In this document: one piece after another, positions 1 through 64,000 of the stretch
Layout: every line of letters begins with the position of its first letter
Position numbering within the stretch: the stretch's first letter is position 1
Assembly: GCA_025612245.1 (NCBI GenBank)
Contig: JAAXKQ010000007.1
Coordinates: 124,001-188,000, forward strand
Reading direction: 5' to 3'
Origin: Ignavibacteria bacterium
GTDB lineage: Bacteria; Bacteroidota; Ignavibacteria; Ignavibacteriales; SURF-24
Length of the DNA stretch: 64,000 nt
Made by a program: the position numbers and the translations under genes
The notes under the pieces: generated by a model
Databases searched by the model: none
What the model was told of the DNA's origin: nothing
What the model saw: only the letters and a program-made list of their open reading frames with translations

Positions 1-50
1 GGGGATGGATCCCCCAGCAGATCAATTTTAAGTACAGCTTTTACTGCCAT
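1..50 (-). CDS. start of an unidentified gene, cut by the left edge
   Basis: A minus-strand reading frame opens with ATG at 50-48 and stays open to base 1, giving MAVKAVLKIDLLGDPSP. The start is supported by GGAG eight bases upstream (minus strand). It lies 45 bp downstream of the stop of the 88-residue gene at 96-362 and points the same way, so it is probably the next gene of the same transcript. The 16 residues are too few to identify a family. Confidence 0.5.
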   Translation of the reverse strand, partial: MAVKAVLKIDLLGDPS

Positions 51-74
51 AATAATTACTCCAATTGGTAATAC

Positions 75-88
75 TTAGCCCGGGCTAA
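75..88. repeat. 14-bp perfect palindrome between genes
   Basis: TTAGCCCGGGCTAA is a perfect 14-bp palindrome in the 45-bp gap between the 88-residue gene and the gene that starts at 50. With no loop it could only form a short hairpin with a few unpaired central bases; it could also be a protein-binding site. No T-run follows on either strand, so it is a poor terminator. Confidence 0.35.
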
Positions 89-95
89 ACCTGTC

Positions 96-362
96 TCAGG
101 CCAGAACTAATTTGGCGTCTCCCAAATAAATTTCGGCTTTGATCTTTTTTATGCCGGCTTGTTCAAGAGCAAAACTAATGTCGGATTTAATTACTTCGGA
201 AATCTCTTCTCTCGACATGTCCCCTTCAAAGGCTACCTGCCAGACGGTATTCATTTTATTAAGCTTCTGCCAGTCGCGCCTGATCAGCTCGCTGGAAAAA
301 TTTCTGCTTTGCTCAAATGAAGCGCTTCCCTTAAAATCCACTGTCATCATGGCTCTAAACAT
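96..362 (-). CDS. small hypothetical protein, 88 aa
   Basis: I do not recognise this protein. It begins MFRAMMTVDF, has a central stretch NKMNTVWQVAF, and ends in a beta-like KIKAEIYLGDAKLVLA. The strand-helix-strand-strand-helix-strand pattern would suit a small ferredoxin-like fold, which is only inference. There is no signal peptide or membrane segment. It starts 23 bp downstream of the 366-residue gene and precedes the partial gene at the left edge, all on the minus strand, so the three are likely co-transcribed. A second start at Met5 is possible; neither start has a clear ribosome binding site. Confidence 0.6.
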   Translation of the reverse strand: MFRAMMTVDFKGSASFEQSRNFSSELIRRDWQKLNKMNTVWQVAFEGDMSREEISEVIKSDISFALEQAGIKKIKAEIYLGDAKLVLA

Positions 363-385
363 ATGTCAAGACTTTCTGTTAAATC

Positions 386-1486
386 TTAGTTTACCATGCT
401 CTGTGCTATCGTCGTCTTAATCGTCTTGAGCATGTATTCCAGTATATTCTGGTATTTGGATTCATAAACTTCCCGGCTCAGACTGTTGATATAGGTATCC
501 AGGTAATAATGCAGGCCATGGCACGAAAAACCGTGCTGAATGTCCCATGCCATGTCGGCAATTGCAGCCTTGAGGAATCCGGCCTCATGACTGTTTAACT
601 TGTTCCTTCCCAGGTAAAATTTATCCAGCTTTGCCGTTGACATTGAAACCGCACGACTGATCATGTCGTTGACGTGAATTGCGTCATCCATGTAATTCGG
701 ATGTGTCTCGCACCTTGGTTCACAGTTCTCACCGGGATTTACCTCGCAGCAGTACTCGTCACATCCTCTTAAGTATTTCAGCCTCCTGATGAGAATATTG
801 ACAGGAATTGCCGGATGGAAGTCTGTTTCCGCCTCCAGGTACGAGGCTATATCTGTCAGCAGTGTCTCGTCATTGGAAAGCAGGTAATACGGAATGGCCT
901 CAAAACTTTCCTCGTCAATGAGCCTCCGGCCTTCGGCCTTTGTGCCCGATTTTACAAAGTAGGCTCTCCCGCTGTGCCTTATGAGCTTAAAATTCTGCTT
1001 CCTCGCAAAATGGTAAATCGTACGCTGCAGCTTTGTGTAATAAGGATCGGAGCTCCTTATTGATTCCGACAGGTGCTGGTCGACCCTGCTTTTAATGAGC
1101 TTGTGAAGAAATTCCATGACCTCGGTTTGAGTTCTGATGGGAGAATCCCAGTTCTTAAAGGCAGTCCTTATCGAAAACTCGTTTTGCTGGTTGCGCAAAA
1201 AAAGCGGGGTTACGGCACTGATGGCAAAATCCTTGTAGTTGTACTCGCCGCCTAAAAAGCAGGGGGCAATCTTGCTCCTGTTCTTAATGACAAACATGTA
1301 AGATATATTGCAGCAGTACTTTGCTAGTGCGTTTAATTCTTCGGGAGTAATATTTTCCTTCTCAAGAATTTCAAGTGTGTTAAGGCTTTTTCTTTTTCTG
1401 TCAGTTTTCATTATCTCAAGCAATTTTTTTTTGAACCTGCCGGCTACTTTAAGCTCAATGTGTGTGTGTGCCTTCAGGAAAGACAC
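386..1486 (-). CDS. hypothetical protein with a Cys cluster, 366 aa
   Basis: Family not recognised. The protein is soluble, without signal peptide or membrane helices. The N-terminal third is basic and helical; the middle holds SSDPYYTKLQRTIYHFARKQ, which looks like a nucleic-acid-binding helical stretch; then comes a compact Cys cluster, GCDEYCCEVNPGENCEPRC, with five cysteines in about 20 residues and His close by, a likely metal site. The C-terminal third is helical. It is the first gene of the minus-strand module that runs off the left edge. Its use as a regulator or nucleic-acid-binding factor is only a guess from composition. Confidence 0.65.
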   Translation of the reverse strand: MSFLKAHTHIELKVAGRFKKKLLEIMKTDRKRKSLNTLEILEKENITPEELNALAKYCCNISYMFVIKNRSKIAPCFLGGEYNYKDFAISAVTPLFLRNQQNEFSIRTAFKNWDSPIRTQTEVMEFLHKLIKSRVDQHLSESIRSSDPYYTKLQRTIYHFARKQNFKLIRHSGRAYFVKSGTKAEGRRLIDEESFEAIPYYLLSNDETLLTDIASYLEAETDFHPAIPVNILIRRLKYLRGCDEYCCEVNPGENCEPRCETHPNYMDDAIHVNDMISRAVSMSTAKLDKFYLGRNKLNSHEAGFLKAAIADMAWDIQHGFSCHGLHYYLDTYINSLSREVYESKYQNILEYMLKTIKTTIAQSMVN

Positions 1487-1544
1487 ACTCTAATAAAATT
1501 CCAAAGCCGGTTTTTAACGGAAAGAAATATAAACAGCCCGGTTT

Positions 1545-1590
1545 CAAAAAAAATCAGTACCCTTTGCCCTGTGAGCAAAAAGGATACTGA
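1545..1590 (-). terminator. terminator-like hairpin with T8, minus strand, orphan
   Basis: Arms at 1554-1565 and 1579-1590 (TCAGTA-CCTTT type, one mismatch) form a hairpin, and on the minus strand it is followed by eight T residues (1553-1546). It lies upstream of the start of the 366-residue gene, so it does not end any annotated gene: on the minus strand nothing is annotated between here and the plus-strand two-component genes. It could end a short antisense or untranslated transcript or act as an attenuator in the leader of the 366-residue gene. Confidence 0.4.
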
Positions 1591-1599
1591 ATCCTGAAT

Positions 1600-1773
1600 T
1601 AAAAATGCGGCGAATTAAGGCCTCCGGAATGCAAATGCAGCCTTAAAAACGCCCGAAACAGCGATTGAGAATTTTTTGTGGAGGAAAATGTAGGGGAAAA
1701 CCGCGATTTTGTGCTGAAATCGAATATCAGTATGCCTTTATTGCAAAAATCAGTATAAGTACTGATTTTTTTT
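1600..1773 (+). ncRNA. candidate structured RNA ending in an intrinsic terminator
   Basis: In the 438-bp gap before the two-component genes, three hairpins follow each other on the plus strand: TTAAGGC/GCCTTAA (1615-1621 with 1640-1646), CGATTT/AAATCG (1704-1709 with 1717-1722), and a perfect 11-bp stem at 1745-1755 with 1760-1770, loop TAAG, running into a T-tract to 1773. The last one is a canonical intrinsic terminator with no ORF in front of it. This suggests a small RNA or a leader with attenuation. A GGAGG three bases before ATG-TAG (1690-1695) is a start-stop pair inside it. No known riboswitch class is recognised. Confidence 0.3.
1745..1773 (+). terminator. intrinsic terminator upstream of the two-component genes
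   Basis: A perfect 11-bp stem AAAAATCAGTA/TACTGATTTTT with a 4-base loop TAAG runs into T8 on the plus strand; the A-run on the left would make it partly two-way. It stands about 150 bp before the small ORF at 1925 with no protein gene upstream on this strand. Confidence 0.55.
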
Positions 1774-1924
1774 AAAAAAACCTGTTGTATATTGAATACC
1801 AGTTATAAAAAAATCATTTTTTCTGTAAAAAAACGGGAATCCGGCTCTATTCGGAAGCATTTTAAGCTCATTGTGAAATTGATACTCTTAAAAAACTGTT
1901 AAATATACGCTCGAATCTATTGTA

Positions 1925-2074
1925 ATGGCTGGATACATGAATTATACAGAACCGTCTGATTATTTACTTCCTTTAGCTCTAGAGCTGTTCGTTGCGGGTA
2001 TCAGTATTATTTCGGCAATATTCCTGCATAATGCACTTATATACTCCATGAAAGAAGAACTATGCTCCAGATGA
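1925..2074 (+). CDS. 49-aa single-span membrane peptide
   Basis: A short ORF, MAGYMNYTEPSDYLLP..., has one strongly hydrophobic stretch of about 22 residues (roughly 14-36, PLALELFVAGISIISAIFL) followed by a short charged tail. Its TGA (2072-2074) overlaps an in-frame ATG of the kinase-like gene (2071) as ATGA, and the longer kinase start at 2062 lies inside it, so translation is probably coupled. No strong ribosome binding site is seen before 1925; Met5 is an alternative start. The likely role, by position only, is a membrane anchor or small partner of the otherwise soluble kinase-like protein downstream. Confidence 0.5.
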   Translation: MAGYMNYTEPSDYLLPLALELFVAGISIISAIFLHNALIYSMKEELCSR

Positions 2075-3099
2075 AAAAACTTGAAAAAAGAGATGCCAGG
2101 CTTTACGCACCTTTTGCTGATTTTGATTCAGAGCCGGTAATCAGTATCGATCCTGAGGGAAGGGTAATTCATACCAACTGCTCCTCAAACCCTTTATACT
2201 CACTGCCGGATCTGCTGGGAAGAAACTCAACTGAATTTATTCACTTCCCGTTCGATATCAGGGAGTTCATACAAAATGACCGCTCGGTTCATTTCTCCGA
2301 CTACATAAGCAACAGGTACTACTCAGTCTATTTCCGCGGAATCTCCGACCTCCAGGTGGGAGAGATATTCCTGCATGACGTCACAGAAGCAAAGATAAAC
2401 GAGGAAAAGCTCATCGACTCTGTGAGAAGACAGAAGGAAATAGCCGATATACTAAGAGAGAAAATGGAGCTTGAGAGGCAAACCCTGGCTGGACGCATCT
2501 ATGACGAGGTGAACCAGAACCTCTCTGTCGTGCGCCTGAAGCTGCAGAAACTGAGCACCCTGCACGATAATACCTGCAACACGGATTCCGAAGAATACCT
2601 CAAGGCTATTAGCCTGCTCGAGAATACCATCAACGTATTAAAAGACATCTCTTACCACCTGAAACCGAAAATCCTGGATGAAGTGGGCCTCGCCCCGGCA
2701 ATTAACGGCCTGTGTACTGAAATATCCAGACAAAGCGGCATAAAGGGAAGCGTAAATATTGTTCAAACTGACAATAACATGGATAAGAAATGCGTAACCT
2801 ACCTCTTTAGAATAATCCAGGAAGCTTTGAACAATGTAGTCATGCATTCAAGGGCTACAGAGTTCAGCGTGCAGCTGATTGAAAATGAAAAGTTTACCAG
2901 GGTCTTCCTTTCCGATAACGGCATCGGATTTGACCCTGAGAAAATAAAGACCGACGATCTGAATAAAGGTCTTGGTCTGTTGAATATTAAAGAAAGGACA
3001 GAAGCCTTGAACGGAAAATTAAAAATCGATTCGTTCCTGAACAAGGGAACAGTTATAATTGTGGAAGTGCCAAAACAAGCAGGACTCGTACATGCCTAG
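2062..3099 (+). CDS. NarL/UhpB-type sensor kinase homologue with the acceptor His replaced by Tyr
   Basis: Order of domains: a PAS-like region (about 15-115), a helical dimerisation segment of the HisKA_3 type (about 130-200) and an HATPase_c domain (about 240-340). The ATP-binding boxes are intact: QEALNNVVMHS (N box), DNGIGF (G1) and GLGLLNIKER (G2). The usual E-L-H-D phospho-acceptor motif reads R-I-Y-D: residue 147 is Tyr (TAT at 2500-2502). In this family that His is the autophosphorylation site, so this is either a pseudokinase or acts only on a phosphorylated partner. No transmembrane segment. Start at 2062 or, by ATGA coupling with the small ORF, 2071. It overlaps the response regulator by 8 bp. 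Confidence 0.85.
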   Translation: MLQMKKLEKRDARLYAPFADFDSEPVISIDPEGRVIHTNCSSNPLYSLPDLLGRNSTEFIHFPFDIREFIQNDRSVHFSDYISNRYYSVYFRGISDLQVGEIFLHDVTEAKINEEKLIDSVRRQKEIADILREKMELERQTLAGRIYDEVNQNLSVVRLKLQKLSTLHDNTCNTDSEEYLKAISLLENTINVLKDISYHLKPKILDEVGLAPAINGLCTEISRQSGIKGSVNIVQTDNNMDKKCVTYLFRIIQEALNNVVMHSRATEFSVQLIENEKFTRVFLSDNGIGFDPEKIKTDDLNKGLGLLNIKERTEALNGKLKIDSFLNKGTVIIVEVPKQAGLVHA

Positions 3100-3793
3100 C
3101 CCGAACAGTATTAGAATAATTGTTGCCGATGACCATTCATTGTTCCGGAGCGGTATTATAAGCCTCCTTGAAGATGCTGCCGAGATTTTTGTGGTGGGAG
3201 AGGCCAACGACGGCATGGATCTTTATAACAAATATTTTGACCTCAGACCTGACGTCGTCCTGGTCGATATTTCTATGCCCGGCGTAACTGGAATCGAAGC
3301 CATGCAGAAAATCCTGGAAAGAGACCCCTCGGCAAAAGCCCTCTTCCTCTCAATGCACGAGGGGGAGGAATATGTTTACCATATACTCAAGGCCGGAGGA
3401 AAGGGACTCATCAGCAAAAATGTCATGAAAGGGGAACTGGTTTACGCCATAAAAACTATCTTCAGCGGAAGAAAGTACTTCGGCGCATACTGGACCGAAG
3501 AAAGACTCGATGAGCTTAAAGAAAAATATTCCGGAGGCAATGCCGGCAGCAGCAGCGCCGCCGCCGGAGGATTCAGCACTATGCTTGCCGAGGCTTCGCT
3601 TACTCAGAGGGAAATCGAGATCCTTAAGCTCATCGGCGAGGGCTATACGAGCAACGAAATTGCAGCCAGAACCGGACTCAGCAAGAGAACCATCGACAGC
3701 CACAGGATTCACCTCATGAGCAAGCTCGGCATCAAAACACTGCCTGAGCTCATAAAGTACGCAATTCAGTACATTCTTCAGCACAGGGATTAG
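3092..3793 (+). CDS. LuxR/NarL-family response regulator
   Basis: The receiver domain (about 1-120) has the acidic pair in VADDHSLFRSG, the phospho-acceptor Asp in VLVDISMPG and the Lys in GLISKN. A Gly/Ala/Ser-rich linker (GGNAGSSSAAAGG) leads to a LuxR-type helix-turn-helix, LTQREIEILKLIGEGYTSNE through RTIDSHRIHLMSKL. The start at 3092 fits the receiver N-terminus; an upstream in-frame ATG at 3059 would add eleven residues inside the kinase gene. The 8-bp overlap says the two are co-translated partners. Since the neighbour lacks its phospho-acceptor His, phosphate may come from another kinase or a small phosphodonor. The gene ends 3 bp from a convergent permease gene. Confidence 0.9.
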   Translation: MPSPNSIRIIVADDHSLFRSGIISLLEDAAEIFVVGEANDGMDLYNKYFDLRPDVVLVDISMPGVTGIEAMQKILERDPSAKALFLSMHEGEEYVYHILKAGGKGLISKNVMKGELVYAIKTIFSGRKYFGAYWTEERLDELKEKYSGGNAGSSSAAAGGFSTMLAEASLTQREIEILKLIGEGYTSNEIAARTGLSKRTIDSHRIHLMSKLGIKTLPELIKYAIQYILQHRD

Positions 3794-3807
3794 AACTTAT
3801 TCTAATC
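3788..3807. terminator. 8-bp inverted repeat across two convergent stop codons
   Basis: GATTAGAA (3788-3795) and TTCTAATC (3800-3807) pair perfectly around a CTTA loop. The repeat covers the stop codons of the response regulator and of the convergent permease gene. It is A+T-rich and has no T-run, so it may be only a weak two-way terminator. Confidence 0.3.
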
Positions 3808-4927
3808 TCTTCCTGAACCTCATTGAGCTCGCCAGCAGAATTGCTGCACCCATCAGGAATAGTATAACTGTCTCTACCCAGAGGTCCGCAAACCCGATCC
3901 CTTTTAGTATTATTCCCCTTAAAATCGTTATGTAATACCTGAGGGGAATTACATACGTGATCACCTGTATCGCTTTCGGCATATTCTCGATCGGAAAGGC
4001 AAAGCCCGAAAGATAAATCATCGGCATCATCAGCCCGAACATCGCAACCATCATCGCCTGCTGCTGCGTCTTTGAGATCGTCGAAATAAATAGCCCCAGG
4101 CCCAGCGTCGAGAGCACGAATAAAAGCGAGGCAAATATGAGAAAAAGAAAACTCCCCCTTACCGGAATCCCAAACCAGAAGGTCATGATGCTCGTTACAA
4201 GCATCACTTCAAGAAATCCTATTATCATAAACGGCACTATCTTTCCTATAATGAGCTGGTGAGGCTTTATGGGCGTTACAATCAGCTGCTCAAGCGTGCC
4301 GATCTCCCTTTCCTTTACTACCGCCATGGACATCAGTATCGTCGTAATAACCATCAGCACCAGCCCCATTATGCTCGGCACCATGAAGTTCCTCGTCTTC
4401 AAATCGGGATTGTACCACACTCGCACCTCGGGCGTAAGCGTGCCCGAAAATGATAGCTTCATGCCCGCCTTCTCCCTGCCTTCAAGCAGTATGTTCTTTG
4501 AATAACTGCTCGTAACGGACTGCACGTACCCGAAGGCAATGGAGGTCTTGTTGCCGTCCGAACCGTCAAAAATTACCTGCAAAGGGGCAGTCTGCATCGT
4601 CTTTATTTTCTTCTCAAAATCAGTCGGAATGACGATTGCGTCAAGCACTTTACCCTGATCTATAAGCTCACTGATCTGGCCGTAGTTCTGGACGTAGTAG
4701 TCGATGGCAAAATAACCCGAGCGCTCGAAGTTTCGTATGAACTCACGGCTGGCTTCGGTCCTGTCCTGGTCGAATACGGCCGTGTGGACCGTGTTGACGT
4801 CCATCGTTGCGGCATAACCTAAAAATATGAGCTGCAGTATGGGCGCAATAAAAACAATTGCAAAAAGGCGCCTGTCCCTTCTTAACTGTATGAATTCCTT
4901 AATAATGATGTTTATGATTGTTTTCAA
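3797..4927 (-). CDS. ABC-2 type export permease (YbhR-like), 376 aa
   Basis: One N-terminal membrane helix (LFAIVFIAPILQLIFLGYAA), a large extracytoplasmic domain (about 45-175) and five C-terminal helices follow the ABC-2 (PF12698-type) layout. The loop MSMAVVKEREIGTLEQLIVT is the coupling-helix motif of this family. It is the last gene of the export operon, 20 bp after its paralogue at 4948-6081; the two presumably form a heterodimer driven by the two ATPases of the operon. In E. coli, YbhS and YbhR have this arrangement and contribute to drug and cation export. Substrate here is unknown. Confidence 0.88.
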   Translation of the reverse strand: MKTIINIIIKEFIQLRRDRRLFAIVFIAPILQLIFLGYAATMDVNTVHTAVFDQDRTEASREFIRNFERSGYFAIDYYVQNYGQISELIDQGKVLDAIVIPTDFEKKIKTMQTAPLQVIFDGSDGNKTSIAFGYVQSVTSSYSKNILLEGREKAGMKLSFSGTLTPEVRVWYNPDLKTRNFMVPSIMGLVLMVITTILMSMAVVKEREIGTLEQLIVTPIKPHQLIIGKIVPFMIIGFLEVMLVTSIMTFWFGIPVRGSFLFLIFASLLFVLSTLGLGLFISTISKTQQQAMMVAMFGLMMPMIYLSGFAFPIENMPKAIQVITYVIPLRYYITILRGIILKGIGFADLWVETVILFLMGAAILLASSMRFRKRLE

Positions 4928-4947
4928 TTTCTTCTTCCTTGTTCAAA

Positions 4948-6081
4948 CTATACTGTCTTCATTTTTCTGTTCCTCAGCGTCGCCAGACCCAAAAATATTG
5001 CCGAGAAAATAAAAAGGTATATTACCTGCGGCCAGAAGGCTTCAAGCCCTACGCCTTTTAAGAGAATGCTCCTGAGAATAATGATGTAAAACTTTGCCGG
5101 TGTAATGTTGGAAAGTAACTGTATAAAGGCGGGCATGCTTTCAATCGGAAATATGAAGCCCGAGAGTATTACAGAGGGGAGCATTGAAATCAGGGACGCC
5201 ATCTGGAAGGCTACCTGCTGGTTCGTGGCTACACTGGAAACAAAAATGCCGAGACTTAAAGAGGCGAAAATAAATACGAGCGTCGTTAAAAAAAGCAGTA
5301 TTAAGTTCCCCTTTATTGGCATGCTGAAAAGGAAATAGCCCGAAATAAGTATGAATACGGCAACTAATAAAGAGATAACGGCATAAGGAACCGTCTTTCC
5401 CAGTATCAGCTCTATTGAGGATAATGGCGAAACGTTAATCTGCTCTATGGTACCCAGCTCTTTTTCTCGCACAATTGATAGTGAAATGGAAATTACAGCC
5501 GTAATTATCATGATCATTGCAATAAGCCCCGGTATCAGAAAATACCTGGAGTCCAGGCTCGGGTTGTACCAGAAGACCGGCTCCAGGTCAACCGGCACGT
5601 AAGTGCCGCCCCGGCCCGTAAGAGCCAGGACCTTACCGGAAAAACCCTGCGAATACGTCATTGTAGCCAGATTCAGATAATTCATAATAAGAGTTGCCGT
5701 ATTGCCGTTTACCCCGTCAATTAAAATCTGAAGGCGTGTATCCTTTTTAGAGTTGAGATTTCTCGACATGTCCTCCGGAAATACAATTACCGCCTGCGCA
5801 ATCTGCTCATCCAGGTACTTTTTTATCTGGCTGCTGCTGTTGATGCTGCCTACAAGGTCGAAATAACTCGAAGAGGTAAGAGTGTTTATAAAGGCCCGCG
5901 TGTCTTCCGACTTGTCCCTGTCATATATTGCAATTTTTATGTGGTGAACGTCGAAATTTATGGCGTAGCCGAATATTACAAGGAGCAGTACGGGAAATAG
6001 GAAAATTATCAGGAGCATCCGGGTATCCCTCTTTAGCTGCCGGACTTCCTTTTTTGCAAGTGCGTAAATTCTGTTAAGCAT
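4948..6081 (-). CDS. ABC-2 type export permease (YbhS-like), 377 aa
   Basis: Same architecture as the neighbouring permease: first helix near residue 25 (LLIIFLFPVLLLVIFGYAI), a periplasmic domain with the ALLTSSYFD-like region, and five C-terminal helices, with the coupling motif SIVREKELGTIEQINVSPLS. The start at 6081 (MLNRIYALAKKEV) is chosen because it is one base after the stop of the ATPase gene; a 19-residue upstream extension would lie inside that gene. The two permeases are only distantly similar, which fits a heterodimer. Part of the TetR-controlled operon 10839-3797. Confidence 0.87.
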   Translation of the reverse strand: MLNRIYALAKKEVRQLKRDTRMLLIIFLFPVLLLVIFGYAINFDVHHIKIAIYDRDKSEDTRAFINTLTSSSYFDLVGSINSSSQIKKYLDEQIAQAVIVFPEDMSRNLNSKKDTRLQILIDGVNGNTATLIMNYLNLATMTYSQGFSGKVLALTGRGGTYVPVDLEPVFWYNPSLDSRYFLIPGLIAMIMIITAVISISLSIVREKELGTIEQINVSPLSSIELILGKTVPYAVISLLVAVFILISGYFLFSMPIKGNLILLFLTTLVFIFASLSLGIFVSSVATNQQVAFQMASLISMLPSVILSGFIFPIESMPAFIQLLSNITPAKFYIIILRSILLKGVGLEAFWPQVIYLFIFSAIFLGLATLRNRKMKTV

Positions 6082-6082
6082 T

Positions 6083-7012
6083 TTATTTTTTATCCTTATC
6101 CAGCAGGTGAATAAATACGTCTTCAAGTGTAGGTACAATCCTGTCTATTCTTTTTACCCGTATTGAATTTTTTTCTGAAAGTATTCTCTTTATCTCTTCT
6201 TCGCCGGTGTATTTATCGTTGACTGCTATGTGCATGTTGTTGCCGAATATGGAAACCTCGTCAACAAAATTCTCTTTTTCCAAAAGTTCCATTGCCTGTA
6301 CCGTATGCTCGCATTCGATTTCAAGAATGGTGTTTTTCAGGTAGTTCGTTTTAAGTTCCTTTGAGCTGCCCTCGGCAACGAGCTTTCCGGCGTTAATGAG
6401 AATGATGTTGTTGCAGAATTCGGCTTCCTCAAGGTAGTGTGTGGTTACAAATACCGTAATCCCGCGCGCTGAAAGCTCGTTTATGAGGTCCCAGAAATTC
6501 CTCCTCGAAATCGGGTCTACTCCGCTCGTGGGCTCGTCAAGAAATACAATTTTTGGCTCGTGTATAACGGCCGTTCCCAGCGCAAGGCGCTGCTTGATGC
6601 CTCCGGGAAGTGATCCCGTAATTGTCTTTTCTCGCCCCTCAAGCCCTGCTACCTTCAAAACCCATTCCTTCCTCTCTTGGAGCTTGCTGTTATAAAGGCC
6701 GTAAATGCCGCCGAAAAAGTTTATATTCTCCTCAACCGTAAGGTCGTTGTATAAGGAAAACTTCTGCGACATGTAGCCTATCTGGGTCTTGACCTTGTCG
6801 GGATCCCTTACAATACTGTATCCGCCTACAATCGCATCCCCGCCCGAAGGCTCCAGTATGCCGCAAAGCATCCGTATTGTGGTCGATTTCCCGGCTCCGT
6901 TGGCCCCCAGAAATCCGAATATCTCCCCCTCGGAAACATTAAAGGAAATGCCGTCAACCGAAACAAACTTTCCGAACTTCTTTGTCAGGTTTTTAACCTC
7001 TATTGAATTCAT
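6083..7012 (-). CDS. ABC transporter ATPase (second of the operon), 309 aa
   Basis: Walker A GANGAGKST (36-44), Q-loop at GYMSQKFSLY, Walker B IVFLDEPTSGVD and the switch His in VFVTTHYLEEAE are all present, with a C-terminal DUF4162-like tail (about 220-309). The signature motif is LPGGIKQ rather than LSGG, replacing the conserved Ser by Pro. E. coli YbhF carries two such ATPase halves in one chain; here they are separate genes with an outer-membrane channel gene between them. Its start overlaps the channel gene stop as ATGA. It likely pairs with the ATPase at 8343-9257 to power the ABC-2 permeases. Confidence 0.9.
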   Translation of the reverse strand: MNSIEVKNLTKKFGKFVSVDGISFNVSEGEIFGFLGANGAGKSTTIRMLCGILEPSGGDAIVGGYSIVRDPDKVKTQIGYMSQKFSLYNDLTVEENINFFGGIYGLYNSKLQERKEWVLKVAGLEGREKTITGSLPGGIKQRLALGTAVIHEPKIVFLDEPTSGVDPISRRNFWDLINELSARGITVFVTTHYLEEAEFCNNIILINAGKLVAEGSSKELKTNYLKNTILEIECEHTVQAMELLEKENFVDEVSIFGNNMHIAVNDKYTGEEEIKRILSEKNSIRVKRIDRIVPTLEDVFIHLLDKDKK

Positions 7013-8328
7013 CAGTATATCCTTCTGCCGAGTGATTTTTCGAGCCTTGTCTTTGCAATCTCATAGTCAACCAGGGCATTATTATAGTTCGTCTGTGCCT
7101 GAAGCACGGCTGTTTCGGCATCAATCAGGTCCGTGCTGGTTGCAAGCTGTACGTTATACTTGTCGCTTATTATCCGGTAGTTTTCCTGCGCCTGGCCCAG
7201 GCTCTGACGGCTTACTGTAATCTTCTGGCTCGAACGCTCGTAGGTGAGGTAATTTGAGTATACTTCAAGCTCAATTGCATCGTTTAACTCTTCGAGCGAA
7301 GTCTCTGCCTGTAGCCTGGTCTGCTCGGCCTGCGAGGTCTGTGAAGAGTTGTAGCCCCAGTTCCACAGGTCCCAGTTAAGCGTAACTCCAATGTCCCAGG
7401 TGTCCCTGAAGGCGTCCTTTGGGGGCTGAATTCTCTGGTTGGGACGGTTATAGTAATAATTTGCATTCAGGAAAACCGAGGGAAACCAGAGCGACCTGGC
7501 GGCCCTAAGCCCCTCGTTACTGGCTTCCAGGCGGCTTCTCATTGCCTTAAGCTCGTTCCTTTTTTCCTTGGCCTCTTTAATTATTTCGTTATACCTGTAT
7601 GCCGTAAGCGTGGTATCTATGTTGCCCGCGTCAATTTCTGTAGGCGCGTTTAATTGCAGCCCGAGTGCCTGGTTAAAAGCCATCCTGGCAATGTCCAGGT
7701 TGTTCTGTGCTTCAATCTGCTGAAGCTTTGTGTTTGAATACAGTACTTCAAGCTTTAAGACGTCGTTCTGCGTAACAAGGCCGTTTGCAAGGTTATTTTT
7801 CGTGTCCTCAAGATGACGCTCATTCTGCAGGAGGTTTTCATTCAACAGGTTTAACATCTGTCCTGCTTTATAAAGCTGCCAGAAAGCCGACTGTATTTTG
7901 AAGGAAGCCTCGTTGACATCCTTTGAATAGTCGCTTTCCGCGGCCTGGTTGTTAAATTCTGCGGCGCTCTTAAGAGAGGTCAGCCTGAGCCCCGTAAAAA
8001 CGGGCTGCTGAAGCGAAAGCCTGAACGCGTAATTGTTCAGTATTACGTCTGAAATTTTTATCGGGAAAGGTACCCCTGGCATCGTTACCTCGAAAGGGGG
8101 AACACTGCTCAGCCTGGTGTAGCCGGCAAGAAACTTTAGCTGCGGCAGGAGCTGAGAGTTCGCCTCGGTAACCTTTGCGTTTGCTGAAACCGTTCTGGAC
8201 ATTGATATCCTGAGATCCTTGCTGTTCTTTAGTCCCGTTTCAATGCTCTCTTCCAGCGTCAGTTTCTGTGTCTGTGCAAAGAGCATTGCCGGTAGTATCA
8301 GCAGGTTTAATAACAATAGCTTCTTCAT
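7012..8328 (-). CDS. TolC-type outer-membrane efflux protein, 438 aa
   Basis: A cleavable signal peptide (MKKLLLLNLLILPAMLFAQ) precedes two internally related OEP repeats with long helical stretches and the typical ends, SLQQPVFTGLRL near residue 110 and NYNNALVDYEIAKTRLEKSL at the C-terminus. TolC-family proteins form trimeric channels across the outer membrane and dock onto periplasmic fusion proteins. Having its own channel gene makes the operon a complete tripartite exporter. It sits between the two ATPase genes: 14 bp after the first and overlapping the second by one base pair-step (ATGA). Confidence 0.92.
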   Translation of the reverse strand: MKKLLLLNLLILPAMLFAQTQKLTLEESIETGLKNSKDLRISMSRTVSANAKVTEANSQLLPQLKFLAGYTRLSSVPPFEVTMPGVPFPIKISDVILNNYAFRLSLQQPVFTGLRLTSLKSAAEFNNQAAESDYSKDVNEASFKIQSAFWQLYKAGQMLNLLNENLLQNERHLEDTKNNLANGLVTQNDVLKLEVLYSNTKLQQIEAQNNLDIARMAFNQALGLQLNAPTEIDAGNIDTTLTAYRYNEIIKEAKEKRNELKAMRSRLEASNEGLRAARSLWFPSVFLNANYYYNRPNQRIQPPKDAFRDTWDIGVTLNWDLWNWGYNSSQTSQAEQTRLQAETSLEELNDAIELEVYSNYLTYERSSQKITVSRQSLGQAQENYRIISDKYNVQLATSTDLIDAETAVLQAQTNYNNALVDYEIAKTRLEKSLGRRIY

Positions 8329-8342
8329 TTATAATCCTATAT

Positions 8343-9257
8343 TTATTTTGCGCTTGAGATATAATGAATAAAAACATTTTCCAGTGATGGGGGAACTACC
8401 CTCAGGTCCGAAATTGTAACCGACTCTTTCTCCAGCAGTTCCCTTATCGTGCCGCAGTCCTTCTCGCAGTCATCCACTACCACGTCAATTCTGTCTCCAA
8501 ACATCTGTACCTCAAATGAAGTCGTTTCCTTTATCGTTTTATATGCCTGGCGGGAAGGATTGCAGACAATTTCAACTACATCCTTGTCGAGCGAAGATTT
8601 TATGTTCTGCGGCGTGTCGAAACTTATTATTCCGCCCTTATTCATGAGTGCAACGCGGTTGCACCTTTCGGCCTCGTCCAGGTACGGGGTCGACATAAAA
8701 ATTGTAATCTCTTCCTTAATGAGGCTTGCCAGAATTTTCCAGAAGTCCCGCCTCGAAACCGGGTCCACACCTGTGGTCGGTTCATCCAGAAAGATAATTT
8801 TGGGCCTGTGTATGAGCGTGCATGCAAGAGCAAGCTTCTGCTTCATTCCGCCCGAGAGCTTATCGGCCAGACGGTCCCTGAAGGGGGTGAGCCTCGTAAA
8901 GTCCAGAAGTTCATTCCGCCTTTGCCTGTAGCCTTTTACGCCGTGAATCTCAGCAAAGAATTCAATGTTCTCGTCAACCGAAAGATCCCCGTAAAGGCTG
9001 AACTTCTGCGATAGATAGCCTATATCCTTTGTTATGTCTTTCCTTTTTTTTACGAGGTCGAGCCCCAGTATTTGGGCCGAGCCCCCGTCAGGATCCAGAA
9101 GTCCGCAAAGCATTCTTATGGTCGTGGTCTTGCCGGCGCCGTCGGGCCCAACGAGGCCGAACATTTCACCCTTGTTTACGTCCAGGCGTATGCCGTTTAC
9201 AGCCGTGACGTCCCCAAAGCTCTTTTTAAGTCCTTCTATAATAATGGTCTTTTCCAT
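8343..9257 (-). CDS. ABC transporter ATPase (first of the operon), 304 aa
   Basis: Walker A GPDGAGKTT (37-45), Q-loop GYLSQKFSLYGD, canonical signature LSGGMKQKLALA, Walker B IIFLDEPTTGVD, then a switch region IFMSTPYLDEAE in which the usual His is replaced by Pro (STPYLDEAE against TTHYLEEAE in its partner). The complementary defects (LPGG in one subunit, missing switch His in the other) suggest an asymmetric heterodimer with one consensus and one degenerate ATP site. Corresponds to one half of E. coli YbhF. It follows the fusion protein gene by 10 bp. Confidence 0.9.
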   Translation of the reverse strand: MEKTIIIEGLKKSFGDVTAVNGIRLDVNKGEMFGLVGPDGAGKTTTIRMLCGLLDPDGGSAQILGLDLVKKRKDITKDIGYLSQKFSLYGDLSVDENIEFFAEIHGVKGYRQRRNELLDFTRLTPFRDRLADKLSGGMKQKLALACTLIHRPKIIFLDEPTTGVDPVSRRDFWKILASLIKEEITIFMSTPYLDEAERCNRVALMNKGGIISFDTPQNIKSSLDKDVVEIVCNPSRQAYKTIKETTSFEVQMFGDRIDVVVDDCEKDCGTIRELLEKESVTISDLRVVPPSLENVFIHYISSAK

Positions 9258-9267
9258 GTCTTCTTTC

Positions 9268-10233
9268 TTAATACTTTATTACTGCGTCAGCTGGCATTCC
9301 GGCTTTAAGGTCCGAATTCGGGTTACTGATTTCAATCTTAACCGCAAAGACGAGCTTTGTCCTTTCATCCTTTGTCTGTATGTTCTTCGGCGTAAACTCG
9401 GCCTCAGGGGAAATATAAATAACTTTTCCTTCAAAGGTCTTGTTCTTGAACGCATCCACTGTTACTTCGGCTTTCTGCCCAAGCTTTACGTGCCCCAGCT
9501 CTTCCTCCGAAACGTATATGACGAGGTCCACAACGCTCAGGTCCGAAATCCTGAAAAGGGAGGAGTTGGGCCCAACGGTTTCTCCCGCCTCAACGAACTT
9601 TTTAACGAGCGTTCCGTTCATGGGCGATGTAACGTAACTGTCCTGTATGTTCTTCTTCAACAGGTCCACGCTCGCAACAGATTTCTGCAGGTTTGCCTCT
9701 GCCTGACGGATCTCCTCGGGACGCGCAAAGTGCCTCATCTTCTTCAGGTTGTCGCTTGCCGCATTGTACTGTGCCTGTGTGAGCTCAAACCTCGCAAGGG
9801 CATCCTCGTACTGCTTTTTTGTGATGGACTTCGACTCGTATAGCCTTGCCATCCTGTCTTTATCCTTTAAAGCCTGGTCCAGGTTTATCTGCGCCTGGCG
9901 CGTGTTTGCCTCTGCCTGACTGATGTCTTCGGACCTTGCGCCCTGCCTGAGGAGCTTAAGCTGCGCCTCGGCAAAGTCCTTTCCCGCCAGGGCCTGCTCA
10001 AGCTGTATTGAAAGGAGGTCGTGGTCTACCGTAAGGAGAGTGTCGCCTGCTTTTACGGCATTTCCTTCGTCTTTATAAAGCTTCTGGACCTGTCCGGCCA
10101 CTTTGGAGCTGATGGTTACATTTGTAGCTTCAATTGTACCCGAGGCATCAATCATATTTTTATCCTCTCCGCCCCCGCAGCCGTATAAAAGCAGCCCCAG
10201 GCTCATCATACCCGTAAAAAATATAGCTTTCAT
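9268..10233 (-). CDS. HlyD/YbhG-type periplasmic membrane fusion lipoprotein, 321 aa
   Basis: The N-terminus MKAIFFTGMMSLGLLLYGC is a lipoprotein signal with lipobox L-L-Y-G-C (Cys19), so the protein should be lipid-anchored. Next come the split biotinyl-lipoyl halves (GQVQKLYKDEGNAVKAGDTL and TSPMNGTLVKKFVEAGETVG) flanking a long coiled-coil hairpin with repeated QAEAN/RQAQ segments (about 75-185), then beta-barrel and membrane-proximal domains (SVVDLVIYVSEEELGHV onward). It links the inner-membrane ABC complex to the TolC-type channel. Its ATG directly follows the TAG of the tetR gene. Confidence 0.9.
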   Translation of the reverse strand: MKAIFFTGMMSLGLLLYGCGGGEDKNMIDASGTIEATNVTISSKVAGQVQKLYKDEGNAVKAGDTLLTVDHDLLSIQLEQALAGKDFAEAQLKLLRQGARSEDISQAEANTRQAQINLDQALKDKDRMARLYESKSITKKQYEDALARFELTQAQYNAASDNLKKMRHFARPEEIRQAEANLQKSVASVDLLKKNIQDSYVTSPMNGTLVKKFVEAGETVGPNSSLFRISDLSVVDLVIYVSEEELGHVKLGQKAEVTVDAFKNKTFEGKVIYISPEAEFTPKNIQTKDERTKLVFAVKIEISNPNSDLKAGMPADAVIKY

Positions 10234-10839
10234 CTATTTATCCTGTTTTATTGAGTTTTTAAGTGTATTTGCTCCCTTGTTGGTCAGTATGCCGTTCAGG
10301 AGTATCTGAAATGCCTGTTCTACAGCCTCGTTAAAGGAAAACTTGTGATTAAGCAGGAATTCAGGGCTTACTATTGCGCGCATTGAGGAGATGAAAATTA
10401 CCATCAGCAGCTCTACAGGCCTTTCTTCAAAAAGCCCTTCGGCTTTTCCCTGTTCAAAGATTTTCCCGATGTTCATGTACATCGTCCTCGTCCTGAAGGC
10501 ATCAATTTTTGCCCAGAGGTGGGGCGTGTTGTACTGCATGTCTTTCAGCCATTTGTCGCTGATCTTAAGAAAAATATTGCTCAGGATGCCCAGGAGGTCC
10601 AGAATCTTGCTCACGGCATCTACATTTTTCTCCAGCACGCTTTTGATTTTTCCCGAAGTTTCCTCCAGAAGGTTGTCTACCACATTTTCAACGAGCTTTT
10701 CCTTGGAAGGGAAATACTTATATATGGTCTTCTTGCTCATTTTAAGCTCGCGCGCAAGCTCATCCATTGAGGTTTTGTAAAATCCTTCCCTGAAGAACTT
10801 TTCCCGTGCAAAGAGCAGTATTTTGTCCTTATCTTCCAT
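10234..10839 (-). CDS. TetR-family repressor of the export operon (CecR-like)
   Basis: The N-terminal helix-turn-helix MDELARELKMSKKTIYKYFP (about residues 25-45) is typical of TetR regulators; the rest is the helical ligand-binding/dimer domain, with a DUF1956-like feel in the C-terminus. Start at 10839 (MEDKDKILLF) is chosen because GGAG stands six bases upstream; an upstream ATG would add 14 residues and lie inside the operator. It is the first gene of the operon, immediately before the fusion protein, as ybiH/cecR is in E. coli. Two inverted repeats over its promoter imply autorepression relieved by an exported compound. Confidence 0.9.
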   Translation of the reverse strand: MEDKDKILLFAREKFFREGFYKTSMDELARELKMSKKTIYKYFPSKEKLVENVVDNLLEETSGKIKSVLEKNVDAVSKILDLLGILSNIFLKISDKWLKDMQYNTPHLWAKIDAFRTRTMYMNIGKIFEQGKAEGLFEERPVELLMVIFISSMRAIVSPEFLLNHKFSFNEAVEQAFQILLNGILTNKGANTLKNSIKQDK

Positions 10840-10848
10840 TTTAACTCC

Positions 10849-10919
10849 ATTGGAAACTAAATTAGTATTTCTAGTTTCCAATTTAACAAATGGAAACTAT
10901 TTTGTCAATAATAGTTTCC
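10849..10919 (-). promoter_or_regulatory. TetR operator region: four TGGAAACTA half-sites
   Basis: ATTGGAAACTA (10849-10859) pairs with TAGTTTCCAAT (10872-10882) and GGAAACTAT (10892-10900) pairs with ATAGTTTCC (10911-10919). The four half-sites alternate in direction and their centres are 20-21 bp apart, two helical turns, so bound dimers would lie on one face of the DNA. The first inverted repeat covers the predicted -7 box and transcription start, and the second overlaps the -33 box; the innermost half-site abuts the ribosome binding site of tetR. This strongly suggests autorepression of the whole export operon. Confidence 0.75.
10878..10908 (-). promoter_or_regulatory. predicted promoter of the export operon
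   Basis: On the minus strand, TTG (10908-10906, within TTGACA) is followed after 20 bases by TAAATTGG (10885-10878), close to the Bacteroidota -33/-7 form TTG-N19-21-TAnnTTTG. The same variant TAnnTTGG is seen before ahpC. Predicted start of transcription is near 10871, between operator half-sites. Confidence 0.5.
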
Positions 10920-10980
10920 GCATTTTGGCTAATTTTTTGGAGAATGAGGTGGACGGGTTTGCCGTAAAGGCGTAAAAATG

Positions 10981-11577
10981 TTATTCCCGGGTTCCTGTAA
11001 ACCTTATTACAACGGCCTCGCCCTGGTGGTACTTGCCTTCATTTAATTCAATTACCTCCTTGCTGAGCTGCTGAAAGTCCAGCACGGTAAACTCACTGAC
11101 AATGTCTTCCAGAGAATAAAGAAGGTCCGCATCCTTCGGGCCGCCGGAATTTTTCTCCAGCTGGTCTTTCTCAAAGACTTCAAGAATCAGCTTCCCGCCC
11201 GCCTTCAGGGCTGAGATTATCCTGCCGTTTACTTTCTGCCTTAACTCTTCAGGCAGGTGCATGTATATAATTGCCGCGGCATCGTAGTAAGCTTCCTTTG
11301 GGGAAAAGGCACTTAAATCCTCAACCGTGTAATTTATTGTTGTATTATATTCTTCCGCCAGCTTCAGCGCCTTTTCTTTTGCCGCCTGACTGAAGTCAAA
11401 GGCATCCACCTGCCAGCCCTTACTGGCTGCGTAAACGGCGTTGCGCCCTTCGCCTTCTGCAACCAGAAGGAGCCTGCCCGGCTTTAACTTGTCAATTTCT
11501 TCCTTAAAAAAACCGTTCGGCTCTTTCCCGTATGCATAGCCCTCTTCCGAGAACCTCTCGTTCCATTTTTCAAGCAT
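10981..11577 (-). CDS. SAM-dependent methyltransferase (TehB/Tam-like), 198 aa
   Basis: Class I methyltransferase: motif I region PGRLLLVAEGEGRNAVYAAS, then VDAFDFSQAAKEKA (motif II, acidic residue) and DAAAIIYMHLPEELRQ (motif IV). The N-terminal WNERFSEEGYAYGKEPN is the hallmark of the TehB-like group seen next to many small-molecule detoxification genes. The start at 11577 (MLEKWNERF) matches that family; 28 upstream in-frame residues look untranslated. Substrate is not evident. It is divergent from prfA and stands alone, 142 bp upstream of the tetR start on the same strand. Confidence 0.82.
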   Translation of the reverse strand: MLEKWNERFSEEGYAYGKEPNGFFKEEIDKLKPGRLLLVAEGEGRNAVYAASKGWQVDAFDFSQAAKEKALKLAEEYNTTINYTVEDLSAFSPKEAYYDAAAIIYMHLPEELRQKVNGRIISALKAGGKLILEVFEKDQLEKNSGGPKDADLLYSLEDIVSEFTVLDFQQLSKEVIELNEGKYHQGEAVVIRFTGTRE

Positions 11578-11719
11578 AATATTTCCCGTAGTTTTGTTTA
11601 GATAAATATAAGCCCGTTTTCCCAAAACAGGAAATGATTTTTTTACCCTGGAAGCCCTCAAAAGAAAACCTTTTGGCCCCGGAAGTTGTTGTGCCTTTAA
11701 CTCTAAAGCACCAGTAACC

Positions 11720-11778
11720 GGTAATTACTTAATGACTGGTAATTGCTTAGATTTTCAGGCATATGTTTGCTATATTTG
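11720..11778 (+). promoter_or_regulatory. prfA promoter region with TATATTTG box and direct repeat
   Basis: TATATTTG at 11771-11778 matches the Bacteroidota -7 consensus TAnnTTTG and ends 22 bases before the prfA start; an overlapping TATGTTTG stands at 11762-11769. Upstream, GGTAATTACTTA (11720-11731) and GGTAATTGCTTA (11738-11749) form a direct repeat with an 18-bp period, a possible regulator site. Confidence 0.45.
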
Positions 11779-11800
11779 TATTCAAATTAAGAGAGAATTG

Positions 11801-12883
11801 ATGGAACTTATTGACAAATTAAGGGCAGTAAAAGAGAAATTCGACAAAATAAATGAGCAGCTGGCAGATCCCGCCAACCTCAGTAACCAGGAGAAAATTG
11901 TCTCACTCAGCAAGGAAAGAAGCGAGATCCTGGAGGTCGTTGAGGCTTTTAACAGGTACGACAAGGTCCTGAATGACATCGAGGGCAACAGGGAAATTAT
12001 TGAACTTGGTGAGGACCACGAGCTCTCGGAAATTGCACAGGCGGAGCTTGAGGACCTGAAGAAAGAAAAGGAAAAGCTGGAAGAGGAAATTAAATATATA
12101 CTGATACCCAAGGACCCGAACGACAATAAGGACGTCATCTTCGAAATCCGCGCCGGAACAGGCGGCGACGAGGCCGGGCTCTTTGCATTTGACCTCTACA
12201 GAATGTACTCCAGGTTTGCCGAGGTCAGGGGCTGGCGAAAAGAGGTCATTGATATCAGCGAATCCGGCATGGGCGGCATTAAGGAAGTCGTCTTTTCTCT
12301 TGGCGGCCAGGGCGTCTATGGCGACATGAAGTTCGAAAACGGCGTCCACCGCGTTCAGAGAGTCCCCCTGACAGAAACAAACGGCCGCGTCCATACCTCG
12401 GCCGCAACCGTCGTTGTTATGCCTGAGGTTGAGGACGTGCAGATTGATATAGACATGAACGACCTCAGAATTGACGTCTATAGAAGCGGCGGCGCCGGCG
12501 GACAGAACGTGAATAAGGTTGAAACCGCAATCAGAATTACCCACATCCCAAGCGGCATTGTTGTACAGTGCCAGGATGAGCGCTCTCAGCTAAAAAACAG
12601 GCAGAAGGCTTTGAAAGTACTCAGGGCCAGGCTTTTCGACATGAAACAAAAAGAACAGTCCGATGTAATTGCGGCCCAGAGAAAATCCATAGTCAGAAGC
12701 GGCGACAGGAGTGACAAGATCCGTACGTATAATTTCCCGCAGAACAGGGTTACAGACCACAGGATTGGCCTGACACTCTATAACCTTTCTAATATAATTG
12801 AAGGCGACCTTTCAGAGCTCGTCGAACAGCTCAAGCTTGCAGATAGGGCTGAAAAACTGAACAGCAGCAACGTAGAAGCCTGA
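11801..12883 (+). CDS. prfA: peptide chain release factor 1
   Basis: RF1 recognises UAA and UAG stop codons and triggers peptide release on the ribosome. The catalytic GGQ is at 233-235 (SGGAGGQNVNKVET), and the codon-reading loop has the RF1-type P-x-T form (RVPLTETNGRVHTS) rather than the RF2 SPF. The N-terminal coiled-coil domain (1-100) and length of 360 residues are normal. The start at 11801 has GAGAG upstream and matches family N-termini (MELIDKLRAVKEKF); the longer reading frame back to 11732 covers the promoter. Usually followed by prmC in other genomes; that gene is absent here. Confidence 0.97.
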   Translation: MELIDKLRAVKEKFDKINEQLADPANLSNQEKIVSLSKERSEILEVVEAFNRYDKVLNDIEGNREIIELGEDHELSEIAQAELEDLKKEKEKLEEEIKYILIPKDPNDNKDVIFEIRAGTGGDEAGLFAFDLYRMYSRFAEVRGWRKEVIDISESGMGGIKEVVFSLGGQGVYGDMKFENGVHRVQRVPLTETNGRVHTSAATVVVMPEVEDVQIDIDMNDLRIDVYRSGGAGGQNVNKVETAIRITHIPSGIVVQCQDERSQLKNRQKALKVLRARLFDMKQKEQSDVIAAQRKSIVRSGDRSDKIRTYNFPQNRVTDHRIGLTLYNLSNIIEGDLSELVEQLKLADRAEKLNSSNVEA

Positions 12884-12912
12884 AAAATATCAACCGGAAA
12901 ACAGAGCTGCAG

Positions 12913-12937
12913 CCCTGAAGAAGACCCCGCTTCAGGG
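12913..12937 (+). terminator. hairpin after prfA
   Basis: CCCTGAAG (12913-12920) and CTTCAGGG (12930-12937) pair perfectly around a 9-base loop, 30 bases after the prfA stop. Only three T residues follow, so it is a weak intrinsic terminator at best. An alternative pairing uses the CCCC of the loop with CGGGG further on. Confidence 0.4.
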
Positions 12938-12963
12938 TTTCGGGGCACTATATAATTTCCCGC

Positions 12964-13239
12964 CTATGGCTCTTTTTCCTGAAAGTTTTCCAGCAATTTT
13001 ATCAGAAATACGAGCACAAACCCCAGAAGGGAAAGTGTTACATCCGTTACGTCCAGACTGAAATGCGGCTGGCTGCCGATCATGAAACTGAAATATTTAA
13101 TTGCCGAAAGCAGCCCGAAGAAAGCGGCAAAACCGAAAATTCCACCTTTTACTGGATTCAGAAAATAAGATTTGAAGTTTCGAAATACCTGCCCTTCATG
13201 TCCTTCCGATGTCTCTTCTGCTGTAGAAATGTTTTTCAT
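12964..13239 (-). CDS. small two-helix membrane protein, 91 aa
   Basis: Not assigned to a family. A polar N-terminus of about 30 residues (with EETSEGHEGQ) is followed by two hydrophobic stretches, GGIFGFAAFFGLLSAIKYFS and VTLSLLGFVLVFLIKLL, and a short acidic tail. Both termini are predicted cytoplasmic. It is convergent with prfA and isolated from the next gene by a 366-bp gap. The clear hydrophobic pattern and clean start support it as a real gene. Confidence 0.6.
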   Translation of the reverse strand: MKNISTAEETSEGHEGQVFRNFKSYFLNPVKGGIFGFAAFFGLLSAIKYFSFMIGSQPHFSLDVTDVTLSLLGFVLVFLIKLLENFQEKEP

Positions 13240-13605
13240 TTACTTTTCTTCCCCCAAATAATCGTTGCGTTACATAAACAATTTATTAATTCCATTCCAT
13301 ATTAATATATATGGTGACGAAGACGGTTTTCGGAAAATTTTTTAGAAATTTTTAATAAAAATTTTCAAAAGCAAGGAAAATCGCGAAAAAAGGCGTTTTT
13401 GTGGGAAATAAGATATTATATCCTTGTCAATGTACCAAAATTTTGCTTTAAGGGCAAAATTCTGGTACCATAAATAGGACTTGCGGCGGATTTTAGAAAG
13501 GAAATAATTTCTGTCTATAAAACCGCAAAAGAAATCCGATAATAGGTTTTAATTTCCAGGACCCTAAAACTCCGGCGGAAAAATTGAAAAATCAGGCGGA
13601 CCAAA
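13240..13605. other. 366-bp gap without a gene; one long inverted repeat
   Basis: No credible ORF. The gap is A+T-rich and holds an inverted repeat: GTACCAAAATTTTGC (13432-13446) and GCAAAATTCTGGTAC (13454-13468), 14 of 15 pairs, with a 7-base loop. There is no T-run beside it, so it may be an operator or RNA hairpin in the upstream region of the small membrane protein gene. Confidence 0.4.
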
Positions 13606-14754
13606 TCAGACTCCCATAATGTCGTTAAAGAAGTTTGCATTCGGCGAATCAACCCTGGAAATTATGATCTTAATTATTGCCGTAAGCGGAACCGAAAGAA
13701 TTGCCCCTACAATACCCCAGATGTAACCCCAGAGTAGAAGTGAAAGGAGTATCACCAGGGGATTGAGCCCCAGGCTGTGCCCGAAAATTCTCGGCTCAAG
13801 CACGTTCCCCATAATGTTGTGCAGCACAACCAGTATCGCTGCAATAATAAGAGCATAACCTATGGATCCGAACTGAACAAGTGTCATAATGGCCGGCAAC
13901 ACCGTGGCTATGAGTGAACCGATATTCGGAATAAAGTTGAAAAGAAAGGTTATTACAGCCCAGACGACGACAAAATCAACCCCGAAAATGAGCAAAATTA
14001 CGCCCGTAGCTATACCAACAATGAGACTGATGATAAATTTCGCTATGACGTATTTCTGTATCTGATCCGTAATTTCCTGGAATGTACTCTGCAGATTCAA
14101 TTCTCTTTCCTTTCTGGCGCGGTACTTCTCGGAAATCTGGGCCGAAGCCTGGCTTGAACCCCTGGATGCCGCCTCGGCTTCCTGGTCCGAGGTCCTTAAT
14201 TCCTCAGGCATGTGCACCTTAAGATAACGCCTCTTAATGGCACTGTATATGTTCTTGTGCCCCGACATGATGAAAATGAAAAAAAAGAGCACAAATAAAA
14301 AACTGCCCAGAAATGAGAACGTGGAGGAAAATACGTTGCCGGCTAAAGGACCGTAGTCTATCTTCTGAAGCAAATTCATGAGCTTGAAATTGAGGAACTG
14401 CTTATCCTTTACACCCATTGAGCCTGCCGTGGTGGAGACGATCTGGTTCAGCTTTGCCTCGTAACCCGGCAGCGCTTCGCCTAAACGGCTGAATGAGTTG
14501 AGGATGACGGAGGAAAAACTCCCGATCACAACAATAATTATCATTATATCCAGAAATACAGGCAGCCATGAAGGTACCTTCAGGCGCTCAAGGTAATTGT
14601 TCAGCGGAGAAAACACAAAAAACAGAAAATAGGCAATTACAAAGGGAATGAAGATCTCTGCAAGTGACTTTAATACAATAAAAATCACTACGATGCCTAT
14701 TACATTTACAAAAAAAGCGCTCGAGGCAGAGAAACGGGATTTTTCCGGAAGCAT
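13606..14754 (-). CDS. AI-2E family transporter (PerM/TqsA-like), 382 aa
   Basis: About eight membrane helices in the AI-2E layout: two at the N-terminus (FVNVIGIVVIFIVLKSLAE, IFIPFVIAYFLFFVFSPLNN), a soluble region, then a cluster at 250-380 including the family-typical FNFIPNIGSLIATVLPAIM and GNVLEPRIFGHSLGLNPLVI. Unusual is a polar loop of about 45 residues rich in Ser, Ala and Glu (EAEAASRGSSQASAQ) between the helices at about 165 and 235. Members export small metabolites or ions; the AI-2 role is known only for TqsA, so substrate is left open. Single-gene unit. Confidence 0.85.
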   Translation of the reverse strand: MLPEKSRFSASSAFFVNVIGIVVIFIVLKSLAEIFIPFVIAYFLFFVFSPLNNYLERLKVPSWLPVFLDIMIIIVVIGSFSSVILNSFSRLGEALPGYEAKLNQIVSTTAGSMGVKDKQFLNFKLMNLLQKIDYGPLAGNVFSSTFSFLGSFLFVLFFFIFIMSGHKNIYSAIKRRYLKVHMPEELRTSDQEAEAASRGSSQASAQISEKYRARKERELNLQSTFQEITDQIQKYVIAKFIISLIVGIATGVILLIFGVDFVVVWAVITFLFNFIPNIGSLIATVLPAIMTLVQFGSIGYALIIAAILVVLHNIMGNVLEPRIFGHSLGLNPLVILLSLLLWGYIWGIVGAILSVPLTAIIKIIISRVDSPNANFFNDIMGV

Positions 14755-14871
14755 ATGAGTATTCTTTTATTTTAATCCAAAAAGCAGGGATTTTTAATTC
14801 TTTATTAAGCTTAATCCATCCAATCGTAAGATAAGCAAATAAAAATATACAATAAATAGTAATAACAGTAG

Positions 14872-14879
14872 TATATTTG
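14872..14879 (+). promoter_or_regulatory. TATATTTG -7 box before the first glycosyltransferase
   Basis: TATATTTG matches the TAnnTTTG consensus of Bacteroidota primary-sigma promoters, 36 bases before the ATG at 14916. No convincing -33 element was found. Confidence 0.4.
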
Positions 14880-14915
14880 CTTTAACGATAAATTAAACTG
14901 AAAAAACGTAAAAAT

Positions 14916-16178
14916 ATGAAAAAAGTCCTGTTTTTAACATTTTTTTGGCCCCCATCGGGAAAGGCTACTCTGCACTGGCCCCTTAAAATTATAAAGTATC
15001 TCCCTGAATCGGGCTGGAAACCCTCTGTGCTGACAGTAAATGAGGACACCTTCTCGGCAAAGGATGAAAGCCTCTTAAATGAGGTTGCCCCGGATTTGGA
15101 GGTCATGAAAACAGGCTACTTCGACCCTTTTACCTTCTACAGGAAATTCCTCGGCAAATCACAGGATGAGCCCCTTATTGCCTCGGAAACAATCTCAAAG
15201 ACAAATAAAAGCCTGAAACACAGGATCTCAATCTGGATCAGAATGAATCTCTTCGTGCCTGACGCCAGGATCGGCTGGTACCCTGGGGCAGTTGCACGGG
15301 CCAAAGAATACCTGAGGGAAAATAAGGTGGATGCAATTGTAAGCATTGGCCCGCCGCACTCGACGCACCTCATAGGCAAAAAGCTCTCCAGTATCTACGG
15401 CATCCCGCACGTGCCGGTGCTGATCGATCCCTGGGTGGATATTGTCTATTACAGGGATTTTAAGCGCAACTTCTTAACTCTGGCCCTGGATAACTATTTT
15501 GAAAAGTCCGTCATGAAACAGGCAGGCCGTGTCGTCTTTGTCACAAACAACACCAGGGAAGATTTTGTAAGAAAGTACCCTTTCCTGAAAGATAAGTCGC
15601 ACGTCCTGTACTGGGGATATAACGAGGACAGCTTTGAGGGCCTGCAGGAAAAACCCTCCCCGTCCGAAAAAATTCTCCTTCACGCAGGAAACATTTTCGA
15701 CTACCAGAACCAGGTGCCATTCTGGCAAACCGTAAAAAAACAGGTCGAAAAGGGGAATAACATCAGACTTAAGTTCCTCGGCACCGTGGGTCCCCAAATA
15801 AAAAAATCCCTCGAGGAGCTGGGCTTAAGCAGCCGCGTGGAGTATTCCGGTTTCCTTCCCTATGGCGAAGTCGTCCGCGAAATGCTCAGGGCTTCTTACC
15901 TTCTTGTCTGTGCAACCGAACCAAGACACCTGCCGGGAAAACTCTTTGAATACCTGAGAACGGGAAGACCCATTATTGCCTTCGGCGACGATAACCGCGA
16001 GGTTGAGGATATCCTGAGGCAGACAAATGCAGGCATGCTTTTCCCTTATAACAGCCCTGCCGCAGAATTCTTTGAAAAGGCGGAAAGCCTTAAGACCGAC
16101 GTTGAAAAGGTGAGGAGGTTCGACCGCAGGACGATTGCCCGCGACCTGTCCAAAATACTTGATTCAGTTATCGGTTGA
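14916..16178 (+). CDS. family 4 glycosyltransferase, 420 aa
   Basis: GT-B fold: the N-terminal half starts MKKVLFLTFFWPPSGKATLH, with an acceptor domain that includes VDAIVSIGPPHSTHLIGKKL; the C-terminal donor domain has EKILLHAGNIFDYQNQ, LKFLGTVGPQIK, and the EPRHLPGKLFEYLRTGRPII stretch, in which the Glu pair of the E-x7-E motif is partly kept. It transfers a sugar from a nucleotide donor to a growing glycan at the cytoplasmic membrane. First gene of the polysaccharide region and the only plus-strand transferase in it; convergent with the next one. Confidence 0.88.
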   Translation: MKKVLFLTFFWPPSGKATLHWPLKIIKYLPESGWKPSVLTVNEDTFSAKDESLLNEVAPDLEVMKTGYFDPFTFYRKFLGKSQDEPLIASETISKTNKSLKHRISIWIRMNLFVPDARIGWYPGAVARAKEYLRENKVDAIVSIGPPHSTHLIGKKLSSIYGIPHVPVLIDPWVDIVYYRDFKRNFLTLALDNYFEKSVMKQAGRVVFVTNNTREDFVRKYPFLKDKSHVLYWGYNEDSFEGLQEKPSPSEKILLHAGNIFDYQNQVPFWQTVKKQVEKGNNIRLKFLGTVGPQIKKSLEELGLSSRVEYSGFLPYGEVVREMLRASYLLVCATEPRHLPGKLFEYLRTGRPIIAFGDDNREVEDILRQTNAGMLFPYNSPAAEFFEKAESLKTDVEKVRRFDRRTIARDLSKILDSVIG

Positions 16179-16197
16179 CTTTCCCCAAAAAGAGGCC

Positions 16198-17448
16198 TTA
16201 AGACCTGTTTTTAAGCCTTAAGAAAAGATCGTAGTACTTTTGGCTCATTTCCATGAGTGAAAACTTTTTTAGGGCGTAATCCCGGGCGCTTTGGGAGAGT
16301 TCGGAAAGCCTTTTTTTGTCATAAAGTATGGAAAGCGTCTTGTCCGCAAACTCTTTCAGGTCAAAGGGTTTTACAAGAAAGCCGCTCAGCTTATCAACTA
16401 CTACTTCCGTAGGTCCTCCCCCCAGGTCGAATGTAATTGCCGGCACTCCGCACGAAATAGCCTCGGCCAGCGCAATTGAAAGTATATCTGCCCTTGTGGG
16501 GTAAATAAAAAGGTCCGAGGCGGAAAGAAATTCTGCAATCGACTTCTCTTCACTTACATAGCCGACCCAATGGATAATGAAATTCTCAAATTTATTCAGC
16601 TCCTCCATCGACCCGCTTCCAAGTATTATAAGGTGTATCTTTTCCTTCAGCCGGGAATTGATCTCGCTCAGAATTCCCCTCAGATCCTGCCCCCCTTTGT
16701 AGGGATTTCCCTTCAGCTTTTCAGCGCTGAACATCAGGACTTTTGCATCGGCCGGTATATCGAGCCTTTGCCTTATTGCCGCCTTGTTGTGCGGAAAGAA
16801 AACCTTTTCATCCAGACCGTGATAGATCTGGTGCATCTCTTTGCCCTCAAATACAGGGCTCTGCCGTGCAAGGTCATAAAGCCAGATAGAAGGGGCGACA
16901 ATGGTAAGGTCGGATTCTTTATAGATCCTTTTTTTCTGCCTGAGTAGAAGGCTGCCGGTATTTATTCCTATGGAAGGGAAAATTTTTGTGTTTGCCCGGC
17001 TGTTTTTCATCTCTTTCCAGGATTCATCGCCAAACGTATGTGCGCTGTTGCCCGTAAAGGCCCACATGTCGTGAAGCGTCCAGACAACAGGAGCAATCTT
17101 TGAAAGAGGAATTAGCATCGGGGTCGCAAAATATCCGCCCAGTGTGTTATGCAGGCTTATGATGTCGGGCCTGATCTGCCTGGCCTTCTGAAGAATAAAC
17201 TTCGGTGAAAAGGGGAGATACTGGTACTGAAGTCCGGCAAGGTTCATAAAAATGTTGACCCACCTTTCCGTTACCTGTTCAAACTTATTCCTTCTGGTGG
17301 GAAATACGTTAGCCTCGGAGGACATTTTATTCCTCACCAGGAATGTATTCTCCGTATCAAAGTACTTCTCAAGTCCCTTGCCAAGTCGTCTTGCGGCAAT
17401 TGCAGCGCCCCCGACAACGTCTGATATATTTATAAAAAGGATCTTCAA
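16198..17448 (-). CDS. family 4 glycosyltransferase, 416 aa
   Basis: GT-B enzyme of the WcaC/Bme6-like group: N-terminal GGAAIAARRLGKGL, the conserved VVWTLHDMWAFTGNSAHTF of transferases acting in colanic-acid-like pathways, and a C-terminal donor site FIYPTRADILSIALAEAISC with the E-x7-E type motif. The start codon is TTG (17448-17446), because the upstream codon series hits a stop two codons before it and KILFINISDVVGG is the normal N-terminus. Convergent with the preceding transferase, 19 bp apart. Confidence 0.88.
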   Translation of the reverse strand: MKILFINISDVVGGAAIAARRLGKGLEKYFDTENTFLVRNKMSSEANVFPTRRNKFEQVTERWVNIFMNLAGLQYQYLPFSPKFILQKARQIRPDIISLHNTLGGYFATPMLIPLSKIAPVVWTLHDMWAFTGNSAHTFGDESWKEMKNSRANTKIFPSIGINTGSLLLRQKKRIYKESDLTIVAPSIWLYDLARQSPVFEGKEMHQIYHGLDEKVFFPHNKAAIRQRLDIPADAKVLMFSAEKLKGNPYKGGQDLRGILSEINSRLKEKIHLIILGSGSMEELNKFENFIIHWVGYVSEEKSIAEFLSASDLFIYPTRADILSIALAEAISCGVPAITFDLGGGPTEVVVDKLSGFLVKPFDLKEFADKTLSILYDKKRLSELSQSARDYALKKFSLMEMSQKYYDLFLRLKNRS

Positions 17449-17656
17449 GGCTTAAGGCAGATATTCTAAAAAGAGTGAAAATAATATCCGGCAATTATCA
17501 AATCGAAAGTTCAACCTAAGATAAATTCTAAATAATTATGCCAGATATTATTGCAATTTAAAAATAAGACCAATAACTTGTAGTATAAAATAAGATAAAT
17601 ACAGCTAAATATAAACCGGTTAGTTTTATTTTATAAATATTCTTCAGGGGTACCTC

Positions 17657-18934
17657 ATGAAAAAATTACTGATCTTAATTACCCTTCCTCTTATCATTTT
17701 CTTAAGCAGTTGTTCAAATCCAACTCAAGGCCCTGAGAGCCTGGAAAAGGGGAAAGTATCTCTAAAACTCGACAAAGAAAACGCTCCTTCCGATGTATCG
17801 CTGGTTACGGCATACCTTTCACGGCCCGACTGCGACACAATTGTCAGAAATCTCAGCATGTATGACTCTTCTGCTGCAGAGATTGCATTCGAGAATATTA
17901 AAACCGGCGCCTGGCACCTGAAGATCGATGCCAAAAGCGCTACGGGTACTTTGCTTTATACCGGCCAGACCGACCTCATGGTTGAGGATTCAAAAACTAC
18001 TGACGTATATATGACGCTCAATCCGGTATCTACAGGCGTAGGAAGCGTTTACATTAGCGTGAAGTGGGCAAGCACCAGTAGCTGGACAGACTATATAAAT
18101 AATGCAATACTTAAAGGAAGTGAAGCTTTTGGAAATCCTATAGGCGGTGTTTCGGCTGCGAAGGTATTATTTGAAAATGGTAAGTACAGGATGTGGTATA
18201 ACAATACTTATACATCAGGTAGGGGCGATATTCAATATGCTGAATCTATAGATGGTATACATTGGCACAATGTTCTTCAAAGGCCGGTCCTATCCCCGGG
18301 AACTCCGGGTAGTTGGGATGGCTATATGGTTGGTATATCATCCATAATAAAGGACGAGCAGGAATACAAAATGTATTATGCGGCTTTTAGCGCTTACGGT
18401 ACAAAGAATTTTGTAGGACTTGCCGTATCGAAGGATGGGCTTACTTGGGAAAAGTATCCTGATCCAATTTTGACAGTACCTGATAACGAGACTGGTCTTT
18501 GCGCATCAGGTGTAGTGAAAAAAGATACTACGTACTATATGTTTTACCACACAGAGCCTACTTTGAAAATCAATATGGCAGAATCCAAAGATGGAATCCA
18601 CTGGACCCAATACAAGGGAAACCCGGTTCTGGCCCCTGTCGCCCCCTGGGAGATGAGTGGCGTAGTTTACGCAAGCGTAGTATATGATGGGAAACAGTTC
18701 ATAATGGTTTATGGAAACTGGATCCGTCAGGCCCTCGGAATAGCAACTTCCCCGGACGGTATAAACTGGCAAAGAGACAAAGCAAACCCGGTTTTTCAAG
18801 TAAATTTCACTAGCCATCAGTGGACAAATTATATAAATTATCCTTTCTTCTTCAAAAATGGTGACCAGGAAAGGATTTATTATACAGGTCCCGCTAATGG
18901 CATGAATAACGTAGCAGTTATTTTTAAACAGTAG
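17657..18934 (+). CDS. lipoprotein with five-bladed beta-propeller (GH43/GH130-like fold)
   Basis: Signal MKKLLILITLPLIIFLSSC gives lipidation at Cys19. Residues 30-130 are a beta-sandwich-like domain (VSLVTAYLSRPDCDTI...). Residues 150-425 repeat a blade motif of the form W-Y/H-x-A-x-S-x-DGI-x-W: IQYAESIDGIHWHNV, VGLAVSKDGLTWEKY, INMAESKDGIHWTQY and LGIATSPDGINWQRD, the pattern of arabinanase/levansucrase-type propellers. Catalytic Asp/Glu assignments are not certain, so it may bind or cleave glycan. Placed within the polysaccharide region, between convergent units; it may process or anchor the surface glycan. Confidence 0.72.
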   Translation: MKKLLILITLPLIIFLSSCSNPTQGPESLEKGKVSLKLDKENAPSDVSLVTAYLSRPDCDTIVRNLSMYDSSAAEIAFENIKTGAWHLKIDAKSATGTLLYTGQTDLMVEDSKTTDVYMTLNPVSTGVGSVYISVKWASTSSWTDYINNAILKGSEAFGNPIGGVSAAKVLFENGKYRMWYNNTYTSGRGDIQYAESIDGIHWHNVLQRPVLSPGTPGSWDGYMVGISSIIKDEQEYKMYYAAFSAYGTKNFVGLAVSKDGLTWEKYPDPILTVPDNETGLCASGVVKKDTTYYMFYHTEPTLKINMAESKDGIHWTQYKGNPVLAPVAPWEMSGVVYASVVYDGKQFIMVYGNWIRQALGIATSPDGINWQRDKANPVFQVNFTSHQWTNYINYPFFFKNGDQERIYYTGPANGMNNVAVIFKQ

Positions 18935-19062
18935 CATTAGGCTTCAGAATAGCAAATAAATACGATAAAAACCTGCGCTAGAGAATAAAAGACTCCTCAT
19001 TATTCCGGGTAATCGGCGGGTTGAAATAATTCTTGTTTTTTGCATATGACAACATTCGATTA

Positions 19063-19101
19063 TAAGCTAAAGCCCCAACATCTTCTTGGGGCTTTAGCTT
19101 A
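19063..19101. terminator. strong two-way terminator hairpin
   Basis: A perfect 16-bp stem (TAAGCTAAAGCCCCAA at 19063-19078 with 19086-19101) with a 7-base loop sits between the convergent lipoprotein and glycosyltransferase genes. Flanks are A+T-rich but lack a long T-run. Confidence 0.7.
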
Positions 19102-19128
19102 AACTTTCAGGCAAATCTGTTACGGAAG

Positions 19129-20274
19129 TTATAAACAGCTTTCCAGGTAATTGCTGAATCTTCCAATTACATTCTGATAAGAATATTCAGACAGGGTCCT
19201 TTTTTGACCTGCAATGGCGATTGATTTTCTCTCGTCTTCATGACTGAGCAAATAGCCGATTTTTTCCAGGCATTCATCCAGTGTCCTGAAGGCAACAACC
19301 TCTTTATCGGGCTCAAAGAACTCTCCCAGGTTTTCTTTCCAGTCGGTCAATAGACATGTTCCGGCGCCTGTTGCTTCAAATAGGCGTATGTTGCCGCCTT
19401 TCTTTCCCGCAATATCAACGTGAAAGTTCAGCGTAATCTTTGAATCGGAGAGCACCTGGTACATCTCAACTCCGTAGACTGTCCCTTTTCTTATCTTGTC
19501 TATGTAGTTGGAATACGAAAGGTCCTTCCACTGCCTGTTTTGCATGAGCCTGTAAACTACCCAGAGAAAGGGCAAAAAACCCTTGTGCAGTATGGCGGGT
19601 GAGTAAATGTCAATTGCCGTCTTTTTCGATATCTCGGCCATGAGCCTGAGCCTTTCCCTGTGAAATCCCTTGAAGGGATAAAAAGAGCCTACAAAGGAGA
19701 CATCATGCACTGGGCTTCTTTTCTGGATTTTATCCAGCACGTCTTTTTCAAATGCATAGGGCAGAAAGTACCCGTTTAGACCGTGCCTTTTATAGTATTC
19801 AACCGTGTCGTCAATGCATGAAAGCACAAGGTCACAGCCGGCAAGAGCCGAAAGATCGTGCTTTAGCGTGCCGTCATAGCCAAAAATGAACTTGATCCTG
19901 GGATGGCTGCGCCTTATCTTCAGACGGAAGTCCGGATTTATGTCTGTATGGCTGAACCAGACGTCGGGCTTAAATTCGGCTATCTGTGCTTCAAGTATGG
20001 ACTCCATCCAGTTATTTTCATTATAGCTGACATTGTGCTCACGGGCCCAGGCTTTTTGCATCACTTCGTTGTTGATGACAATTTCCTCAACCTCGTATTT
20101 CCCTGTACGCTCCAGGTTCTTCTTCCAGAAATCGGACCATCCGAAGCAGTCGGCCATAATAGAATTATATTGATTTTTGTAATTTCCAGACTTAAGCTCC
20201 GGGTGCAAGTTGTAGAAGTACTTTAGATAATATTTATAAAAACCCGATGTTTTTAATAACCTGATTTTCGACAT
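19129..20274 (-). CDS. CgeB-like glycosyltransferase, 381 aa
   Basis: The C-terminal half fits the Glyco_trans_1_2 (CgeB) domain: VSFVGSFYPFKGFHRERLRL, SKITLNFHVDIAGKKGGNIR and LFEATGAGTCLLTDWKENL, where the Glu and Gly-Ala-Gly form the donor site. The N-terminal half carries a Rossmann-like region with FKPDVWFSHTDIN and FIFGYDGTLKHDLSALAGCD. It is predicted to add a sugar in surface-glycan assembly. It is the last gene of the minus-strand series from 30669, 20 bp after the flippase gene and ending at a strong terminator. Confidence 0.82.
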   Translation of the reverse strand: MSKIRLLKTSGFYKYYLKYFYNLHPELKSGNYKNQYNSIMADCFGWSDFWKKNLERTGKYEVEEIVINNEVMQKAWAREHNVSYNENNWMESILEAQIAEFKPDVWFSHTDINPDFRLKIRRSHPRIKFIFGYDGTLKHDLSALAGCDLVLSCIDDTVEYYKRHGLNGYFLPYAFEKDVLDKIQKRSPVHDVSFVGSFYPFKGFHRERLRLMAEISKKTAIDIYSPAILHKGFLPFLWVVYRLMQNRQWKDLSYSNYIDKIRKGTVYGVEMYQVLSDSKITLNFHVDIAGKKGGNIRLFEATGAGTCLLTDWKENLGEFFEPDKEVVAFRTLDECLEKIGYLLSHEDERKSIAIAGQKRTLSEYSYQNVIGRFSNYLESCL

Positions 20275-20294
20275 TTAATGCTCTACTTAGGTTC

Positions 20295-21764
20295 TTAGCT
20301 TAGTATATGTTTAATTTTAAGTTTTGCAAGATCTATAAATTGCCTGATAATGATATTGAATTCTTCAAATCCAATCATTACCCTGATAATTACTGATGCT
20401 GAGATAAATAAAAGGATCGCCTTGATAACATTCTTTGTGAAAAGGGGGAAAGTGCTGAAATTTCCAAAAATGAATATTATGAGAATAAAAACCATGCAGA
20501 AGGCGAACATAGATAAAATTTTTCTCCAGTTATGCGGAATATAAAAGAGCTTTTGACTGAAGTACATATTTACAGCAAATAGCATTATGGCGGTTAGTAA
20601 TGTGCCAAAACTGGCTCCCATTATCCCCAGATATGGAATCAGAAGATAGACCAATAGCGAATTCATCAAACCGGCTACTATGTTGATTACAGCAATTGTC
20701 TTGGTCCTTTTGGCTAAAGCCAATCCCGGTGCGAAAATTTGCATGGATATGAACAATGTGGCAAAAGAAATAATCGGTATCACTTTTTCTGCCCTGAAAT
20801 ACGCTGGCGTAGTAAATATTTTTAGCGCTTCAATTGAAAAAATGGATAAAGCAAGCACGAAACATAAAACCATAGTCAGATAATATCTGAAAATCTTTGC
20901 GATTTCCCCGGGCGTGCTGCTTTGTTTGTAGTTTAGATAAATCAATGGTCCAAGGGCAATTTGAAATCCTGAGAGTACAAGCGTCACAATTGCTGAAAAT
21001 CTGTAGGCTACACCGAATAGCCCCAGCTCATCTTTGCTCATAAGGCTGTTAATCGCAATTCTATCTATGTAGAGAAAAATCATGGTCCCGATGCTGGCTG
21101 GAACCAGAGGAATGGAAAAACGTAGCATTTCTTTGCATTTGTTCCAGTTAAATACAAGCCTATAGTGATTCTTGGCCATGTACCAACTCAGAAAATTACC
21201 TACGGTGTATCCCGCTATCAAACCCCAAAAAATTCCTACAACTCCCGTCTTAAAAACTGACAAAAAGACTACTGTACTCGAATATGAGACGAGTGTGAAA
21301 ATTATACTTACCAGGGCAAAGGACTTGGATTTTAGATAAAAACGCAACTGGTTCTGAAGAAAAACAAACAATCCGCTTCCGAATATTGAGATCATTGAAG
21401 CAACGAAAATTTGAGGAGAGTAGCTTTTCCCTAACACTAGCGAGCTTAATGGAAAAGAGAATAACAAGGTGGAAGTTAAGAAAATACAATACATAAATAG
21501 TACAAACCAGAAGGAAGTAGATGAATAAGCAATTCTCTCCTCCTCAGTTGCAGCATCGGAATAGTGTCTGACAAATCCTTGCGTAATCTCTAAAGCTACC
21601 GTTACATTGACTAATCCTGTCAATATATTCAACAGATCATACACTCCATAGTCCGCTGGTGTCAAAAGTCGTGTATATATTGGAAGCATAATAATTTGAA
21701 TGCCGCGGGTGAGAATGGTGCCGAAGGAATAAATAATTGTATCTTTAAAGAGTCGTTTGATCAT
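20295..21764 (-). CDS. Wzx-type polysaccharide flippase, 489 aa
   Basis: Fourteen predicted hydrophobic helices across the whole length; opening MIKRLFKDTIIYSFGTILTR is typical of O-antigen/teichoic acid flippases of the MOP superfamily. Internal signature LPIYTRLLTPADYGVYDLLN follows, the classic second-helix motif of Wzx/RfbX proteins. These proteins move undecaprenyl-linked oligosaccharide repeat units across the cytoplasmic membrane. Its presence means the locus probably assembles a repeat-unit polymer, yet no Wzy polymerase is obvious in the window. A+T-rich coding compared with genes on both sides. Confidence 0.92.
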   Translation of the reverse strand: MIKRLFKDTIIYSFGTILTRGIQIIMLPIYTRLLTPADYGVYDLLNILTGLVNVTVALEITQGFVRHYSDAATEEERIAYSSTSFWFVLFMYCIFLTSTLLFSFPLSSLVLGKSYSPQIFVASMISIFGSGLFVFLQNQLRFYLKSKSFALVSIIFTLVSYSSTVVFLSVFKTGVVGIFWGLIAGYTVGNFLSWYMAKNHYRLVFNWNKCKEMLRFSIPLVPASIGTMIFLYIDRIAINSLMSKDELGLFGVAYRFSAIVTLVLSGFQIALGPLIYLNYKQSSTPGEIAKIFRYYLTMVLCFVLALSIFSIEALKIFTTPAYFRAEKVIPIISFATLFISMQIFAPGLALAKRTKTIAVINIVAGLMNSLLVYLLIPYLGIMGASFGTLLTAIMLFAVNMYFSQKLFYIPHNWRKILSMFAFCMVFILIIFIFGNFSTFPLFTKNVIKAILLFISASVIIRVMIGFEEFNIIIRQFIDLAKLKIKHILS

Positions 21765-21841
21765 CTTGGAATCTATTTTAAGCGAATTCTGATAATTATA
21801 TAGTGTATAGAGCTTTGCTGTGCAAATTCAGTCTTATTATT

Positions 21842-22411
21842 TTATGAGGAAAACAACTTAGACTTCAGTTTTTTCTCAAGCTCCAGTAATTTATTGTTCC
21901 TTCCCTTGAGGGGCTTTGCTGGAATGCCTACGCTGATAGTCCAAGCAGGTACATCTTTGTTAACCATACTCATAGCTCCAATTGCTGCTCCCTCATGCAG
22001 AGTAACACCAGGAAAGATGATGCATCCGGCAGCAACAATAGAGTGCTTTTGGAAGTGAACTAACCCGCCTGTAACGTGCAGGTATTCTTCGGGTACTGTA
22101 GGATTTGTCATATAGTCCCCGCCATAATCATCTGTTTGGCTATAAACCAGAACTCTCCCGGAAATTGTAACAAAGTCCTCGAGTACTATTCCAAATTTTC
22201 CATACAAAGCTGTGTAGGCTGATATGTGAATGTATGATCCAATAGTAATATTCCCCGATAAAATGCAGTAATCATCTATTCTTACATTGTCTCCTATGCT
22301 AATTTCTTCAGGATTGTAAATACTTGCTTTTCTGCTTAGTTTTACGTTATTTCCAAACTTTCGGAATCCGATAGTTCTTAATTCCTCTTCCTCGTAAAAT
22401 GAAGTTGTCAT
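21842..22411 (-). CDS. hexapeptide-repeat acyltransferase, 189 aa
   Basis: The left-handed beta-helix repeats are visible from about 20 to 160: SIGDNVRIDDYCIL, NITIGSYIHISAYTALYG, HSIVAAGCIIFPGVTLHEGA and AIGAMSMVNKDVP, with the closing WTISVGIPAKPLKGRN of the WbbJ/LacA group. Such enzymes are trimeric and acetylate sugars from acetyl-CoA. Its ATG overlaps the stop of the DegT aminotransferase gene by 4 bp, so it likely N-acetylates the amino sugar made by that enzyme, as VioB or WecD do; this partnership is inferred from context. Confidence 0.85.
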   Translation of the reverse strand: MTTSFYEEEELRTIGFRKFGNNVKLSRKASIYNPEEISIGDNVRIDDYCILSGNITIGSYIHISAYTALYGKFGIVLEDFVTISGRVLVYSQTDDYGGDYMTNPTVPEEYLHVTGGLVHFQKHSIVAAGCIIFPGVTLHEGAAIGAMSMVNKDVPAWTISVGIPAKPLKGRNNKLLELEKKLKSKLFSS

Positions 22412-23505
22412 ATTTGCTCTGTGCCTCTGGAGGCTTCTCTTACAATTTCTATAATTTTATCTTGCATATCTTCTTCCAGATTTTCGTAAATCGGTAGACA
22501 AAGTATTCTCTTTGAGATATCATTCGACACATGGGCTGGCTGATTTTCCTGAACGTAGGGTAGCTCTTCAAGTGATGGATAAAAATACCTCCTCGGAAAA
22601 ATATCTTCTTTATTCAGAGCATAACGGACATTTAGAAGAACGCTTTCAGAGTCAAGTACAACAGGAAAATATGAATAGTTCTGGGATGCCTCGGAATTAA
22701 TCTTTTGCAGCTTTATGTGACTATTACCCTGAAAAGCACCACAATATTTTTTATAGATTTTTTTTCTGTGGCTGAGAATCAAATCCATGTCCTCCAGCAC
22801 GCAAAGTCCCATGGCAGCTTGAAATTCATTCATCTTACAGTTAATTCCCAGGTCAGTAACCATGTCGGGGCCCGGAATCCCAAAGTTGATCTTTAATTTT
22901 GCCCTCTTAAACAAATCGTCATCTTTTATAACAAGAGCTCCGCCTTCAATCGTATGAAAAACCTTTGTGCTGTGAAAACTGAAAGTAGCAATATCTCCGT
23001 AATTGGCTATGCTCTGGTCTTTATACTTTACGCCAAAAGCATGGGCCGCATCATAGATCACCTTGAGATTGTATTCATTAGCAGTTTCTTGAATCCTTTC
23101 AACTTCACACGCATTGCCAAATACGTGCACGGGTACTATTGCAGAGGTATTCTTTGTGATTTTTCCTGCAATCTTTTCTGGATCCATGTTGAAAGTATTT
23201 GGATCAATATCAACAAAAACAGGAGTTAGGCCTTCCCAAACTAAACTGCTGGTTGTGGCAACAAATGTGAAAGGAGTGGTTAGCACATCACCCCGAAGAT
23301 CCAGGATCTTGTATGCAATCTGGAGTGCCAGAGTTCCATTTGAGACCAGCAGGAGATTCTTTACGCCCAAATATTCTGATAGTCTTCTTTCAAGCTCCTG
23401 AACCATATGCCCGTTGTTAGTGAGCCACCCGGAAGAAAATATCTTGTCCACATATGACTTATACTTCTCAACGTTGGGTAGATATGTTTTTGTTACGTTA
23501 ATCAT
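22408..23505 (-). CDS. DegT/DnrJ/EryC1 sugar aminotransferase (VioA/WecE-like)
   Basis: PLP-dependent sugar aminotransferase; the Schiff-base Lys is K181 in FSFHSTKVFHTIEGG, and YDAAHAFGVKY supplies the PLP-pyridine Asp. N-terminal TKTYLPNVEKYKSYVDKIF and WLTNNGHMVQELE match the VioA type, which converts dTDP-4-keto-6-deoxyglucose to dTDP-4-amino-4,6-dideoxyglucose; WecE makes the galacto isomer. Length 365 is normal. The acyltransferase follows with a 4-bp overlap and a WecF-like transferase precedes, so the three likely make and transfer a 4-acetamido-4,6-dideoxyhexose. The rmlAB genes needed for the precursor are not in the window. Confidence 0.88.
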   Translation of the reverse strand: MINVTKTYLPNVEKYKSYVDKIFSSGWLTNNGHMVQELERRLSEYLGVKNLLLVSNGTLALQIAYKILDLRGDVLTTPFTFVATTSSLVWEGLTPVFVDIDPNTFNMDPEKIAGKITKNTSAIVPVHVFGNACEVERIQETANEYNLKVIYDAAHAFGVKYKDQSIANYGDIATFSFHSTKVFHTIEGGALVIKDDDLFKRAKLKINFGIPGPDMVTDLGINCKMNEFQAAMGLCVLEDMDLILSHRKKIYKKYCGAFQGNSHIKLQKINSEASQNYSYFPVVLDSESVLLNVRYALNKEDIFPRRYFYPSLEELPYVQENQPAHVSNDISKRILCLPIYENLEEDMQDKIIEIVREASRGTEQI

Positions 23506-23542
23506 TGTATGATCTTCTTTTTATCAGGTAATTTTATGAATG

Positions 23543-24610
23543 TTAGTTCTGTAATAAATTTTTCCATACCGCAACATAATTCTCCTTGGAAAATTCTTTG
23601 CCTATGATGGAAGCGTTAGACTCCTTTGACGGTTCATCCATACGAAAAATTTCTTCAAAAGTCTCACTGCTCAAATCAAGAGTATCGTAAATGTGTATCC
23701 CCAAATCGCTGAAATATTGAAATGGAGTAGTATCTTTCCTTATATAGACTTTTTTCCTAAGATATAATAAAGCAAGAACATTCCCAAGCCCTTGCTGCCT
23801 CTGATGATTCATTATAGCTATGTCAACCGATGAAATAAGATTGCTGTATTCTTCAGGAGTCATCATGTCCAGGATCGGGATAAACTTGCTCCCAAAAATG
23901 CTGGTGCCATAGCTTATAACATTTTGAATATAATTCTCTTGACCTGCATATGATAACGGACAGATAATTTTAAGGTCCCTATCCCTAAATCTAGAGAGAA
24001 TTTTCAAAATTTCAATATGCTGATTGGTATCAGCCGCAGAATTACCCAGTAATATTGTGTTTCCATTAAAATTTCTTCCGGTTTTTTTTAGAGTAGCTAA
24101 GTACTGAAAGTCAGTCGGTATTGGATAAACAACATATTTATACAAGGCATTTGTTTTATAGACCTGCTTTGCAATTTCATAATCTCCTTTGATAAAGCAC
24201 GCTATGACCGGAATTTTTTTTATTATTCCTTTTCTCAAAAATTCATATACGCTCGACTGAAAATTTGCCGACCTATATCTGAAATAGTAAAGGTCACTTC
24301 CCCAAAGGATCCAGGTAGCCTTTTTTAGTAGAAATCTGAAGGCATACCAAGCGTACAATGAGGGCCCCAGAGGCAGGTAATGAATGAATATTCTCCTGGC
24401 TGAAATGAGTTTTGGCAGGAGCTGAAACATAAACTTAGTGCTGTTGTCAATATAGATGATCCTTTTCTTTAAATCTTCACCATAGCTGTATTTGTTTTCT
24501 GGTTTACATCTGAAAACAAACAAACTGCGATCCGGACAAAAATTGGACTCGAAGAATCTTATAAAACTCTGATTATAAGATCCTTCGTTAGTGAAAATGT
24601 GTATATTCAT
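23543..24610 (-). CDS. WecF-like (GT56) 4-acetamido-4,6-dideoxyhexose transferase
   Basis: Matches the Glyco_transf_56 family in key places: LLGNSAADTNQHIEIL, ICPLSYAGQENYIQNVISYG, FIPILDMMTPEEYSNLI and VDIAIMNHQRQQGLGNVLAL. In enterobacteria, WecF transfers Fuc4NAc from dTDP to lipid II of the common antigen. Here it is likely to use the product of the adjacent aminotransferase and acyltransferase. No signal peptide; acts at the inner face of the membrane. A+T-rich. It stands 37 bp upstream of the aminotransferase gene on the same transcript. Confidence 0.85.
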   Translation of the reverse strand: MNIHIFTNEGSYNQSFIRFFESNFCPDRSLFVFRCKPENKYSYGEDLKKRIIYIDNSTKFMFQLLPKLISARRIFIHYLPLGPSLYAWYAFRFLLKKATWILWGSDLYYFRYRSANFQSSVYEFLRKGIIKKIPVIACFIKGDYEIAKQVYKTNALYKYVVYPIPTDFQYLATLKKTGRNFNGNTILLGNSAADTNQHIEILKILSRFRDRDLKIICPLSYAGQENYIQNVISYGTSIFGSKFIPILDMMTPEEYSNLISSVDIAIMNHQRQQGLGNVLALLYLRKKVYIRKDTTPFQYFSDLGIHIYDTLDLSSETFEEIFRMDEPSKESNASIIGKEFSKENYVAVWKNLLQN

Positions 24611-24651
24611 AAATATTGGACAAGCTCTAAATTAAATAATTATGTGCCATT

Positions 24652-27195
24652 CTATTGAGCATCCTGGGGTTTCTTTTTGTAATTATTATATAAGCCTATA
24701 ACTAAGCTGAGGCATACAAATGCACTCAGCACCAGCGCCAGGTACTTGCTTATGGTAAAGCTTACCGGTGCGAACCTGAATTCTATGTCGTGCTCGCCTT
24801 TGGGAACAACAATTCCCCTGAAACCGTGGTTCGCCCTGTAAATCTTTGTCTCCTTGCCGTCGATATATGCATTCCAGCCCTTTGGATAATACGTGTCGCC
24901 CAGGAAAAGGAAGTTGTTTCCGGTTGCCCTGGCCTTAATTCTTATCAGCTCGTCCTTGTACTGGTTTATCTTAACGTATGACTGCGTCGTATCGGGCCTG
25001 TCCACGCTTACACCGCCTTCTTCCAGGAATGCAAGCTCCTTCGGGTCAAATGCATTGTTCTTGATCAGGTTAAGTATCTGAAGCGCAGGCTTAACCTGTA
25101 CGTTGTTTACGAAATATGCCCTCGGAAGCGCCTTGTCGTACCTGTAAACCACGTTCTTTTCGTCTTTTGAAATTTCAGTCAAATCGGCAAAGTTTACCGG
25201 CCTGTCCAGAATTACGTATTTTGTATTCAGCATCCTCCAGAGCGTGGGGTTTGCCGGCGTGCCTACAACATCCATTATATCCTGGTATGCTCTTGGCTTT
25301 ACGCCCGAATAACCGAAAATGTCCTGCACAAGGAAGTATGCGTTGAAGTTTGCGCTGTTGCCTACCGAACCAAGCGACCCGTCCTGCTTCAGGTTTATTA
25401 TCCTGAAGGGCTCCTTGTTGTTCTGAGCTTTTATGGCCGAAATGTAGAACGGCTGCGAAAAGTCCGCGTCCATGTTTGCTTCCTGTACGTATTCTGCGCC
25501 GCGGTTGTCTATTCTCCACAGGTCAAAAACCGTAAAGACTACAACTGCCAGGAGCACTGCGTCTCGGCTGATCTTGGCGTTGACGTACGTTAGGGCTAGC
25601 CCAAAAGTCAAAGCCGCAAGAGCAAGTACAATGTGCGTATCGGCAAGGAACATGTCTGAGGCATAATCGGCAAGCTGCTTTAAGTACTGCGGGTTTTTCC
25701 CGGATTCGTTTACCCTCGCAGTAAACCAGTCCCTGAGTACACCGTTCATAAGGAATGACAAAACCAGCAGTCCCGTAAAGCCGATGGCTGCAAATTTTAC
25801 TATCTTCTCCGCCTTTAAGTCCTTTTCACTCCTCAGCGTGATGATCTTCCAGAGCCCTATTCCGGCCAGAAACGGAAAGCTCATCTGTACCAGCACTAGT
25901 ATCATAGACGGCACGCGGAACTTGTCAAATGACGGGAAGTAGTAAAACATCAGGTCAAAAATAGGGGAGAAGTTCTTGCCGAAAGAGATCAATAGCGCAA
26001 GGCCCGAAAGAATAGTAAGGAACTGTACAAAAGGATCCTTCCAGCACGTGAAAATTGCAAATAAGCCCAGCAGAAATACGAGCACGCCCATATACATCGC
26101 AACGTCAACAAATTCCATCTGCCCGAAATAAGTGTTAACCTTAAATTCCTGGTCGTTTGTCAGAGGCCCCTGGTAAATTGAGCTTCCAAAGCCGTAGTAT
26201 GAAGGAATGAGGAAAGTCATTACCTCGCCCGGCGAGAAGGACCACTGTGTGTGGTAGTCATAATATGCCTGCCCCGATGTCGGTTCACCCTTTGACTGTA
26301 CCTGGTTTTCAACCACGCTCTTGCCCCCGCGCGTCGAATAAGGGGAATATTCATAGATCTGCGTCAGGTTGTCTGACTGAATCAGTATGGCTATAAAAGC
26401 CGCCACCGCAAAGACGCCAAGCGACTTCACGAGCTGACGCGTAAGTTCCTTGTCCTTCTTTACAATTGCACGGATGAAATAGTATACAAAATAAATCCCC
26501 ACTGCAAAAAGCGTGTAGAATATTATCTGTACGTGCCAGCCCTGTACAAAAATCTGAAGCGCAAGCGTCAGAACCGCAAAGTCCAGCAGCTTAACTTTCT
26601 TCTGGAACTTTAATAGCATAAGAAATATCAGCGGGTACATGCATAACGAGGTCAGCTTTGTAACGTGCCCGATGAAAAGAAAAACTATGATGCCCGTGCT
26701 GAAGGCGGAGGCAATTGCGGTAAAAAGACTTACGAGCGTGTTTTTTGTCTTAAACTTCATCAGGAAGTAGCTCGTAAAGGATAGCAGTATCATGTAGAGC
26801 GACCAGGTTGCGTACGGAACGCTGAAGAGCTTCGCAAACAGCCACCTGATGGCTGAAAAACCAACGTATATCAGGTTAAACCACTTGAAACCCACGCTCA
26901 GCGTATAGGCCGGCATTCCGCAGAATATGTACGGGTTCCAGAGTGTAAAGCCGTCATCGTGCGTCAGCACGTAAGTCTGCATGCTTTTACTCGTAATAAT
27001 ATCCCCCGACTGCAGCGTTTTGTTTCCAAAATACATCGGGGAAAAGAAGATCAGAAACAGGATCAGCAGTATTGCAAGCGAAACGGGAGTCTGGTACTTC
27101 CCGGGTATTATCTTGTCAATTGTAAAGCCTTCAGTTTTGGTTTCCTTGGCTGTCTTTGCAGCCGTGCCGATCGTTCTTTTGTTAGTTTTAGACAT
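24652..27195 (-). CDS. YfhO-family membrane protein, 847 aa
   Basis: A large multispan protein with about 12-13 helices between residues 25 and 560, then a soluble C-terminal domain (about 590-810) and a last helix near 825. DIITSKSMQTYVLTHDDGFTL, LWNPYIFCGMPAYTL and FLGDTYYPKGWNAYIDGKET are characteristic of the YfhO family (PF09586), GT-C-like proteins that in Gram-positives help glycosylate lipoteichoic acid. The start at 27195 (MSKTNKRT) has GGAG upstream and follows the methyltransferase stop by one base. It probably decorates a lipid-linked glycan outside the membrane. Confidence 0.85.
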   Translation of the reverse strand: MSKTNKRTIGTAAKTAKETKTEGFTIDKIIPGKYQTPVSLAILLILFLIFFSPMYFGNKTLQSGDIITSKSMQTYVLTHDDGFTLWNPYIFCGMPAYTLSVGFKWFNLIYVGFSAIRWLFAKLFSVPYATWSLYMILLSFTSYFLMKFKTKNTLVSLFTAIASAFSTGIIVFLFIGHVTKLTSLCMYPLIFLMLLKFQKKVKLLDFAVLTLALQIFVQGWHVQIIFYTLFAVGIYFVYYFIRAIVKKDKELTRQLVKSLGVFAVAAFIAILIQSDNLTQIYEYSPYSTRGGKSVVENQVQSKGEPTSGQAYYDYHTQWSFSPGEVMTFLIPSYYGFGSSIYQGPLTNDQEFKVNTYFGQMEFVDVAMYMGVLVFLLGLFAIFTCWKDPFVQFLTILSGLALLISFGKNFSPIFDLMFYYFPSFDKFRVPSMILVLVQMSFPFLAGIGLWKIITLRSEKDLKAEKIVKFAAIGFTGLLVLSFLMNGVLRDWFTARVNESGKNPQYLKQLADYASDMFLADTHIVLALAALTFGLALTYVNAKISRDAVLLAVVVFTVFDLWRIDNRGAEYVQEANMDADFSQPFYISAIKAQNNKEPFRIINLKQDGSLGSVGNSANFNAYFLVQDIFGYSGVKPRAYQDIMDVVGTPANPTLWRMLNTKYVILDRPVNFADLTEISKDEKNVVYRYDKALPRAYFVNNVQVKPALQILNLIKNNAFDPKELAFLEEGGVSVDRPDTTQSYVKINQYKDELIRIKARATGNNFLFLGDTYYPKGWNAYIDGKETKIYRANHGFRGIVVPKGEHDIEFRFAPVSFTISKYLALVLSAFVCLSLVIGLYNNYKKKPQDAQ

Positions 27196-27196
27196 T

Positions 27197-28018
27197 TTAT
27201 TTCTGCTCCGGTTTTCTTGCAATAAAATTTATTCCCGCTCCAAGCTTGTTATCAGCTCTGTAATCGAGATACATCATTAAGAGCGTGAAAGGAAAAGTTA
27301 AAATATAATATATGGGTAATATTACCAAAAACAGCTTCGACGCGTTCAGCATCTGCATAGGGTACTTGATGCCTAGACGCCATGACCTGTCGCCCCAGTT
27401 CCCGTAAGTGTATTTCGACTGGTAGGTCTCAAAGCCGAGTGGTTCAAGCTTGCCTTTCAGCTCCTCGGATGAGTATCCTGTCCTTGCATGCTCGCCTATG
27501 AAGCTTTCTTCCTCCTCTTCATGTACGTCGCTTCCGCCGTAAACAGAAGGAGTATTAATCATTAAAAAGCCTCCCGGCTTCAGTGCCCCGTAAAAATTCT
27601 CAAATACCTTTACGTCTTCTACAATATGCTCCATCACGTCAACCGAAAGTATGAGGTCAAAGCGCTCTTTGTGCCCGATCTGTGTCAGGTCCTCAACTCC
27701 GAATGTTACGTTATTCATCTTGCGGCTGCTGAAGAAACTCCTGCAGTCTTCTATCCATTCTTCCTTGACGTCTACGGCGTAAATATTGTTAGGCTCAAGA
27801 TTTCTGGCCATAAAGTAAGCGTACTGCCCGTATCCGGTTCCTGCATCATAGATATTTAAGCTTCTGCTTCCAAGCTTTTGCCTCAGCTTCCTCAGCTCGC
27901 CCCTTACGTACCAGGACCTCAGGAACATCAGGTCCAGAAGCTTATAAAACCAGACTCGCAGGAAGGGGAATTTCTTTATCCACCCGGCGAAAATATTTTT
28001 TATGGGGTCGTAATGCAT
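27197..28018 (-). CDS. class I SAM methyltransferase with C-terminal membrane anchor, 273 aa
   Basis: Motif I is IYDAGTGYGQYAYFMA, followed by IYAVDVKEEWIEDC, VTFGVEDLTQI and FDLILSVDVMEHIVED, a Methyltransf_11/UbiG-like fold. After the catalytic domain a hydrophobic stretch, LFLVILPIYYILTFPFTLLM (about 225-250), suggests association with the membrane. Located directly before the YfhO-type gene (one base between), within the glycan locus, so a lipid-linked sugar or lipid head group is a plausible substrate; that is inference. Confidence 0.82.
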   Translation of the reverse strand: MHYDPIKNIFAGWIKKFPFLRVWFYKLLDLMFLRSWYVRGELRKLRQKLGSRSLNIYDAGTGYGQYAYFMARNLEPNNIYAVDVKEEWIEDCRSFFSSRKMNNVTFGVEDLTQIGHKERFDLILSVDVMEHIVEDVKVFENFYGALKPGGFLMINTPSVYGGSDVHEEEEESFIGEHARTGYSSEELKGKLEPLGFETYQSKYTYGNWGDRSWRLGIKYPMQMLNASKLFLVILPIYYILTFPFTLLMMYLDYRADNKLGAGINFIARKPEQK

Positions 28019-28071
28019 ATGTCCGACAACTCTTTCTGCTATAATCGTGAATAAAACTTTGTTTTTGACTC

Positions 28072-29193
28072 TTATTTCTGCATAAACTCCAGCACTCCTT
28101 CCGAGAACCTCTTCCAGGAGTACTTATCCACTTCGCCTTCAATATTTTTCTGAAATTCCGCTTCTTTATTTCCGGCGTAAAACTTAATTATGGCTTCGGC
28201 AATGGCCGCAGCGTCCCCTTTTTCCACAACATATCCGGTCTTTCCCTCAAGGACAACTTCCTCCAGGCCCCCTACATTGGTCGCAACTACCGGCTTCTTA
28301 AAGTTCATGGCAATCTGCACGATCCCGCTTTGTGTTGCGCTCCGGTATGGGAGCACCACCAGGTCGGCTGCACAGAAGTAATACCTGACCTCGGAAGAGG
28401 GTATAAAACCGTTAAACATGAGCAGTGAGCCTGAAATATTCAGCTTTTCAATGAGGCTCTTGTATTTCTCTTCGTTGGAATAGTACTCGCCGGCTACCAT
28501 GAGCTTAAGGTCCAGCTTTTCTCTTAGGAGCGCCATAGCCTCCAGGAGCACGTCCAGCCCCTTATAGTCCCTTATAAAACCGAAAAAGAGTATTAGTTTC
28601 CCGTCTTTTAGCTTAAGATGCTTTCTGGCTTCTTCTTTTTCCACGGGAAGACCGAAGTTGGATAAAACCGGGTGGGGAAGTACCTTGCTTTGTGCATCCG
28701 GAAGAAACTTTTTCAGGTCGTCCTGCACCTTCTTCGACAAAAGTACAAAGTAATCCATTGCAGAGAGGAAATACCTGGTAAAGGACTTGTCCCCGGGGCG
28801 TGCTTCGTGAGGAATTACATTGTGGCAGATTGCAAGGGTTTTTATCTTCTTGTTCTTTTTGGCTGCTCTGGCTATTGTCCCGAAGGCGGGTCCGAAAAAC
28901 GGCAGCCAGTACTTGAATATCAACAGGTCCGGGGCGTCTTTTCTGATCTTTTGCCCTACCTTGAGCCAGTTTAGCGGATTGACCGAATCGATCAGCCTTT
29001 CGGTGGGGATGGCTTCAACCGTTTTTCCCGATTCCGTCTGTGACTTCCCGGGGAAGAGTAGAGACGGGTACTGCCTCTTAAAGGTTATTACGTTTACTTC
29101 GTGTTTTTTAGCAAGCTCACTATAAAGTAACCTGGCGAAATCAGCAATTCCGCCGCGATATGGATAAGCAGCCGATACAATTGTTATTTTCAT
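28072..29193 (-). CDS. family 4 glycosyltransferase, 373 aa
   Basis: GT-B, GT4: N-terminus MKITIVSAAYPYRGGIADFA with the Gly-rich loop, hinge at KLILFFGFIRDYKGLDVLLE, donor site ADLVVLPYRSATQSGIVQIA and GLEEVVLEGKTGYVVEKGD. In place of the usual E-x7-E the last Glu region reads S-A-T-Q-S-G-I-V-Q, which is common in this subgroup of hyphal/actinobacterial-like transferases. It lies 54 bp upstream of the methyltransferase, in the series that ends at 19129, and after a terminator that separates it from the GT2 gene. Confidence 0.88.
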   Translation of the reverse strand: MKITIVSAAYPYRGGIADFARLLYSELAKKHEVNVITFKRQYPSLLFPGKSQTESGKTVEAIPTERLIDSVNPLNWLKVGQKIRKDAPDLLIFKYWLPFFGPAFGTIARAAKKNKKIKTLAICHNVIPHEARPGDKSFTRYFLSAMDYFVLLSKKVQDDLKKFLPDAQSKVLPHPVLSNFGLPVEKEEARKHLKLKDGKLILFFGFIRDYKGLDVLLEAMALLREKLDLKLMVAGEYYSNEEKYKSLIEKLNISGSLLMFNGFIPSSEVRYYFCAADLVVLPYRSATQSGIVQIAMNFKKPVVATNVGGLEEVVLEGKTGYVVEKGDAAAIAEAIIKFYAGNKEAEFQKNIEGEVDKYSWKRFSEGVLEFMQK

Positions 29194-29299
29194 TCGGGAC
29201 AGTTTAGTGACTCTAATAAATTCTCTGTCTTCTTCAGTTAATATTTAGCTCTTAATGGTTTTTCCCGGCAAAAAAAGCCGGAAAATGTTCTTCCTTCTT

Positions 29300-29340
29300 A
29301 AAAAAGAGCCAGGGCAAATATTTCTATGAGTCTCTGGCTC
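29300..29340 (-). terminator. intrinsic terminator after the GT2 gene
   Basis: On the minus strand GAGCCAGAG (29340-29332) pairs with CCCTGGCTC (29314-29306), 8 of 9 pairs, then TTTTTT. It lies 18 bases after the GT2 stop and splits that gene from the downstream glycan operon. A second small hairpin, CCGGC/GCCGG at 29265-29281, follows. Confidence 0.75.
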
Positions 29341-29358
29341 CTACTAAATAAAAGCGCT

Positions 29359-30669
29359 TCAGCTCTTATCCTTTATCGAATACTCCTTGTCGTTTTGCAT
29401 GGCGTGTACCATCATCTCACCCAGAAGTCCTACGGAGAAGAACTGTACACCCACAATAATCAGGAGCATACCGAAGAATAAAAGGGGCCTGTTGCTCAGG
29501 CTGCGTCCCATCATCCATTCAATGGAAAGATATCCGTTGACTAAAAAGCCTATAAGAAATGCAAGTGCGCCTAAGAATCCGAATAAATGCATCGGGCGCT
29601 TGATATAACGCGTTGTAAATATTACGGTTACAAGGTCTATAAATCCCTTGAAAAAGCGCGAAATCCCAAACTTTGTCTTACCGTAACGCCTTGGATGATG
29701 CTTTACCGGAAGCTCTGCAATCGTAAAGCCCTGCCAGTCGGCCAGTACGGGCATGTACCTGTGGAGCTCACCGTAAACGTTCAGGTTCTTTACCACGTCT
29801 CTTCTGTATGCCTTAAGCCCGCAGTTAAAATCGTGGATCTTGATTCCGCTCATGAGCCCGGTGACAAAGTTAAAGAACTTGGATGAATGGCGCTTTATGA
29901 AAGGATCATAACGCTGCTTTTTCCACCCTGAGACAAGGTCATATCCTTCTTCAAGCTTCTGTACCAGGTTCGCTATCTCGTTCGGGTCATCCTGCAGGTC
30001 GGCATCCATCGTAATTACCACGTCGCCGGTTACCTGCTTAAAACCCACCTGAAGAGCCGCAGATTTGCCGTAATTCTTGCGGAAACTCACGTATTTGAAT
30101 TTCGGGTCGATCCTTGAGATCTCCTTTAAGACGGAGAGGGACTTGTCTGTAGACCCGTCATCTACAAATATGACCTCATACTCTGCCGAAATAATGCGCA
30201 TCGCTTTTTTTATTTCGTTCGCCAGGGGGTGCAGAGATTCTTCCTCGTTATAAAGAGGTACAACTATTGAAATTTTCTTGAAACTTGTCTTCCTCGAGCC
30301 TGCTTCCGAAGGTGCTGCAGTCGGACGGTTGTAGCTGCTGCTGTAATGTCTTCCCCTGTAGCGGCTGTAATGAGGCTTCTTGGGGCTCTTGGGAGGCACT
30401 ATTTTTGCCTGCTGAGGCTGCCCCCCCTTGGGCTGCTGCCTGCTCTGTGGCTCCTGTTGTTTCTTTGCCTGCTGCTGCTCCTGCCGGGGCTGCCTTTCCG
30501 ACTGCCCTTTCTCAGGCTGCTGCTGCCTTTCGGACGGCTTCTCAGCCTGCGGATTCTGCTGCCTGGGTTGCCTTTCCTGCTGGCCCTGCGGCTTATTATG
30601 TCTTTCCCCCGAATTATCCTGTGGATTGCTCGGGGCCTCGTTTCCATCGTTAATACGTTTCTCGTCCAA
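29359..30669 (-). CDS. GT2 glycosyltransferase (DPM/GtrB-like) with Gln/Arg/Pro-rich N-terminal extension
   Basis: Residues 131-345 are a GT-A domain: ISIVVPLYNEEES, VIFVDDGSTDKSL, the metal-binding TMDADLQDDPNEI, and GLKAYRRDVV. Two C-terminal helices (about 365-385 and 395-420) anchor it, as in ArnC/GtrB enzymes that charge undecaprenyl or dolichyl phosphate with a sugar. The first 130 residues are low-complexity and probably disordered, dominated by Gln, Arg, Pro, Lys and Glu, followed by a basic Tyr/Arg patch (YSRYRGRHYSSSYNRP). No internal start or ribosome binding site marks a shorter protein. Single-gene unit closed by a terminator. Confidence 0.9.
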   Translation of the reverse strand: MDEKRINDGNEAPSNPQDNSGERHNKPQGQQERQPRQQNPQAEKPSERQQQPEKGQSERQPRQEQQQAKKQQEPQSRQQPKGGQPQQAKIVPPKSPKKPHYSRYRGRHYSSSYNRPTAAPSEAGSRKTSFKKISIVVPLYNEEESLHPLANEIKKAMRIISAEYEVIFVDDGSTDKSLSVLKEISRIDPKFKYVSFRKNYGKSAALQVGFKQVTGDVVITMDADLQDDPNEIANLVQKLEEGYDLVSGWKKQRYDPFIKRHSSKFFNFVTGLMSGIKIHDFNCGLKAYRRDVVKNLNVYGELHRYMPVLADWQGFTIAELPVKHHPRRYGKTKFGISRFFKGFIDLVTVIFTTRYIKRPMHLFGFLGALAFLIGFLVNGYLSIEWMMGRSLSNRPLLFFGMLLIIVGVQFFSVGLLGEMMVHAMQNDKEYSIKDKS

Positions 30670-30927
30670 TTAAAAATCCGATTTTGTAAAAAAATACCCA
30701 TAAAATTAAACTAATAAATGACTAAAATCAATTTAACTTTTCCGGGAGAACTTAATTTCACTCGCCCGGCTTTTAGCACTTTATTCTTTATGACCGGCGT
30801 GTGGAAAAATTCGCCCCTCCCGGGGAAATCTTGATAATAGAAGCTAAGCTGAATACATTGAATTATCCACATACTTATTGTGAGTAAACGACTAGATAAC
30901 GATTTTTAGGAACAGGAGTGGATTTTA

Positions 30928-32517
30928 ATGCCCGATTCTTTTGATGAATATACTGCAGAGCTTCTGTTAAACTGCGAAAAGAACAAGCTCACGGAAAACT
31001 ACGGCAATCCTGAGGTCTCCATCAGTTCAGAAGGCAAAGATATCTACATCGTAAGCGACCTTCACATTACACAGCTGAGAAATAACGGGAAAAATGCCCC
31101 CCCTTCGAAAAAAAAACAGGACCTTGCCTTTACTAAGTTTATCGGCTACTTAAGCCGTAAGGTTATGCCGGGAAGGGGAATTCTCGTTATAAACGGGGAC
31201 TTTATAGACTTTCTCCGCATTACGGCACTGCCTTCATCTGAGGGCGGCTTAAAGGAGTGGAAGTCTATACTGGAGAAAATCGGCATTAGTAAGTCCCTGG
31301 AATCCCTTAGAGCTTCCATCTCAAAAAGAGAAATGAAGTATGGCCTCAGTACAGACGACTTTAAGTCGGTCTGGAAACTGCACGTCGTCTTAAAAGAGCA
31401 CTCGGGGGTCTTTAAGGCTCTCATACAGTGGCTTGAAAGGGGAAATAAGCTCGTTATTATTAAAGGCAACCATGACCTTGAATTCTACTGGCCTGCCGTA
31501 AGAAACTATACGCGCCTGATCCTGGCAGAACAGTCCCTAAATGAAGATACTCCCGCTGAACTCTTAAAAAAGTGGGTCTTCCCGAACCTCCTCTTTGTAG
31601 ACGACACGCTCGTAATTGACAAAAAGTACCACATAGAACACGGCCACAAGTACGACAGGTACTGCCATTGCATTGGAGGCCCGCTCCTGAAGAACAATAA
31701 ACAGATCAACATGCCCTTCGGATCGTTTTTTAACGTCTATCTGCTCAACCACATTGAACTAGCCTACCCGCCCTTTAAGAACGTACGCCTTAAAAGGAAT
31801 ATTCTGCCCTTACTCGTGGAAAAAAGGTTTTTTGTCGGCATTAGGAAACTCTTTCAGAATATACCCCCGCTCTTCCTCGTAATTCCTATACGCTACTACC
31901 GATACCTCTTCGGGCGCGTGCTAATGATTGTTCTGACGGTCTTCCTTCCCTTACTCTATGCAATGGACAAGTTCTGGAATATAATAGAACCCTTGACATT
32001 ACGCCTGGATGCTGAAAACGAAAACCCAGCATCAGGACAAAAACTGCTCAAAATGCCGGGACAAAGCGTGCTGGAGAATTTCGGGCTTTTTATCGTATCC
32101 TTCATACTTAGCAGGGCTTCCTCATACATCCAGCTTGAGGAGCCGAACAGCCTTTACCAGCACGCAAGAAGGAAGTTCTCCGAGAACATGAACTACCGCC
32201 TGGTAACCTTCGGCCATACGCACACGCCAGAGGTCTTCAGCCTTAAGGATCAGTGGTTTGTTAATACGGGAAGCTGGATCCCTACAGTGGAGCTGTTTTC
32301 GTCAGAGAAAAAAAAGGACAATGCATGTACTTTTATGTACCTTTGCAGCACTGGAAGGGAGGGCGGAGAAGAAGGCTTCCTCCAGCAGTGGGATGACAAA
32401 AAGGCTGGAACCGTGGTAATTACCGCCCTGAAGAAAGTGCCTTCAGAAGGCCTGAATGTTGGACGGCAGGAAAAGCCTAACCCCCGAAAAGGAACGCAGT
32501 TGAAGCTTAAAGGCTAG
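30928..32517 (+). CDS. calcineurin-like metallophosphoesterase, 529 aa
   Basis: All the metal motifs are present: IVSDLHI (D44, H46), INGDFIDF (D91), IKGNHDLEF, IEHGHKYDR and TFGHTHTPEVF, followed by VNTGSW. It is related to LpxH-type and other membrane-associated phosphoesterases but is twice their size. Insertions include a hydrophobic segment, FLVIPIRYYRYLFGRVLMIV through LTVFLPLLYAMD (about 310-350), which would form one or two membrane-embedded helices between the HGH and GHTH motifs. AGGAG stands nine bases before the ATG. Substrate unknown; a lipid phosphate is one possibility. Confidence 0.82.
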   Translation: MPDSFDEYTAELLLNCEKNKLTENYGNPEVSISSEGKDIYIVSDLHITQLRNNGKNAPPSKKKQDLAFTKFIGYLSRKVMPGRGILVINGDFIDFLRITALPSSEGGLKEWKSILEKIGISKSLESLRASISKREMKYGLSTDDFKSVWKLHVVLKEHSGVFKALIQWLERGNKLVIIKGNHDLEFYWPAVRNYTRLILAEQSLNEDTPAELLKKWVFPNLLFVDDTLVIDKKYHIEHGHKYDRYCHCIGGPLLKNNKQINMPFGSFFNVYLLNHIELAYPPFKNVRLKRNILPLLVEKRFFVGIRKLFQNIPPLFLVIPIRYYRYLFGRVLMIVLTVFLPLLYAMDKFWNIIEPLTLRLDAENENPASGQKLLKMPGQSVLENFGLFIVSFILSRASSYIQLEEPNSLYQHARRKFSENMNYRLVTFGHTHTPEVFSLKDQWFVNTGSWIPTVELFSSEKKKDNACTFMYLCSTGREGGEEGFLQQWDDKKAGTVVITALKKVPSEGLNVGRQEKPNPRKGTQLKLKG

Positions 32518-32561
32518 ATGAAGAAGGCTAAGAGTAATAAACGCCTGGATTTCTCCATATC

Positions 32562-33542
32562 TCAGGAATTCTTCCCAATGCGGGACCTGATAGCGTTTAC
32601 GATCTTCCCGGCGTGAAACCTCGAGGATTCAATGTTCCACCGGCTTGTATTCATCCCTCCGCACACGCAGCCTGCCAAAAATAAACCCTTCCTGTTCGTC
32701 TCGAAGGTCTCTTCATCGTAGAAAGGCTCCATGAACGGATCTTTGGAAATTTCAACCCCCGCTTTCTCAAGCAGCCCGTAATCGGGCTGGTAGCCTGTCA
32801 TGGCAAGCACAAAGTCATTCCCTATAGAAAACTCCCCCTCGGGCGTGCAAAGGTCCACCTCGGTCTCTCGGATCTCCTTTACAGTCGAGTTAAAGTAAGC
32901 CTTAATTGAACCCTCCTTGATCCGGTTTTCAATGTCAGGCCTCACCCAGTACTTCACACCCGGATCCAGCTCGCCGTTGGCTATAACCATCGTCACGTGC
33001 GCCCCGCGCCTGTAGGTCTCGAGCGCGGCGTCAACGGCAGAGTTCCCGCCTCCTACTATTAGGAGCTTCTGTGCCGAATAAGGATGCGGCTCGTCATAAT
33101 AATGCTTTACCTTCTGCATCTGCTCGCCGGGAACGTTCATGAGGTTTGGAATTCCGTAGAAACCAGTGGCAATGACTGCGTTGGCGGCAGCATAAACCCC
33201 TTTACTGGTTTTAATGAGGTATCCTGAATCCAGGCTCTTAATGTCTATAACCCGTTCGTATGTCTTTACGTTCAGCTCCCAGGAGAATGCCACCCTCCTG
33301 TAGTATTCAAGTGCCTCGGAGCGCGTGGGCTTGTATCCGTGTGAGATAAAGGGAACTTCCCCGATTTCCAGGCGCTCACTGGTGGAGAAGAAAGTCATGT
33401 TTACGGGATAATGATAAAGTGAATTTACAAGGCACCCGGCCTCTATGATCAGGTAACTTAATCCGCTCTTAACTGCTTCAATTCCGCATGCCATCCCTAT
33501 GGGACCCGCGCCTATTATAATTATATCAAATTTCTGGGGCAT
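32562..33542 (-). CDS. ypdA: YpdA-type FAD/NADPH bacillithiol-disulfide reductase
   Basis: FAD motif IIGAGPIGMACGIEAVKSGL at the N-terminus, second Rossmann motif LLIVGGGNSAVDAALE, and the family hallmark SLYHYPVNMTFFSTSERLEI through KPTRSEALEYYRRV. YpdA (Bdr) reduces oxidised bacillithiol with NADPH in Bacillota and Bacteroidota; unlike thioredoxin reductase it lacks a CxxC. A single Cys close to the FAD motif (EAGCLVNS, about residue 37) matches the Cys conserved in YpdA. Length 326 is usual. It implies that the host uses bacillithiol or its N-methyl form. Single gene, convergent with the phosphoesterase. Confidence 0.9.
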   Translation of the reverse strand: MPQKFDIIIIGAGPIGMACGIEAVKSGLSYLIIEAGCLVNSLYHYPVNMTFFSTSERLEIGEVPFISHGYKPTRSEALEYYRRVAFSWELNVKTYERVIDIKSLDSGYLIKTSKGVYAAANAVIATGFYGIPNLMNVPGEQMQKVKHYYDEPHPYSAQKLLIVGGGNSAVDAALETYRRGAHVTMVIANGELDPGVKYWVRPDIENRIKEGSIKAYFNSTVKEIRETEVDLCTPEGEFSIGNDFVLAMTGYQPDYGLLEKAGVEISKDPFMEPFYDEETFETNRKGLFLAGCVCGGMNTSRWNIESSRFHAGKIVNAIRSRIGKNS

Positions 33543-33765
33543 AGAATTCCTTGATTAAATTGGCCATGTTTTACTGACGGTCTGTCTATTCATTATACAA
33601 AAAAATACAAAAGGGACCAAAAGTAACTGAAATTTTTGCCTTCCGTGTGGGCGCTAAACCCCAAAAAGCCCGGAAGCCCCGCTCACTGCCGCGCCCATTT
33701 TCCGGATTTTACCATTGACGATTTGGAAAAATATCCCTAATTATGTCCTATAGAAAGGAGCGGCG

Positions 33766-34278
33766 ATGAATACTTTTACATATCCATTGATTCCAAGACT
33801 GATTTACCGTTATGCAAACATTCCGGTGACGTTTGTTCTGCTGATGTATTTTTTCATTTCCGTTATGGCTTTGAGAATCAGCTCGTTTAGTATCATTCCT
33901 GCTTTTATCAATGTTCTGTTGATTTATTTCGTGAACCGTTACTATTTCAGGCTCTATAAGCTCTTCCCTTACAAAATTGAGGTCGATGAACAGAAAATGA
34001 TCTGTTCGGACTTTCCTTTCAGCAGGAAGATAATTCAGATCAACTTTGAGGACATAGAAAGAATAACGGGCAGCATATTTAACGAATTCAAAAATAAGCC
34101 CATTCATGTTTATGACGGCAAACAGAATGTTACAATTGCTTTTTCTCTGCATCTTGGAAGGATCAATGACCTGCTGACGATTATTCTGAGTAAGATCAGA
34201 AAAGAAAAAAGCGACGAATTGCTTTTTAAGCTGAGGCAGCATAACATCGGAATGAAAAACGAGGGGAGTAATCCATAA
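33766..34278 (+). CDS. membrane protein with a PH-like C-terminal domain, 170 aa
   Basis: Two hydrophobic segments (ANIPVTFVLLMYFFISVMAL and FSIIPAFINVLLIYFVN, about 18-60) are followed by a soluble domain with alternating strands: YKIEVDEQKMICSDFPFSRK, IIQINFEDIERITGSI and KQNVTIAFSLHLG, then a helix. That is the arrangement of bacterial PH-domain membrane proteins (YdbS/YcxB-like), a tentative match. AGGAG lies five bases before the start. A longer minus-strand frame overlaps it but has no membrane or domain logic. A+T-rich compared with neighbours. Confidence 0.62.
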   Translation: MNTFTYPLIPRLIYRYANIPVTFVLLMYFFISVMALRISSFSIIPAFINVLLIYFVNRYYFRLYKLFPYKIEVDEQKMICSDFPFSRKIIQINFEDIERITGSIFNEFKNKPIHVYDGKQNVTIAFSLHLGRINDLLTIILSKIRKEKSDELLFKLRQHNIGMKNEGSNP

Positions 34279-34283
34279 AAAAT

Positions 34284-34311
34284 GCCCTGAAGACCATAAA
34301 ATCTCCAGGGC
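34284..34311. terminator. terminator between convergent genes
   Basis: GCCCTGAAGA (34284-34293) pairs with TCTCCAGGGC (34302-34311) with one mismatch. On the minus strand the stem is followed by ATTTTTT, so it works best for the peptidase gene; on the plus strand it stands five bases after the stop of the PH-like protein gene. Confidence 0.55.
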
Positions 34312-34410
34312 TTCTGCTAAAAACAACAACTGCTTCAGCCTGAAATTGGGCATCCCTTAATAGCTATTTCTCTTCCCCCCGTAACTCTTACGGTATTTAT
34401 AACAAAAACG

Positions 34411-36114
34411 TCATTCCACGAACTGTTTCGCGTAATACTTTGCCGTAAGCTTCTCTCCCGTTGCTTTTTCAATCATGTCGTTCCAGTAGTATTTTCTTCC
34501 CGGCTCAAAGACGTTTTTTACCAGGTAGCTTCCTACTTCTTTCCTCCCTGAGAAGCTCTGGCCCTTGGGGTCGGAAGCCTTCAGCACCTTTTCCGTTATG
34601 TGGTAATAAAGCTGAGATGCAAGGAGCTCACCCAGCATGTAGTTGTGGTAATAGCAGGGATAGCTCGAAATATGTATCTTCGAGGCCCAGTCGGGTTCAT
34701 TTCTGCCCTCGGGCCTTTTAAGTCCCTGGTACTTTTCAACCAGATCCCACCAGAGCTTGTTTAAGTCCTGATCCGGGTTTTCATACATGCTCTTCTCAAA
34801 ACGGTATACTACCTGTACCCAGCGGCTGAAGACCAGCTGCTCAAGCCTGAGCGACTTGAAGCCTGCATCGCCTATTTTTGCTTTCTCTTCGTCTGAAATG
34901 CCTAGAACGTCCTGCATCCATGCCGGGTTTGAGGCAAAGCGTCCGAAGAGCATTGCAACGGCCTCTGTCGTAAAAGTATGGGCCGGCTCCCTGAGCTGCC
35001 AGGGCAGATTGCGGTCTGCAAATTTGTCATATACGGCGTGACCGAATTCGTGCAGCGAGGTGTTCATCCAGTTGTAGTTTGGCTTTACGTTCATTACAAC
35101 CCTTACGTCGCCCTCACGGTCTATGCTCGTGCAGTAGGCGTGCTGATACTTGCCTTCTTTTTCGTATAAGTCGCTCTTTTCTGCCAGGTCCGACATTGGA
35201 AGCCCTATGCCGCTGTAGTAAGCTTTCGTAAGCTCAACAATGTCCTTCCCCTTATAATAGGCGTCCAGGTCCACTTCATAGATCTTCGGCGCCTCCTGGA
35301 AAAACCTGTTCTGGTAGTGCCATGGCATGAGTTCTTTGGGACTAATGCCGTACCTTTTTGCCAGCGCGGCATCCATTTCACCCTTCAGCTTCACAAAAGC
35401 TTCGCGCGTGAGGTCGTCCAGTTCATCAAAAAGTTTCTCAATTTCCTGCGGGTCCTGCTCGCTTAATTTAAGGCTCATTTCATGGTAATTCTTAAAGCCC
35501 AGCTGCCTGGCAGATTCATTCCTCATTTTGGCCAGCCTTACGACGTCTGAGGCAACAACCTTGCCGATTGCCTTATGGCCCAGCCATGCGGCTTTAAGCT
35601 CCCTTGAATCCCTGGAGTTCTTCAGTATCTCCTCAACTTCGTTGTCGGTAAGCTTCTTTCCGTTTACCTCGGCCCGGAAGGTGGAGAATTTGTTCTCAAT
35701 GTCAGTCCTCAGCTTAATGATCTCTTCAAGCCTCTTCTCATCTACCTGGTTTTCCAGGTAAGCGTTATAGAGCGTCTCAAGCTCACGCTTGAGCGTCGGA
35801 TCGCTAATAAGCCCCGACTCCCTGAAGTGCTTCAGCTTTTCAAAATCCTCTTTGCTGGAGTAGATCTTGCTCCTTTTGATCTCAAGCTCGGCGGACCTGT
35901 CGTAGTCTTCCTTTTTACCCGAAATCGTGGCGTTGAAATAAGCAAGGTCTGCATCCCTGGAAAGGGGAATAACCTTTGATTCGTAATCCTTGACGAATTG
36001 TGCAAAATCTTTTTCCATCTTTTCCTTATTTATACTCGCGCAGTTAAATAAAGTTATGGAAAACAGGAGAATAAAAAAAGCATTAAAGGCGGGATGGAAC
36101 ATTTTCCTGGACAT
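34411..36114 (-). CDS. zinc metallopeptidase lipoprotein (M3/M2 gluzincin), 567 aa
   Basis: The N-terminus FFILLFSITLFNC is a lipoprotein signal (Cys25). The zinc site is HEFGH at 355-359, with the third ligand Glu at 384 in TFTTEAVAML; the 25-residue spacing equals that of thimet-type M3 peptidases and is close to that of M2 (ACE-like). The rest is helical, as usual for these closed-basin oligopeptidases. It should trim short peptides in the periplasm or at the outer membrane. GAGG stands before the start; Met5 is an alternative. Single-gene unit with a terminator at the 3' side. Confidence 0.85.
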   Translation of the reverse strand: MSRKMFHPAFNAFFILLFSITLFNCASINKEKMEKDFAQFVKDYESKVIPLSRDADLAYFNATISGKKEDYDRSAELEIKRSKIYSSKEDFEKLKHFRESGLISDPTLKRELETLYNAYLENQVDEKRLEEIIKLRTDIENKFSTFRAEVNGKKLTDNEVEEILKNSRDSRELKAAWLGHKAIGKVVASDVVRLAKMRNESARQLGFKNYHEMSLKLSEQDPQEIEKLFDELDDLTREAFVKLKGEMDAALAKRYGISPKELMPWHYQNRFFQEAPKIYEVDLDAYYKGKDIVELTKAYYSGIGLPMSDLAEKSDLYEKEGKYQHAYCTSIDREGDVRVVMNVKPNYNWMNTSLHEFGHAVYDKFADRNLPWQLREPAHTFTTEAVAMLFGRFASNPAWMQDVLGISDEEKAKIGDAGFKSLRLEQLVFSRWVQVVYRFEKSMYENPDQDLNKLWWDLVEKYQGLKRPEGRNEPDWASKIHISSYPCYYHNYMLGELLASQLYYHITEKVLKASDPKGQSFSGRKEVGSYLVKNVFEPGRKYYWNDMIEKATGEKLTAKYYAKQFVE

Positions 36115-36234
36115 TTGTCACCCTCAGGTTTGTTTTATAAAAAGTACTGACCTAAAGTTAACTGTTTTGCCCTGTTTGTTCAAGGCCCGGGGGATGAATG
36201 GAGCCAGGAACGAATAAGCGGACTAAAAAGCTGA

Positions 36235-36258
36235 GGGGCAGAAGATATTCTGCGTCCC
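36235..36258 (-). terminator. possible terminator after the GroES-like gene
   Basis: GCAGAA (36238-36243) and TTCTGC (36248-36253) pair around a 4-base loop, extended by GGG/CCC across a 2-base bulge. On the minus strand CTTTTT follows after a short spacer. Weak but well placed, about 50 bases beyond the stop of the gene at 36310. Confidence 0.35.
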
Positions 36259-36309
36259 TTTTCCCCCTCTCACACACACAAAAAAAACTGCCGCCTGAAA
36301 AATCCTGCC

Positions 36310-36675
36310 TTAAAAATTCAGAAGGTCATCCCTGAAAAGTAGAAGGATTGCAGCCTGCGGCACAATGAGATACTTTTCCTTTTCAACTTCTATTTCAATT
36401 GCTTCCTTTCGCAAAAATACCGCCAGGTCGCCTTCCTTTGCCTGCAGGGGAATGTATTTTGCAGAAGCCCTGGACTCCTTCCACGGCTCTTCGTCATCTA
36501 CCGGGGCGGCAACGGGGTATCCGGGACCCGCCTTGATTACATATCCGCTCTGAACTTTTTCCTTTTCCAGCACTCCTGCCGGAAGGTATAATCCGCTTGT
36601 GGTCTTCTCCAGGTTTTCTTCCGGCTTTATGAGTACCCTGTCGCCAACAACTATTATCTTCTGTAGATCGATCAA
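36310..36675 (-). CDS. GroES-like (Cpn10 fold) protein with an insertion, 121 aa
   Basis: The Cpn10 pattern is clear: VVGDRVLIKPEENLEKTTSG, LYLPAGVLEKEKVQSGYVI at the mobile-loop position, and the closing EGDLAVFLRKEAIEIEVEKE with YLIVPQAAILLL. Between them is an insertion of about 20 residues (PVAAPVDDEEPWKESRAS). True GroES is about 95 residues and is paired with groEL, which is absent here, so this is a divergent paralogue. The start is taken as TTG at 36675 because GAGGA stands eight to nine bases before it; ATG at 36705 would add ten residues. Confidence 0.75.
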   Translation of the reverse strand: MIDLQKIIVVGDRVLIKPEENLEKTTSGLYLPAGVLEKEKVQSGYVIKAGPGYPVAAPVDDEEPWKESRASAKYIPLQAKEGDLAVFLRKEAIEIEVEKEKYLIVPQAAILLLFRDDLLNF

Positions 36676-36770
36676 CTTAAAAATTCCTCGGTTTTTACAG
36701 TACAAAAATATCCAGAAATATCATTCATTGCTACATAATAAAGCAGTAAGTGCGGCAATTGTCCCTGCTT

Positions 36771-37724
36771 TTACCCTACAATGAGGCTTTTCTCCCTCGT
36801 CAATAGCTCCTCCGGTAAACACTTTAATATCTCTTCTTCAAGGGCATTTATTATGGGCCTCTTCAGGTATGCTCTCAGGTATACAAGGCTGATTTCACGC
36901 TTCGGCACGGGACTGCTGAATTCGCGCATGTACATTTTCTTTTTGACCTTGTCAATATCCCTTGCCGCAAGATAGGGCAGAAGCGTCATGCCGAAATTCT
37001 TCTCCACCAGCTTCTTCAGCGTGTCCAGGTTGCCTCCCTCAAACCTCAATAGGTTTGCCGACACTGCCGCCTTGTGGTCGCGGCTTTTCTCGTCCTTGCA
37101 GAGCTGTAGCGCGTGCCCCCTGAAACAGTGCCCTTCCTTAAGAAGCAGCATGTCGTGCGCCGAAAGATCCTGCGGCGTAATTTTCTTTTTCGAAAACAGC
37201 CTGTGATCTCTGGAAACGTAAGCCACAAAAGGCTCGTAGAAAAGGGGCTTTTCAATCAGGTCGTTCTGGTGCAGCGGAGTCGCCATAAGGCCCAGGTCAA
37301 TTTCCTCTTTCCTTAATTTCTCCAGTATCTGGTCGGTCTGTATTTCGTCAATGATCATGTCAACCTTGGGATAGCTCTTCAGAAATGAGTCCAGAAAAAG
37401 CGGCAGCAGGTAGGGCGCTACCGTCGGTATTACGCCCAGGCGCAGCGTGCCTGAAACCTCGCTCGACTCGAATTCAATTATGTCCTGTATGCGCGCTGCC
37501 TCCTGGAGAATTTTTCTCGCCTGCTCAATTACAGACCGCCCTATGTCCGTCGGCGCTACGGGCTGCTTGCTGCGGTCGAATATTAAAATCCCAAGCTCGT
37601 CTTCGAGCTTTTGTATCTGCATGCTCAAAGTGGGCTGCGTTACAAAGCAGTGCTTTGCTGCAGTTGCAAAGTGCCGGTAATTGTCTACGGCAACTATATA
37701 CGATAGCTGAATTAAAGATACCAT
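36771..37724 (-). CDS. oxyR: OxyR, LysR-type peroxide sensor
   Basis: The LysR helix-turn-helix spans about 1-60 (HFATAAKHCFVTQPTLSMQI). The effector domain has the two redox cysteines in LLKEGHCFRGHALQLC: C200 and C209, with the same eight-residue spacing as C199-C208 of E. coli OxyR, so peroxide-driven disulfide formation is expected. Length 317 is typical. It is divergent from ahpC-ahpD over a 243-bp region holding an OxyR-type operator, the arrangement expected for an activator of peroxide defence. Confidence 0.93.
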   Translation of the reverse strand: MVSLIQLSYIVAVDNYRHFATAAKHCFVTQPTLSMQIQKLEDELGILIFDRSKQPVAPTDIGRSVIEQARKILQEAARIQDIIEFESSEVSGTLRLGVIPTVAPYLLPLFLDSFLKSYPKVDMIIDEIQTDQILEKLRKEEIDLGLMATPLHQNDLIEKPLFYEPFVAYVSRDHRLFSKKKITPQDLSAHDMLLLKEGHCFRGHALQLCKDEKSRDHKAAVSANLLRFEGGNLDTLKKLVEKNFGMTLLPYLAARDIDKVKKKMYMREFSSPVPKREISLVYLRAYLKRPIINALEEEILKCLPEELLTREKSLIVG

Positions 37725-37822
37725 AACGTTTAATCTTTATTTAAAATATTAAATCTTAGCCGCTTTCTTTTAACTTAAAAAAAGACACGTGCAATTAGAA
37801 GAAAATAAGGCCAAATTTGCTA

Positions 37823-37858
37823 ATAGATATAATCTATACGATTATAAATATAATCAAT
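37823..37858. promoter_or_regulatory. OxyR-type operator between oxyR and ahpC
   Basis: ATAG-N7-CTAT (37823-37837) is followed after six bases by ATAA-N7-CAAT (37844-37858), close to the known OxyR target ATAG-N7-CTAT-N7-ATAG-N7-CTAT. Both N7 spacers read ATATAAT, so the two 15-mers are near-perfect direct repeats 21 bp apart. The site ends on the TTTG of the ahpC -33 box, the right place for activation. Confidence 0.7.
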
Positions 37859-37889
37859 TTGATTTATCAGTGCCAGGGCAATATATTGG
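37858..37889 (+). promoter_or_regulatory. predicted ahpC promoter
   Basis: TTTG (37858-37861), 20 bases, then TATATTGG (37882-37889) fits the Bacteroidota -33/-7 pattern with one mismatch in the -7 box. The OxyR operator directly abuts the -33 box. The start codon is 78 bases downstream. Confidence 0.5.
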
Positions 37890-37967
37890 TACCATAAGAT
37901 TAAAATAAATGATTAAGAAATTTACAGCTAAAACAAATTTGTCACTAAAATTCAAAATGGAGGAAAA

Positions 37968-38510
37968 ATGTTAACAGTTGGTGCAAAATTCCCGGAATTC
38001 AAAAAGAAAAGCGTCGTCTCAATTGAAAACGGAAAAGAATTTCAGGAAGTCACTTCCGAAGACCACAAAAATCAAAACAAGTGGATGGTAATGTTCTGGT
38101 ACCCGAAGGATTTTACATTTGTATGCCCGACTGAGATTGCCGAGTTTAACAAGAATTATGAGGAGTTCCGTGACAGGGATGCGCTTCTTGTAGGCGCTTC
38201 CACAGATTCAGAGTATGTACACCTGGCCTGGAGAAAACATCACGACGACTTAAGCGACCTTAAATTCCCGCTCCTGGCAGACACTTCCAAGTCACTTGCT
38301 GAAGAGCTTGGAATCCTTGAGGCCAACGAAAAAATCGCCTACAGAGCTACCTTTATCGTCGACCCCGAGGGAGTTATCAGGTTCGTATCGGTTAACGACT
38401 TAAACGTGGGACGCAACGTGAAGGAAGTCTTAAGAGTCCTCGATGCCCTTCAGACAGACGAGCTCTGCCCGTGCAACTGGCAGAAAGGCCAGGAAACACT
38501 TAAAGGATAA
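37968..38510 (+). CDS. ahpC: alkyl hydroperoxide reductase AhpC (AhpD-coupled type)
   Basis: A typical 2-Cys peroxiredoxin that reduces H2O2, organic peroxides and peroxynitrite. The peroxidatic Cys is C53 in KDFTFVCPTEIAEF; the C-terminal TDELCPCNWQKG has two cysteines (C167, C169), the arrangement of mycobacterial AhpC, which is recycled by AhpD rather than AhpF. Length 180 and a strong GGAGGA ribosome site support the start. Divergent from oxyR; ahpD follows 141 bp downstream past a hairpin, so ahpC is probably made in excess of ahpD. Confidence 0.95.
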   Translation: MLTVGAKFPEFKKKSVVSIENGKEFQEVTSEDHKNQNKWMVMFWYPKDFTFVCPTEIAEFNKNYEEFRDRDALLVGASTDSEYVHLAWRKHHDDLSDLKFPLLADTSKSLAEELGILEANEKIAYRATFIVDPEGVIRFVSVNDLNVGRNVKEVLRVLDALQTDELCPCNWQKGQETLKG

Positions 38511-38526
38511 TTGAAGCAATTAAAGA

Positions 38527-38570
38527 ATAAAAGGGCGGCGGCTCTTTTGAAGAAAAAGCCGCCCCTTTAT
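38527..38570 (+). terminator. terminator or attenuator between ahpC and ahpD
   Basis: ATAAAAGGGCGGC (38527-38539) pairs with GCCGCCCCTTTAT (38558-38570) with one mismatch, around an 18-base loop that can itself fold. The following T-run is short and interrupted, so read-through to ahpD is likely. Confidence 0.6.
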
Positions 38571-38651
38571 TCCTAAATCTTTTTTATAGCGGAAAGGTGC
38601 TTCACGAAATAACTTTTCCCGGATTTTCAAAATTCAAAAACGGTAAAGAAA

Positions 38652-39236
38652 ATGTCACTACAGGAAACAAAAACAGATCTTCTAAAGGACTTGAAAATTG
38701 ACGAGGCCAGGAGGTTTAATTCTCTTGAGGCCATGGTAACCGGCGATACTCGTTATCTGAGGGACCTGAGGATTAACCTGAAAAATACGCTCACCTCGTC
38801 GGAGAACATTTCACTAAAGGAGGCTTACTTGCTGGCACTGGCCGTTGCCTCAAATGAAAAGAACGAAATTCTTGTCTGTTCATTTACAGATTATGCAAAA
38901 GAAAACGGGGCAACCGAAGGTGAAATTGCAGAAATTCACGCCTGTGCCTCAATGCTTTCCATCAACAACGTCCTCTACAGGTTCAGGCATTTTGCAAAGG
39001 AGGAAGCATATAACAATATGCCGGCCGGCATAAAGATGAACGTAATGATGAATCCTGTCTTGGGCAGGGAATTTTTTGAACTCGTAAGCCTGGCCGTCTC
39101 GGCCGTAAACGGCTGCGAAACCTGCGTCAGTTCACACGAGGCCTCGGTAAGGAAACTGGGCACTTCACAGGCCCGTGTCTTTGACGCCATAAGGCTTGCT
39201 TCGGTAGTAAGAGGGCTTTCAGTAGCAGTGCACTAA
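38652..39236 (+). CDS. ahpD: alkyl hydroperoxidase AhpD family protein
   Basis: All-helical carboxymuconolactone-decarboxylase fold, 194 residues. The CxxC and His proton relay are in VNGCETCVSSHEASVRKLG (C155, C158, H162), the signature of AhpD, which reduces oxidised AhpC and is itself recharged by a lipoamide/dihydrolipoyl system in mycobacteria. Neighbouring ahpC has the matching two-Cys tail. No strong ribosome binding site precedes the ATG. A strong terminator closes the unit. Confidence 0.92.
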   Translation: MSLQETKTDLLKDLKIDEARRFNSLEAMVTGDTRYLRDLRINLKNTLTSSENISLKEAYLLALAVASNEKNEILVCSFTDYAKENGATEGEIAEIHACASMLSINNVLYRFRHFAKEEAYNNMPAGIKMNVMMNPVLGREFFELVSLAVSAVNGCETCVSSHEASVRKLGTSQARVFDAIRLASVVRGLSVAVH

Positions 39237-39291
39237 AAGGCAGATAGTTTGTAATTTATTTTTTCAATTATAACCTCTGATTGAATAAATC

Positions 39292-39344
39292 ACCGCCGTC
39301 TTCTAAGGGTCTTAAAACCCCACAAAAGGCGGCGGTTTTTTTTA
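39292..39344 (+). terminator. intrinsic terminator after ahpD
   Basis: ACCGCCGTC (39292-39300) pairs with GGCGGCGGT (39328-39336), 8 of 9 pairs, with an inner GGGT/ACCC hairpin in the loop, and runs into TTTTTTTT. It overlaps the 3' end of the convergent hydrolase gene. Confidence 0.85.
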
Positions 39345-40244
39345 CTGCATATCATCTTCATCCAGTGCAAGCGCGCCAAGAAGAAATTCCTCGGCTCTTC
39401 TGAAAATATCCTTGTGCGAGGCCCCTTTTATCACTGCCTGGCGGAATAAGGGCATATTCTTCAGGTATCTTACCGGAATGTTTTTCTCCCATGTGCGGTC
39501 CTTTTCTCCTATTACCTGTATAACCGGTACTCCGGGGCTTAGACTTTCCTGCAGAAGCGTGTTCTCTTCCAGGAAAACCGACTCTGCCTGAAGAAGTAAC
39601 GATTTCAGGCGGGATCTTTTCATTTCCTTTAATATCCGTATCTGTGCCTTTACGTATGCCGGAGGATATTCTATGTCGTATATAAAATCCAGATCAACAC
39701 CGCCCGGCGACTCAGCCCTTCCTAAAAACAGCCTTATGATGAATTTAATTGAAGGAAGAAGCAACCCAAGCCTGTATGGAATACTTAAGGGGCCTTCCTT
39801 AAGCGTAAAAATGGGGGAGGATGCAAGCAGAATTACCTTCTCAACTCTCTTATCCATCGATGCAAGATGTAGGCTTATGAGCCCCCCGTAGGATTGCCCA
39901 ATAAGCGTTATGCGTTCTTTTAGTTCCATTGCATCCAAAAGGAGCTTCATGTCCAGGGCCAGTTCGCTTAAGCTCATCTGCCTCGTAAAAGGGGAGCTTT
40001 CACCGGAGCCTCGCCTGTCGGGGAGAATAATTTCACCAAACCCCCCGTTTCTTATGAGCCACATTGCCGGGCGCCTTACAATGGTGTGGTTCCCTGTAAC
40101 GCCGCCGCCATGAAGAAATAAAGCCCTGCGCCCGGAGGAATTTCCTTCGCGGTATAAAATTTCCGTTTGAAGCCTGAGGCTCCCGGAAATGATGAAATCC
40201 TGAGGCCTGGAGAGAATACCCCTGTCCGTAATCTTTGAAAGCAT
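39342..40244 (-). CDS. alpha/beta hydrolase, 300 aa
   Basis: The order of motifs fits the fold: oxyanion loop LFLHGGGVTGNHT, nucleophile elbow LIGQSYGGLIS (Ser), acid in VIQVIGEKDRTWE and His in IKGASHKDIF. The ILPDRRGSGESSPF stretch is common in prolyl-iminopeptidase-like and esterase-like members. Substrate unknown. The start at 40244 is chosen since AGGA lies five bases before this ATG; a TTG at 40259 would add five residues. Convergent with ahpD, and downstream of its own promoter region shared with nothing else. Confidence 0.8.
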   Translation of the reverse strand: MLSKITDRGILSRPQDFIISGSLRLQTEILYREGNSSGRRALFLHGGGVTGNHTIVRRPAMWLIRNGGFGEIILPDRRGSGESSPFTRQMSLSELALDMKLLLDAMELKERITLIGQSYGGLISLHLASMDKRVEKVILLASSPIFTLKEGPLSIPYRLGLLLPSIKFIIRLFLGRAESPGGVDLDFIYDIEYPPAYVKAQIRILKEMKRSRLKSLLLQAESVFLEENTLLQESLSPGVPVIQVIGEKDRTWEKNIPVRYLKNMPLFRQAVIKGASHKDIFRRAEEFLLGALALDEDDMQ

Positions 40245-40371
40245 AGAGATCCTGCTCAATATAAATCATTAAAAGGCTTCTATAATAAGATTACCTGAAG
40301 ATAAGAAATTTACAGGAATGCTGCTGTGACTGTATGAATGCTGATGCTGCAATGACTGGATACATGAACAT

Positions 40372-40425
40372 AAAAAAAGGCGGACATATAGAGAGAGAGA
40401 TTCACGCTTGTGTCCGCCTTTTTTT
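40372..40425 (-). terminator. perfect 15-bp terminator hairpin
   Basis: AAAAAAAGGCGGACA (40372-40386) pairs perfectly with 40411-40425. On the minus strand, TTTTTTT follows the GC stem, ending the exported-protein gene that stops at 40437; the symmetric T-run on the plus strand makes it two-way. The loop contains a GA repeat. Confidence 0.9.
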
Positions 40426-40436
40426 ATTTTTACTTC

Positions 40437-41102
40437 CTACCACTCCGTAGTTTCATCTTCACCCGTCAGGTCAAGCAGCCTTTTATCTATTATCTTATCC
40501 TTGTTTTTTCTTCTCTCTTCAAGCGTATTCTTCAGCTCCGAAAGCCTGTCCTCAAGTTCCTTGACCTCCTCCTTACGGTTACTTTCCCTCAGCTCAAAAA
40601 GCTCGCTTAGCTTGCCCTGAAGCTCCTGCCTGATCTTTTCTTTTTCCTGCTTGTCGGCTTTCTGGTACTCTAGGCCAAGGGCTTCGGTCTGAACGTCCAG
40701 CTCTGTAATTTTTTTCAGGCGCTCACGGCCTTCCTTACTCTTTCTGCCGAAAAACGGGACCTCAAAATTCCTGAACTGGTTTTCCATCAAAAGCTGCGTG
40801 TACTTCATCTTGTCCAGCTTCTTGATCTTCTCCATCTGCTCTTTCATCTGCGGCCTCATCTCGTCAAGAATTTTTCTTTCCTGCTCCTGCGAAATTTTTA
40901 TCTCGGGAACATGAATCTCTGGTATGTTGATCTCGGGTACCGTTATTTCAGGTATGTCAATGTAAACGTCGCTCGAGTCGGCTTCTTTCTCAACGTGCAC
41001 TTTCTTTGGCTCTTTTGGGGGCTTTACCTTCTTCTCCTGTGCAAATAGGCAGGAAGCCGTAAAGATAACGGTTAAAATTAAAACTAATTTGAAATTTTTC
41101 AT
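40437..41102 (-). CDS. exported protein with PEI repeats and a coiled coil, 221 aa
   Basis: Signal peptide MKNFKLVLILTVIFTASCLFAQ; the Cys at 18 is not in a clear lipobox position. After a Lys/Pro-rich stretch there are four exact-length pentamers, PEITV PEINI PEIHV PEIKI (residues 51-70), then about 140 residues of charged heptad-like helix (QMKEQMEKIKKLDKM, RESNRKEEVKELEDRLSELK). Family not recognised. It lies 81 bp downstream of the anti-sigma gene, so it is probably a target and member of the ECF operon, perhaps a periplasmic stress protein of the Spy/CpxP kind; this is inference. Confidence 0.7.
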   Translation of the reverse strand: MKNFKLVLILTVIFTASCLFAQEKKVKPPKEPKKVHVEKEADSSDVYIDIPEITVPEINIPEIHVPEIKISQEQERKILDEMRPQMKEQMEKIKKLDKMKYTQLLMENQFRNFEVPFFGRKSKEGRERLKKITELDVQTEALGLEYQKADKQEKEKIRQELQGKLSELFELRESNRKEEVKELEDRLSELKNTLEERRKNKDKIIDKRLLDLTGEDETTEW

Positions 41103-41183
41103 GTCTACTCCGGTATTAAATAAGTTAATTCCATTTTGAAAAGGAGCCTTCCATATACAATGCCTTTCCTTTTATTTTTCTCT

Positions 41184-41873
41184 CTACATTTCCGATTTCT
41201 CAAGATCCGTCTGAAGCAGCTGCATCTTTCGCCTCAGGGCTATTGCCTGAAGCGTCCATTCGTCTATTGCCCTGAGCTTGTCTTCTTTTATGCGTATATT
41301 TTCTAAAGAGGTCCCGACGCGCTTAATGTTGTAGGCCGTGGCCTTGTCCTGCCACTCGTATCTTGTAGCCTTTACTGGTGCCGTCTTCTTCGTGGCTTTA
41401 ACGGTCGCCTTCATTTCAGCAATATTTGTGCTCATAGAAGGGGTGCTTCTGTTTTCAGACGGCGGGGACTTCTTCATCACGGGAGGGAATTCTCTTTCCC
41501 CGGGTCTCGAAATAAAAAGCAATAAAGCCGCTAGTGCCATAAAGGCCGCGCCACCGAAGGCAAATTTCCTGAAATAGTTTCCAAAGAGAAATTCATATAC
41601 GGCTTCCAAAAACCGGCCCAAAATAAACCCCGCTCTTTTTTTCTTAACGGCCTTATTTACCATCTTTGTGAAAGTCTCTTCTTCAAGATCTTCAAAGGGC
41701 AGGCTCTCATAAACTGAAAGGGCCTCTTTTGTTTCCAGCAATAGGCCGCTGCAAAGCCTGCATTCCCGGAGGTGACTCTCCCAGTATAGCATCTCCTCTT
41801 TATTCAGGCTGCTATCCATGAACAGCCACATCTTTTTTTCAAATTCCTCGCAAACCAACGCTTTAGATTGCAT
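41184..41873 (-). CDS. zinc-type anti-sigma factor, single membrane span, 229 aa
   Basis: N-terminal cytoplasmic zinc anti-sigma (ZAS) domain with C8, then H34-x3-C38-x2-C41 (WESHLRECRLCSGLL). One membrane helix, FAFGGAAFMALAALLLFI (about 112-130), and a periplasmic domain rich in Lys, Thr and Ala with a helical end. It should hold the ECF sigma factor inactive until an envelope or redox signal. Its start has GAGGAAG upstream and overlaps the sigma gene by 11 bp, so the two are co-translated. Confidence 0.85.
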   Translation of the reverse strand: MQSKALVCEEFEKKMWLFMDSSLNKEEMLYWESHLRECRLCSGLLLETKEALSVYESLPFEDLEEETFTKMVNKAVKKKRAGFILGRFLEAVYEFLFGNYFRKFAFGGAAFMALAALLLFISRPGEREFPPVMKKSPPSENRSTPSMSTNIAEMKATVKATKKTAPVKATRYEWQDKATAYNIKRVGTSLENIRIKEDKLRAIDEWTLQAIALRRKMQLLQTDLEKSEM

Positions 41874-42414
41874 TTTTCTTCCTCAAAACCCTTTTTATTT
41901 TTTCCACGGCATAATGCATGTGTCCTAAAACAGTATTGAGCGGTTCACCCGTAAGTTCGGAGATTTCCTTAAAGCTCATTTCCCCGTGCTCTCGCAGAAG
42001 AAATACCTGCTTCTGCTTTTCCGGAAGGTTGTCTATTATACTGTCCAGAATTTCCCTGAGCTCCTGGCCCACAACGTCACTGTAAGGGTTGCTCTCCGAA
42101 GTGTGCACTTCAATATCATCTGAGTGGAAGAGGCTGCCTCTTAATTTATTCTTCCTTATTGAATCCATGGCTGCATTGTGGGCAATGGAAAAAAGCCACG
42201 AGGAGAACCTGTCCTTATGGTCATACTTCCCGATTGCCTTCCAGACTTTTATCAGCGTCTCCTGGAAGGCATCCTCGGCCTGCATCCTGTCACCCGTCAG
42301 GCGCATCAGGTACGAAAAAAGCTGCCTGCGGTATATCTTTACAAGATCCCTGAAGGCCGAGTGCTCGCCTTTGCGGCATTTTTCAATTAGTAAACTTTCC
42401 AGAATCCTCTCCAT
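41863..42414 (-). CDS. ECF RNA polymerase sigma factor, 183 aa
   Basis: Region 2: FRDLVKIYRRQLFSYLMRLT through DAFQETLIKVWKAI and FSSWLFSIAHNAAMDSIRKN (-10 recognition). Region 4: NLPEKQKQVFLLREHGEMSF with helix-turn-helix EISELTGEPLNTVLGHMHYA (-35 recognition). There is no sigma-3 domain, as usual for group IV. Followed directly by a zinc anti-sigma and an exported protein. The region upstream (42415-42716) presumably holds an autoregulated promoter, though no consensus is firm. Confidence 0.93.
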   Translation of the reverse strand: MERILESLLIEKCRKGEHSAFRDLVKIYRRQLFSYLMRLTGDRMQAEDAFQETLIKVWKAIGKYDHKDRFSSWLFSIAHNAAMDSIRKNKLRGSLFHSDDIEVHTSESNPYSDVVGQELREILDSIIDNLPEKQKQVFLLREHGEMSFKEISELTGEPLNTVLGHMHYAVEKIKRVLRKKNAI

Positions 42415-42716
42415 AATCAGATGCTTTCTACTTATGTAAACGTACCTGTTGTAAAAATATTGTGCCGTGAAAAATAAATTTTATAAAATTTTTCAGGGTG
42501 CCCGGCCTTAAAACGAAACGCTTTCCTTGCCCCCCCCATAATAAATGGCCCCTTCCTGATCTTTTGACGGCTGGACAGGTAAAAATGTTTTCTTTTGGGC
42601 ATGATATGGCTTTTTATGGGAAAAGTGACCTGAGGTACAAAGAGGAATAGTTGCCTTGTATTTTATGGCAAATATGAATACTATAGTTAAACATTTACTG
42701 AATAAACCAAGAGAGG
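42415..42716. other. 302-bp divergent gap between the ECF sigma gene and rnk
   Basis: No ORF. It contains A+T-rich promoter-like sequence on both sides. On the minus strand TTTTACAAC and GGTACGTT lie 15-45 bases before the sigma start and could be an ECF-type promoter, but the match is too loose to call. A C7 run is seen near 42532. Confidence 0.3.
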
Positions 42717-43133
42717 ATGATGGACAAGATCATGTTTATAACAGATTTCGATATGAAGAGATTCAGCTGGTTAATTTCAAACTCCAACCGTTTTAGCAGT
42801 ATCGATAACAGGTACCTTTCGGAGCTGAAGGACGGTCTTTCGAAAGCTGTTGTAGTTCAGCCGCAGGAAATTCCTTCCGACGTAGTTACCATGAGCTCTA
42901 AAGTAAGGCTTAAATTCCTGGATTCAAACGAGGAAATAACATATACGCTGGTTTTCCCCTTTGATGCCGACCTGAGCCAGGGAAAGCTTTCCGTGCTGGC
43001 GCCTTTAGGCGTTGCCATAATCGGATGCCGAATTGGAGATGAGGCCGACTGGGATGTCCAGTCTGCAAAAAGAAAAGTCAGGATAGAGGGGATCCTCTAC
43101 CAGCCCGAAGCAGCAGGAAACTATTACATTTAA
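42717..43133 (+). CDS. rnk: Rnk-like GreA/GreB-family regulator, 138 aa
   Basis: Matches Rnk along its length: a short N-terminal coiled region (DMKRFSWLISNSNRF...) in place of the long GreA coiled coil, then the FKBP-like C-terminal domain with EIPSDVVTMSSKVRLKF, LSVLAPLGVAIIGCRIGDEA and closing YQPEAAGNYYI. Rnk binds RNA polymerase near the secondary channel and was named for its effect on nucleoside diphosphate kinase. Three in-frame ATGs (42717, 42720, 42732) follow GAGAGG; the second or third has the better spacing. Single gene ended by a strong terminator. Confidence 0.85.
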   Translation: MMDKIMFITDFDMKRFSWLISNSNRFSSIDNRYLSELKDGLSKAVVVQPQEIPSDVVTMSSKVRLKFLDSNEEITYTLVFPFDADLSQGKLSVLAPLGVAIIGCRIGDEADWDVQSAKRKVRIEGILYQPEAAGNYYI

Positions 43134-43177
43134 TTTGCTTTGAGAAACAACGGGTCTTCTCCGCCTGAAGGGAAGAG

Positions 43178-43222
43178 GCATCCTTCCGCTTTTTATAAAA
43201 AGGCGAAAGGATGCTTTTTTTT
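43178..43222 (+). terminator. intrinsic terminator after rnk
   Basis: GCATCCTT-CGC-TTTTT (from 43178) pairs with AAAAA-GCG-AAGGATGC (to 43214) with two small mismatches, followed by T8. It abuts the 3' end of the convergent decarboxylase gene. Confidence 0.85.
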
Positions 43223-43223
43223 A

Positions 43224-44693
43224 TCACTTCTCAAGCTGCCTTACAAGTTCCTTTATGTAATAAAAGTCGTCCATTGCAGGCCAGTGCTTCATGAAAACTG
43301 CCCTTAAGGCCGAAAGATTTTCATCGTTCCGGTTTGAATATCCGGGCAATACCACGCCTGACAATACGGGTGGTATTACAAACTTTGAAATTATAAATTC
43401 CGGACTTTCGGCTTCAACCGAAAGCCTCTTATAAATACCGAGCGTCTCCTTATTTATTGCCCCAATGTCAGATTCCTTTGTATTAACGTAAAAGCAGCTT
43501 ATGTCGAGGTCGGGAGAATTCAGGTTTTTGAGCCTTGCGGAATCTTCAACCAGCTCGTAAAACTTTCTGCAGGCTGCAAGCGAGTTCCGTATGAGCTCTC
43601 CCATGCCGGAACTTACAGGCGGCATAACCCTGTATGTCAGGTAGCAGGCCGCAGCCATTGCACCGGGACGCGAACCCTCGAGACTGAACATGCCGATATT
43701 AGGCTTGTCCTGCTTGTGGTAAGTGTATGGCGCGCTGTTAAGAAGAACACTTCTCATCTCCTCGTTTTTATAGAGTACCGCCCCCGCCCCATAGGATATC
43801 AGCCCGTGCTTGTGTGGGTCTACGGTTATGCTGTCGGCTTCGCCAAGAAGCGAAAGCTGACGGTAAGTGTATTCACTGATTTCCATCTCTTCCTTGCCGA
43901 AGGGAATCAGGCCGAAATTATCGTCCAGAATGACGCTCCTTACAAAACCCCCGTATGCGGCGTCAACGTGCAGGTGAAAGTTGTATTTCTTCTTCAGGTC
44001 CAAAAGCTTTTCAATCTCGTCAACGCTCCCGGTGCCCGTGGAACCCAGATTCGCCATTACGAACATTGCCCTATTTTTCTTAAGCTCACTTTCCAGTATC
44101 TCTGTGTCTATCCTGAAATTCCTGTCTGCCGGAATTTCCTTATAGTTTTTAATTGCCAGTATCTGGCAGATCCTTTTCCACGAGTAGTGCGACACTTCCG
44201 AAAAATATACGTATCCTTCCTTGTAAAAGTCACGCGCGGCCCAGAGCGCTTCCATGTTCGCCAGAGAACCGCCGCTGCTAAGGTGCCCCCAGCCCGTTTT
44301 AAGCCCCGTCATCTTGAGCATCGTTTCCACAACTTCCATTTCCATTTCTGTCGTAACCGGCCCCCCTTCGTAGGCGTGGTTATTAGGGTTCGAGAGCATG
44401 AAGGCCACGTACCCGAGTACCGTCGGAATCGAAGGGTCCTTTACCATCTGAGCCATGTAGCGCGGATGAAAGTAGGGGAGACTCTTGCTGCTCCTTTCCA
44501 AAAAGTCCGCGAGCTCTTTCTTTAGCTTTTCACCCGCCTCGGGGGGCTTTCCCCCGTAAAGTGAAACGTCGCCTTTATAAAAACTTTTTCTCCAGTTTGC
44601 CTGGTAATCGAGTACCACGCCAAGCAGGTCCTTAAGAACCCCGATGTTTTCGGCCTTGGGACCAAGATAGTTCGATAAAAAATCCTCTTTCAT
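43224..44693 (-). CDS. PLP-dependent group II amino-acid decarboxylase, 489 aa
   Basis: Group II decarboxylase (glutamate/aromatic/diaminobutyrate type). The Schiff-base Lys is K295 in SITVDPHKHGLISYG; the PLP Asp lies in HLHVDAAYGGFVRS, and HLSSGGSLANMEALWAARD is the family N-domain motif. Substrate cannot be told; the PHKHG form is shared by tyrosine, DABA and glutamate enzymes. The start is put at 44693 (MKEDFLSNYLG), where homologues begin; an upstream ATG at 44840 would add 49 residues of unlikely sequence that reach into the rlpA promoter. Divergent from rlpA. Confidence 0.86.
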   Translation of the reverse strand: MKEDFLSNYLGPKAENIGVLKDLLGVVLDYQANWRKSFYKGDVSLYGGKPPEAGEKLKKELADFLERSSKSLPYFHPRYMAQMVKDPSIPTVLGYVAFMLSNPNNHAYEGGPVTTEMEMEVVETMLKMTGLKTGWGHLSSGGSLANMEALWAARDFYKEGYVYFSEVSHYSWKRICQILAIKNYKEIPADRNFRIDTEILESELKKNRAMFVMANLGSTGTGSVDEIEKLLDLKKKYNFHLHVDAAYGGFVRSVILDDNFGLIPFGKEEMEISEYTYRQLSLLGEADSITVDPHKHGLISYGAGAVLYKNEEMRSVLLNSAPYTYHKQDKPNIGMFSLEGSRPGAMAAACYLTYRVMPPVSSGMGELIRNSLAACRKFYELVEDSARLKNLNSPDLDISCFYVNTKESDIGAINKETLGIYKRLSVEAESPEFIISKFVIPPVLSGVVLPGYSNRNDENLSALRAVFMKHWPAMDDFYYIKELVRQLEK

Positions 44694-44808
44694 ATTTAAC
44701 CCGTTAGATAAAAATGATGGATTGTAATTTACTAAACAGCCTTTAGAACCATCCTGAAGGCCGCATGCCTTTAAATTACGCAAATTTTCAATTTTATTTA
44801 TTTTCCCG

Positions 44809-44816
44809 TATCTTTG
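44809..44816 (+). promoter_or_regulatory. TATCTTTG -7 box of rlpA
   Basis: TATCTTTG fits TAnnTTTG and lies 37 bases before the rlpA start, with an A+T-rich upstream stretch. No clear -33 element. Confidence 0.4.
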
Positions 44817-44853
44817 TAAAAATTTATTTCTGTAAGACATATGGGAGACATGA

Positions 44854-45393
44854 ATGAGTATATACCATTACATTTTGATTCCACTAATGATGCTGTCTTC
44901 AGGACCGATACCTAAAATAAAGAAAAAGATAAACCATACGGCTGGTACCGTAAAAAGAGTTCTTCACCTGGAAGCTCAGGCTGTAAAGAAAGATAGCCTA
45001 TCCGGGCTACAGACAGGCAGGATCTCTTATTACGGTAAGAGGCACAATGGAAGAAAAACTGCAAGCGGGGAAATCTACGACATCGATGAGCTGACGGCAT
45101 CTCACAAAAGTTTTCCCTTTGGTACAAAGGTGAAGGTCACAAACCTGGCTAACAATAAATCGGTGGTCTTAAAGATTAACGACCGCCTTCCAAAATCCAG
45201 CCACCGCATGATCGACGTCTCATACAGGGCGGCACGTGAGCTCGGAATGCTTAGAAAGGGACTGGTCAGGGCTGAAATTGAAGTCGTCCGGTGGGGCGGC
45301 AATATTCCCTCCGGCGAACAAAACTTGCCTGAGGAATCAGGACTGAAACCGGAAGTTTCATTAAATTCAGTAGAAACAGGGGCCTTGTTTTAA
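44854..45393 (+). CDS. rlpA: RlpA-like septal ring protein, double-psi beta-barrel
   Basis: Signal-like hydrophobic N-terminus (IYHYILIPLMMLSSG), then a linker and a DPBB domain: GRISYYGKRHNGRKTASGEI, LTASHKSFPFGTKVKVTNL, VLKINDRLPKSSHRMIDVS and RAARELGMLRKGLVRAEIEV. The catalytic-type Asp (IND) and His (LTASHKSFPFG) of RlpA are kept. In Pseudomonas, RlpA is a lytic transglycosylase acting on naked peptidoglycan. There is no SPOR domain at the C-terminus. GGGAG lies six bases before the ATG. Followed by a terminator. Confidence 0.88.
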   Translation: MSIYHYILIPLMMLSSGPIPKIKKKINHTAGTVKRVLHLEAQAVKKDSLSGLQTGRISYYGKRHNGRKTASGEIYDIDELTASHKSFPFGTKVKVTNLANNKSVVLKINDRLPKSSHRMIDVSYRAARELGMLRKGLVRAEIEVVRWGGNIPSGEQNLPEESGLKPEVSLNSVETGALF

Positions 45394-45425
45394 GTAAATG
45401 GGGCATTTATAAATCTGCTTTTGAA

Positions 45426-45472
45426 AAAAGAAAACCCTGAATGCGCCTTCTAGGCATCCGGGGTTTTCTTTT
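45426..45472 (+). terminator. intrinsic terminator after rlpA
   Basis: Arms 45426-45444 and 45454-45472 pair at 17 of 19 positions (AAAAGAAAACCC...GGGGTTTTCTTTT), with a 9-base loop and a T-rich end. Also able to serve the convergent gene at 45486. Confidence 0.8.
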
Positions 45473-45485
45473 AGGTCTGATAAAT

Positions 45486-46277
45486 TTATCTTACAAACTT
45501 CCACCAGTAGAAATACTTGTTCTCCATCTCCGACATGGAGGGCATCGGGAAGAACCTCATCTCGTCATCCTGTGCAAACCAGAAACCGTGGCGCAGGAAC
45601 TTAAAGGAAATATCCCTTAAAACGCTTCCCAGGCTTATTGTCTTTGTGAGCTTATTGGGGTTATTTTTCAGCTCCATTATGCAGTCGTAAAAGCGGTATG
45701 CGTTTACGCCTGGAAGCTCAACCGTAATTATATCCTTGTTCTTGTTCTGCCTGAAGAACTCATCCAGGTTAAATTCAATCTGCGTAAAACAGATCTTTGG
45801 CGCGCCCTTGGAACGGGTCTGCGTGGTAATGAACTTTCCAAAATCCCTCTGATCCTTTGTCGAGGCAACGAGCGTCTCGAGAGGGCACACTTCCTGGTAT
45901 ATCCTGATGAGCCCGGGCTCATTTATTGCCGTATATTCTGCAGGGCCAATTGGCAGCACCTTGCCGTTTGTGGTAACGAGGAAAAGTTCTTTTATGGCCG
46001 AAAGATCCACATTCTCCAGAACCTTGTAGGAGCTGATAAACTTCGTCCTCTTAGGACTCCCGTCCTCGTGCGGCACGGTGAGCGAAAGATACTTGTCGAT
46101 CTCAAAATAGTCGTTCCTGAAGTTTATGTCCAGCTCGGCAAAAATTACCTTTCCGCTGAAGTGCTTTGCACTGAGCATCGTATAATGCTCGCCGAACTTT
46201 TCGGGTTCCAGCTGGGAAGCAACCAGGGCATTTATTGGAAATACTATCATATAAAGGTGTTTTGCGTATTCCGGCAT
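45486..46277 (-). CDS. hypothetical protein, 263 aa
   Basis: No family recognised. Soluble, without signal peptide. It reads as a two-part protein: YAKHLYMIVFPINALVASQL, then FGEHYTMLSAKHFSGKVIFA, and later LIRIYQEVCPLETLVASTKD followed by RDFGKFITTQTRSKGAPKIC. The two segments are similar in pattern (-P-INALVAS-...-FG-...-G-), suggesting an internal duplication. It ends with an aromatic tail, MENKYFYWWKFVR. The start at 46277 has GGAG seven bases upstream; earlier in-frame starts at 46289 and 46340 are less supported. Confidence 0.65.
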   Translation of the reverse strand: MPEYAKHLYMIVFPINALVASQLEPEKFGEHYTMLSAKHFSGKVIFAELDINFRNDYFEIDKYLSLTVPHEDGSPKRTKFISSYKVLENVDLSAIKELFLVTTNGKVLPIGPAEYTAINEPGLIRIYQEVCPLETLVASTKDQRDFGKFITTQTRSKGAPKICFTQIEFNLDEFFRQNKNKDIITVELPGVNAYRFYDCIMELKNNPNKLTKTISLGSVLRDISFKFLRHGFWFAQDDEMRFFPMPSMSEMENKYFYWWKFVR

Positions 46278-46671
46278 AGAACTCTCCATTGGTTTTCGTT
46301 GATATTGTTTAAAGGTATTAAATGAAATTATTAAGAGCAAGAACCGCCCCGAATCTTTTTTGCCCGTTGCTCATCTTACTTAAGTAATGAAAAAAGGGGA
46401 GAGAAATTCTTAAGGTGTGCCGCCGGTGGTTGAACGCCTGACGGGGCGGGGTAACAATGAAGAGGCGTATCTAGGCAAAATTAAATGACACGTGCACTCC
46501 GTAACGGCTAATATTTTTATTTAATTAGCGCCCGATTTTATTTAACTTATATGGTGCATTATGGCATTTTTTTTAGGCCTTGTGGCTTCTTTGAATGAAT
46601 TTTTAGTCCGGATAATCCGGAACAAAATAAATTGTTATTAGTTTAATGAAAAAAGGGTATTGGGAGACAAA
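46278..46671. other. 394-bp divergent gap without a gene
   Basis: The region between the hypothetical gene and the thioredoxin-like gene holds no ORF with coding character, no strong hairpin and no clear -7 box. A GGGAG ribosome site at its right end belongs to the thioredoxin-like gene. I see nothing else in it. Confidence 0.4.
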
Positions 46672-47274
46672 ATGAGCCAGAATAAAGCAAAAGAAAGGAA
46701 AATCGGGACGAGGCAGCAGGAAAAAAAGCCTTTAATCGACCCGAAATATAAAAACCTCGTCTTTACAGGCGTCCTCATCGTAATTATTGCAATTTTCTTT
46801 ATCGTCAATAACTCGCGAAATGAACCTTCCGAAGGGCCTTATCCGCCGAATTACAAGGGGGGCTCAACTTCTGAACTGACTACAACCTCGGGACAGAAGA
46901 TCAGGCTCTCGGACTATAAGGGAAAAGTTGTTCTTCTGGACTTCTGGGCTACCTGGTGCGGACCCTGCAGAAAGGGGATCCCCGACCTGGTTTCCTTAAA
47001 AAACGAATTCAAGGGGAAGGATTTTGAAATTATCGGAATTTCCGTCGACCAGGAAAATACGGTCAACGACGTGGTGCCTTTCATGCAGCAGTACGGAATT
47101 AACTACCCGGTCGTCTATTACGACCCCGCCGCTCTTTCAGGCTTCGGCTCGGTCGAGTCAATTCCTACTTCTTTTATACTCGATAAAACCGGAAAGGTGG
47201 TCTCAAGTTACGTGGGACTGACGGAAAAAGCCAATTTCGTGAAGGATATTAAGAAAGCCCTGGGTGAATCATAA
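46672..47274 (+). CDS. membrane-anchored TlpA/ResA-like thiol-disulfide protein
   Basis: One N-terminal membrane helix (NLVFTGVLIVIIAIFFIVNN, about 27-46) without cleavage site, then a periplasmic thioredoxin fold of the ResA/TlpA type: KVVLLDFWATWCGPCRKGIP with active-site CGPC, IIGISVDQENTVNDVVPFMQ and the cis-Pro region SIPTSFILDKTGKVV. Such proteins reduce apo-cytochrome c or other exported thiols. Start at 46672 has GGGAG five bases upstream; an ATG at 46660 would be too close to it. 200 residues. Confidence 0.9.
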   Translation: MSQNKAKERKIGTRQQEKKPLIDPKYKNLVFTGVLIVIIAIFFIVNNSRNEPSEGPYPPNYKGGSTSELTTTSGQKIRLSDYKGKVVLLDFWATWCGPCRKGIPDLVSLKNEFKGKDFEIIGISVDQENTVNDVVPFMQQYGINYPVVYYDPAALSGFGSVESIPTSFILDKTGKVVSSYVGLTEKANFVKDIKKALGES

Positions 47275-47275
47275 G

Positions 47276-47303
47276 AAAAAAGGGGACTTTTATCTGTCCC
47301 CTT
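47276..47303. terminator. terminator between convergent genes
   Basis: AAGGGGAC (47280-47287) and GTCCCCTT (47296-47303) pair perfectly with an 8-base loop. On the minus strand TTTTTTCTTA follows, making a good terminator for the DUF971 gene, whose stop codon lies inside the loop. The T-run is poor on the plus strand. Confidence 0.7.
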
Positions 47304-47682
47304 CGTCCTTCTTCTTGTTGTGATGTTCATGATCCTGGTCATGTTCAAAATCCTGGTGCAGGTTTTCCTTTACTGCCAGATACTCCCCAAGCCTCCAGAG
47401 CAGATCCCAGGAGTAGATCCCGTAGCTGTAACCGTCCTTCCACTTTATGTTAATGGCATACTGGCCTACCATTTCAATTGAGGCTACTTCGTACTTGCCC
47501 GGCTTATCGGGCTCCTTGGGCATGGGGTCGTAGTGCTTCCACAGAATGGTTTCCCCCTTGTTGCCCGCATCCGGCGACTCGTCTCTTAAGAATTGAAGGG
47601 GAAATGTATGAACCTTGTCATTATTCCACGAAACCGTAAGAGAGGTTTGCCCGTTAAGTTTTATCTGCTTGGGAAATAACAT
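47290..47682 (-). CDS. DUF971 domain protein with His/Asp-rich tail, 130 aa
   Basis: The DUF971 pattern (also the N-terminal domain of gamma-butyrobetaine hydroxylase) is recognisable: PKQIKLNGQTSLTVSWNNDK, HTFPLQFLRDESPDAG and VGQYAINIKWKDGYSYGIYS with WDLLWRLGEY. In related bacteria such proteins stand alone or near iron-sulfur scaffolding genes. The C-terminus, DFEHDQDHEHHNKKK, is a short His/Asp/Lys tail that could bind metal. The usual Cys of the LR-x-C-P element is replaced (LRDESPDAG). Function unknown. Confidence 0.78.
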   Translation of the reverse strand: MLFPKQIKLNGQTSLTVSWNNDKVHTFPLQFLRDESPDAGNKGETILWKHYDPMPKEPDKPGKYEVASIEMVGQYAINIKWKDGYSYGIYSWDLLWRLGEYLAVKENLHQDFEHDQDHEHHNKKKDEGDR

Positions 47683-47773
47683 ATGCTTACTCTGAAATTA
47701 AAATTCTGTCAAAAAGATCCGGTAAAAATTAAATTAAGATTACCCGTCCTGTTTAGGGACTAATTTAAGGCAA

Positions 47774-48646
47774 TTATTTGTCATTTCCAAGGATTACCGG
47801 AAGCCCCTCTTTACCCGAACCTATTACAATTACCTTCGAATTCTGCGAATTTGCCAGCTTTTCCGTGGCCTCAATGCCTTTCCACTTAAGAAGCTGCGAG
47901 GTAATGCCCTTGGATATTACAGCCTGAAAGTCGGCAATGCCCTTGGCTTCAATCCTCTTGCGCTCTGCTTCCTGTGCCTCTTTTTTGAGCACAAATTCCA
48001 TCCTCTGGCTTTCCTGCTCGGCTTTTAGCTTTTCCTCAATTGAAGCCGTCAGCCCTGCCGGAAGTACAATCTGCCTTAACGGGACCGCCTCAACCGTAAT
48101 GCCCCTCGGGTTAACCAGCTTCGAAAGCTCTTTTTGAATTGCGTTTGCCAGCTCCTCCCGTTGCGAGGTGTAAAGGGCTTTTGCCTCGTAGGCCGAGGTG
48201 ATACCCCTTACTACGGAGCGGAACTGCGGAACGAGTATAATTTCAGCGTAATTCTCGCCCAGCGTTTTATAAACTCTTGACGCGTTTTCAGGGTTCAGGC
48301 TGTATAGCACGCTGATTTCAAGCTGAATGCTCAGCCCCTCTTTGGATGGCACAGACATGTTTTCTTTGACTTCCTGCGTCTTGACGCTGAACTTTACTAC
48401 ATTTGCCAGCGGATTAACCAAGTTGACACCCGCCTTTAAGGTGTTGTCACTTACCATTCCTAAAAAGTCTACCACACCTACAGATCCCGCCGGTATGACG
48501 GTAAATACCTGGAGCAGGGCAATGATGAGCGCTACTATGGTGCCAACCCCGGCAAACGTGGCTTCAGACTTACTGTATCTTTTCTTGGCGGCAAGGTGAA
48601 CTGCGAATGCAACTGCAGCAGCAAGCAAGGAAATTAAAAAAACCAT
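47774..48646 (-). CDS. SPFH/prohibitin-family membrane protein, 290 aa
   Basis: One or two N-terminal hydrophobic stretches (FLISLLAAAVAFAVHLA, and VALIIALLQVFTVIPAG near 45) precede the band-7 domain: VVDFLGMVSDNTLKAGVNLV, VKTQEVKENMSVPSKEGLSI and ITVEAVPLRQIVLP. A charged coiled coil (KLKAEQESQRMEFVLKKEAQ) and KVIVIGSGKEGLPVILGN end it. Prohibitin-like proteins form large rings that organise membrane and proteases such as FtsH. Start at 48646 has GGAG 10 bases before it. No NfeD partner gene is adjacent. Confidence 0.88.
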   Translation of the reverse strand: MVFLISLLAAAVAFAVHLAAKKRYSKSEATFAGVGTIVALIIALLQVFTVIPAGSVGVVDFLGMVSDNTLKAGVNLVNPLANVVKFSVKTQEVKENMSVPSKEGLSIQLEISVLYSLNPENASRVYKTLGENYAEIILVPQFRSVVRGITSAYEAKALYTSQREELANAIQKELSKLVNPRGITVEAVPLRQIVLPAGLTASIEEKLKAEQESQRMEFVLKKEAQEAERKRIEAKGIADFQAVISKGITSQLLKWKGIEATEKLANSQNSKVIVIGSGKEGLPVILGNDK

Positions 48647-48803
48647 TATGACGATTCTCCCCGTAAAAAAGCAACAAGAGTAAAGCAATTTATAATTAAA
48701 CGAAAAATATAATTTTTCGGCAAATAGGCAACGGGGATTTTGAGAAAAGATTAAGTTTTTACGAAAAACTGTTTATTCCCCCAGTCACCCGGGGGGGCGC
48801 CCC

Positions 48804-48846
48804 TAAAAAAAGATGCCCCGGAAAGATTCTTTTTCCCGGGGCATCT
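48804..48846 (-). terminator. intrinsic terminator with T7
   Basis: AGATGCCCCGG (48811-48821) pairs with CCGGGGCATCT (48836-48846); on the minus strand T7 follows directly. It is the second of two hairpins after the ferritin-like gene and makes a secure stop before the SPFH gene. Confidence 0.85.
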
Positions 48847-48880
48847 GTATATTAAGGTCCTTTTGTTCATCTGCATCAAG

Positions 48881-48912
48881 AAATAAGAGGCCGGAAAGGA
48901 GGCCTCTTATTT
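48881..48912 (-). terminator. 12-bp perfect hairpin over the stop codon of the ferritin-like gene
   Basis: AAATAAGAGGCC (48881-48892) and GGCCTCTTATTT (48901-48912) pair perfectly around GGAAAGGA; the stop codon lies in the arm. On the minus strand TTATTTCTT forms an imperfect T-run, so this is a first, possibly mRNA-protecting, hairpin before the stronger one. Confidence 0.6.
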
Positions 48913-49359
48913 GGAGTACTCCTTGCTGAAGCCGTTAAAGAGTGTGCGGTGCGCCTCTTCGTCGGAAAGTATGTCTATACACATGTCCTGTGTCACGTAA
49001 TCCTCTCCCTCGCACATCTTTATCAGCTTTTTATACTGCGTGATGGCGGCATTTTCAGCCTCAAGAACGCCTTTTATTACATAAACCACGTCGGTCGAGT
49101 CATTACCCGGCTGGAGCGATCTTTGCTCCCTTTTGAAATCCATCGAGCCCGGTATCTTTCCGCCAAGCTCCTTTATCCTTTTTGCCAGCATCTGTGCGTG
49201 CCCCAGCTCTTCGGTTATGTCTGCCGAGAGCGATTTCTTTATCTCTTCAGCCCTGACGCCGTCCAGGTTAACGGAACTTGACAAATAGTTCATGACAGTC
49301 TCAAGTTCAGCCCAATATGCATTGGTGAGTTCCGTAATGAGATCATTGTTCTCAGCCAT
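48907..49359 (-). CDS. ferritin-like di-iron protein, 150 aa
   Basis: A four-helix bundle with evenly placed di-iron ligands: AYWAELETVMNYL (helix 1 Glu), ITEELGHAQMLAKR (E..H, helix 2), VLEAENAAITQYKKL (helix 3 Glu) and SDEEAHRTLF (E..H, helix 4). This is the bacterioferritin/DUF2202-like ferritin-like group, with probable ferroxidase or oxidative-stress function; there is no haem Met evidence. AGGAGG lies five bases before the ATG. It follows the phosphorylase gene by 17 bp, an unusual pairing that is probably only transcriptional. Confidence 0.83.
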   Translation of the reverse strand: MAENNDLITELTNAYWAELETVMNYLSSSVNLDGVRAEEIKKSLSADITEELGHAQMLAKRIKELGGKIPGSMDFKREQRSLQPGNDSTDVVYVIKGVLEAENAAITQYKKLIKMCEGEDYVTQDMCIDILSDEEAHRTLFNGFSKEYSK

Positions 49360-49376
49360 CCTTGCCTCCTTTAATA

Positions 49377-50687
49377 TTAAATGAGTATTTCTTTGATTAG
49401 TTTCGGTTTTGCCTTCTTTTTCCCGTCAATACTAATAATATTATAGAGTTTATTTTTCATATCTTCAATTTTATTTTTCCTGCCGGTATGAAATTCCGCA
49501 ATTATGTCTCCTTCTTTTATCTTGTCTCCCAGCTTGGGATAGAATATAATCCCGGCCTTGGGGTCAATTACATCTTCCTTTGTCATTCTGCCGGCTCCGA
49601 GTTCAAGGGATATCATGCCAAGGGCATAGTTGTCTATGGCGTTAAAGTACCCGCTTTTCTCGGCCCTGACGGTTTCAACTATGCGTGCCTTAGGGTATTT
49701 TTCAGGATTCTTTATCAGGCTTACGTCGCCTCCCTGTAGTTTTACGATTTCCAGGAATTTGTCAAAAGCCTTGCCTGAAGAGATCATCTCCCGGGAGACT
49801 TCAACTCCTTCTTCAATCGAGGAGGCTTTGCCTCCCAGGTAAATCATTGCGCCCGAGAGCTGAAGCGTCACTTCCACGAGGTCTGCTGCCGACTCTCCTG
49901 CTCCCAGAAGAACTTTTATGGATTCATAAACTTCAAGCCAGTTGCCGATATAGTTCCCCAGGGGCTGGTTCATGTCCGTAATAAAGCCGATTACTTTTTT
50001 ATCGAATGCCCTGGCTGTATTGATGAGCGCCGTAGCAAGCTTCCTGGCGTCTTTTTCTTCGCGCATAAAGGCGCCCGAACCGGTCTTTATGTCCAGCACC
50101 AGCCCGTCAATCCCCTCGGCCAGCTTCTTGCTCATGATGCTCGATGTAATAAGGGGTATGGATTCTACGGTGGCCGTAACGTCCCTTAAGGCATAAATTA
50201 GCTTGTCGGCAGGCGCAATGTCCTTGGTCTGCCCGATTAAAACTGTACCGCACTTGTTGACTACAGATTTGTAGCGGCTCAGGTTCAGGTCTGTCCTGAA
50301 ACCCGGTATCGATTCCAGCTTGTCCAGTGTGCCTCCCGTGTGGCCAAGGCCCCGGCCCGAGATCATTGGCACCTTTACACCCGCAGCAGCTACAATGGGC
50401 GCCAGTATGAGTGAAGTCTTATCGCCTACACCCCCGGTTGAATGCTTGTCGATTTTAACCCCCTGAATCGACTTCAGGTCAATTACCTTTCCGCTATAGA
50501 GCATCTCTTTTGTCAGGTGCGCAGTTTCCTCTGTGGACATCCCGTTAAAGAATATCGCCATCAGGAGTGCCGAGAACTGGTAGTCCGGTATTTTGTCCTT
50601 TATGTATGAAGTGACTAAAAACCGGATCTCGCTTTCCGAAAGCTCCTCCTTGTTCCTTTTTTTTCTTATCAGCTCTACTGTGTTCAT
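49377..50687 (-). CDS. pdp: pyrimidine-nucleoside phosphorylase
   Basis: Thymidine/pyrimidine phosphorylase family, 436 residues: ELSESEIRFLVTSYIKDKIP, the phosphate-binding KIDKHSTGGVGDKTSLILAP, GRGLGHTGGTLDKLESIPGF and LVLDIKTGSGAFM (K-T-G-S-G-A). It splits uridine or thymidine with phosphate into base and ribose or deoxyribose 1-phosphate. Choice of pdp over deoA rests on length and general similarity to the Bacillus enzyme and is not certain. First gene of a two-gene unit with the ferritin-like gene. Confidence 0.93.
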   Translation of the reverse strand: MNTVELIRKKRNKEELSESEIRFLVTSYIKDKIPDYQFSALLMAIFFNGMSTEETAHLTKEMLYSGKVIDLKSIQGVKIDKHSTGGVGDKTSLILAPIVAAAGVKVPMISGRGLGHTGGTLDKLESIPGFRTDLNLSRYKSVVNKCGTVLIGQTKDIAPADKLIYALRDVTATVESIPLITSSIMSKKLAEGIDGLVLDIKTGSGAFMREEKDARKLATALINTARAFDKKVIGFITDMNQPLGNYIGNWLEVYESIKVLLGAGESAADLVEVTLQLSGAMIYLGGKASSIEEGVEVSREMISSGKAFDKFLEIVKLQGGDVSLIKNPEKYPKARIVETVRAEKSGYFNAIDNYALGMISLELGAGRMTKEDVIDPKAGIIFYPKLGDKIKEGDIIAEFHTGRKNKIEDMKNKLYNIISIDGKKKAKPKLIKEILI

Positions 50688-51020
50688 ATGAAGTTGGCCT
50701 ATTTTGTTTGAAAAATGTCTAAAAATACGGAATTAGATTGTTTTCTCAAAAAAGCTATTCTTTTGGCCTGGAAAGGGGGCCTGAAATTGCACTGTTTTAA
50801 TAAAAAAACGAGGCCGTTTTACCGGTGCAGAAATTTTCCCCCCCGGCCTTAAAACCCCTCCTTAGGGAAGTCACAAACCCCGTTTTTAGGCCGAAAAAAG
50901 GCTCTATCAAAAAACTGACCCGTAAGCTGCCCATAACCCGTGCTTTACCACTTTTTAAGGCATTGACAAGCTTGCCCAAAAATATTTGTTTCTATTAAAA
51001 CGTTTAACTGACGGTTGACA
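50688..51020. other. 333-bp divergent gap before the LacI gene
   Basis: No credible ORF. An imperfect inverted repeat (50844-50855 with 50882-50893, 11 of 12 pairs) lies in the middle. TTGACA at 50963-50968 and AATATTTG at 50981-50988 may be the promoter of the LacI-type gene, followed by the operator-like AAACGTTT. Confidence 0.4.
50998..51005. promoter_or_regulatory. LacI-type operator candidate AAACGTTT
   Basis: AAACGTTT with a central CG, inside TTAAAACGTTTAA, lies 15 bases before the start of the LacI-family gene. LacI-family operators are palindromes with a central CG, so this may serve autoregulation. No second copy was noticed in front of the TonB receptor gene. Confidence 0.4.
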
Positions 51021-52046
51021 ATGACCCCTACGATCAAGGATGTGGCACAGAAGGCAAAGGTTTCCATTGCAACGGTTTCACTGGTAATTCACAACAATGA
51101 AAAGATCTCCTACGAAACGCGCATGCGTGTAAACAAGGCCATAAAGGACCTGAATTATCACCCCTTCAGGTCCGCGCGCGGCCTTGCATCAAGAAAGACG
51201 GGTAACCTGGCCTTTATTGTAACCGAGGATCACTTCCTGCGCTCGGAGCCTTTCTATACGCACATCTTCTTAGGCGCCGAGTTCGAAGCTCGGCAAAATG
51301 AATACTATATACTGCTTACAATTATTCGCTCCGACTTTAAGCAGGGCGACCGCCTGCCCAGGTGCATAGTGGAAAGAAATGTCGACGGCATAATCTTTGC
51401 CGGCAAGGTGCCCCAGGATATAATTTCATGCCTCGAAAAGTACGAGCTCCCGATGGCTTTTGTCGATTACTACCCCCCGGCTGAAAATTATCCGGTCGTC
51501 CTTATAGACAACTTTTCCGGTGGCATGCAGGCCGTGCAGCACCTGAGTGCACTCGGTCACAGGCACATTGCCTTTGTTGCCGGAGATATACAGCACCCGA
51601 GCATAAGGGACCGCTTCCAGGGCTATAAGGTCGCCCTCGAAAACGCAGGCCTCAGCTACAGTTCTAAGATGAGCATCATAGACGAGGCTTACCCGGCAAG
51701 GGAAAACGGCTACAGCGCCGCAAAAAGGCTGCTCAGGGATAATAAAAACGTAACGGCAATCTTTTCGTGCAACGACGCAATGGCAATCGGCGTCATGCAG
51801 TTCCTCAAGGAATCCGGCCTCAGGGTCCCCGAGGACGTCTCGCTTATAGGTTTCGATGACGTTGACGCCGGGCTTTCACTGGACCCTCCCTTGAGCACTA
51901 TCGGCGTCCCGAAGCTTGAGCTCGGAGGCGAGGTCATGCGCTTGATGGCAGATATGCTGAATAACAAAGTCAAAAGCCCCAAGAAGGTGCTGGTCCCCGT
52001 GGAATTGATAAAGAGAAAGTCAACCGCTGAGGTTAAGATTTCCTAA
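51021..52046 (+). CDS. LacI-family transcriptional regulator, 341 aa
   Basis: N-terminal helix-turn-helix and hinge: TIKDVAQKAKVSIATVSLVI, NYHPFRSARGLASRKTGNLA. The ligand domain has AIFSCNDAMAIGVMQFLKES and VSLIGFDDVDAGLSLDPPLS, as in sugar-responsive regulators of this family. The start is taken at 51021 (MTPTIKDV); a TTG six bases upstream is also in frame. It opens a run of plus-strand genes for a dehydrogenase, exported proteins and a TonB receptor, so it likely controls them in response to a sugar or polyol. Confidence 0.92.
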   Translation: MTPTIKDVAQKAKVSIATVSLVIHNNEKISYETRMRVNKAIKDLNYHPFRSARGLASRKTGNLAFIVTEDHFLRSEPFYTHIFLGAEFEARQNEYYILLTIIRSDFKQGDRLPRCIVERNVDGIIFAGKVPQDIISCLEKYELPMAFVDYYPPAENYPVVLIDNFSGGMQAVQHLSALGHRHIAFVAGDIQHPSIRDRFQGYKVALENAGLSYSSKMSIIDEAYPARENGYSAAKRLLRDNKNVTAIFSCNDAMAIGVMQFLKESGLRVPEDVSLIGFDDVDAGLSLDPPLSTIGVPKLELGGEVMRLMADMLNNKVKSPKKVLVPVELIKRKSTAEVKIS

Positions 52047-52067
52047 AATTAAGAAAGAACTTGAATT

Positions 52068-53096
52068 ATGCAGGCGGCACTATTTACAGGTTCACACAAA
52101 ATCAGTGTGACAGATTACCAGATCCCCCCGCTTAAACCGGGTGAGCTCCTGCTCAGGGTGGGAGCTTGCGGCGTCTGCGGCACGGATTTCCATATATTCG
52201 AAGGAAATGCCCCGGCTAAGGCTCCCGTTATCCTGGGACACGAATACACGGGGCAGATCGTCGACGTGGGACAGGAGGTTAATGAGCTTAAAATCGGCGA
52301 CAGGGTTGCCGTTAATCCCAATATACACTGCGGCTACTGCGAATTCTGCCGTAAGGGTAAAATTAACCTCTGCCTTAACCTTAAGGCGCTGGGAGTAACG
52401 GTTAACGGCGGATTTTCGGAGTATTCCATCGTCCCGAGAACTCAGACACACCTCATACCTAAAAACTTCCCGTACCGCATAGCTGCCTTTTCAGAACCGC
52501 TTTCATGCTGCGTGCACGGCATCAACCAGGCGGATATTAAAACCGGCGAGACCGTCTCTATCGTCGGAGCCGGAACAATCGGACTTCTGATGCTCCAGCT
52601 GGCTGAACTTAAAGGCGCCTCGGAAACATTCGTCTACGACATCTCGGAACAGAAAAGGGAAATTGCACTTAAACTTGGCGCAGATGCCGCCTTGGACCCC
52701 ATGGACGAAAATTCACTCCAGGAAGTAAAAGACCGCATGCCTGGAGGAACGGACGTCGTAATTGAATGCGTCGGAAGCCAGAAGGCCGCCGAATTTGCAC
52801 TTAAACAGGTTAAAAAAGGGGGCACTCTCGTCATTTTCGGACTCGCGGACCCGAAGGCTTTCATCAGCCTTTACCTGCAGTCATTTTTCCACAAGGAGCT
52901 GACAGTCAAAAGCTCAATCCTGAATCCCAATACTTTTCAAACAGCAGTCGACCTTCTGGTTACAGGCAAGGTAAGAACCGACCTGTTTAACCCGGCAGCC
53001 GTACAGCTGAATAACAAAGACATTAACGCTCTTTTTAACGATCCGAGGGAAAACTCAGTCATAAAGTACATGGTAATTCCCGAAGGCTGGAAATGA
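52068..53096 (+). CDS. zinc-dependent alcohol/polyol dehydrogenase (MDR family)
   Basis: Catalytic zinc ligands C37, H58 and E59 in ACGVCGTDFHIFEGN and VILGHEYTGQIVDVG; structural zinc site with four Cys in NIHCGYCEFCRKGKINLC. NAD(P)-binding motif VSIVGAGTIGLLMLQLAEL and the acidic residue in FVYDISEQKRE point to NAD. Related to sorbitol/threonine dehydrogenases; the substrate, probably a polyol or sugar acid, is inferred from the LacI neighbour 21 bp upstream. 342 residues, normal length. Confidence 0.9.
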   Translation: MQAALFTGSHKISVTDYQIPPLKPGELLLRVGACGVCGTDFHIFEGNAPAKAPVILGHEYTGQIVDVGQEVNELKIGDRVAVNPNIHCGYCEFCRKGKINLCLNLKALGVTVNGGFSEYSIVPRTQTHLIPKNFPYRIAAFSEPLSCCVHGINQADIKTGETVSIVGAGTIGLLMLQLAELKGASETFVYDISEQKREIALKLGADAALDPMDENSLQEVKDRMPGGTDVVIECVGSQKAAEFALKQVKKGGTLVIFGLADPKAFISLYLQSFFHKELTVKSSILNPNTFQTAVDLLVTGKVRTDLFNPAAVQLNNKDINALFNDPRENSVIKYMVIPEGWK

Positions 53097-53134
53097 GGAA
53101 AGGATAGGTTCATTTAATTTATAAGGAGGTTCAT

Positions 53135-55705
53135 ATGATCAAAGGTTCACGATACGTAAAAAGCTTAATGGTTCTCGTACTGTTTTTCCTGGGTTCCTTC
53201 TTCGACCTTCACGCACAGCTTGGCCAGTTTAAGACAATTGGCAGCTTTGAGGATTCTCTTCCGAGTTACTGGATGAAAGGCAAGGTAACAGGAGCAACAC
53301 TGGACTGGGCAACGGACCAGTCAAGGTCAATGGGCAGGTCACTGAAGATCACCAAGGCTGCAGCTACAACAGATTCGGTCTACTGGCAGTCGGAGAATAT
53401 GACGGACCTGTGGTCACCCAAGGTACTAAAGGACGTAGACATACTTCTCGGTGCATTCGTAAGGACGGAAAACGTCAACCTGAACCCAGCAAATGACGAT
53501 GCAAGGTGGTGGATATCGTACCTGTTCTACGACAGCACGGGAGCAAAGATCGGGGAGATAAAGCTTCCCATAGACCAGACGAAAGCATCCAGCGGAGGCT
53601 GGGTCGCAGATACAAATGCAGCGGGATCGGCCATACTGCCTAAGGATGCCTGGAAACTGGTCATAATGTTCGTTGCAGGCAAAAATGCAACCGGTACGGT
53701 CTGGGCCGATGACTTCATCCTGACGGGAAGAGGCGGAGCCTGGGCAGGACAGGACTGGAATACATCGGTCGGAGTCCCGACGGGCTGGAACTACTGGCTG
53801 CCTCCAAATGGCGGCAATGACGCAAAACTGAACTCGGGATTTGAGAATACGAGAATTACGAGCGAGTTTGCACACTCCGGAACATACTCCCTCAAGTTCG
53901 ATTCACTCTCAGGCACTCACGACGCCTGGGTCGGTACGAAGAGATTCGAGCTTCCGGCAAATACAAAAGCCGGAGATATTCTCCATATCAGCGTATGGGT
54001 TAAAGCCAACCACCTCTCACCTGACTCCGCAACGGCAAACCCCGGAACCTGGGGCGTGGGCTTTACACCAATATTCCACTCGGGCTGGAAGAATAACGAT
54101 CCTTATGACGAAATAGGATCAAAGGACCTTGTATTTACATTTCCATCCGGAAAACAGGATACGGCATTTGACTGGACACAGTATCAGATGGCCTATCAGG
54201 TTCCGGACGATCCTAAAGTCAAAGCATTCTCTCTTAGGATACACGTCTATTCACGCTTCCGCGGAACGATTTACTTTGACGACCTTAACGTCCAGAAGAT
54301 GAATAATATTACCAGTATTAACCAGATCGGCGGCTTTGAAAGTGACCTTCCGAGCTACTGGATGAAAGGCAAGGTAACAGGAGCAACACTGGACTGGGCA
54401 ACGGACCAGTCAAGGTCAATGGGCAGGTCACTGAAGATCACCAAGGCTGCAGCTACAACAGATTCGGTCTACTGGCAGTCGGAGAATATGACGGACCTGT
54501 GGTCACCCAAGGTACTAAAGGACGTAGACATACTTCTCGGTGCATTCGTAAGGACGGAAAACGTCAACCTGAACCCAGCAAATGACGATGCAAGGTGGTG
54601 GATATCGTACCTGTTCTACGACAGCACGGGAGCAAAGATCGGGGAGATAAAGCTTCCCATAGACCAGACGAAAGCATCCAGCGGAGGCTGGGTCGCAGAT
54701 ACAAATGCAGCGGGATCGGCCATACTGCCTAAGGATGCCTGGAAACTGGTCATAATGTTCGTTGCAGGCAAAAATGCAACCGGTACGGTCTGGGCCGATG
54801 ACTTCATCCTGACGGGAAGAGGCGGAGCCTGGGCAGGACAGGACTGGAATACATCGGTCGGAGTCCCGACGGGCTGGAACTACTGGCTGCCTCCAAATGG
54901 CGGCAATGACGCAAAACTGAACTCGGGATTTGAGAATACGAGAATTACGAGCGAGTTTGCACACTCCGGAACATACTCCCTCAAGTTCGATTCACTCTCA
55001 GGCACTCACGACGCCTGGGTCGGTACGAAGAGATTCGAGCTTCCGGCAAATACAAAAGCCGGAGATATTCTCCATATCAGCGTATGGGTTAAAGCCAACC
55101 ACCTCTCACCTGACTCCGCAACGGCAAACCCCGGAACCTGGGGCGTGGGCTTTACACCAATATTCCACTCGGGCTGGAAGAATAACGATCCTTATGACGA
55201 AATAGGATCAAAGGACCTTGTATTTACTTTCCCTTCGGCGGCGCAGGATACGGCATTTGACTGGACTGAATACTCAATTGATTACCCGGTACCCGATGAT
55301 CCCAAGGTTAAGGCGTTCTCAGTCAGGATACACGTCTATTCACGCTTCCGCGGAACGATTTACTTTGACGACCTGACCGTTCAGACCACAACGACCACTG
55401 CCGTTCATGGAAAGAATGTTGCTCTTAACAGCTTCAGCCTGGAGCAGAACTATCCTAATCCTTTTAACCCGACTACTACAATCCGCTACAGTATACCCGA
55501 ACACGCGGTTGTTACGCTGAGGATTTATGACATGCTCGGACGCGAAGTAAAGACGCTCGTAAATACCGAACAGAACCCCGGACAGTATAACGCTACCTGG
55601 AACGGAGACAACAACTACGGAACCAGGGTGGCCAGCGGCATTTATATCTACAGGGTTCAGGCCGGTAAATATGTCCAGGTCAAAAAGATGATGCTCCTGA
55701 AGTAG
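53135..55705 (+). CDS. T9SS-sorted protein of two near-identical 363-residue repeats
   Basis: Signal peptide to about residue 28 (FLGSFFDLHAQ). Two tandem 363-residue units (about 33-395 and 396-758) each hold two beta-sandwich domains resembling CBM4/9-type carbohydrate-binding modules, with Trp-rich faces (SYWMKGKVTGATLDWATDQS, YWLPPNGGNDAKLNSGFENT and IYFDDLNVQ). The C-terminal 85 residues are a type A T9SS sorting domain: EQNYPNPFNPTTTIRYS, LRIYDMLGREVKTLV and SGIYIYRVQAGKYVQVKKMM. No catalytic domain is visible, so it should bind glycan at the cell surface. AGGAGG lies before the ATG. Next in line after the dehydrogenase. Confidence 0.85.
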   Translation: MIKGSRYVKSLMVLVLFFLGSFFDLHAQLGQFKTIGSFEDSLPSYWMKGKVTGATLDWATDQSRSMGRSLKITKAAATTDSVYWQSENMTDLWSPKVLKDVDILLGAFVRTENVNLNPANDDARWWISYLFYDSTGAKIGEIKLPIDQTKASSGGWVADTNAAGSAILPKDAWKLVIMFVAGKNATGTVWADDFILTGRGGAWAGQDWNTSVGVPTGWNYWLPPNGGNDAKLNSGFENTRITSEFAHSGTYSLKFDSLSGTHDAWVGTKRFELPANTKAGDILHISVWVKANHLSPDSATANPGTWGVGFTPIFHSGWKNNDPYDEIGSKDLVFTFPSGKQDTAFDWTQYQMAYQVPDDPKVKAFSLRIHVYSRFRGTIYFDDLNVQKMNNITSINQIGGFESDLPSYWMKGKVTGATLDWATDQSRSMGRSLKITKAAATTDSVYWQSENMTDLWSPKVLKDVDILLGAFVRTENVNLNPANDDARWWISYLFYDSTGAKIGEIKLPIDQTKASSGGWVADTNAAGSAILPKDAWKLVIMFVAGKNATGTVWADDFILTGRGGAWAGQDWNTSVGVPTGWNYWLPPNGGNDAKLNSGFENTRITSEFAHSGTYSLKFDSLSGTHDAWVGTKRFELPANTKAGDILHISVWVKANHLSPDSATANPGTWGVGFTPIFHSGWKNNDPYDEIGSKDLVFTFPSAAQDTAFDWTEYSIDYPVPDDPKVKAFSVRIHVYSRFRGTIYFDDLTVQTTTTTAVHGKNVALNSFSLEQNYPNPFNPTTTIRYSIPEHAVVTLRIYDMLGREVKTLVNTEQNPGQYNATWNGDNNYGTRVASGIYIYRVQAGKYVQVKKMMLLK
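53267..54138 (+). repeat. first copy of an 872-bp tandem DNA repeat
   Basis: This stretch recurs at 54356-55227 (offset 1089 bp, 363 codons) and I find no difference by eye, including synonymous sites. A less similar patch, 54139-54236 against 55228-55325, follows, and then identity returns for about 50 bp. The pattern indicates a recent duplication or gene conversion. It has no transposon-like ends and no coding function other than the protein. Confidence 0.9.
54356..55227 (+). repeat. second copy of the 872-bp tandem DNA repeat
   Basis: Identical by eye to 53267-54138, in the same direction and frame. A repeat of this length can recombine and change the number of repeats in the protein, and can also cause assembly errors with short reads. 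Confidence 0.9.
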
Positions 55706-55777
55706 TGACCTGCTGTCTCAAAAAGAATGAGGGCACTACTTCAGTATATGACTGATTTTGGTATATGATTTGGCACG

Positions 55778-55808
55778 GGCCCTGAGGTATATTAAATGCC
55801 TCAGGGCC
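55778..55808. terminator. 10-bp hairpin between the repeat protein and TonB receptor genes
   Basis: GGCCCTGAGG (55778-55787) and CCTCAGGGCC (55799-55808) pair perfectly around an A+T-rich 11-base loop. No T-run follows, so it may be a weak terminator or an RNA-stability element that separates expression of the two genes. Confidence 0.45.
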
Positions 55809-55887
55809 ACACTACGGAATCCTACGGTACGGTTTTTCAGCGATCTCGGTTTATCATTAGAATTTCAATAAACTACAGGTGAATTTA

Positions 55888-58596
55888 ATGTTCACTAAAG
55901 TGATACAATGCAAAATTTATATATATGCATTCATTCTCTCTGCCTTGCTCTCGGCAGCAGAGCTTCGGGCGGGAACGACGGGTAAAATCTCCGGCCGCGT
56001 CATGGACGCAACAACTAAGGAACCCTTAATTGGCGCTACCGTCGTCCTGTCTGGAACTAAAATGGGAGCGGCCTCGGATATGGATGGAAACTACTTCATA
56101 CTCAACATCCCGCCCGGAACCTATACGCTTAAGGCTACTGCGGTCGGCTATGCTTCAACTACAATTACAAACGTCAAGGTCTCGGTCGACGTGACTACAA
56201 AAATGGATATTCTCATGGGTGAGCAGGCTATTCAGCTGGATAACGTAGTCGTTACGGCAAGCCGCCCACTCGTGCAGAAGGACCTGACTTCAACCGAGGC
56301 AAGCGTAAGCGGCGAGCAGATCTCAATGCTGCCTCTGGAGGACGTGCAGGCGGTCATTAACCTCCAGGCCGGCGTCGTCGAGGGCCACGTCCGCGGCGGC
56401 AGAATGAATGAGGTTAAATATATGCTCGACGGCGTCTCGGTCAACGACGCCTTTACGGGCGACTACTCAATGCTTGCCGAGGTCAACAGCGTCGCCGAAG
56501 TACAGGTAATTACCGGTACTTTTAACGCCGAATACGGCGAGGCTCTCTCGGGCGTCGTTAACCAGGTGACAAAACTTGCCGGCGACTCGGTCTCAGGTGA
56601 ACTCCAGGTCTATTCAGGCGACTACTTTTCCACAAGACGAAACCAGTTCGGCCAAAGACTCTATAATAACATTAACCGCATAGACCCTAAAAACGTCTAT
56701 AACATTCAGGGAAGCCTGAGCGGCCCGGTACCCTTTACAAAAGGCTTCATGAAATACTTCTTCTCGGGAAGATACCTCAATGACGATGGATACCTCTACG
56801 GACAGAGAATCTTTAATCCGTCGGATTCTTCCAACTTCTCTGCCAACAACCCAAGTGACTGGTACGTGGGTGCAACAGGGGACAGGAAGTATGTCTCAAT
56901 GAATTACAGCAGGCGCTATACGCTGCAGGGTAAAATTTCCTTTGACGTCGGAAACGGCAAGGGACTCATACTTTCTGGCATGCTGCAGGACAGGAAGTAT
57001 AAGGAATATAACCACGCATACCAGCTAAACCCCGACGGGGACTACCAGAGGTTCCAGAACAGCCTCTTGGGCAGCATAACCTATAACCACGTCTTCGGGC
57101 AGAGCACCTTTATAGATATTATCGGCTCCGTATTTTCAACCGAGGCCAAGCAGTACGTCTATGAAAACCCGCTGGACCCCCGATACGTGAACCCGGAAAG
57201 GCTTAGGGATGCCGGGGCCAACTCTTTCCTGACAGGCGGAACCGAAAACTGGCACCTTCAGCACCGTACTACAACCAGTACGGGTAAAATAGATTTGACT
57301 TCTCAGGTCTTTAATTTCCTCCAGCTTAAAAGCGGCATTGAGGCCAATTTCCACAGGCTTAATTACAAGGACTTCCAGATCCACGTCGACGCTTCCACGG
57401 GCTACAGGCCCGCACTGCCTCAGCCCGGGGATTTTGACTATAATACTTATATCGTCAACCCTTACCAGCTGGCTTATTACATTCAGGGCAAGATCGAACT
57501 GGAATACCTCATCGTAAACCTGGGCGTAAGATTCGACTACTTCCAGCCCGATGCCTCGTACCTGAAAAACCCGGACCAGATTGCTGAACTCGATACACTG
57601 CGCCCCCCGTTCCCGTCCGCATTCTTTAATAAGGCTACCGTAAAATCCCAGATAAGCCCGAGGCTCGGCATTTCATACCCTATTTCCGACAGAGGGGCAA
57701 TCCATATTTCATATGGACACTTCTTCCAGATACCCCCCTTCGATTACCTCTACCGGAATCCTAACTACAGGATCCCTCTGGTTGGCGACTTCCCGGACTT
57801 TGTAGGAAACATTATCGGCAACCCCGACCTTCAACCCCAGCGCACAACTATTTATGAAATTGGCCTCCAGCAGGGGCTTACTGCCGATATCGGACTGACA
57901 CTTACGGCATACTACAAGGATATACGCAACCTCCTCGGTACTGAAATCCACATAAAAAATGAATTTAAAAAGTTTGCCAAATTCGTCAACACCGACTACG
58001 GCTCCGTAAGCGGATTTATCGTCGCCTTCGACAAACGCTTCAGCCAGGGCTTCAGCGCAAGCGTCGACTATACATACCAGGTTGCTAAGGGCAATGCCTC
58101 AGACCCTAATGAGGCTTTCAACAAGCAGCAGGCTAGCCCTCCGGTCGAGGTCAATAAACAGCTGGTATTCCTGGACTGGGACCGCAGGCACTCGCTTAAC
58201 TTTACACTCACGGCAGGCATACCGGGCAACTTTATCGGAAGCCTCATCGGACGACTCGGCTCTGGACTGCCTTATACGCCGGCCCTGCAGAACCAGAGGA
58301 CTGGCCTCGAGAACAGCGATACACGCCCGGCTGTCTTTAACATTGACCTCTACCTTACGAAATATTTAATGATGATGGGCCGCGGGCTTTCTCTTTTCCT
58401 CAAAGTCTATAACCTCTTTGATACGGCAAACGAAGTTAACGTCTTTACCGATACCGGCAGGGCCGGCTATACGCTCGACCTTACGCGCTCTCAGGCTCAG
58501 CCCCGCGGAGTCAATACACTGCAGGAATACTTTACGAGGCCCGACTTTTATTCCGCCCCGCGCCAGGTTATTCTAGGCGCTTCTCTTAATTTTTAG
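55888..58596 (+). CDS. TonB-dependent receptor with carboxypeptidase-like regulatory domain
   Basis: After a signal peptide, a CarboxypepD_reg-like domain (about 28-110: GKISGRVMDATTKEPLIGAT, GTYTLKATAVGYASTTI), then a plug domain with DNVVVTASRPLVQKDLTST, GGRMNEVKYMLDGVSVNDAF and GTFNAEYGEALSGVVNQVTK, then a beta barrel that ends with an aromatic-rich strand (RQVILGASLNF). It should import a large ligand using TonB energy, though no SusD is next to it. Start at 55888 (AGG eight bases upstream); GTG at 55879 is also in frame. Follows the T9SS repeat protein by 182 bp. Confidence 0.9.
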   Translation: MFTKVIQCKIYIYAFILSALLSAAELRAGTTGKISGRVMDATTKEPLIGATVVLSGTKMGAASDMDGNYFILNIPPGTYTLKATAVGYASTTITNVKVSVDVTTKMDILMGEQAIQLDNVVVTASRPLVQKDLTSTEASVSGEQISMLPLEDVQAVINLQAGVVEGHVRGGRMNEVKYMLDGVSVNDAFTGDYSMLAEVNSVAEVQVITGTFNAEYGEALSGVVNQVTKLAGDSVSGELQVYSGDYFSTRRNQFGQRLYNNINRIDPKNVYNIQGSLSGPVPFTKGFMKYFFSGRYLNDDGYLYGQRIFNPSDSSNFSANNPSDWYVGATGDRKYVSMNYSRRYTLQGKISFDVGNGKGLILSGMLQDRKYKEYNHAYQLNPDGDYQRFQNSLLGSITYNHVFGQSTFIDIIGSVFSTEAKQYVYENPLDPRYVNPERLRDAGANSFLTGGTENWHLQHRTTTSTGKIDLTSQVFNFLQLKSGIEANFHRLNYKDFQIHVDASTGYRPALPQPGDFDYNTYIVNPYQLAYYIQGKIELEYLIVNLGVRFDYFQPDASYLKNPDQIAELDTLRPPFPSAFFNKATVKSQISPRLGISYPISDRGAIHISYGHFFQIPPFDYLYRNPNYRIPLVGDFPDFVGNIIGNPDLQPQRTTIYEIGLQQGLTADIGLTLTAYYKDIRNLLGTEIHIKNEFKKFAKFVNTDYGSVSGFIVAFDKRFSQGFSASVDYTYQVAKGNASDPNEAFNKQQASPPVEVNKQLVFLDWDRRHSLNFTLTAGIPGNFIGSLIGRLGSGLPYTPALQNQRTGLENSDTRPAVFNIDLYLTKYLMMMGRGLSLFLKVYNLFDTANEVNVFTDTGRAGYTLDLTRSQAQPRGVNTLQEYFTRPDFYSAPRQVILGASLNF

Positions 58597-58622
58597 GTGT
58601 CCAGAACTAATGGAGGTTAGCT

Positions 58623-61600
58623 GTGTACAAAAATAAATTTTTGGCCAAAGGCACGATCCTTTTTCTGAGCCTTCTTTTCCTCTTGAGCCCCGAAGCCCTG
58701 CTGGCCCAAAGGCTCATCGACAAAAACAGGGGAAGCCACTTCAACAGCAAAAAAGGTTACATGGACGGCAACCTTGTGCAGACCGTATACTATAACTTTG
58801 GAGAGATTGCCGACTGGCTTAACGACCCCACACTTAGCGGCGTGTGGCCCAAAGGTACAAACCATACTTATGTCGATGGCGTGGCTGTAATCGTTCAGGC
58901 CGAGACAAAGGACCCTCAGGGTAAGACTATTCACCCCCTCGAGACAAACTACTACGAGTATACCAGGCACGACGTGGCTACAGGCGTTACTTACGGCTGG
59001 TGGCCGCTCCCGGGATACGCAAACCCTTACCAGCCTTATGTCGCAAGAAGCGATGACCCCAATACGTGGCCCTTGCACTGGCCCGATAGACCGTCCGACT
59101 GGGACGGCAAGTGGAACGGATTTTTCGGCAATAACGTCAGAAATGCCGACCTCGAGACCTACTTCGTCTTTGACGACAATGAGGATAAGGATTATATTCT
59201 CAAGAATAACTTCCACCCCGATGCCGAAGACCCAACGCGCGGCGGACTTGGCCTCCAGGTGCACGCAAGAGGCTTCCAGTGGTCCCAGGTGCTGGCTGAA
59301 GACGTTATCTTCTGGTACTATGAAATTACAAATATGGGCACTACAGACTACCAGAGGGCCCTCTTCGCTCAGTACGTCGACTGGGGTATTGGCGGCCACG
59401 ATAACTCCTCAAATAACGCCGGAAACTACGACGCGCTTCTGAATATATCTTATGCCTACTCCGTCGTCCCTTTCGGTACCCCGGGCAGCTGGAGCCCCGT
59501 TGGTATTGCAGGCTATGCATTCCTGGAAAGCCCCGGAATTCCGGATGACAATAAGGATAACGACGAGGACGGTCTTACCGACGAGAAGCGCGATAACGTG
59601 GCACAGAATTTTATCAACCTCCCTACGGAGGACCCTTTCCTCAGGGACCCCGCACGCGACACGCTGCAGTTCCAGAAATTCTATGGCTACTCCTGGAGAC
59701 CTCACTGGGATGCCGACGAGAACTGCAACTGGAGAAGCTTTAATGACCTCAATGCAAACGGAAAATGGGATGCCGGCGAACCACTTAACGACGACGTCGG
59801 AAGCGACGGCATAGGCCCTTACGACGAGGGCTATACAGGCCCGGATCCCAACGGCACAGAGGCTAACGGAAGACCGGACCAGGGCGAACCTAATTTCGGC
59901 ATCCTCGATAAGGATGAATCGGACCAGCTTGGACTTACAGGATTTCTTATCGCGGCAGTGCATACATACGACCTTAATAACGACGAACATAACTGGCAGG
60001 GACTCTCGGCACTTCCGCCCCCAAGAGTTCAGTCACTGGTCGGTGTAAACCTCGCAAACTATTTTTCATCCTATTTCATTCACCTCCAGGGACGCACTTC
60101 CTATAGCGCTGCAACCGGACAGGTGCAGGAGACAGGGGAGACCGAAAGGTTCTCTATGGGCCTCATCTTTGCCCTGGATAAAAATGACCTCTTCAGGCGG
60201 AAAAGAACCGTTCAGCAGATCTATAACGCAAACTACCGCTTCGCAAAGCCCCCCGATAAGCCGCTCATTAAGGCTATCGCAGGAAACGGAAAGGTGACGC
60301 TCTACTGGGACGACAGGGCCGAGAAGACTTTCGACGCCTTCTACCAGAGGTATAACTTTGAAGGCTACAGAATTTACATGGCTACCGACCCTAACTTCCT
60401 GGAGACCAAGGTCGTAACCGACGCTTACGGCAAAAGCGTCTACAGAAAACCACTCGCACAGTTCGACCTGGTCGACGGCGTTACCGGACTGCATCCCATA
60501 AATGTAAACGGCGCTATGTTCTACCTCGGCGACGATACCGGGCTGCAGCACTCCTATGTCGACACTACCGTGCAGAACGGACAGACATACTACTACGCCG
60601 TCGTGGCCTACGACAAGGGCTTTACTACTACCACAATCCAGGGGGAGTTCCTCGGAATTCCACCTTCTGAAACTACGAGCATTATAAAGCAGGACGTGAA
60701 CGGCACCATAAAAACTGACGTCAATACCGCTGCCGTTACACCCCACGCCCCGGCTGCAGGATACGTCCCGCCGCAGATCTCACAATACCTGGCAAGCGGA
60801 CCCTCATCGGGATCCGTAAATATAGACATCATCGACCCGGAGCAGCTTAAGAATAATAATACATACAGGGTGGAGTTCCTGGACTTTACGAAGTATCACA
60901 ACAACCGCCACCCCTTCTACAGCCTCATCAATACGACGACAAACGACACGGCCATAAAACCCATTCAGATGAAGGGGGCTAACGAACAAACACTCGTTGT
61001 TGACGGATTCTCCGTCAACCTCAATAACGATACTCTCGTTACGGTCGATAATGCCAAAAGCGGCTGGGTTAAAGGAAACAGCAACTACGTGGCTACTGTC
61101 GGCTTCGACCCCCGATACGTAAAAACCTACGGCGGCAGGAGAATCGACTACCCCGCAGACTTTGAAATTACTTTCCTTGAAAAGGGAAAGGGCGATTCCT
61201 CTTTCGTCGCAAAGTCCTTCAGCCAGCCCAGCGCTTCGAATATTACTATTAGAAACATTACCGAGGGACTCGAACACGTGCAGTTTATCCTGGAGGAACC
61301 TACGGGTGCCGACTCCATGTTCGATGCCAATGACGCTGCCTTTATTGTCGTGGGAGACTCTGCAGGAAAACGTGCTACGGGTATTTCGGACTACAGGGTT
61401 ACCTGGTCGCTGACCTTCCAGGTCGATACCACAATTAAAGAGGCCCCAAGACCCCCTCAGCCCGGAGACGTATTCAGGATTGCCACCACAAAACCTTTCA
61501 GAACGGGCGAGCACGTCGATTTTACAACCAAGGCTCCTTATCTGGACCCCACAAAGGCTAAAAACGACCTGAGCCTAATTGACGTGGTGCCAAACCCATA

Positions 61601-61880
61601 TACCGGAGCCGCATCCTGGGAACCTCTTACTACCAGCGTCGGACGTGGCGAAAGAAGAATTAACTTTATTCACCTTCCCGCCCAGTGCGATATCAGGATC
61701 TATACGATGAGCGGAAAGCTCGTCCAGACACTGTCACACTACAGCACGGCCGATAACGGCCAGGAGGCCTGGAACCTGGTTTCACGCGATGGAATGGATA
61801 TAGCTTACGGCGTCTATATCTACCACGTTGATGCCCCGGGCATTGGGACTAAGATAGGCCGCTTTGCAATTATTAAGTAA
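58623..61880 (+). CDS. large secreted FN3-type protein with C-terminal T9SS-like domain, 1085 aa
   Basis: Signal peptide (ILFLSLLFLLSPEALLAQ), then a long domain with many Trp and Asp residues and Ca-binding-like repeats (DDNKDNDEDGLTDE, DLNANGKWDAGEPLNDD, DPNGTEANGRPDQGEP). A fibronectin type III-like part follows (KPLIKAIAGNGKVTLYWDDR, YYYAVVAYDKGF). The end, DVVPNPYTGAASWEPL with IRIYTMSGKLVQTL and YGVYIYHVDAPG, is a T9SS-type sorting or anchoring domain. The start codon is GTG with GGAGG six bases ahead. Twenty-six bases after the TonB receptor gene, so the two are co-transcribed. Possible surface partner of that receptor, inferred. Confidence 0.82.
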   Translation: MYKNKFLAKGTILFLSLLFLLSPEALLAQRLIDKNRGSHFNSKKGYMDGNLVQTVYYNFGEIADWLNDPTLSGVWPKGTNHTYVDGVAVIVQAETKDPQGKTIHPLETNYYEYTRHDVATGVTYGWWPLPGYANPYQPYVARSDDPNTWPLHWPDRPSDWDGKWNGFFGNNVRNADLETYFVFDDNEDKDYILKNNFHPDAEDPTRGGLGLQVHARGFQWSQVLAEDVIFWYYEITNMGTTDYQRALFAQYVDWGIGGHDNSSNNAGNYDALLNISYAYSVVPFGTPGSWSPVGIAGYAFLESPGIPDDNKDNDEDGLTDEKRDNVAQNFINLPTEDPFLRDPARDTLQFQKFYGYSWRPHWDADENCNWRSFNDLNANGKWDAGEPLNDDVGSDGIGPYDEGYTGPDPNGTEANGRPDQGEPNFGILDKDESDQLGLTGFLIAAVHTYDLNNDEHNWQGLSALPPPRVQSLVGVNLANYFSSYFIHLQGRTSYSAATGQVQETGETERFSMGLIFALDKNDLFRRKRTVQQIYNANYRFAKPPDKPLIKAIAGNGKVTLYWDDRAEKTFDAFYQRYNFEGYRIYMATDPNFLETKVVTDAYGKSVYRKPLAQFDLVDGVTGLHPINVNGAMFYLGDDTGLQHSYVDTTVQNGQTYYYAVVAYDKGFTTTTIQGEFLGIPPSETTSIIKQDVNGTIKTDVNTAAVTPHAPAAGYVPPQISQYLASGPSSGSVNIDIIDPEQLKNNNTYRVEFLDFTKYHNNRHPFYSLINTTTNDTAIKPIQMKGANEQTLVVDGFSVNLNNDTLVTVDNAKSGWVKGNSNYVATVGFDPRYVKTYGGRRIDYPADFEITFLEKGKGDSSFVAKSFSQPSASNITIRNITEGLEHVQFILEEPTGADSMFDANDAAFIVVGDSAGKRATGISDYRVTWSLTFQVDTTIKEAPRPPQPGDVFRIATTKPFRTGEHVDFTTKAPYLDPTKAKNDLSLIDVVPNPYTGAASWEPLTTSVGRGERRINFIHLPAQCDIRIYTMSGKLVQTLSHYSTADNGQEAWNLVSRDGMDIAYGVYIYHVDAPGIGTKIGRFAIIK

Positions 61881-61960
61881 TTAAGTACGGAAAACGTGGT
61901 TTTATACAATATGTTTTGCAGGCCTGATTACTAAAACTTTTGCGAGTATGAGAGGTATTT

Positions 61961-62989
61961 ATGAAGAGAATATTGTTACTGTTAATGTTTATATATCCGG
62001 CTTTTCTTCCGGCACAGATCTTCAACAGAAATGTTTCCAAAACCAGCACCGTTGCGGCTACATTTCTTGAGATACCCGTGGGAGCTTCATCAATCGGAAT
62101 GGGTGGGGCTTTCGTCAGTATCGCCAACGACGCTACGGCACTCTACTGGAATGCTGCCGGCATCGCCAATATGCAGCAGATGGAATTCCTTGCTCAGCAT
62201 ACAAACTGGCTCGCTGGAACAGGATTCGACTTTGCGGCTCTCATCCTGCCCCTGAGCGGCATCGGAACCTTCGGCTTCAGCTTTACTTCCCTTAATATGC
62301 CCGATATGAAAGTCACTACGGTCGATATGCCCGAGGGTACGGGCGAATTCTTCAGCGCGGGCGACCTGGCCGTCGGAATCGCTTATGCAATGAGCCTTAC
62401 AGACAGGTTCTCTATCGGCTTTAACGCCAAATATATTCAGCAGAGCATCTGGCACGAATCCGCCTCGGGCTTTGCCGTCGACTTCAGCACTATCTTTAGA
62501 ACGGACCTGCTGAACGGACTCGTTATCGGTGCCGCAATTTCAAACTTCGGCACCTCAATGAAACTCTCCGGCAGGGATACCAGGACATTCGGACGGGTGG
62601 ACCCCACAAAACTGGGCTCTAACGAGAGAATTCCGTTCGACATTGAAATGGATTCGTGGGACCTGCCTCTTTTCATGCAGCTCGGAGTCTCGACAAACCT
62701 GGTCAAATCGGAAGAGTTCAAGTGGCTCGTTGCCGTCGACGCGCTTCACCCGAACGACAACTACGAAAGCGTTAACGTGGGAAGCGAAATCTCCTACCAC
62801 GATATGGTGTTCTTAAGGGGAGGCTTTAACTCGCTTTTCCTCAAACAGAAAGAAGGCGGCCTCTCGCTCGGCATTGGCGTGAGCTCGGGAAATTTCTTCG
62901 GACAAACGGGCGTCAGGTTCGACTACGCATACAGGAATTTCGGTCGCCTGGAAAATATACACGTCTTCTCGGTTGACCTGAAGTTCTAA
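61961..62989 (+). CDS. PorV/PorQ-family outer-membrane beta-barrel, 342 aa
   Basis: Signal peptide MKRILLLLMFIYPAFLPAQ, then the PorV/PorQ signature: FLEIPVGASSIGMGGAFVSI and NDATALYWNAAGIANMQQME, with a run of amphipathic strands that ends VFSVDLKF. In T9SS bacteria PorV (LptO) escorts sorted cargo to the surface attachment complex. Whether this is the shuttle or only a paralogue cannot be told; proximity to two genes with sorting-like C-termini supports a role in their export or display. 80 bp after the previous gene. Confidence 0.85.
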   Translation: MKRILLLLMFIYPAFLPAQIFNRNVSKTSTVAATFLEIPVGASSIGMGGAFVSIANDATALYWNAAGIANMQQMEFLAQHTNWLAGTGFDFAALILPLSGIGTFGFSFTSLNMPDMKVTTVDMPEGTGEFFSAGDLAVGIAYAMSLTDRFSIGFNAKYIQQSIWHESASGFAVDFSTIFRTDLLNGLVIGAAISNFGTSMKLSGRDTRTFGRVDPTKLGSNERIPFDIEMDSWDLPLFMQLGVSTNLVKSEEFKWLVAVDALHPNDNYESVNVGSEISYHDMVFLRGGFNSLFLKQKEGGLSLGIGVSSGNFFGQTGVRFDYAYRNFGRLENIHVFSVDLKF

Positions 62990-63015
62990 AAAAGCGTGAA
63001 TACTGGAGAGAAATT

Positions 63016-64000
63016 ATGAAGCTAATAAATCTAAAAAACTTTAAGGCGGGACTTGTTCTTGCAACCCTTCTACCCGCCACTGTATATGTTTTACCGGCAA
63101 GGGCACAGACCGACTTTAAGAGGCTTGAGCTGAAAGAAAAAGATTATAAATCCCTCGTCGTGGCAAACGTCGGGAACATGAAGATTACCGCGCAGGAGTT
63201 TATGACCAGCTATGAATTCGGGCCCGCTTTTGTCAGGCGCGAGAAGAATTCCTTGAGACGATACCTGGATTTTATGATAAATGAAAAGCTCCTTGCCTTT
63301 GAGGGATACTCCAGAGGGCTCGACTCCACGCTTGAGGTGTCAGCCATATTATCCGATATCGAAGGTGACCTCGTAACCGAGGAGCTTTACAGGAAAAATA
63401 TCTGGGATAAGCTTTCCGTAAGCAACTTGGAAATTGAGAAGGGGATTGAAAAAGAACGGGTGAAACTCCAGCTCAGGTGGATCTATAAAACCTCGTTTGA
63501 CGGGATTAAAGAAGTGTACGATAGCCTGCGCCGCGGCACCTCCTTCGACACGCTTTTTAATGCACAGTTTGGAAATGGCCTTAAATTTGAGGAAAGATAC
63601 CTTGAATCGACGGCCTTCAGCCTCGGGAAAAAAAATCCCCTCCTTGCAGCAATCGTGGATACAATGGCACCCGGCGGCCTTACGCCTCCGGTTCAGACAC
63701 CCGACGGCTACTACATACTTAAACTCGAAAATATCTGGCGCTCGGTAATTACCACTGAAACTGAAATGGAAAAGCTAAGGTACGAGGTCAACAGGGCCCT
63801 CATTAAAGAAAAGGCAGATTCGCTTTCAGACAAATTCGTGAATAATGTGTTGCTCAGGGAAAAACCCGTAATTATAAGAGAGACCTTAAATATTCTAAAG
63901 GCATATCTGGCTAAAAAAATTCTCGGGGAGGAAAAGTATAACGAGTGGGATGTGGCTAAAAATATTCGCCCTGTATATCCCGGCTTTAACCCCGAGGTTA
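63016..64000 (+). CDS. peptidyl-prolyl isomerase-type periplasmic chaperone, partial
   Basis: An ORF starts at 63016 (GGAGAG nine bases before) and stays open to the end of the window, 328 codons. The N-terminus has a signal peptide (LATLLPATVYVLPARAQ). Residues 50-90 form a SurA-like N-domain (VANVGNMKITAQEFMTSYEF, YLDFMINEKLLAFEGY), and residues 175-245 look like a parvulin PPIase domain (SLRRGTSFDTLFN, GGLTPPVQTPDGYYILKL). Helps fold outer-membrane proteins, probably the barrels encoded just upstream. The 3' part and C-terminal domain lie outside the window. Confidence 0.75.
   Translation, partial: MKLINLKNFKAGLVLATLLPATVYVLPARAQTDFKRLELKEKDYKSLVVANVGNMKITAQEFMTSYEFGPAFVRREKNSLRRYLDFMINEKLLAFEGYSRGLDSTLEVSAILSDIEGDLVTEELYRKNIWDKLSVSNLEIEKGIEKERVKLQLRWIYKTSFDGIKEVYDSLRRGTSFDTLFNAQFGNGLKFEERYLESTAFSLGKKNPLLAAIVDTMAPGGLTPPVQTPDGYYILKLENIWRSVITTETEMEKLRYEVNRALIKEKADSLSDKFVNNVLLREKPVIIRETLNILKAYLAKKILGEEKYNEWDVAKNIRPVYPGFNPEV

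Follow-up and report, generated by a model that had tools for sequence, protein, structure and literature searches.

Analysis of a 64,000-nucleotide stretch of an Ignavibacteria genome (the window) points, with a probability of roughly three in four, to a protein exported by type IX secretion (T9SS), probably glycan-binding and encoded in a beta-mannoside-type uptake operon, in which a module was duplicated long ago, most of the module was recently overwritten by exchange between the copies, and a faster-evolving 3' part tended to escape. Duplication of a module of about 352 residues, consisting of two CBM-like jelly rolls, would be the old event; homologous exchange between the modules would have overwritten most of the module recently, leaving 872 identical bases. 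The route may have been conversion, or unequal crossover that also gains and loses modules, either of them by ordinary homologous recombination. The well-conserved first domain would stay identical between modules, and the faster-evolving 3' part, or second domain, would tend to drop below the similarity required for exchange and keep its older divergence.

Relative age of block and patch in the array gene

The array gene and its parts occupy the following positions of the window, in which there is no N:

53135-55705, + strand: array gene, 856 aa, with a hydrophobic N-terminus, two modules of about 352 aa and a T9SS type A C-terminal domain
53237-54291, + strand: module 1 (two jelly-roll, CBM-like domains in the predicted fold); ends approximate
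54326-55380, + strand: module 2; ends approximate
53267-54138, + strand: 872-bp exact block, copy 1
54356-55227, + strand: 872-bp exact block, copy 2
54139-54235, + strand: divergent patch of module 1, 97 bp, 32 mismatches against module 2
55228-55324, + strand: divergent patch of module 2
54236-54285, + strand: 50-bp exact block at the 3' end of the module, copy 1
55325-55374, + strand: 50-bp exact block at the 3' end of the module, copy 2
55451-55693, + strand: C-terminal sorting domain, T9SS type A (TIGR04183, 46.1 bits, cut-off 23)

The initial annotation had reported two identical 872-bp blocks within one gene, and the match is indeed base-exact: at offset 1089, 872 of 872 bases are equal, with both copies in a single 856-aa open reading frame. 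It had also described a widely divergent patch of 98 bp after the blocks; the divergence at the codon level stands, with 32 mismatches, but the length is corrected to 97 bp, the last mismatch lying at 54235. Identity after the patch amounts to exactly 50 bp and stops where the module stops, and homology also extends about 30 bp 5' of the 872-bp block, with mismatches at 9 of 30 bases. Homology thus reaches beyond the exact block, and the natural unit is the module of about 352 residues, whose two copies are connected by a short linker, with the C-terminal sorting domain after them.

The codon-by-codon alignment of the two units that was proposed with the initial annotation sets block and patch far apart in age. 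The block is free of synonymous change (0 changes on 200 synonymous sites), whereas in the patch 16 codons carry synonymous differences and 8 encode another amino acid, with 22 changes on 21 synonymous sites; fourfold sites match at 150 of 150 positions in the block and at 2 of 12 in the patch (Fisher p = 2.6e-14). Among patch codons that specify the same residue, 16 of 24 differ, against 14.0 if the codons were drawn independently (P = 0.25). Codons of the patch are therefore as different as random draws, indicating that the patch is old and its synonymous sites saturated, and no single recent duplication of the whole unit can account for both an identical block and the saturated patch beside it. 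For scale, dS between the window species and a congener (G001) is 0.94-1.77 in neighbouring operon genes. The idea that codons of the patch were scrambled by selection as a block to recombination was considered separately and rejected, the difference rate being that of random expectation.

Probable exchange between modules in related genomes

With one genome compared per species, the module finds matches at E <= 1e-5 in 37 of 96 genomes, the window's counted; an order-wide search at E <= 1e-30 likewise finds it in 37 of 164. Two or three modules are read through in 8 of the 37 carriers (the window species G000, and G001, G037, G038, G047, G060, G061 and G077), a single module is present in five (G008, G012, G052, G092, G094), and two have a run of N within the module (100 N in G009, 10 N in G040). 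Module number among these relatives thus ranges from 1 to 3, between species.

One test of conversion is the congener. In the window species and in G001 alike, the gene's own modules are 100% identical over the head (residues 13-225), G001 having its own exact tract of 676 bp; between the two species the same heads are 77.9% identical, that is, 22% different, with a dS of about 1.0. A second test comes from G060, in which an exact run of 1760 bp at offset 1071 spans modules 1 and 2 and the head of module 3, and the three module tails are of types A, A and B; the tails and the run together are as would be expected of a product of unequal crossover within identical heads.

A third comes from G060 and G007, which belong to different genera. 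The last modules of both carry an 18-codon segment that the inner modules of both lack. In the tail tree (a 107-column protein alignment of 55 rows, short 5' pieces excluded) the inner units of the two species group together with support of 100/94 and the last units with 84/84, the latter not starred. The heads of the two, by contrast, group by species, a tree forcing the last heads together being rejected (AU p = 0.0004). In a DNA test on 54 codons the best tree leaves the last units apart, uniting them is not rejected (p = 0.36), and neither is grouping of the tails by species (p = 0.09 for G060, 0.07 for G007). A tree that unites the last units is rejected over the final 76 codons (p = 0.04); there G007 falls by species, and for G060 the same grouping is not rejected (p = 0.36). 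The signal of position thus lies around the indel, and the extreme end of the module also looks exchanged, at least in G007. The preference of the initial annotation for an older duplication with conversion over a single recent duplication is supported, as regards an old duplication with later homogenisation by either route, by the heads, identical within each congener and 22% apart between them, and by the G007 and G060 arrays, in which one tail segment follows position and the heads follow species; the link with position does not extend to the extreme end of the module.

In all trees the G040 locus (L068) was excluded for its 10-N gap within the module; G009 was retained as a 'single' row or as outgroup, although its 100 N may conceal a collapsed array. 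L042 is a duplicate of L059 and L046 of L060, and one of each pair entered the trees; both L042 and L046 are included in alignment A1.

In the tail trees the two tails of the window gene, and likewise those of G001, group by species. Conversion in the window gene therefore rests on the relative age of block and patch and on the pattern in relatives, and for this gene taken alone a candidate remains in which the whole module was duplicated once, more recently than the species split, after which one 97-bp tail was replaced by recombination with a diverged allele of another strain. Besides the grouping of the tails, this account draws on their protein identity, which is 83% to each other against 55-69% to those of the congener, and on the 50-bp exact stretch that resumes directly after the patch. 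It is nonetheless unlikely, because it requires independent events in the window species and in G001, striking the 3' part both times, and because the tail markers of G060 and G007 are common by position. A donor is also lacking in the source genome (97% complete): with the module as query at E <= 1e-5, the two modules of the array are the sole matches, and a donor paralogue elsewhere in the genome was accordingly rejected. The whole array protein yields 129 matches there, 128 of them to the C-terminal tail, some of these alignments also covering the end of module 2, by as many as about 45 residues.

Within-gene identity in 11 genes with at least two modules, compared by codon, ranges from 0.710 to 0.996. 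It is high in G060 (0.996 between modules 1 and 2, 0.929 between 2 and 3), G047 (0.962), G007 (0.961), the window gene (0.955) and G001 (0.917), intermediate in G077 (0.899) and G061 (0.834), and low, at 0.71-0.75, in G037, G038, L043 and L047; by a crude self-comparison the arrays of G180, G398, G105 and G107 look diverged too. Homogenisation of the modules is well supported, and these diverged arrays indicate that it is not universal. Homogenised arrays cluster by species. The modules of G038, L043 and L047 cluster by position in the tail tree, their modules 2 doing likewise in the head tree, which shows an old array that has not been homogenised recently. Within-gene identity drops where conservation between species drops, a weak correlation (Spearman 0.48, p = 0.02, 23 bins, 7 gene pairs) that is consistent with escape of the faster-evolving part.

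In a sample of the phylum (genomes at least 90% complete), 15 of 296 genomes match the module at E <= 1e-20. In distant families near-identity recurs: G301 has two modules with 1071 bp identical, on a 497-kb contig, and in G323, a single contig of 4.8 Mb, identity between the two modules is 98.1% over 1049 bp. The modules of G180 differ widely, and those of G398, of the same class, also seem diverged. Identity to the window module is about 29-35% for the modules of G301, G323 and G180, which adjoin LacI and TonB homologues. Congeners of G301 have a single module (G171, with a frameshift, and G166, interrupted), so that unit number varies within a genus. The interruption in G166 (L113, about 2426-3520) is an insertion of about 1.1 kb, the frame of which resembles a transposase by eye.

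Two further arrays have unusual structures. G004 carries a second, single-module copy of the gene upstream of LacI (L055 9473-10945 and 13708-13842; L072 8947-9204), and its operon proper also has a broken array beside that copy. In G007 (L065 9501-11462) about 30 codons of the first domain are missing from inner module 1 and about 23 from inner module 2, codons that the partial third module has; this may be a true deletion or an assembly error.

In 22 of the 37 carriers the module is cut by a contig end, with the match running to 16 bases or fewer from that end. From rounded contig numbers, 2.6 such genomes are expected for a target of one module length, 4.9 for two and 6.9 for three. In the same 37 genomes the TonB orthologue is found in 35 and cut in 1, and the orthologue of the 1085-aa operon protein is found in 35 and cut in 3. 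The 5' contigs stop 121-471 bases after the start of the module, 9 of 15 at 121-166 bases, and 19 3' contigs begin at residues 114-312, a pattern that fits de Bruijn assembly of near-identical repeats with a shared 5' start and a variable 3' stop. Module number is consequently not readable for many of these species.

Such breaks demonstrate that assemblers do fail at this gene, and the window array itself might be an artefact, with near-identical modules collapsed to one consensus that was traversed twice, or with a true module number that is higher. This is quite improbable: the window, free of N, lies on a contig of 211 kb, the same state is read through on an 808-kb contig in G060, the long contigs of G323 and G301 carry modules 98% identical and identical over 1071 bp, respectively, and collapse presupposes modules that were already nearly identical. 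Strong selection alone, on the protein or on DNA or RNA signals, holding the modules identical without recombination is very improbable, for although the first domain and interdomain segment are well conserved across species, fourfold sites match at 150 of 150 within the gene and at 44 of 90 between the congeners (residues 13-230), and synonymous sites fixed within one gene but not between species make it implausible.

Export, predicted fold and operon context

The hydrophobic N-terminus of the array protein is a putative signal peptide, judged by eye. The C-terminus, in addition to its TIGR04183 match, matches PF18962 (31.9 bits, cut-off 27), and the source genome encodes T9SS machinery above cut-off: SprA at 816 bits (cut-off 200) and PorU at 987 bits (cut-off 420). 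Cargo of this system may be anchored on the cell or released.

The window module has no match in Pfam even at E 1. Assignment to Pfam CBM_4_9 (PF02018) was tried and rejected, as it matches 1 of 16 modules, at E 0.007, and the window module is not that one. A search of PDB sequences with a module profile returned two antibody chains only (E 0.02-0.18), which we regard as chance. An AlphaFold2 model from a 16-module input has two beta-sandwich domains (mean pLDDT 74.1, pTM 0.75) and is poor at residues 167-185 and 190-203. The top Foldseek match is the CBM22 tandem 4xup, at E 8.7e-13 across both domains with a pair TM-score of 0.28-0.30, and CBM16 (TM to target about 0.6), CBM4 and CBM27 chains are returned as well; VIA-align gives CBM4-2 (2y6k) at Z 12.8, CBM16-1 with mannopentaose (3oeb) at Z 11.8 and human promeprin beta (MAM domain) at Z 13.1. 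Since promeprin and CBM4-2 top the VIA list within 1 Z, no CBM family can be assigned, and the fold of the module as modelled is carbohydrate-binding-like. Between species, the most conserved part of the module is residues 151-200 (mean identity 0.74-0.78), where domain 1 ends and the interdomain segment, with its GAWAGQDWNT and YYWLPP-like motifs, follows; part of these residues is poorly predicted by the structure model.

The array gene lies third in an operon whose other members in the window are:

51015-52046, + strand: LacI-family regulator, first gene of the conserved operon
52068-53096, + strand: zinc-type alcohol/polyol dehydrogenase
55879-58596, + strand: TonB-dependent receptor with a carboxypeptidase-like N-terminal domain
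58623-61880, + strand: conserved operon protein of 1085 aa, no Pfam match at E 0.01
61961-62989, + strand: PorV/PorQ-family outer-membrane protein (NF033709, 201 bits, cut-off 90)

This order (LacI, dehydrogenase, array gene, TonB receptor, 1085-aa protein, PorV-family protein) is kept in most relatives fetched; the dehydrogenase is absent from the operon in some (for example L040, L048, G012 and G047), and extra frames precede the array gene in L043 and L047. The C-terminus of the 1085-aa protein has a weak, below-cut-off likeness to a T9SS sorting domain, and homologues of this protein (E <= 1e-10) occur in 37 of 37 carrier genomes, most of which have several paralogues.

Beyond the window, the same contig encodes a PPIase-like protein, an ABC sugar transporter, two GH130 enzymes, a GH2 enzyme and a GH94-like enzyme. 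The two GH130 genes, the GH2 and GH94-like genes and a gene for a 431-aa protein lie just past the window end (L073 5700-9337 and 12625-17618); the 431-aa protein has no Pfam match at E 0.001 and has a homologue in each of the 14 downstream stretches fetched. In these stretches, from 14 genomes, GH2 and at least one GH130 are present in all 14 and two separate GH130 genes in 13, both GH130 queries matching a single gene in G044. Pfam names GH130 mannooligosaccharide phosphorylase, and we take beta-mannosides to be the substrates of GH130 and GH2 enzymes of this kind, so that a mannan-type substrate would be the likeliest; gene content thus suggests that the operon serves beta-mannoside use. 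The 'surface binding protein' of the initial annotation gains backing from the T9SS tail, the CBM-like model and the operon, with binding itself a prediction, and the role of the protein may be avidity for a beta-mannoside.

Relation to known repeat proteins and significance

The closest parallel lies in the Periscope Proteins (SasG, Rib, Sgo_0707, CdrA), which excerpts of two papers describe as surface proteins with tandem, individually folding domains of near-identical DNA and variable unit number, for which intragenic recombination is proposed and which short reads cannot resolve (PMC8201768, PMC9704523). By the definition excerpted from one of them, the tandem repeats exceed 50 residues, fold individually and are highly identical in DNA (PMC9704523); in these excerpts it is stalks holding out a functional domain that vary in length, for the most part in human pathogens (PMC8201768, PMC9704523). 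Measured against those excerpts, the array is alike in its long, near-identical and individually folding tandem repeats (on a predicted fold of mean pLDDT 74) and in a unit number that changes, here between species. It differs in that the repeat is a presumed binding module of about 352 aa with no N-terminal functional domain on a stalk, in having only 1-3 copies seen, and in T9SS export. Module 1 starts at about residue 35, right behind the hydrophobic N-terminus, which leaves no room for a preceding domain; as stalk and N-terminal domain are absent, we describe the array as working like Periscope Proteins but do not count it among them.

Tandem CBM arrays of glycan-active proteins (CBM22-CBM22 of Xyn10C, 4xup; CBM16, 2zey/2zez/3oeb) have jelly-roll carbohydrate-binding folds in tandem, as predicted here. 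Unlike them, the array protein has no catalytic domain found and its module no Pfam family. The two copies of the module here share every base of DNA over 872 bp. SusE and SusF are surface glycan-binding proteins of Sus-type polysaccharide utilisation loci, and the array gene similarly encodes a probable glycan-binding surface protein and adjoins a TonB receptor in a glycan operon. In contrast to Sus loci, there is no match to the SusD family among the 16 proteins scanned, the receptor falls below the cut-off of the SusC model TIGR04056 (77 against 368 bits), and the array protein has a T9SS tail in place of a lipoprotein anchor. In the titles and abstract starts of the open-licence literature, the matches listed contain nothing on a homogenised CBM array or on this operon, and no paper there joins Ignavibacteria, type IX secretion, carbohydrate-binding and TonB.

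The repeated part of this protein would be the binding module itself rather than a stalk, inside a conserved sugar-uptake operon of bacteria that are known mainly via environmental metagenomes. Near-identity between modules recurs in distant families, the mosaic tails are a natural record of where exchange stops, and long reads would make module number directly countable. More tentatively, and with the balance of probability against it, many members of the phylum might possess a copy-number-switching glycan-binding array that many published assemblies hide by breaking in the gene: identical heads would keep the modules recombination-competent, cells could gain or lose entire CBM pairs, avidity for a polysaccharide would change with them, and position-specific tails would keep the last module distinct.
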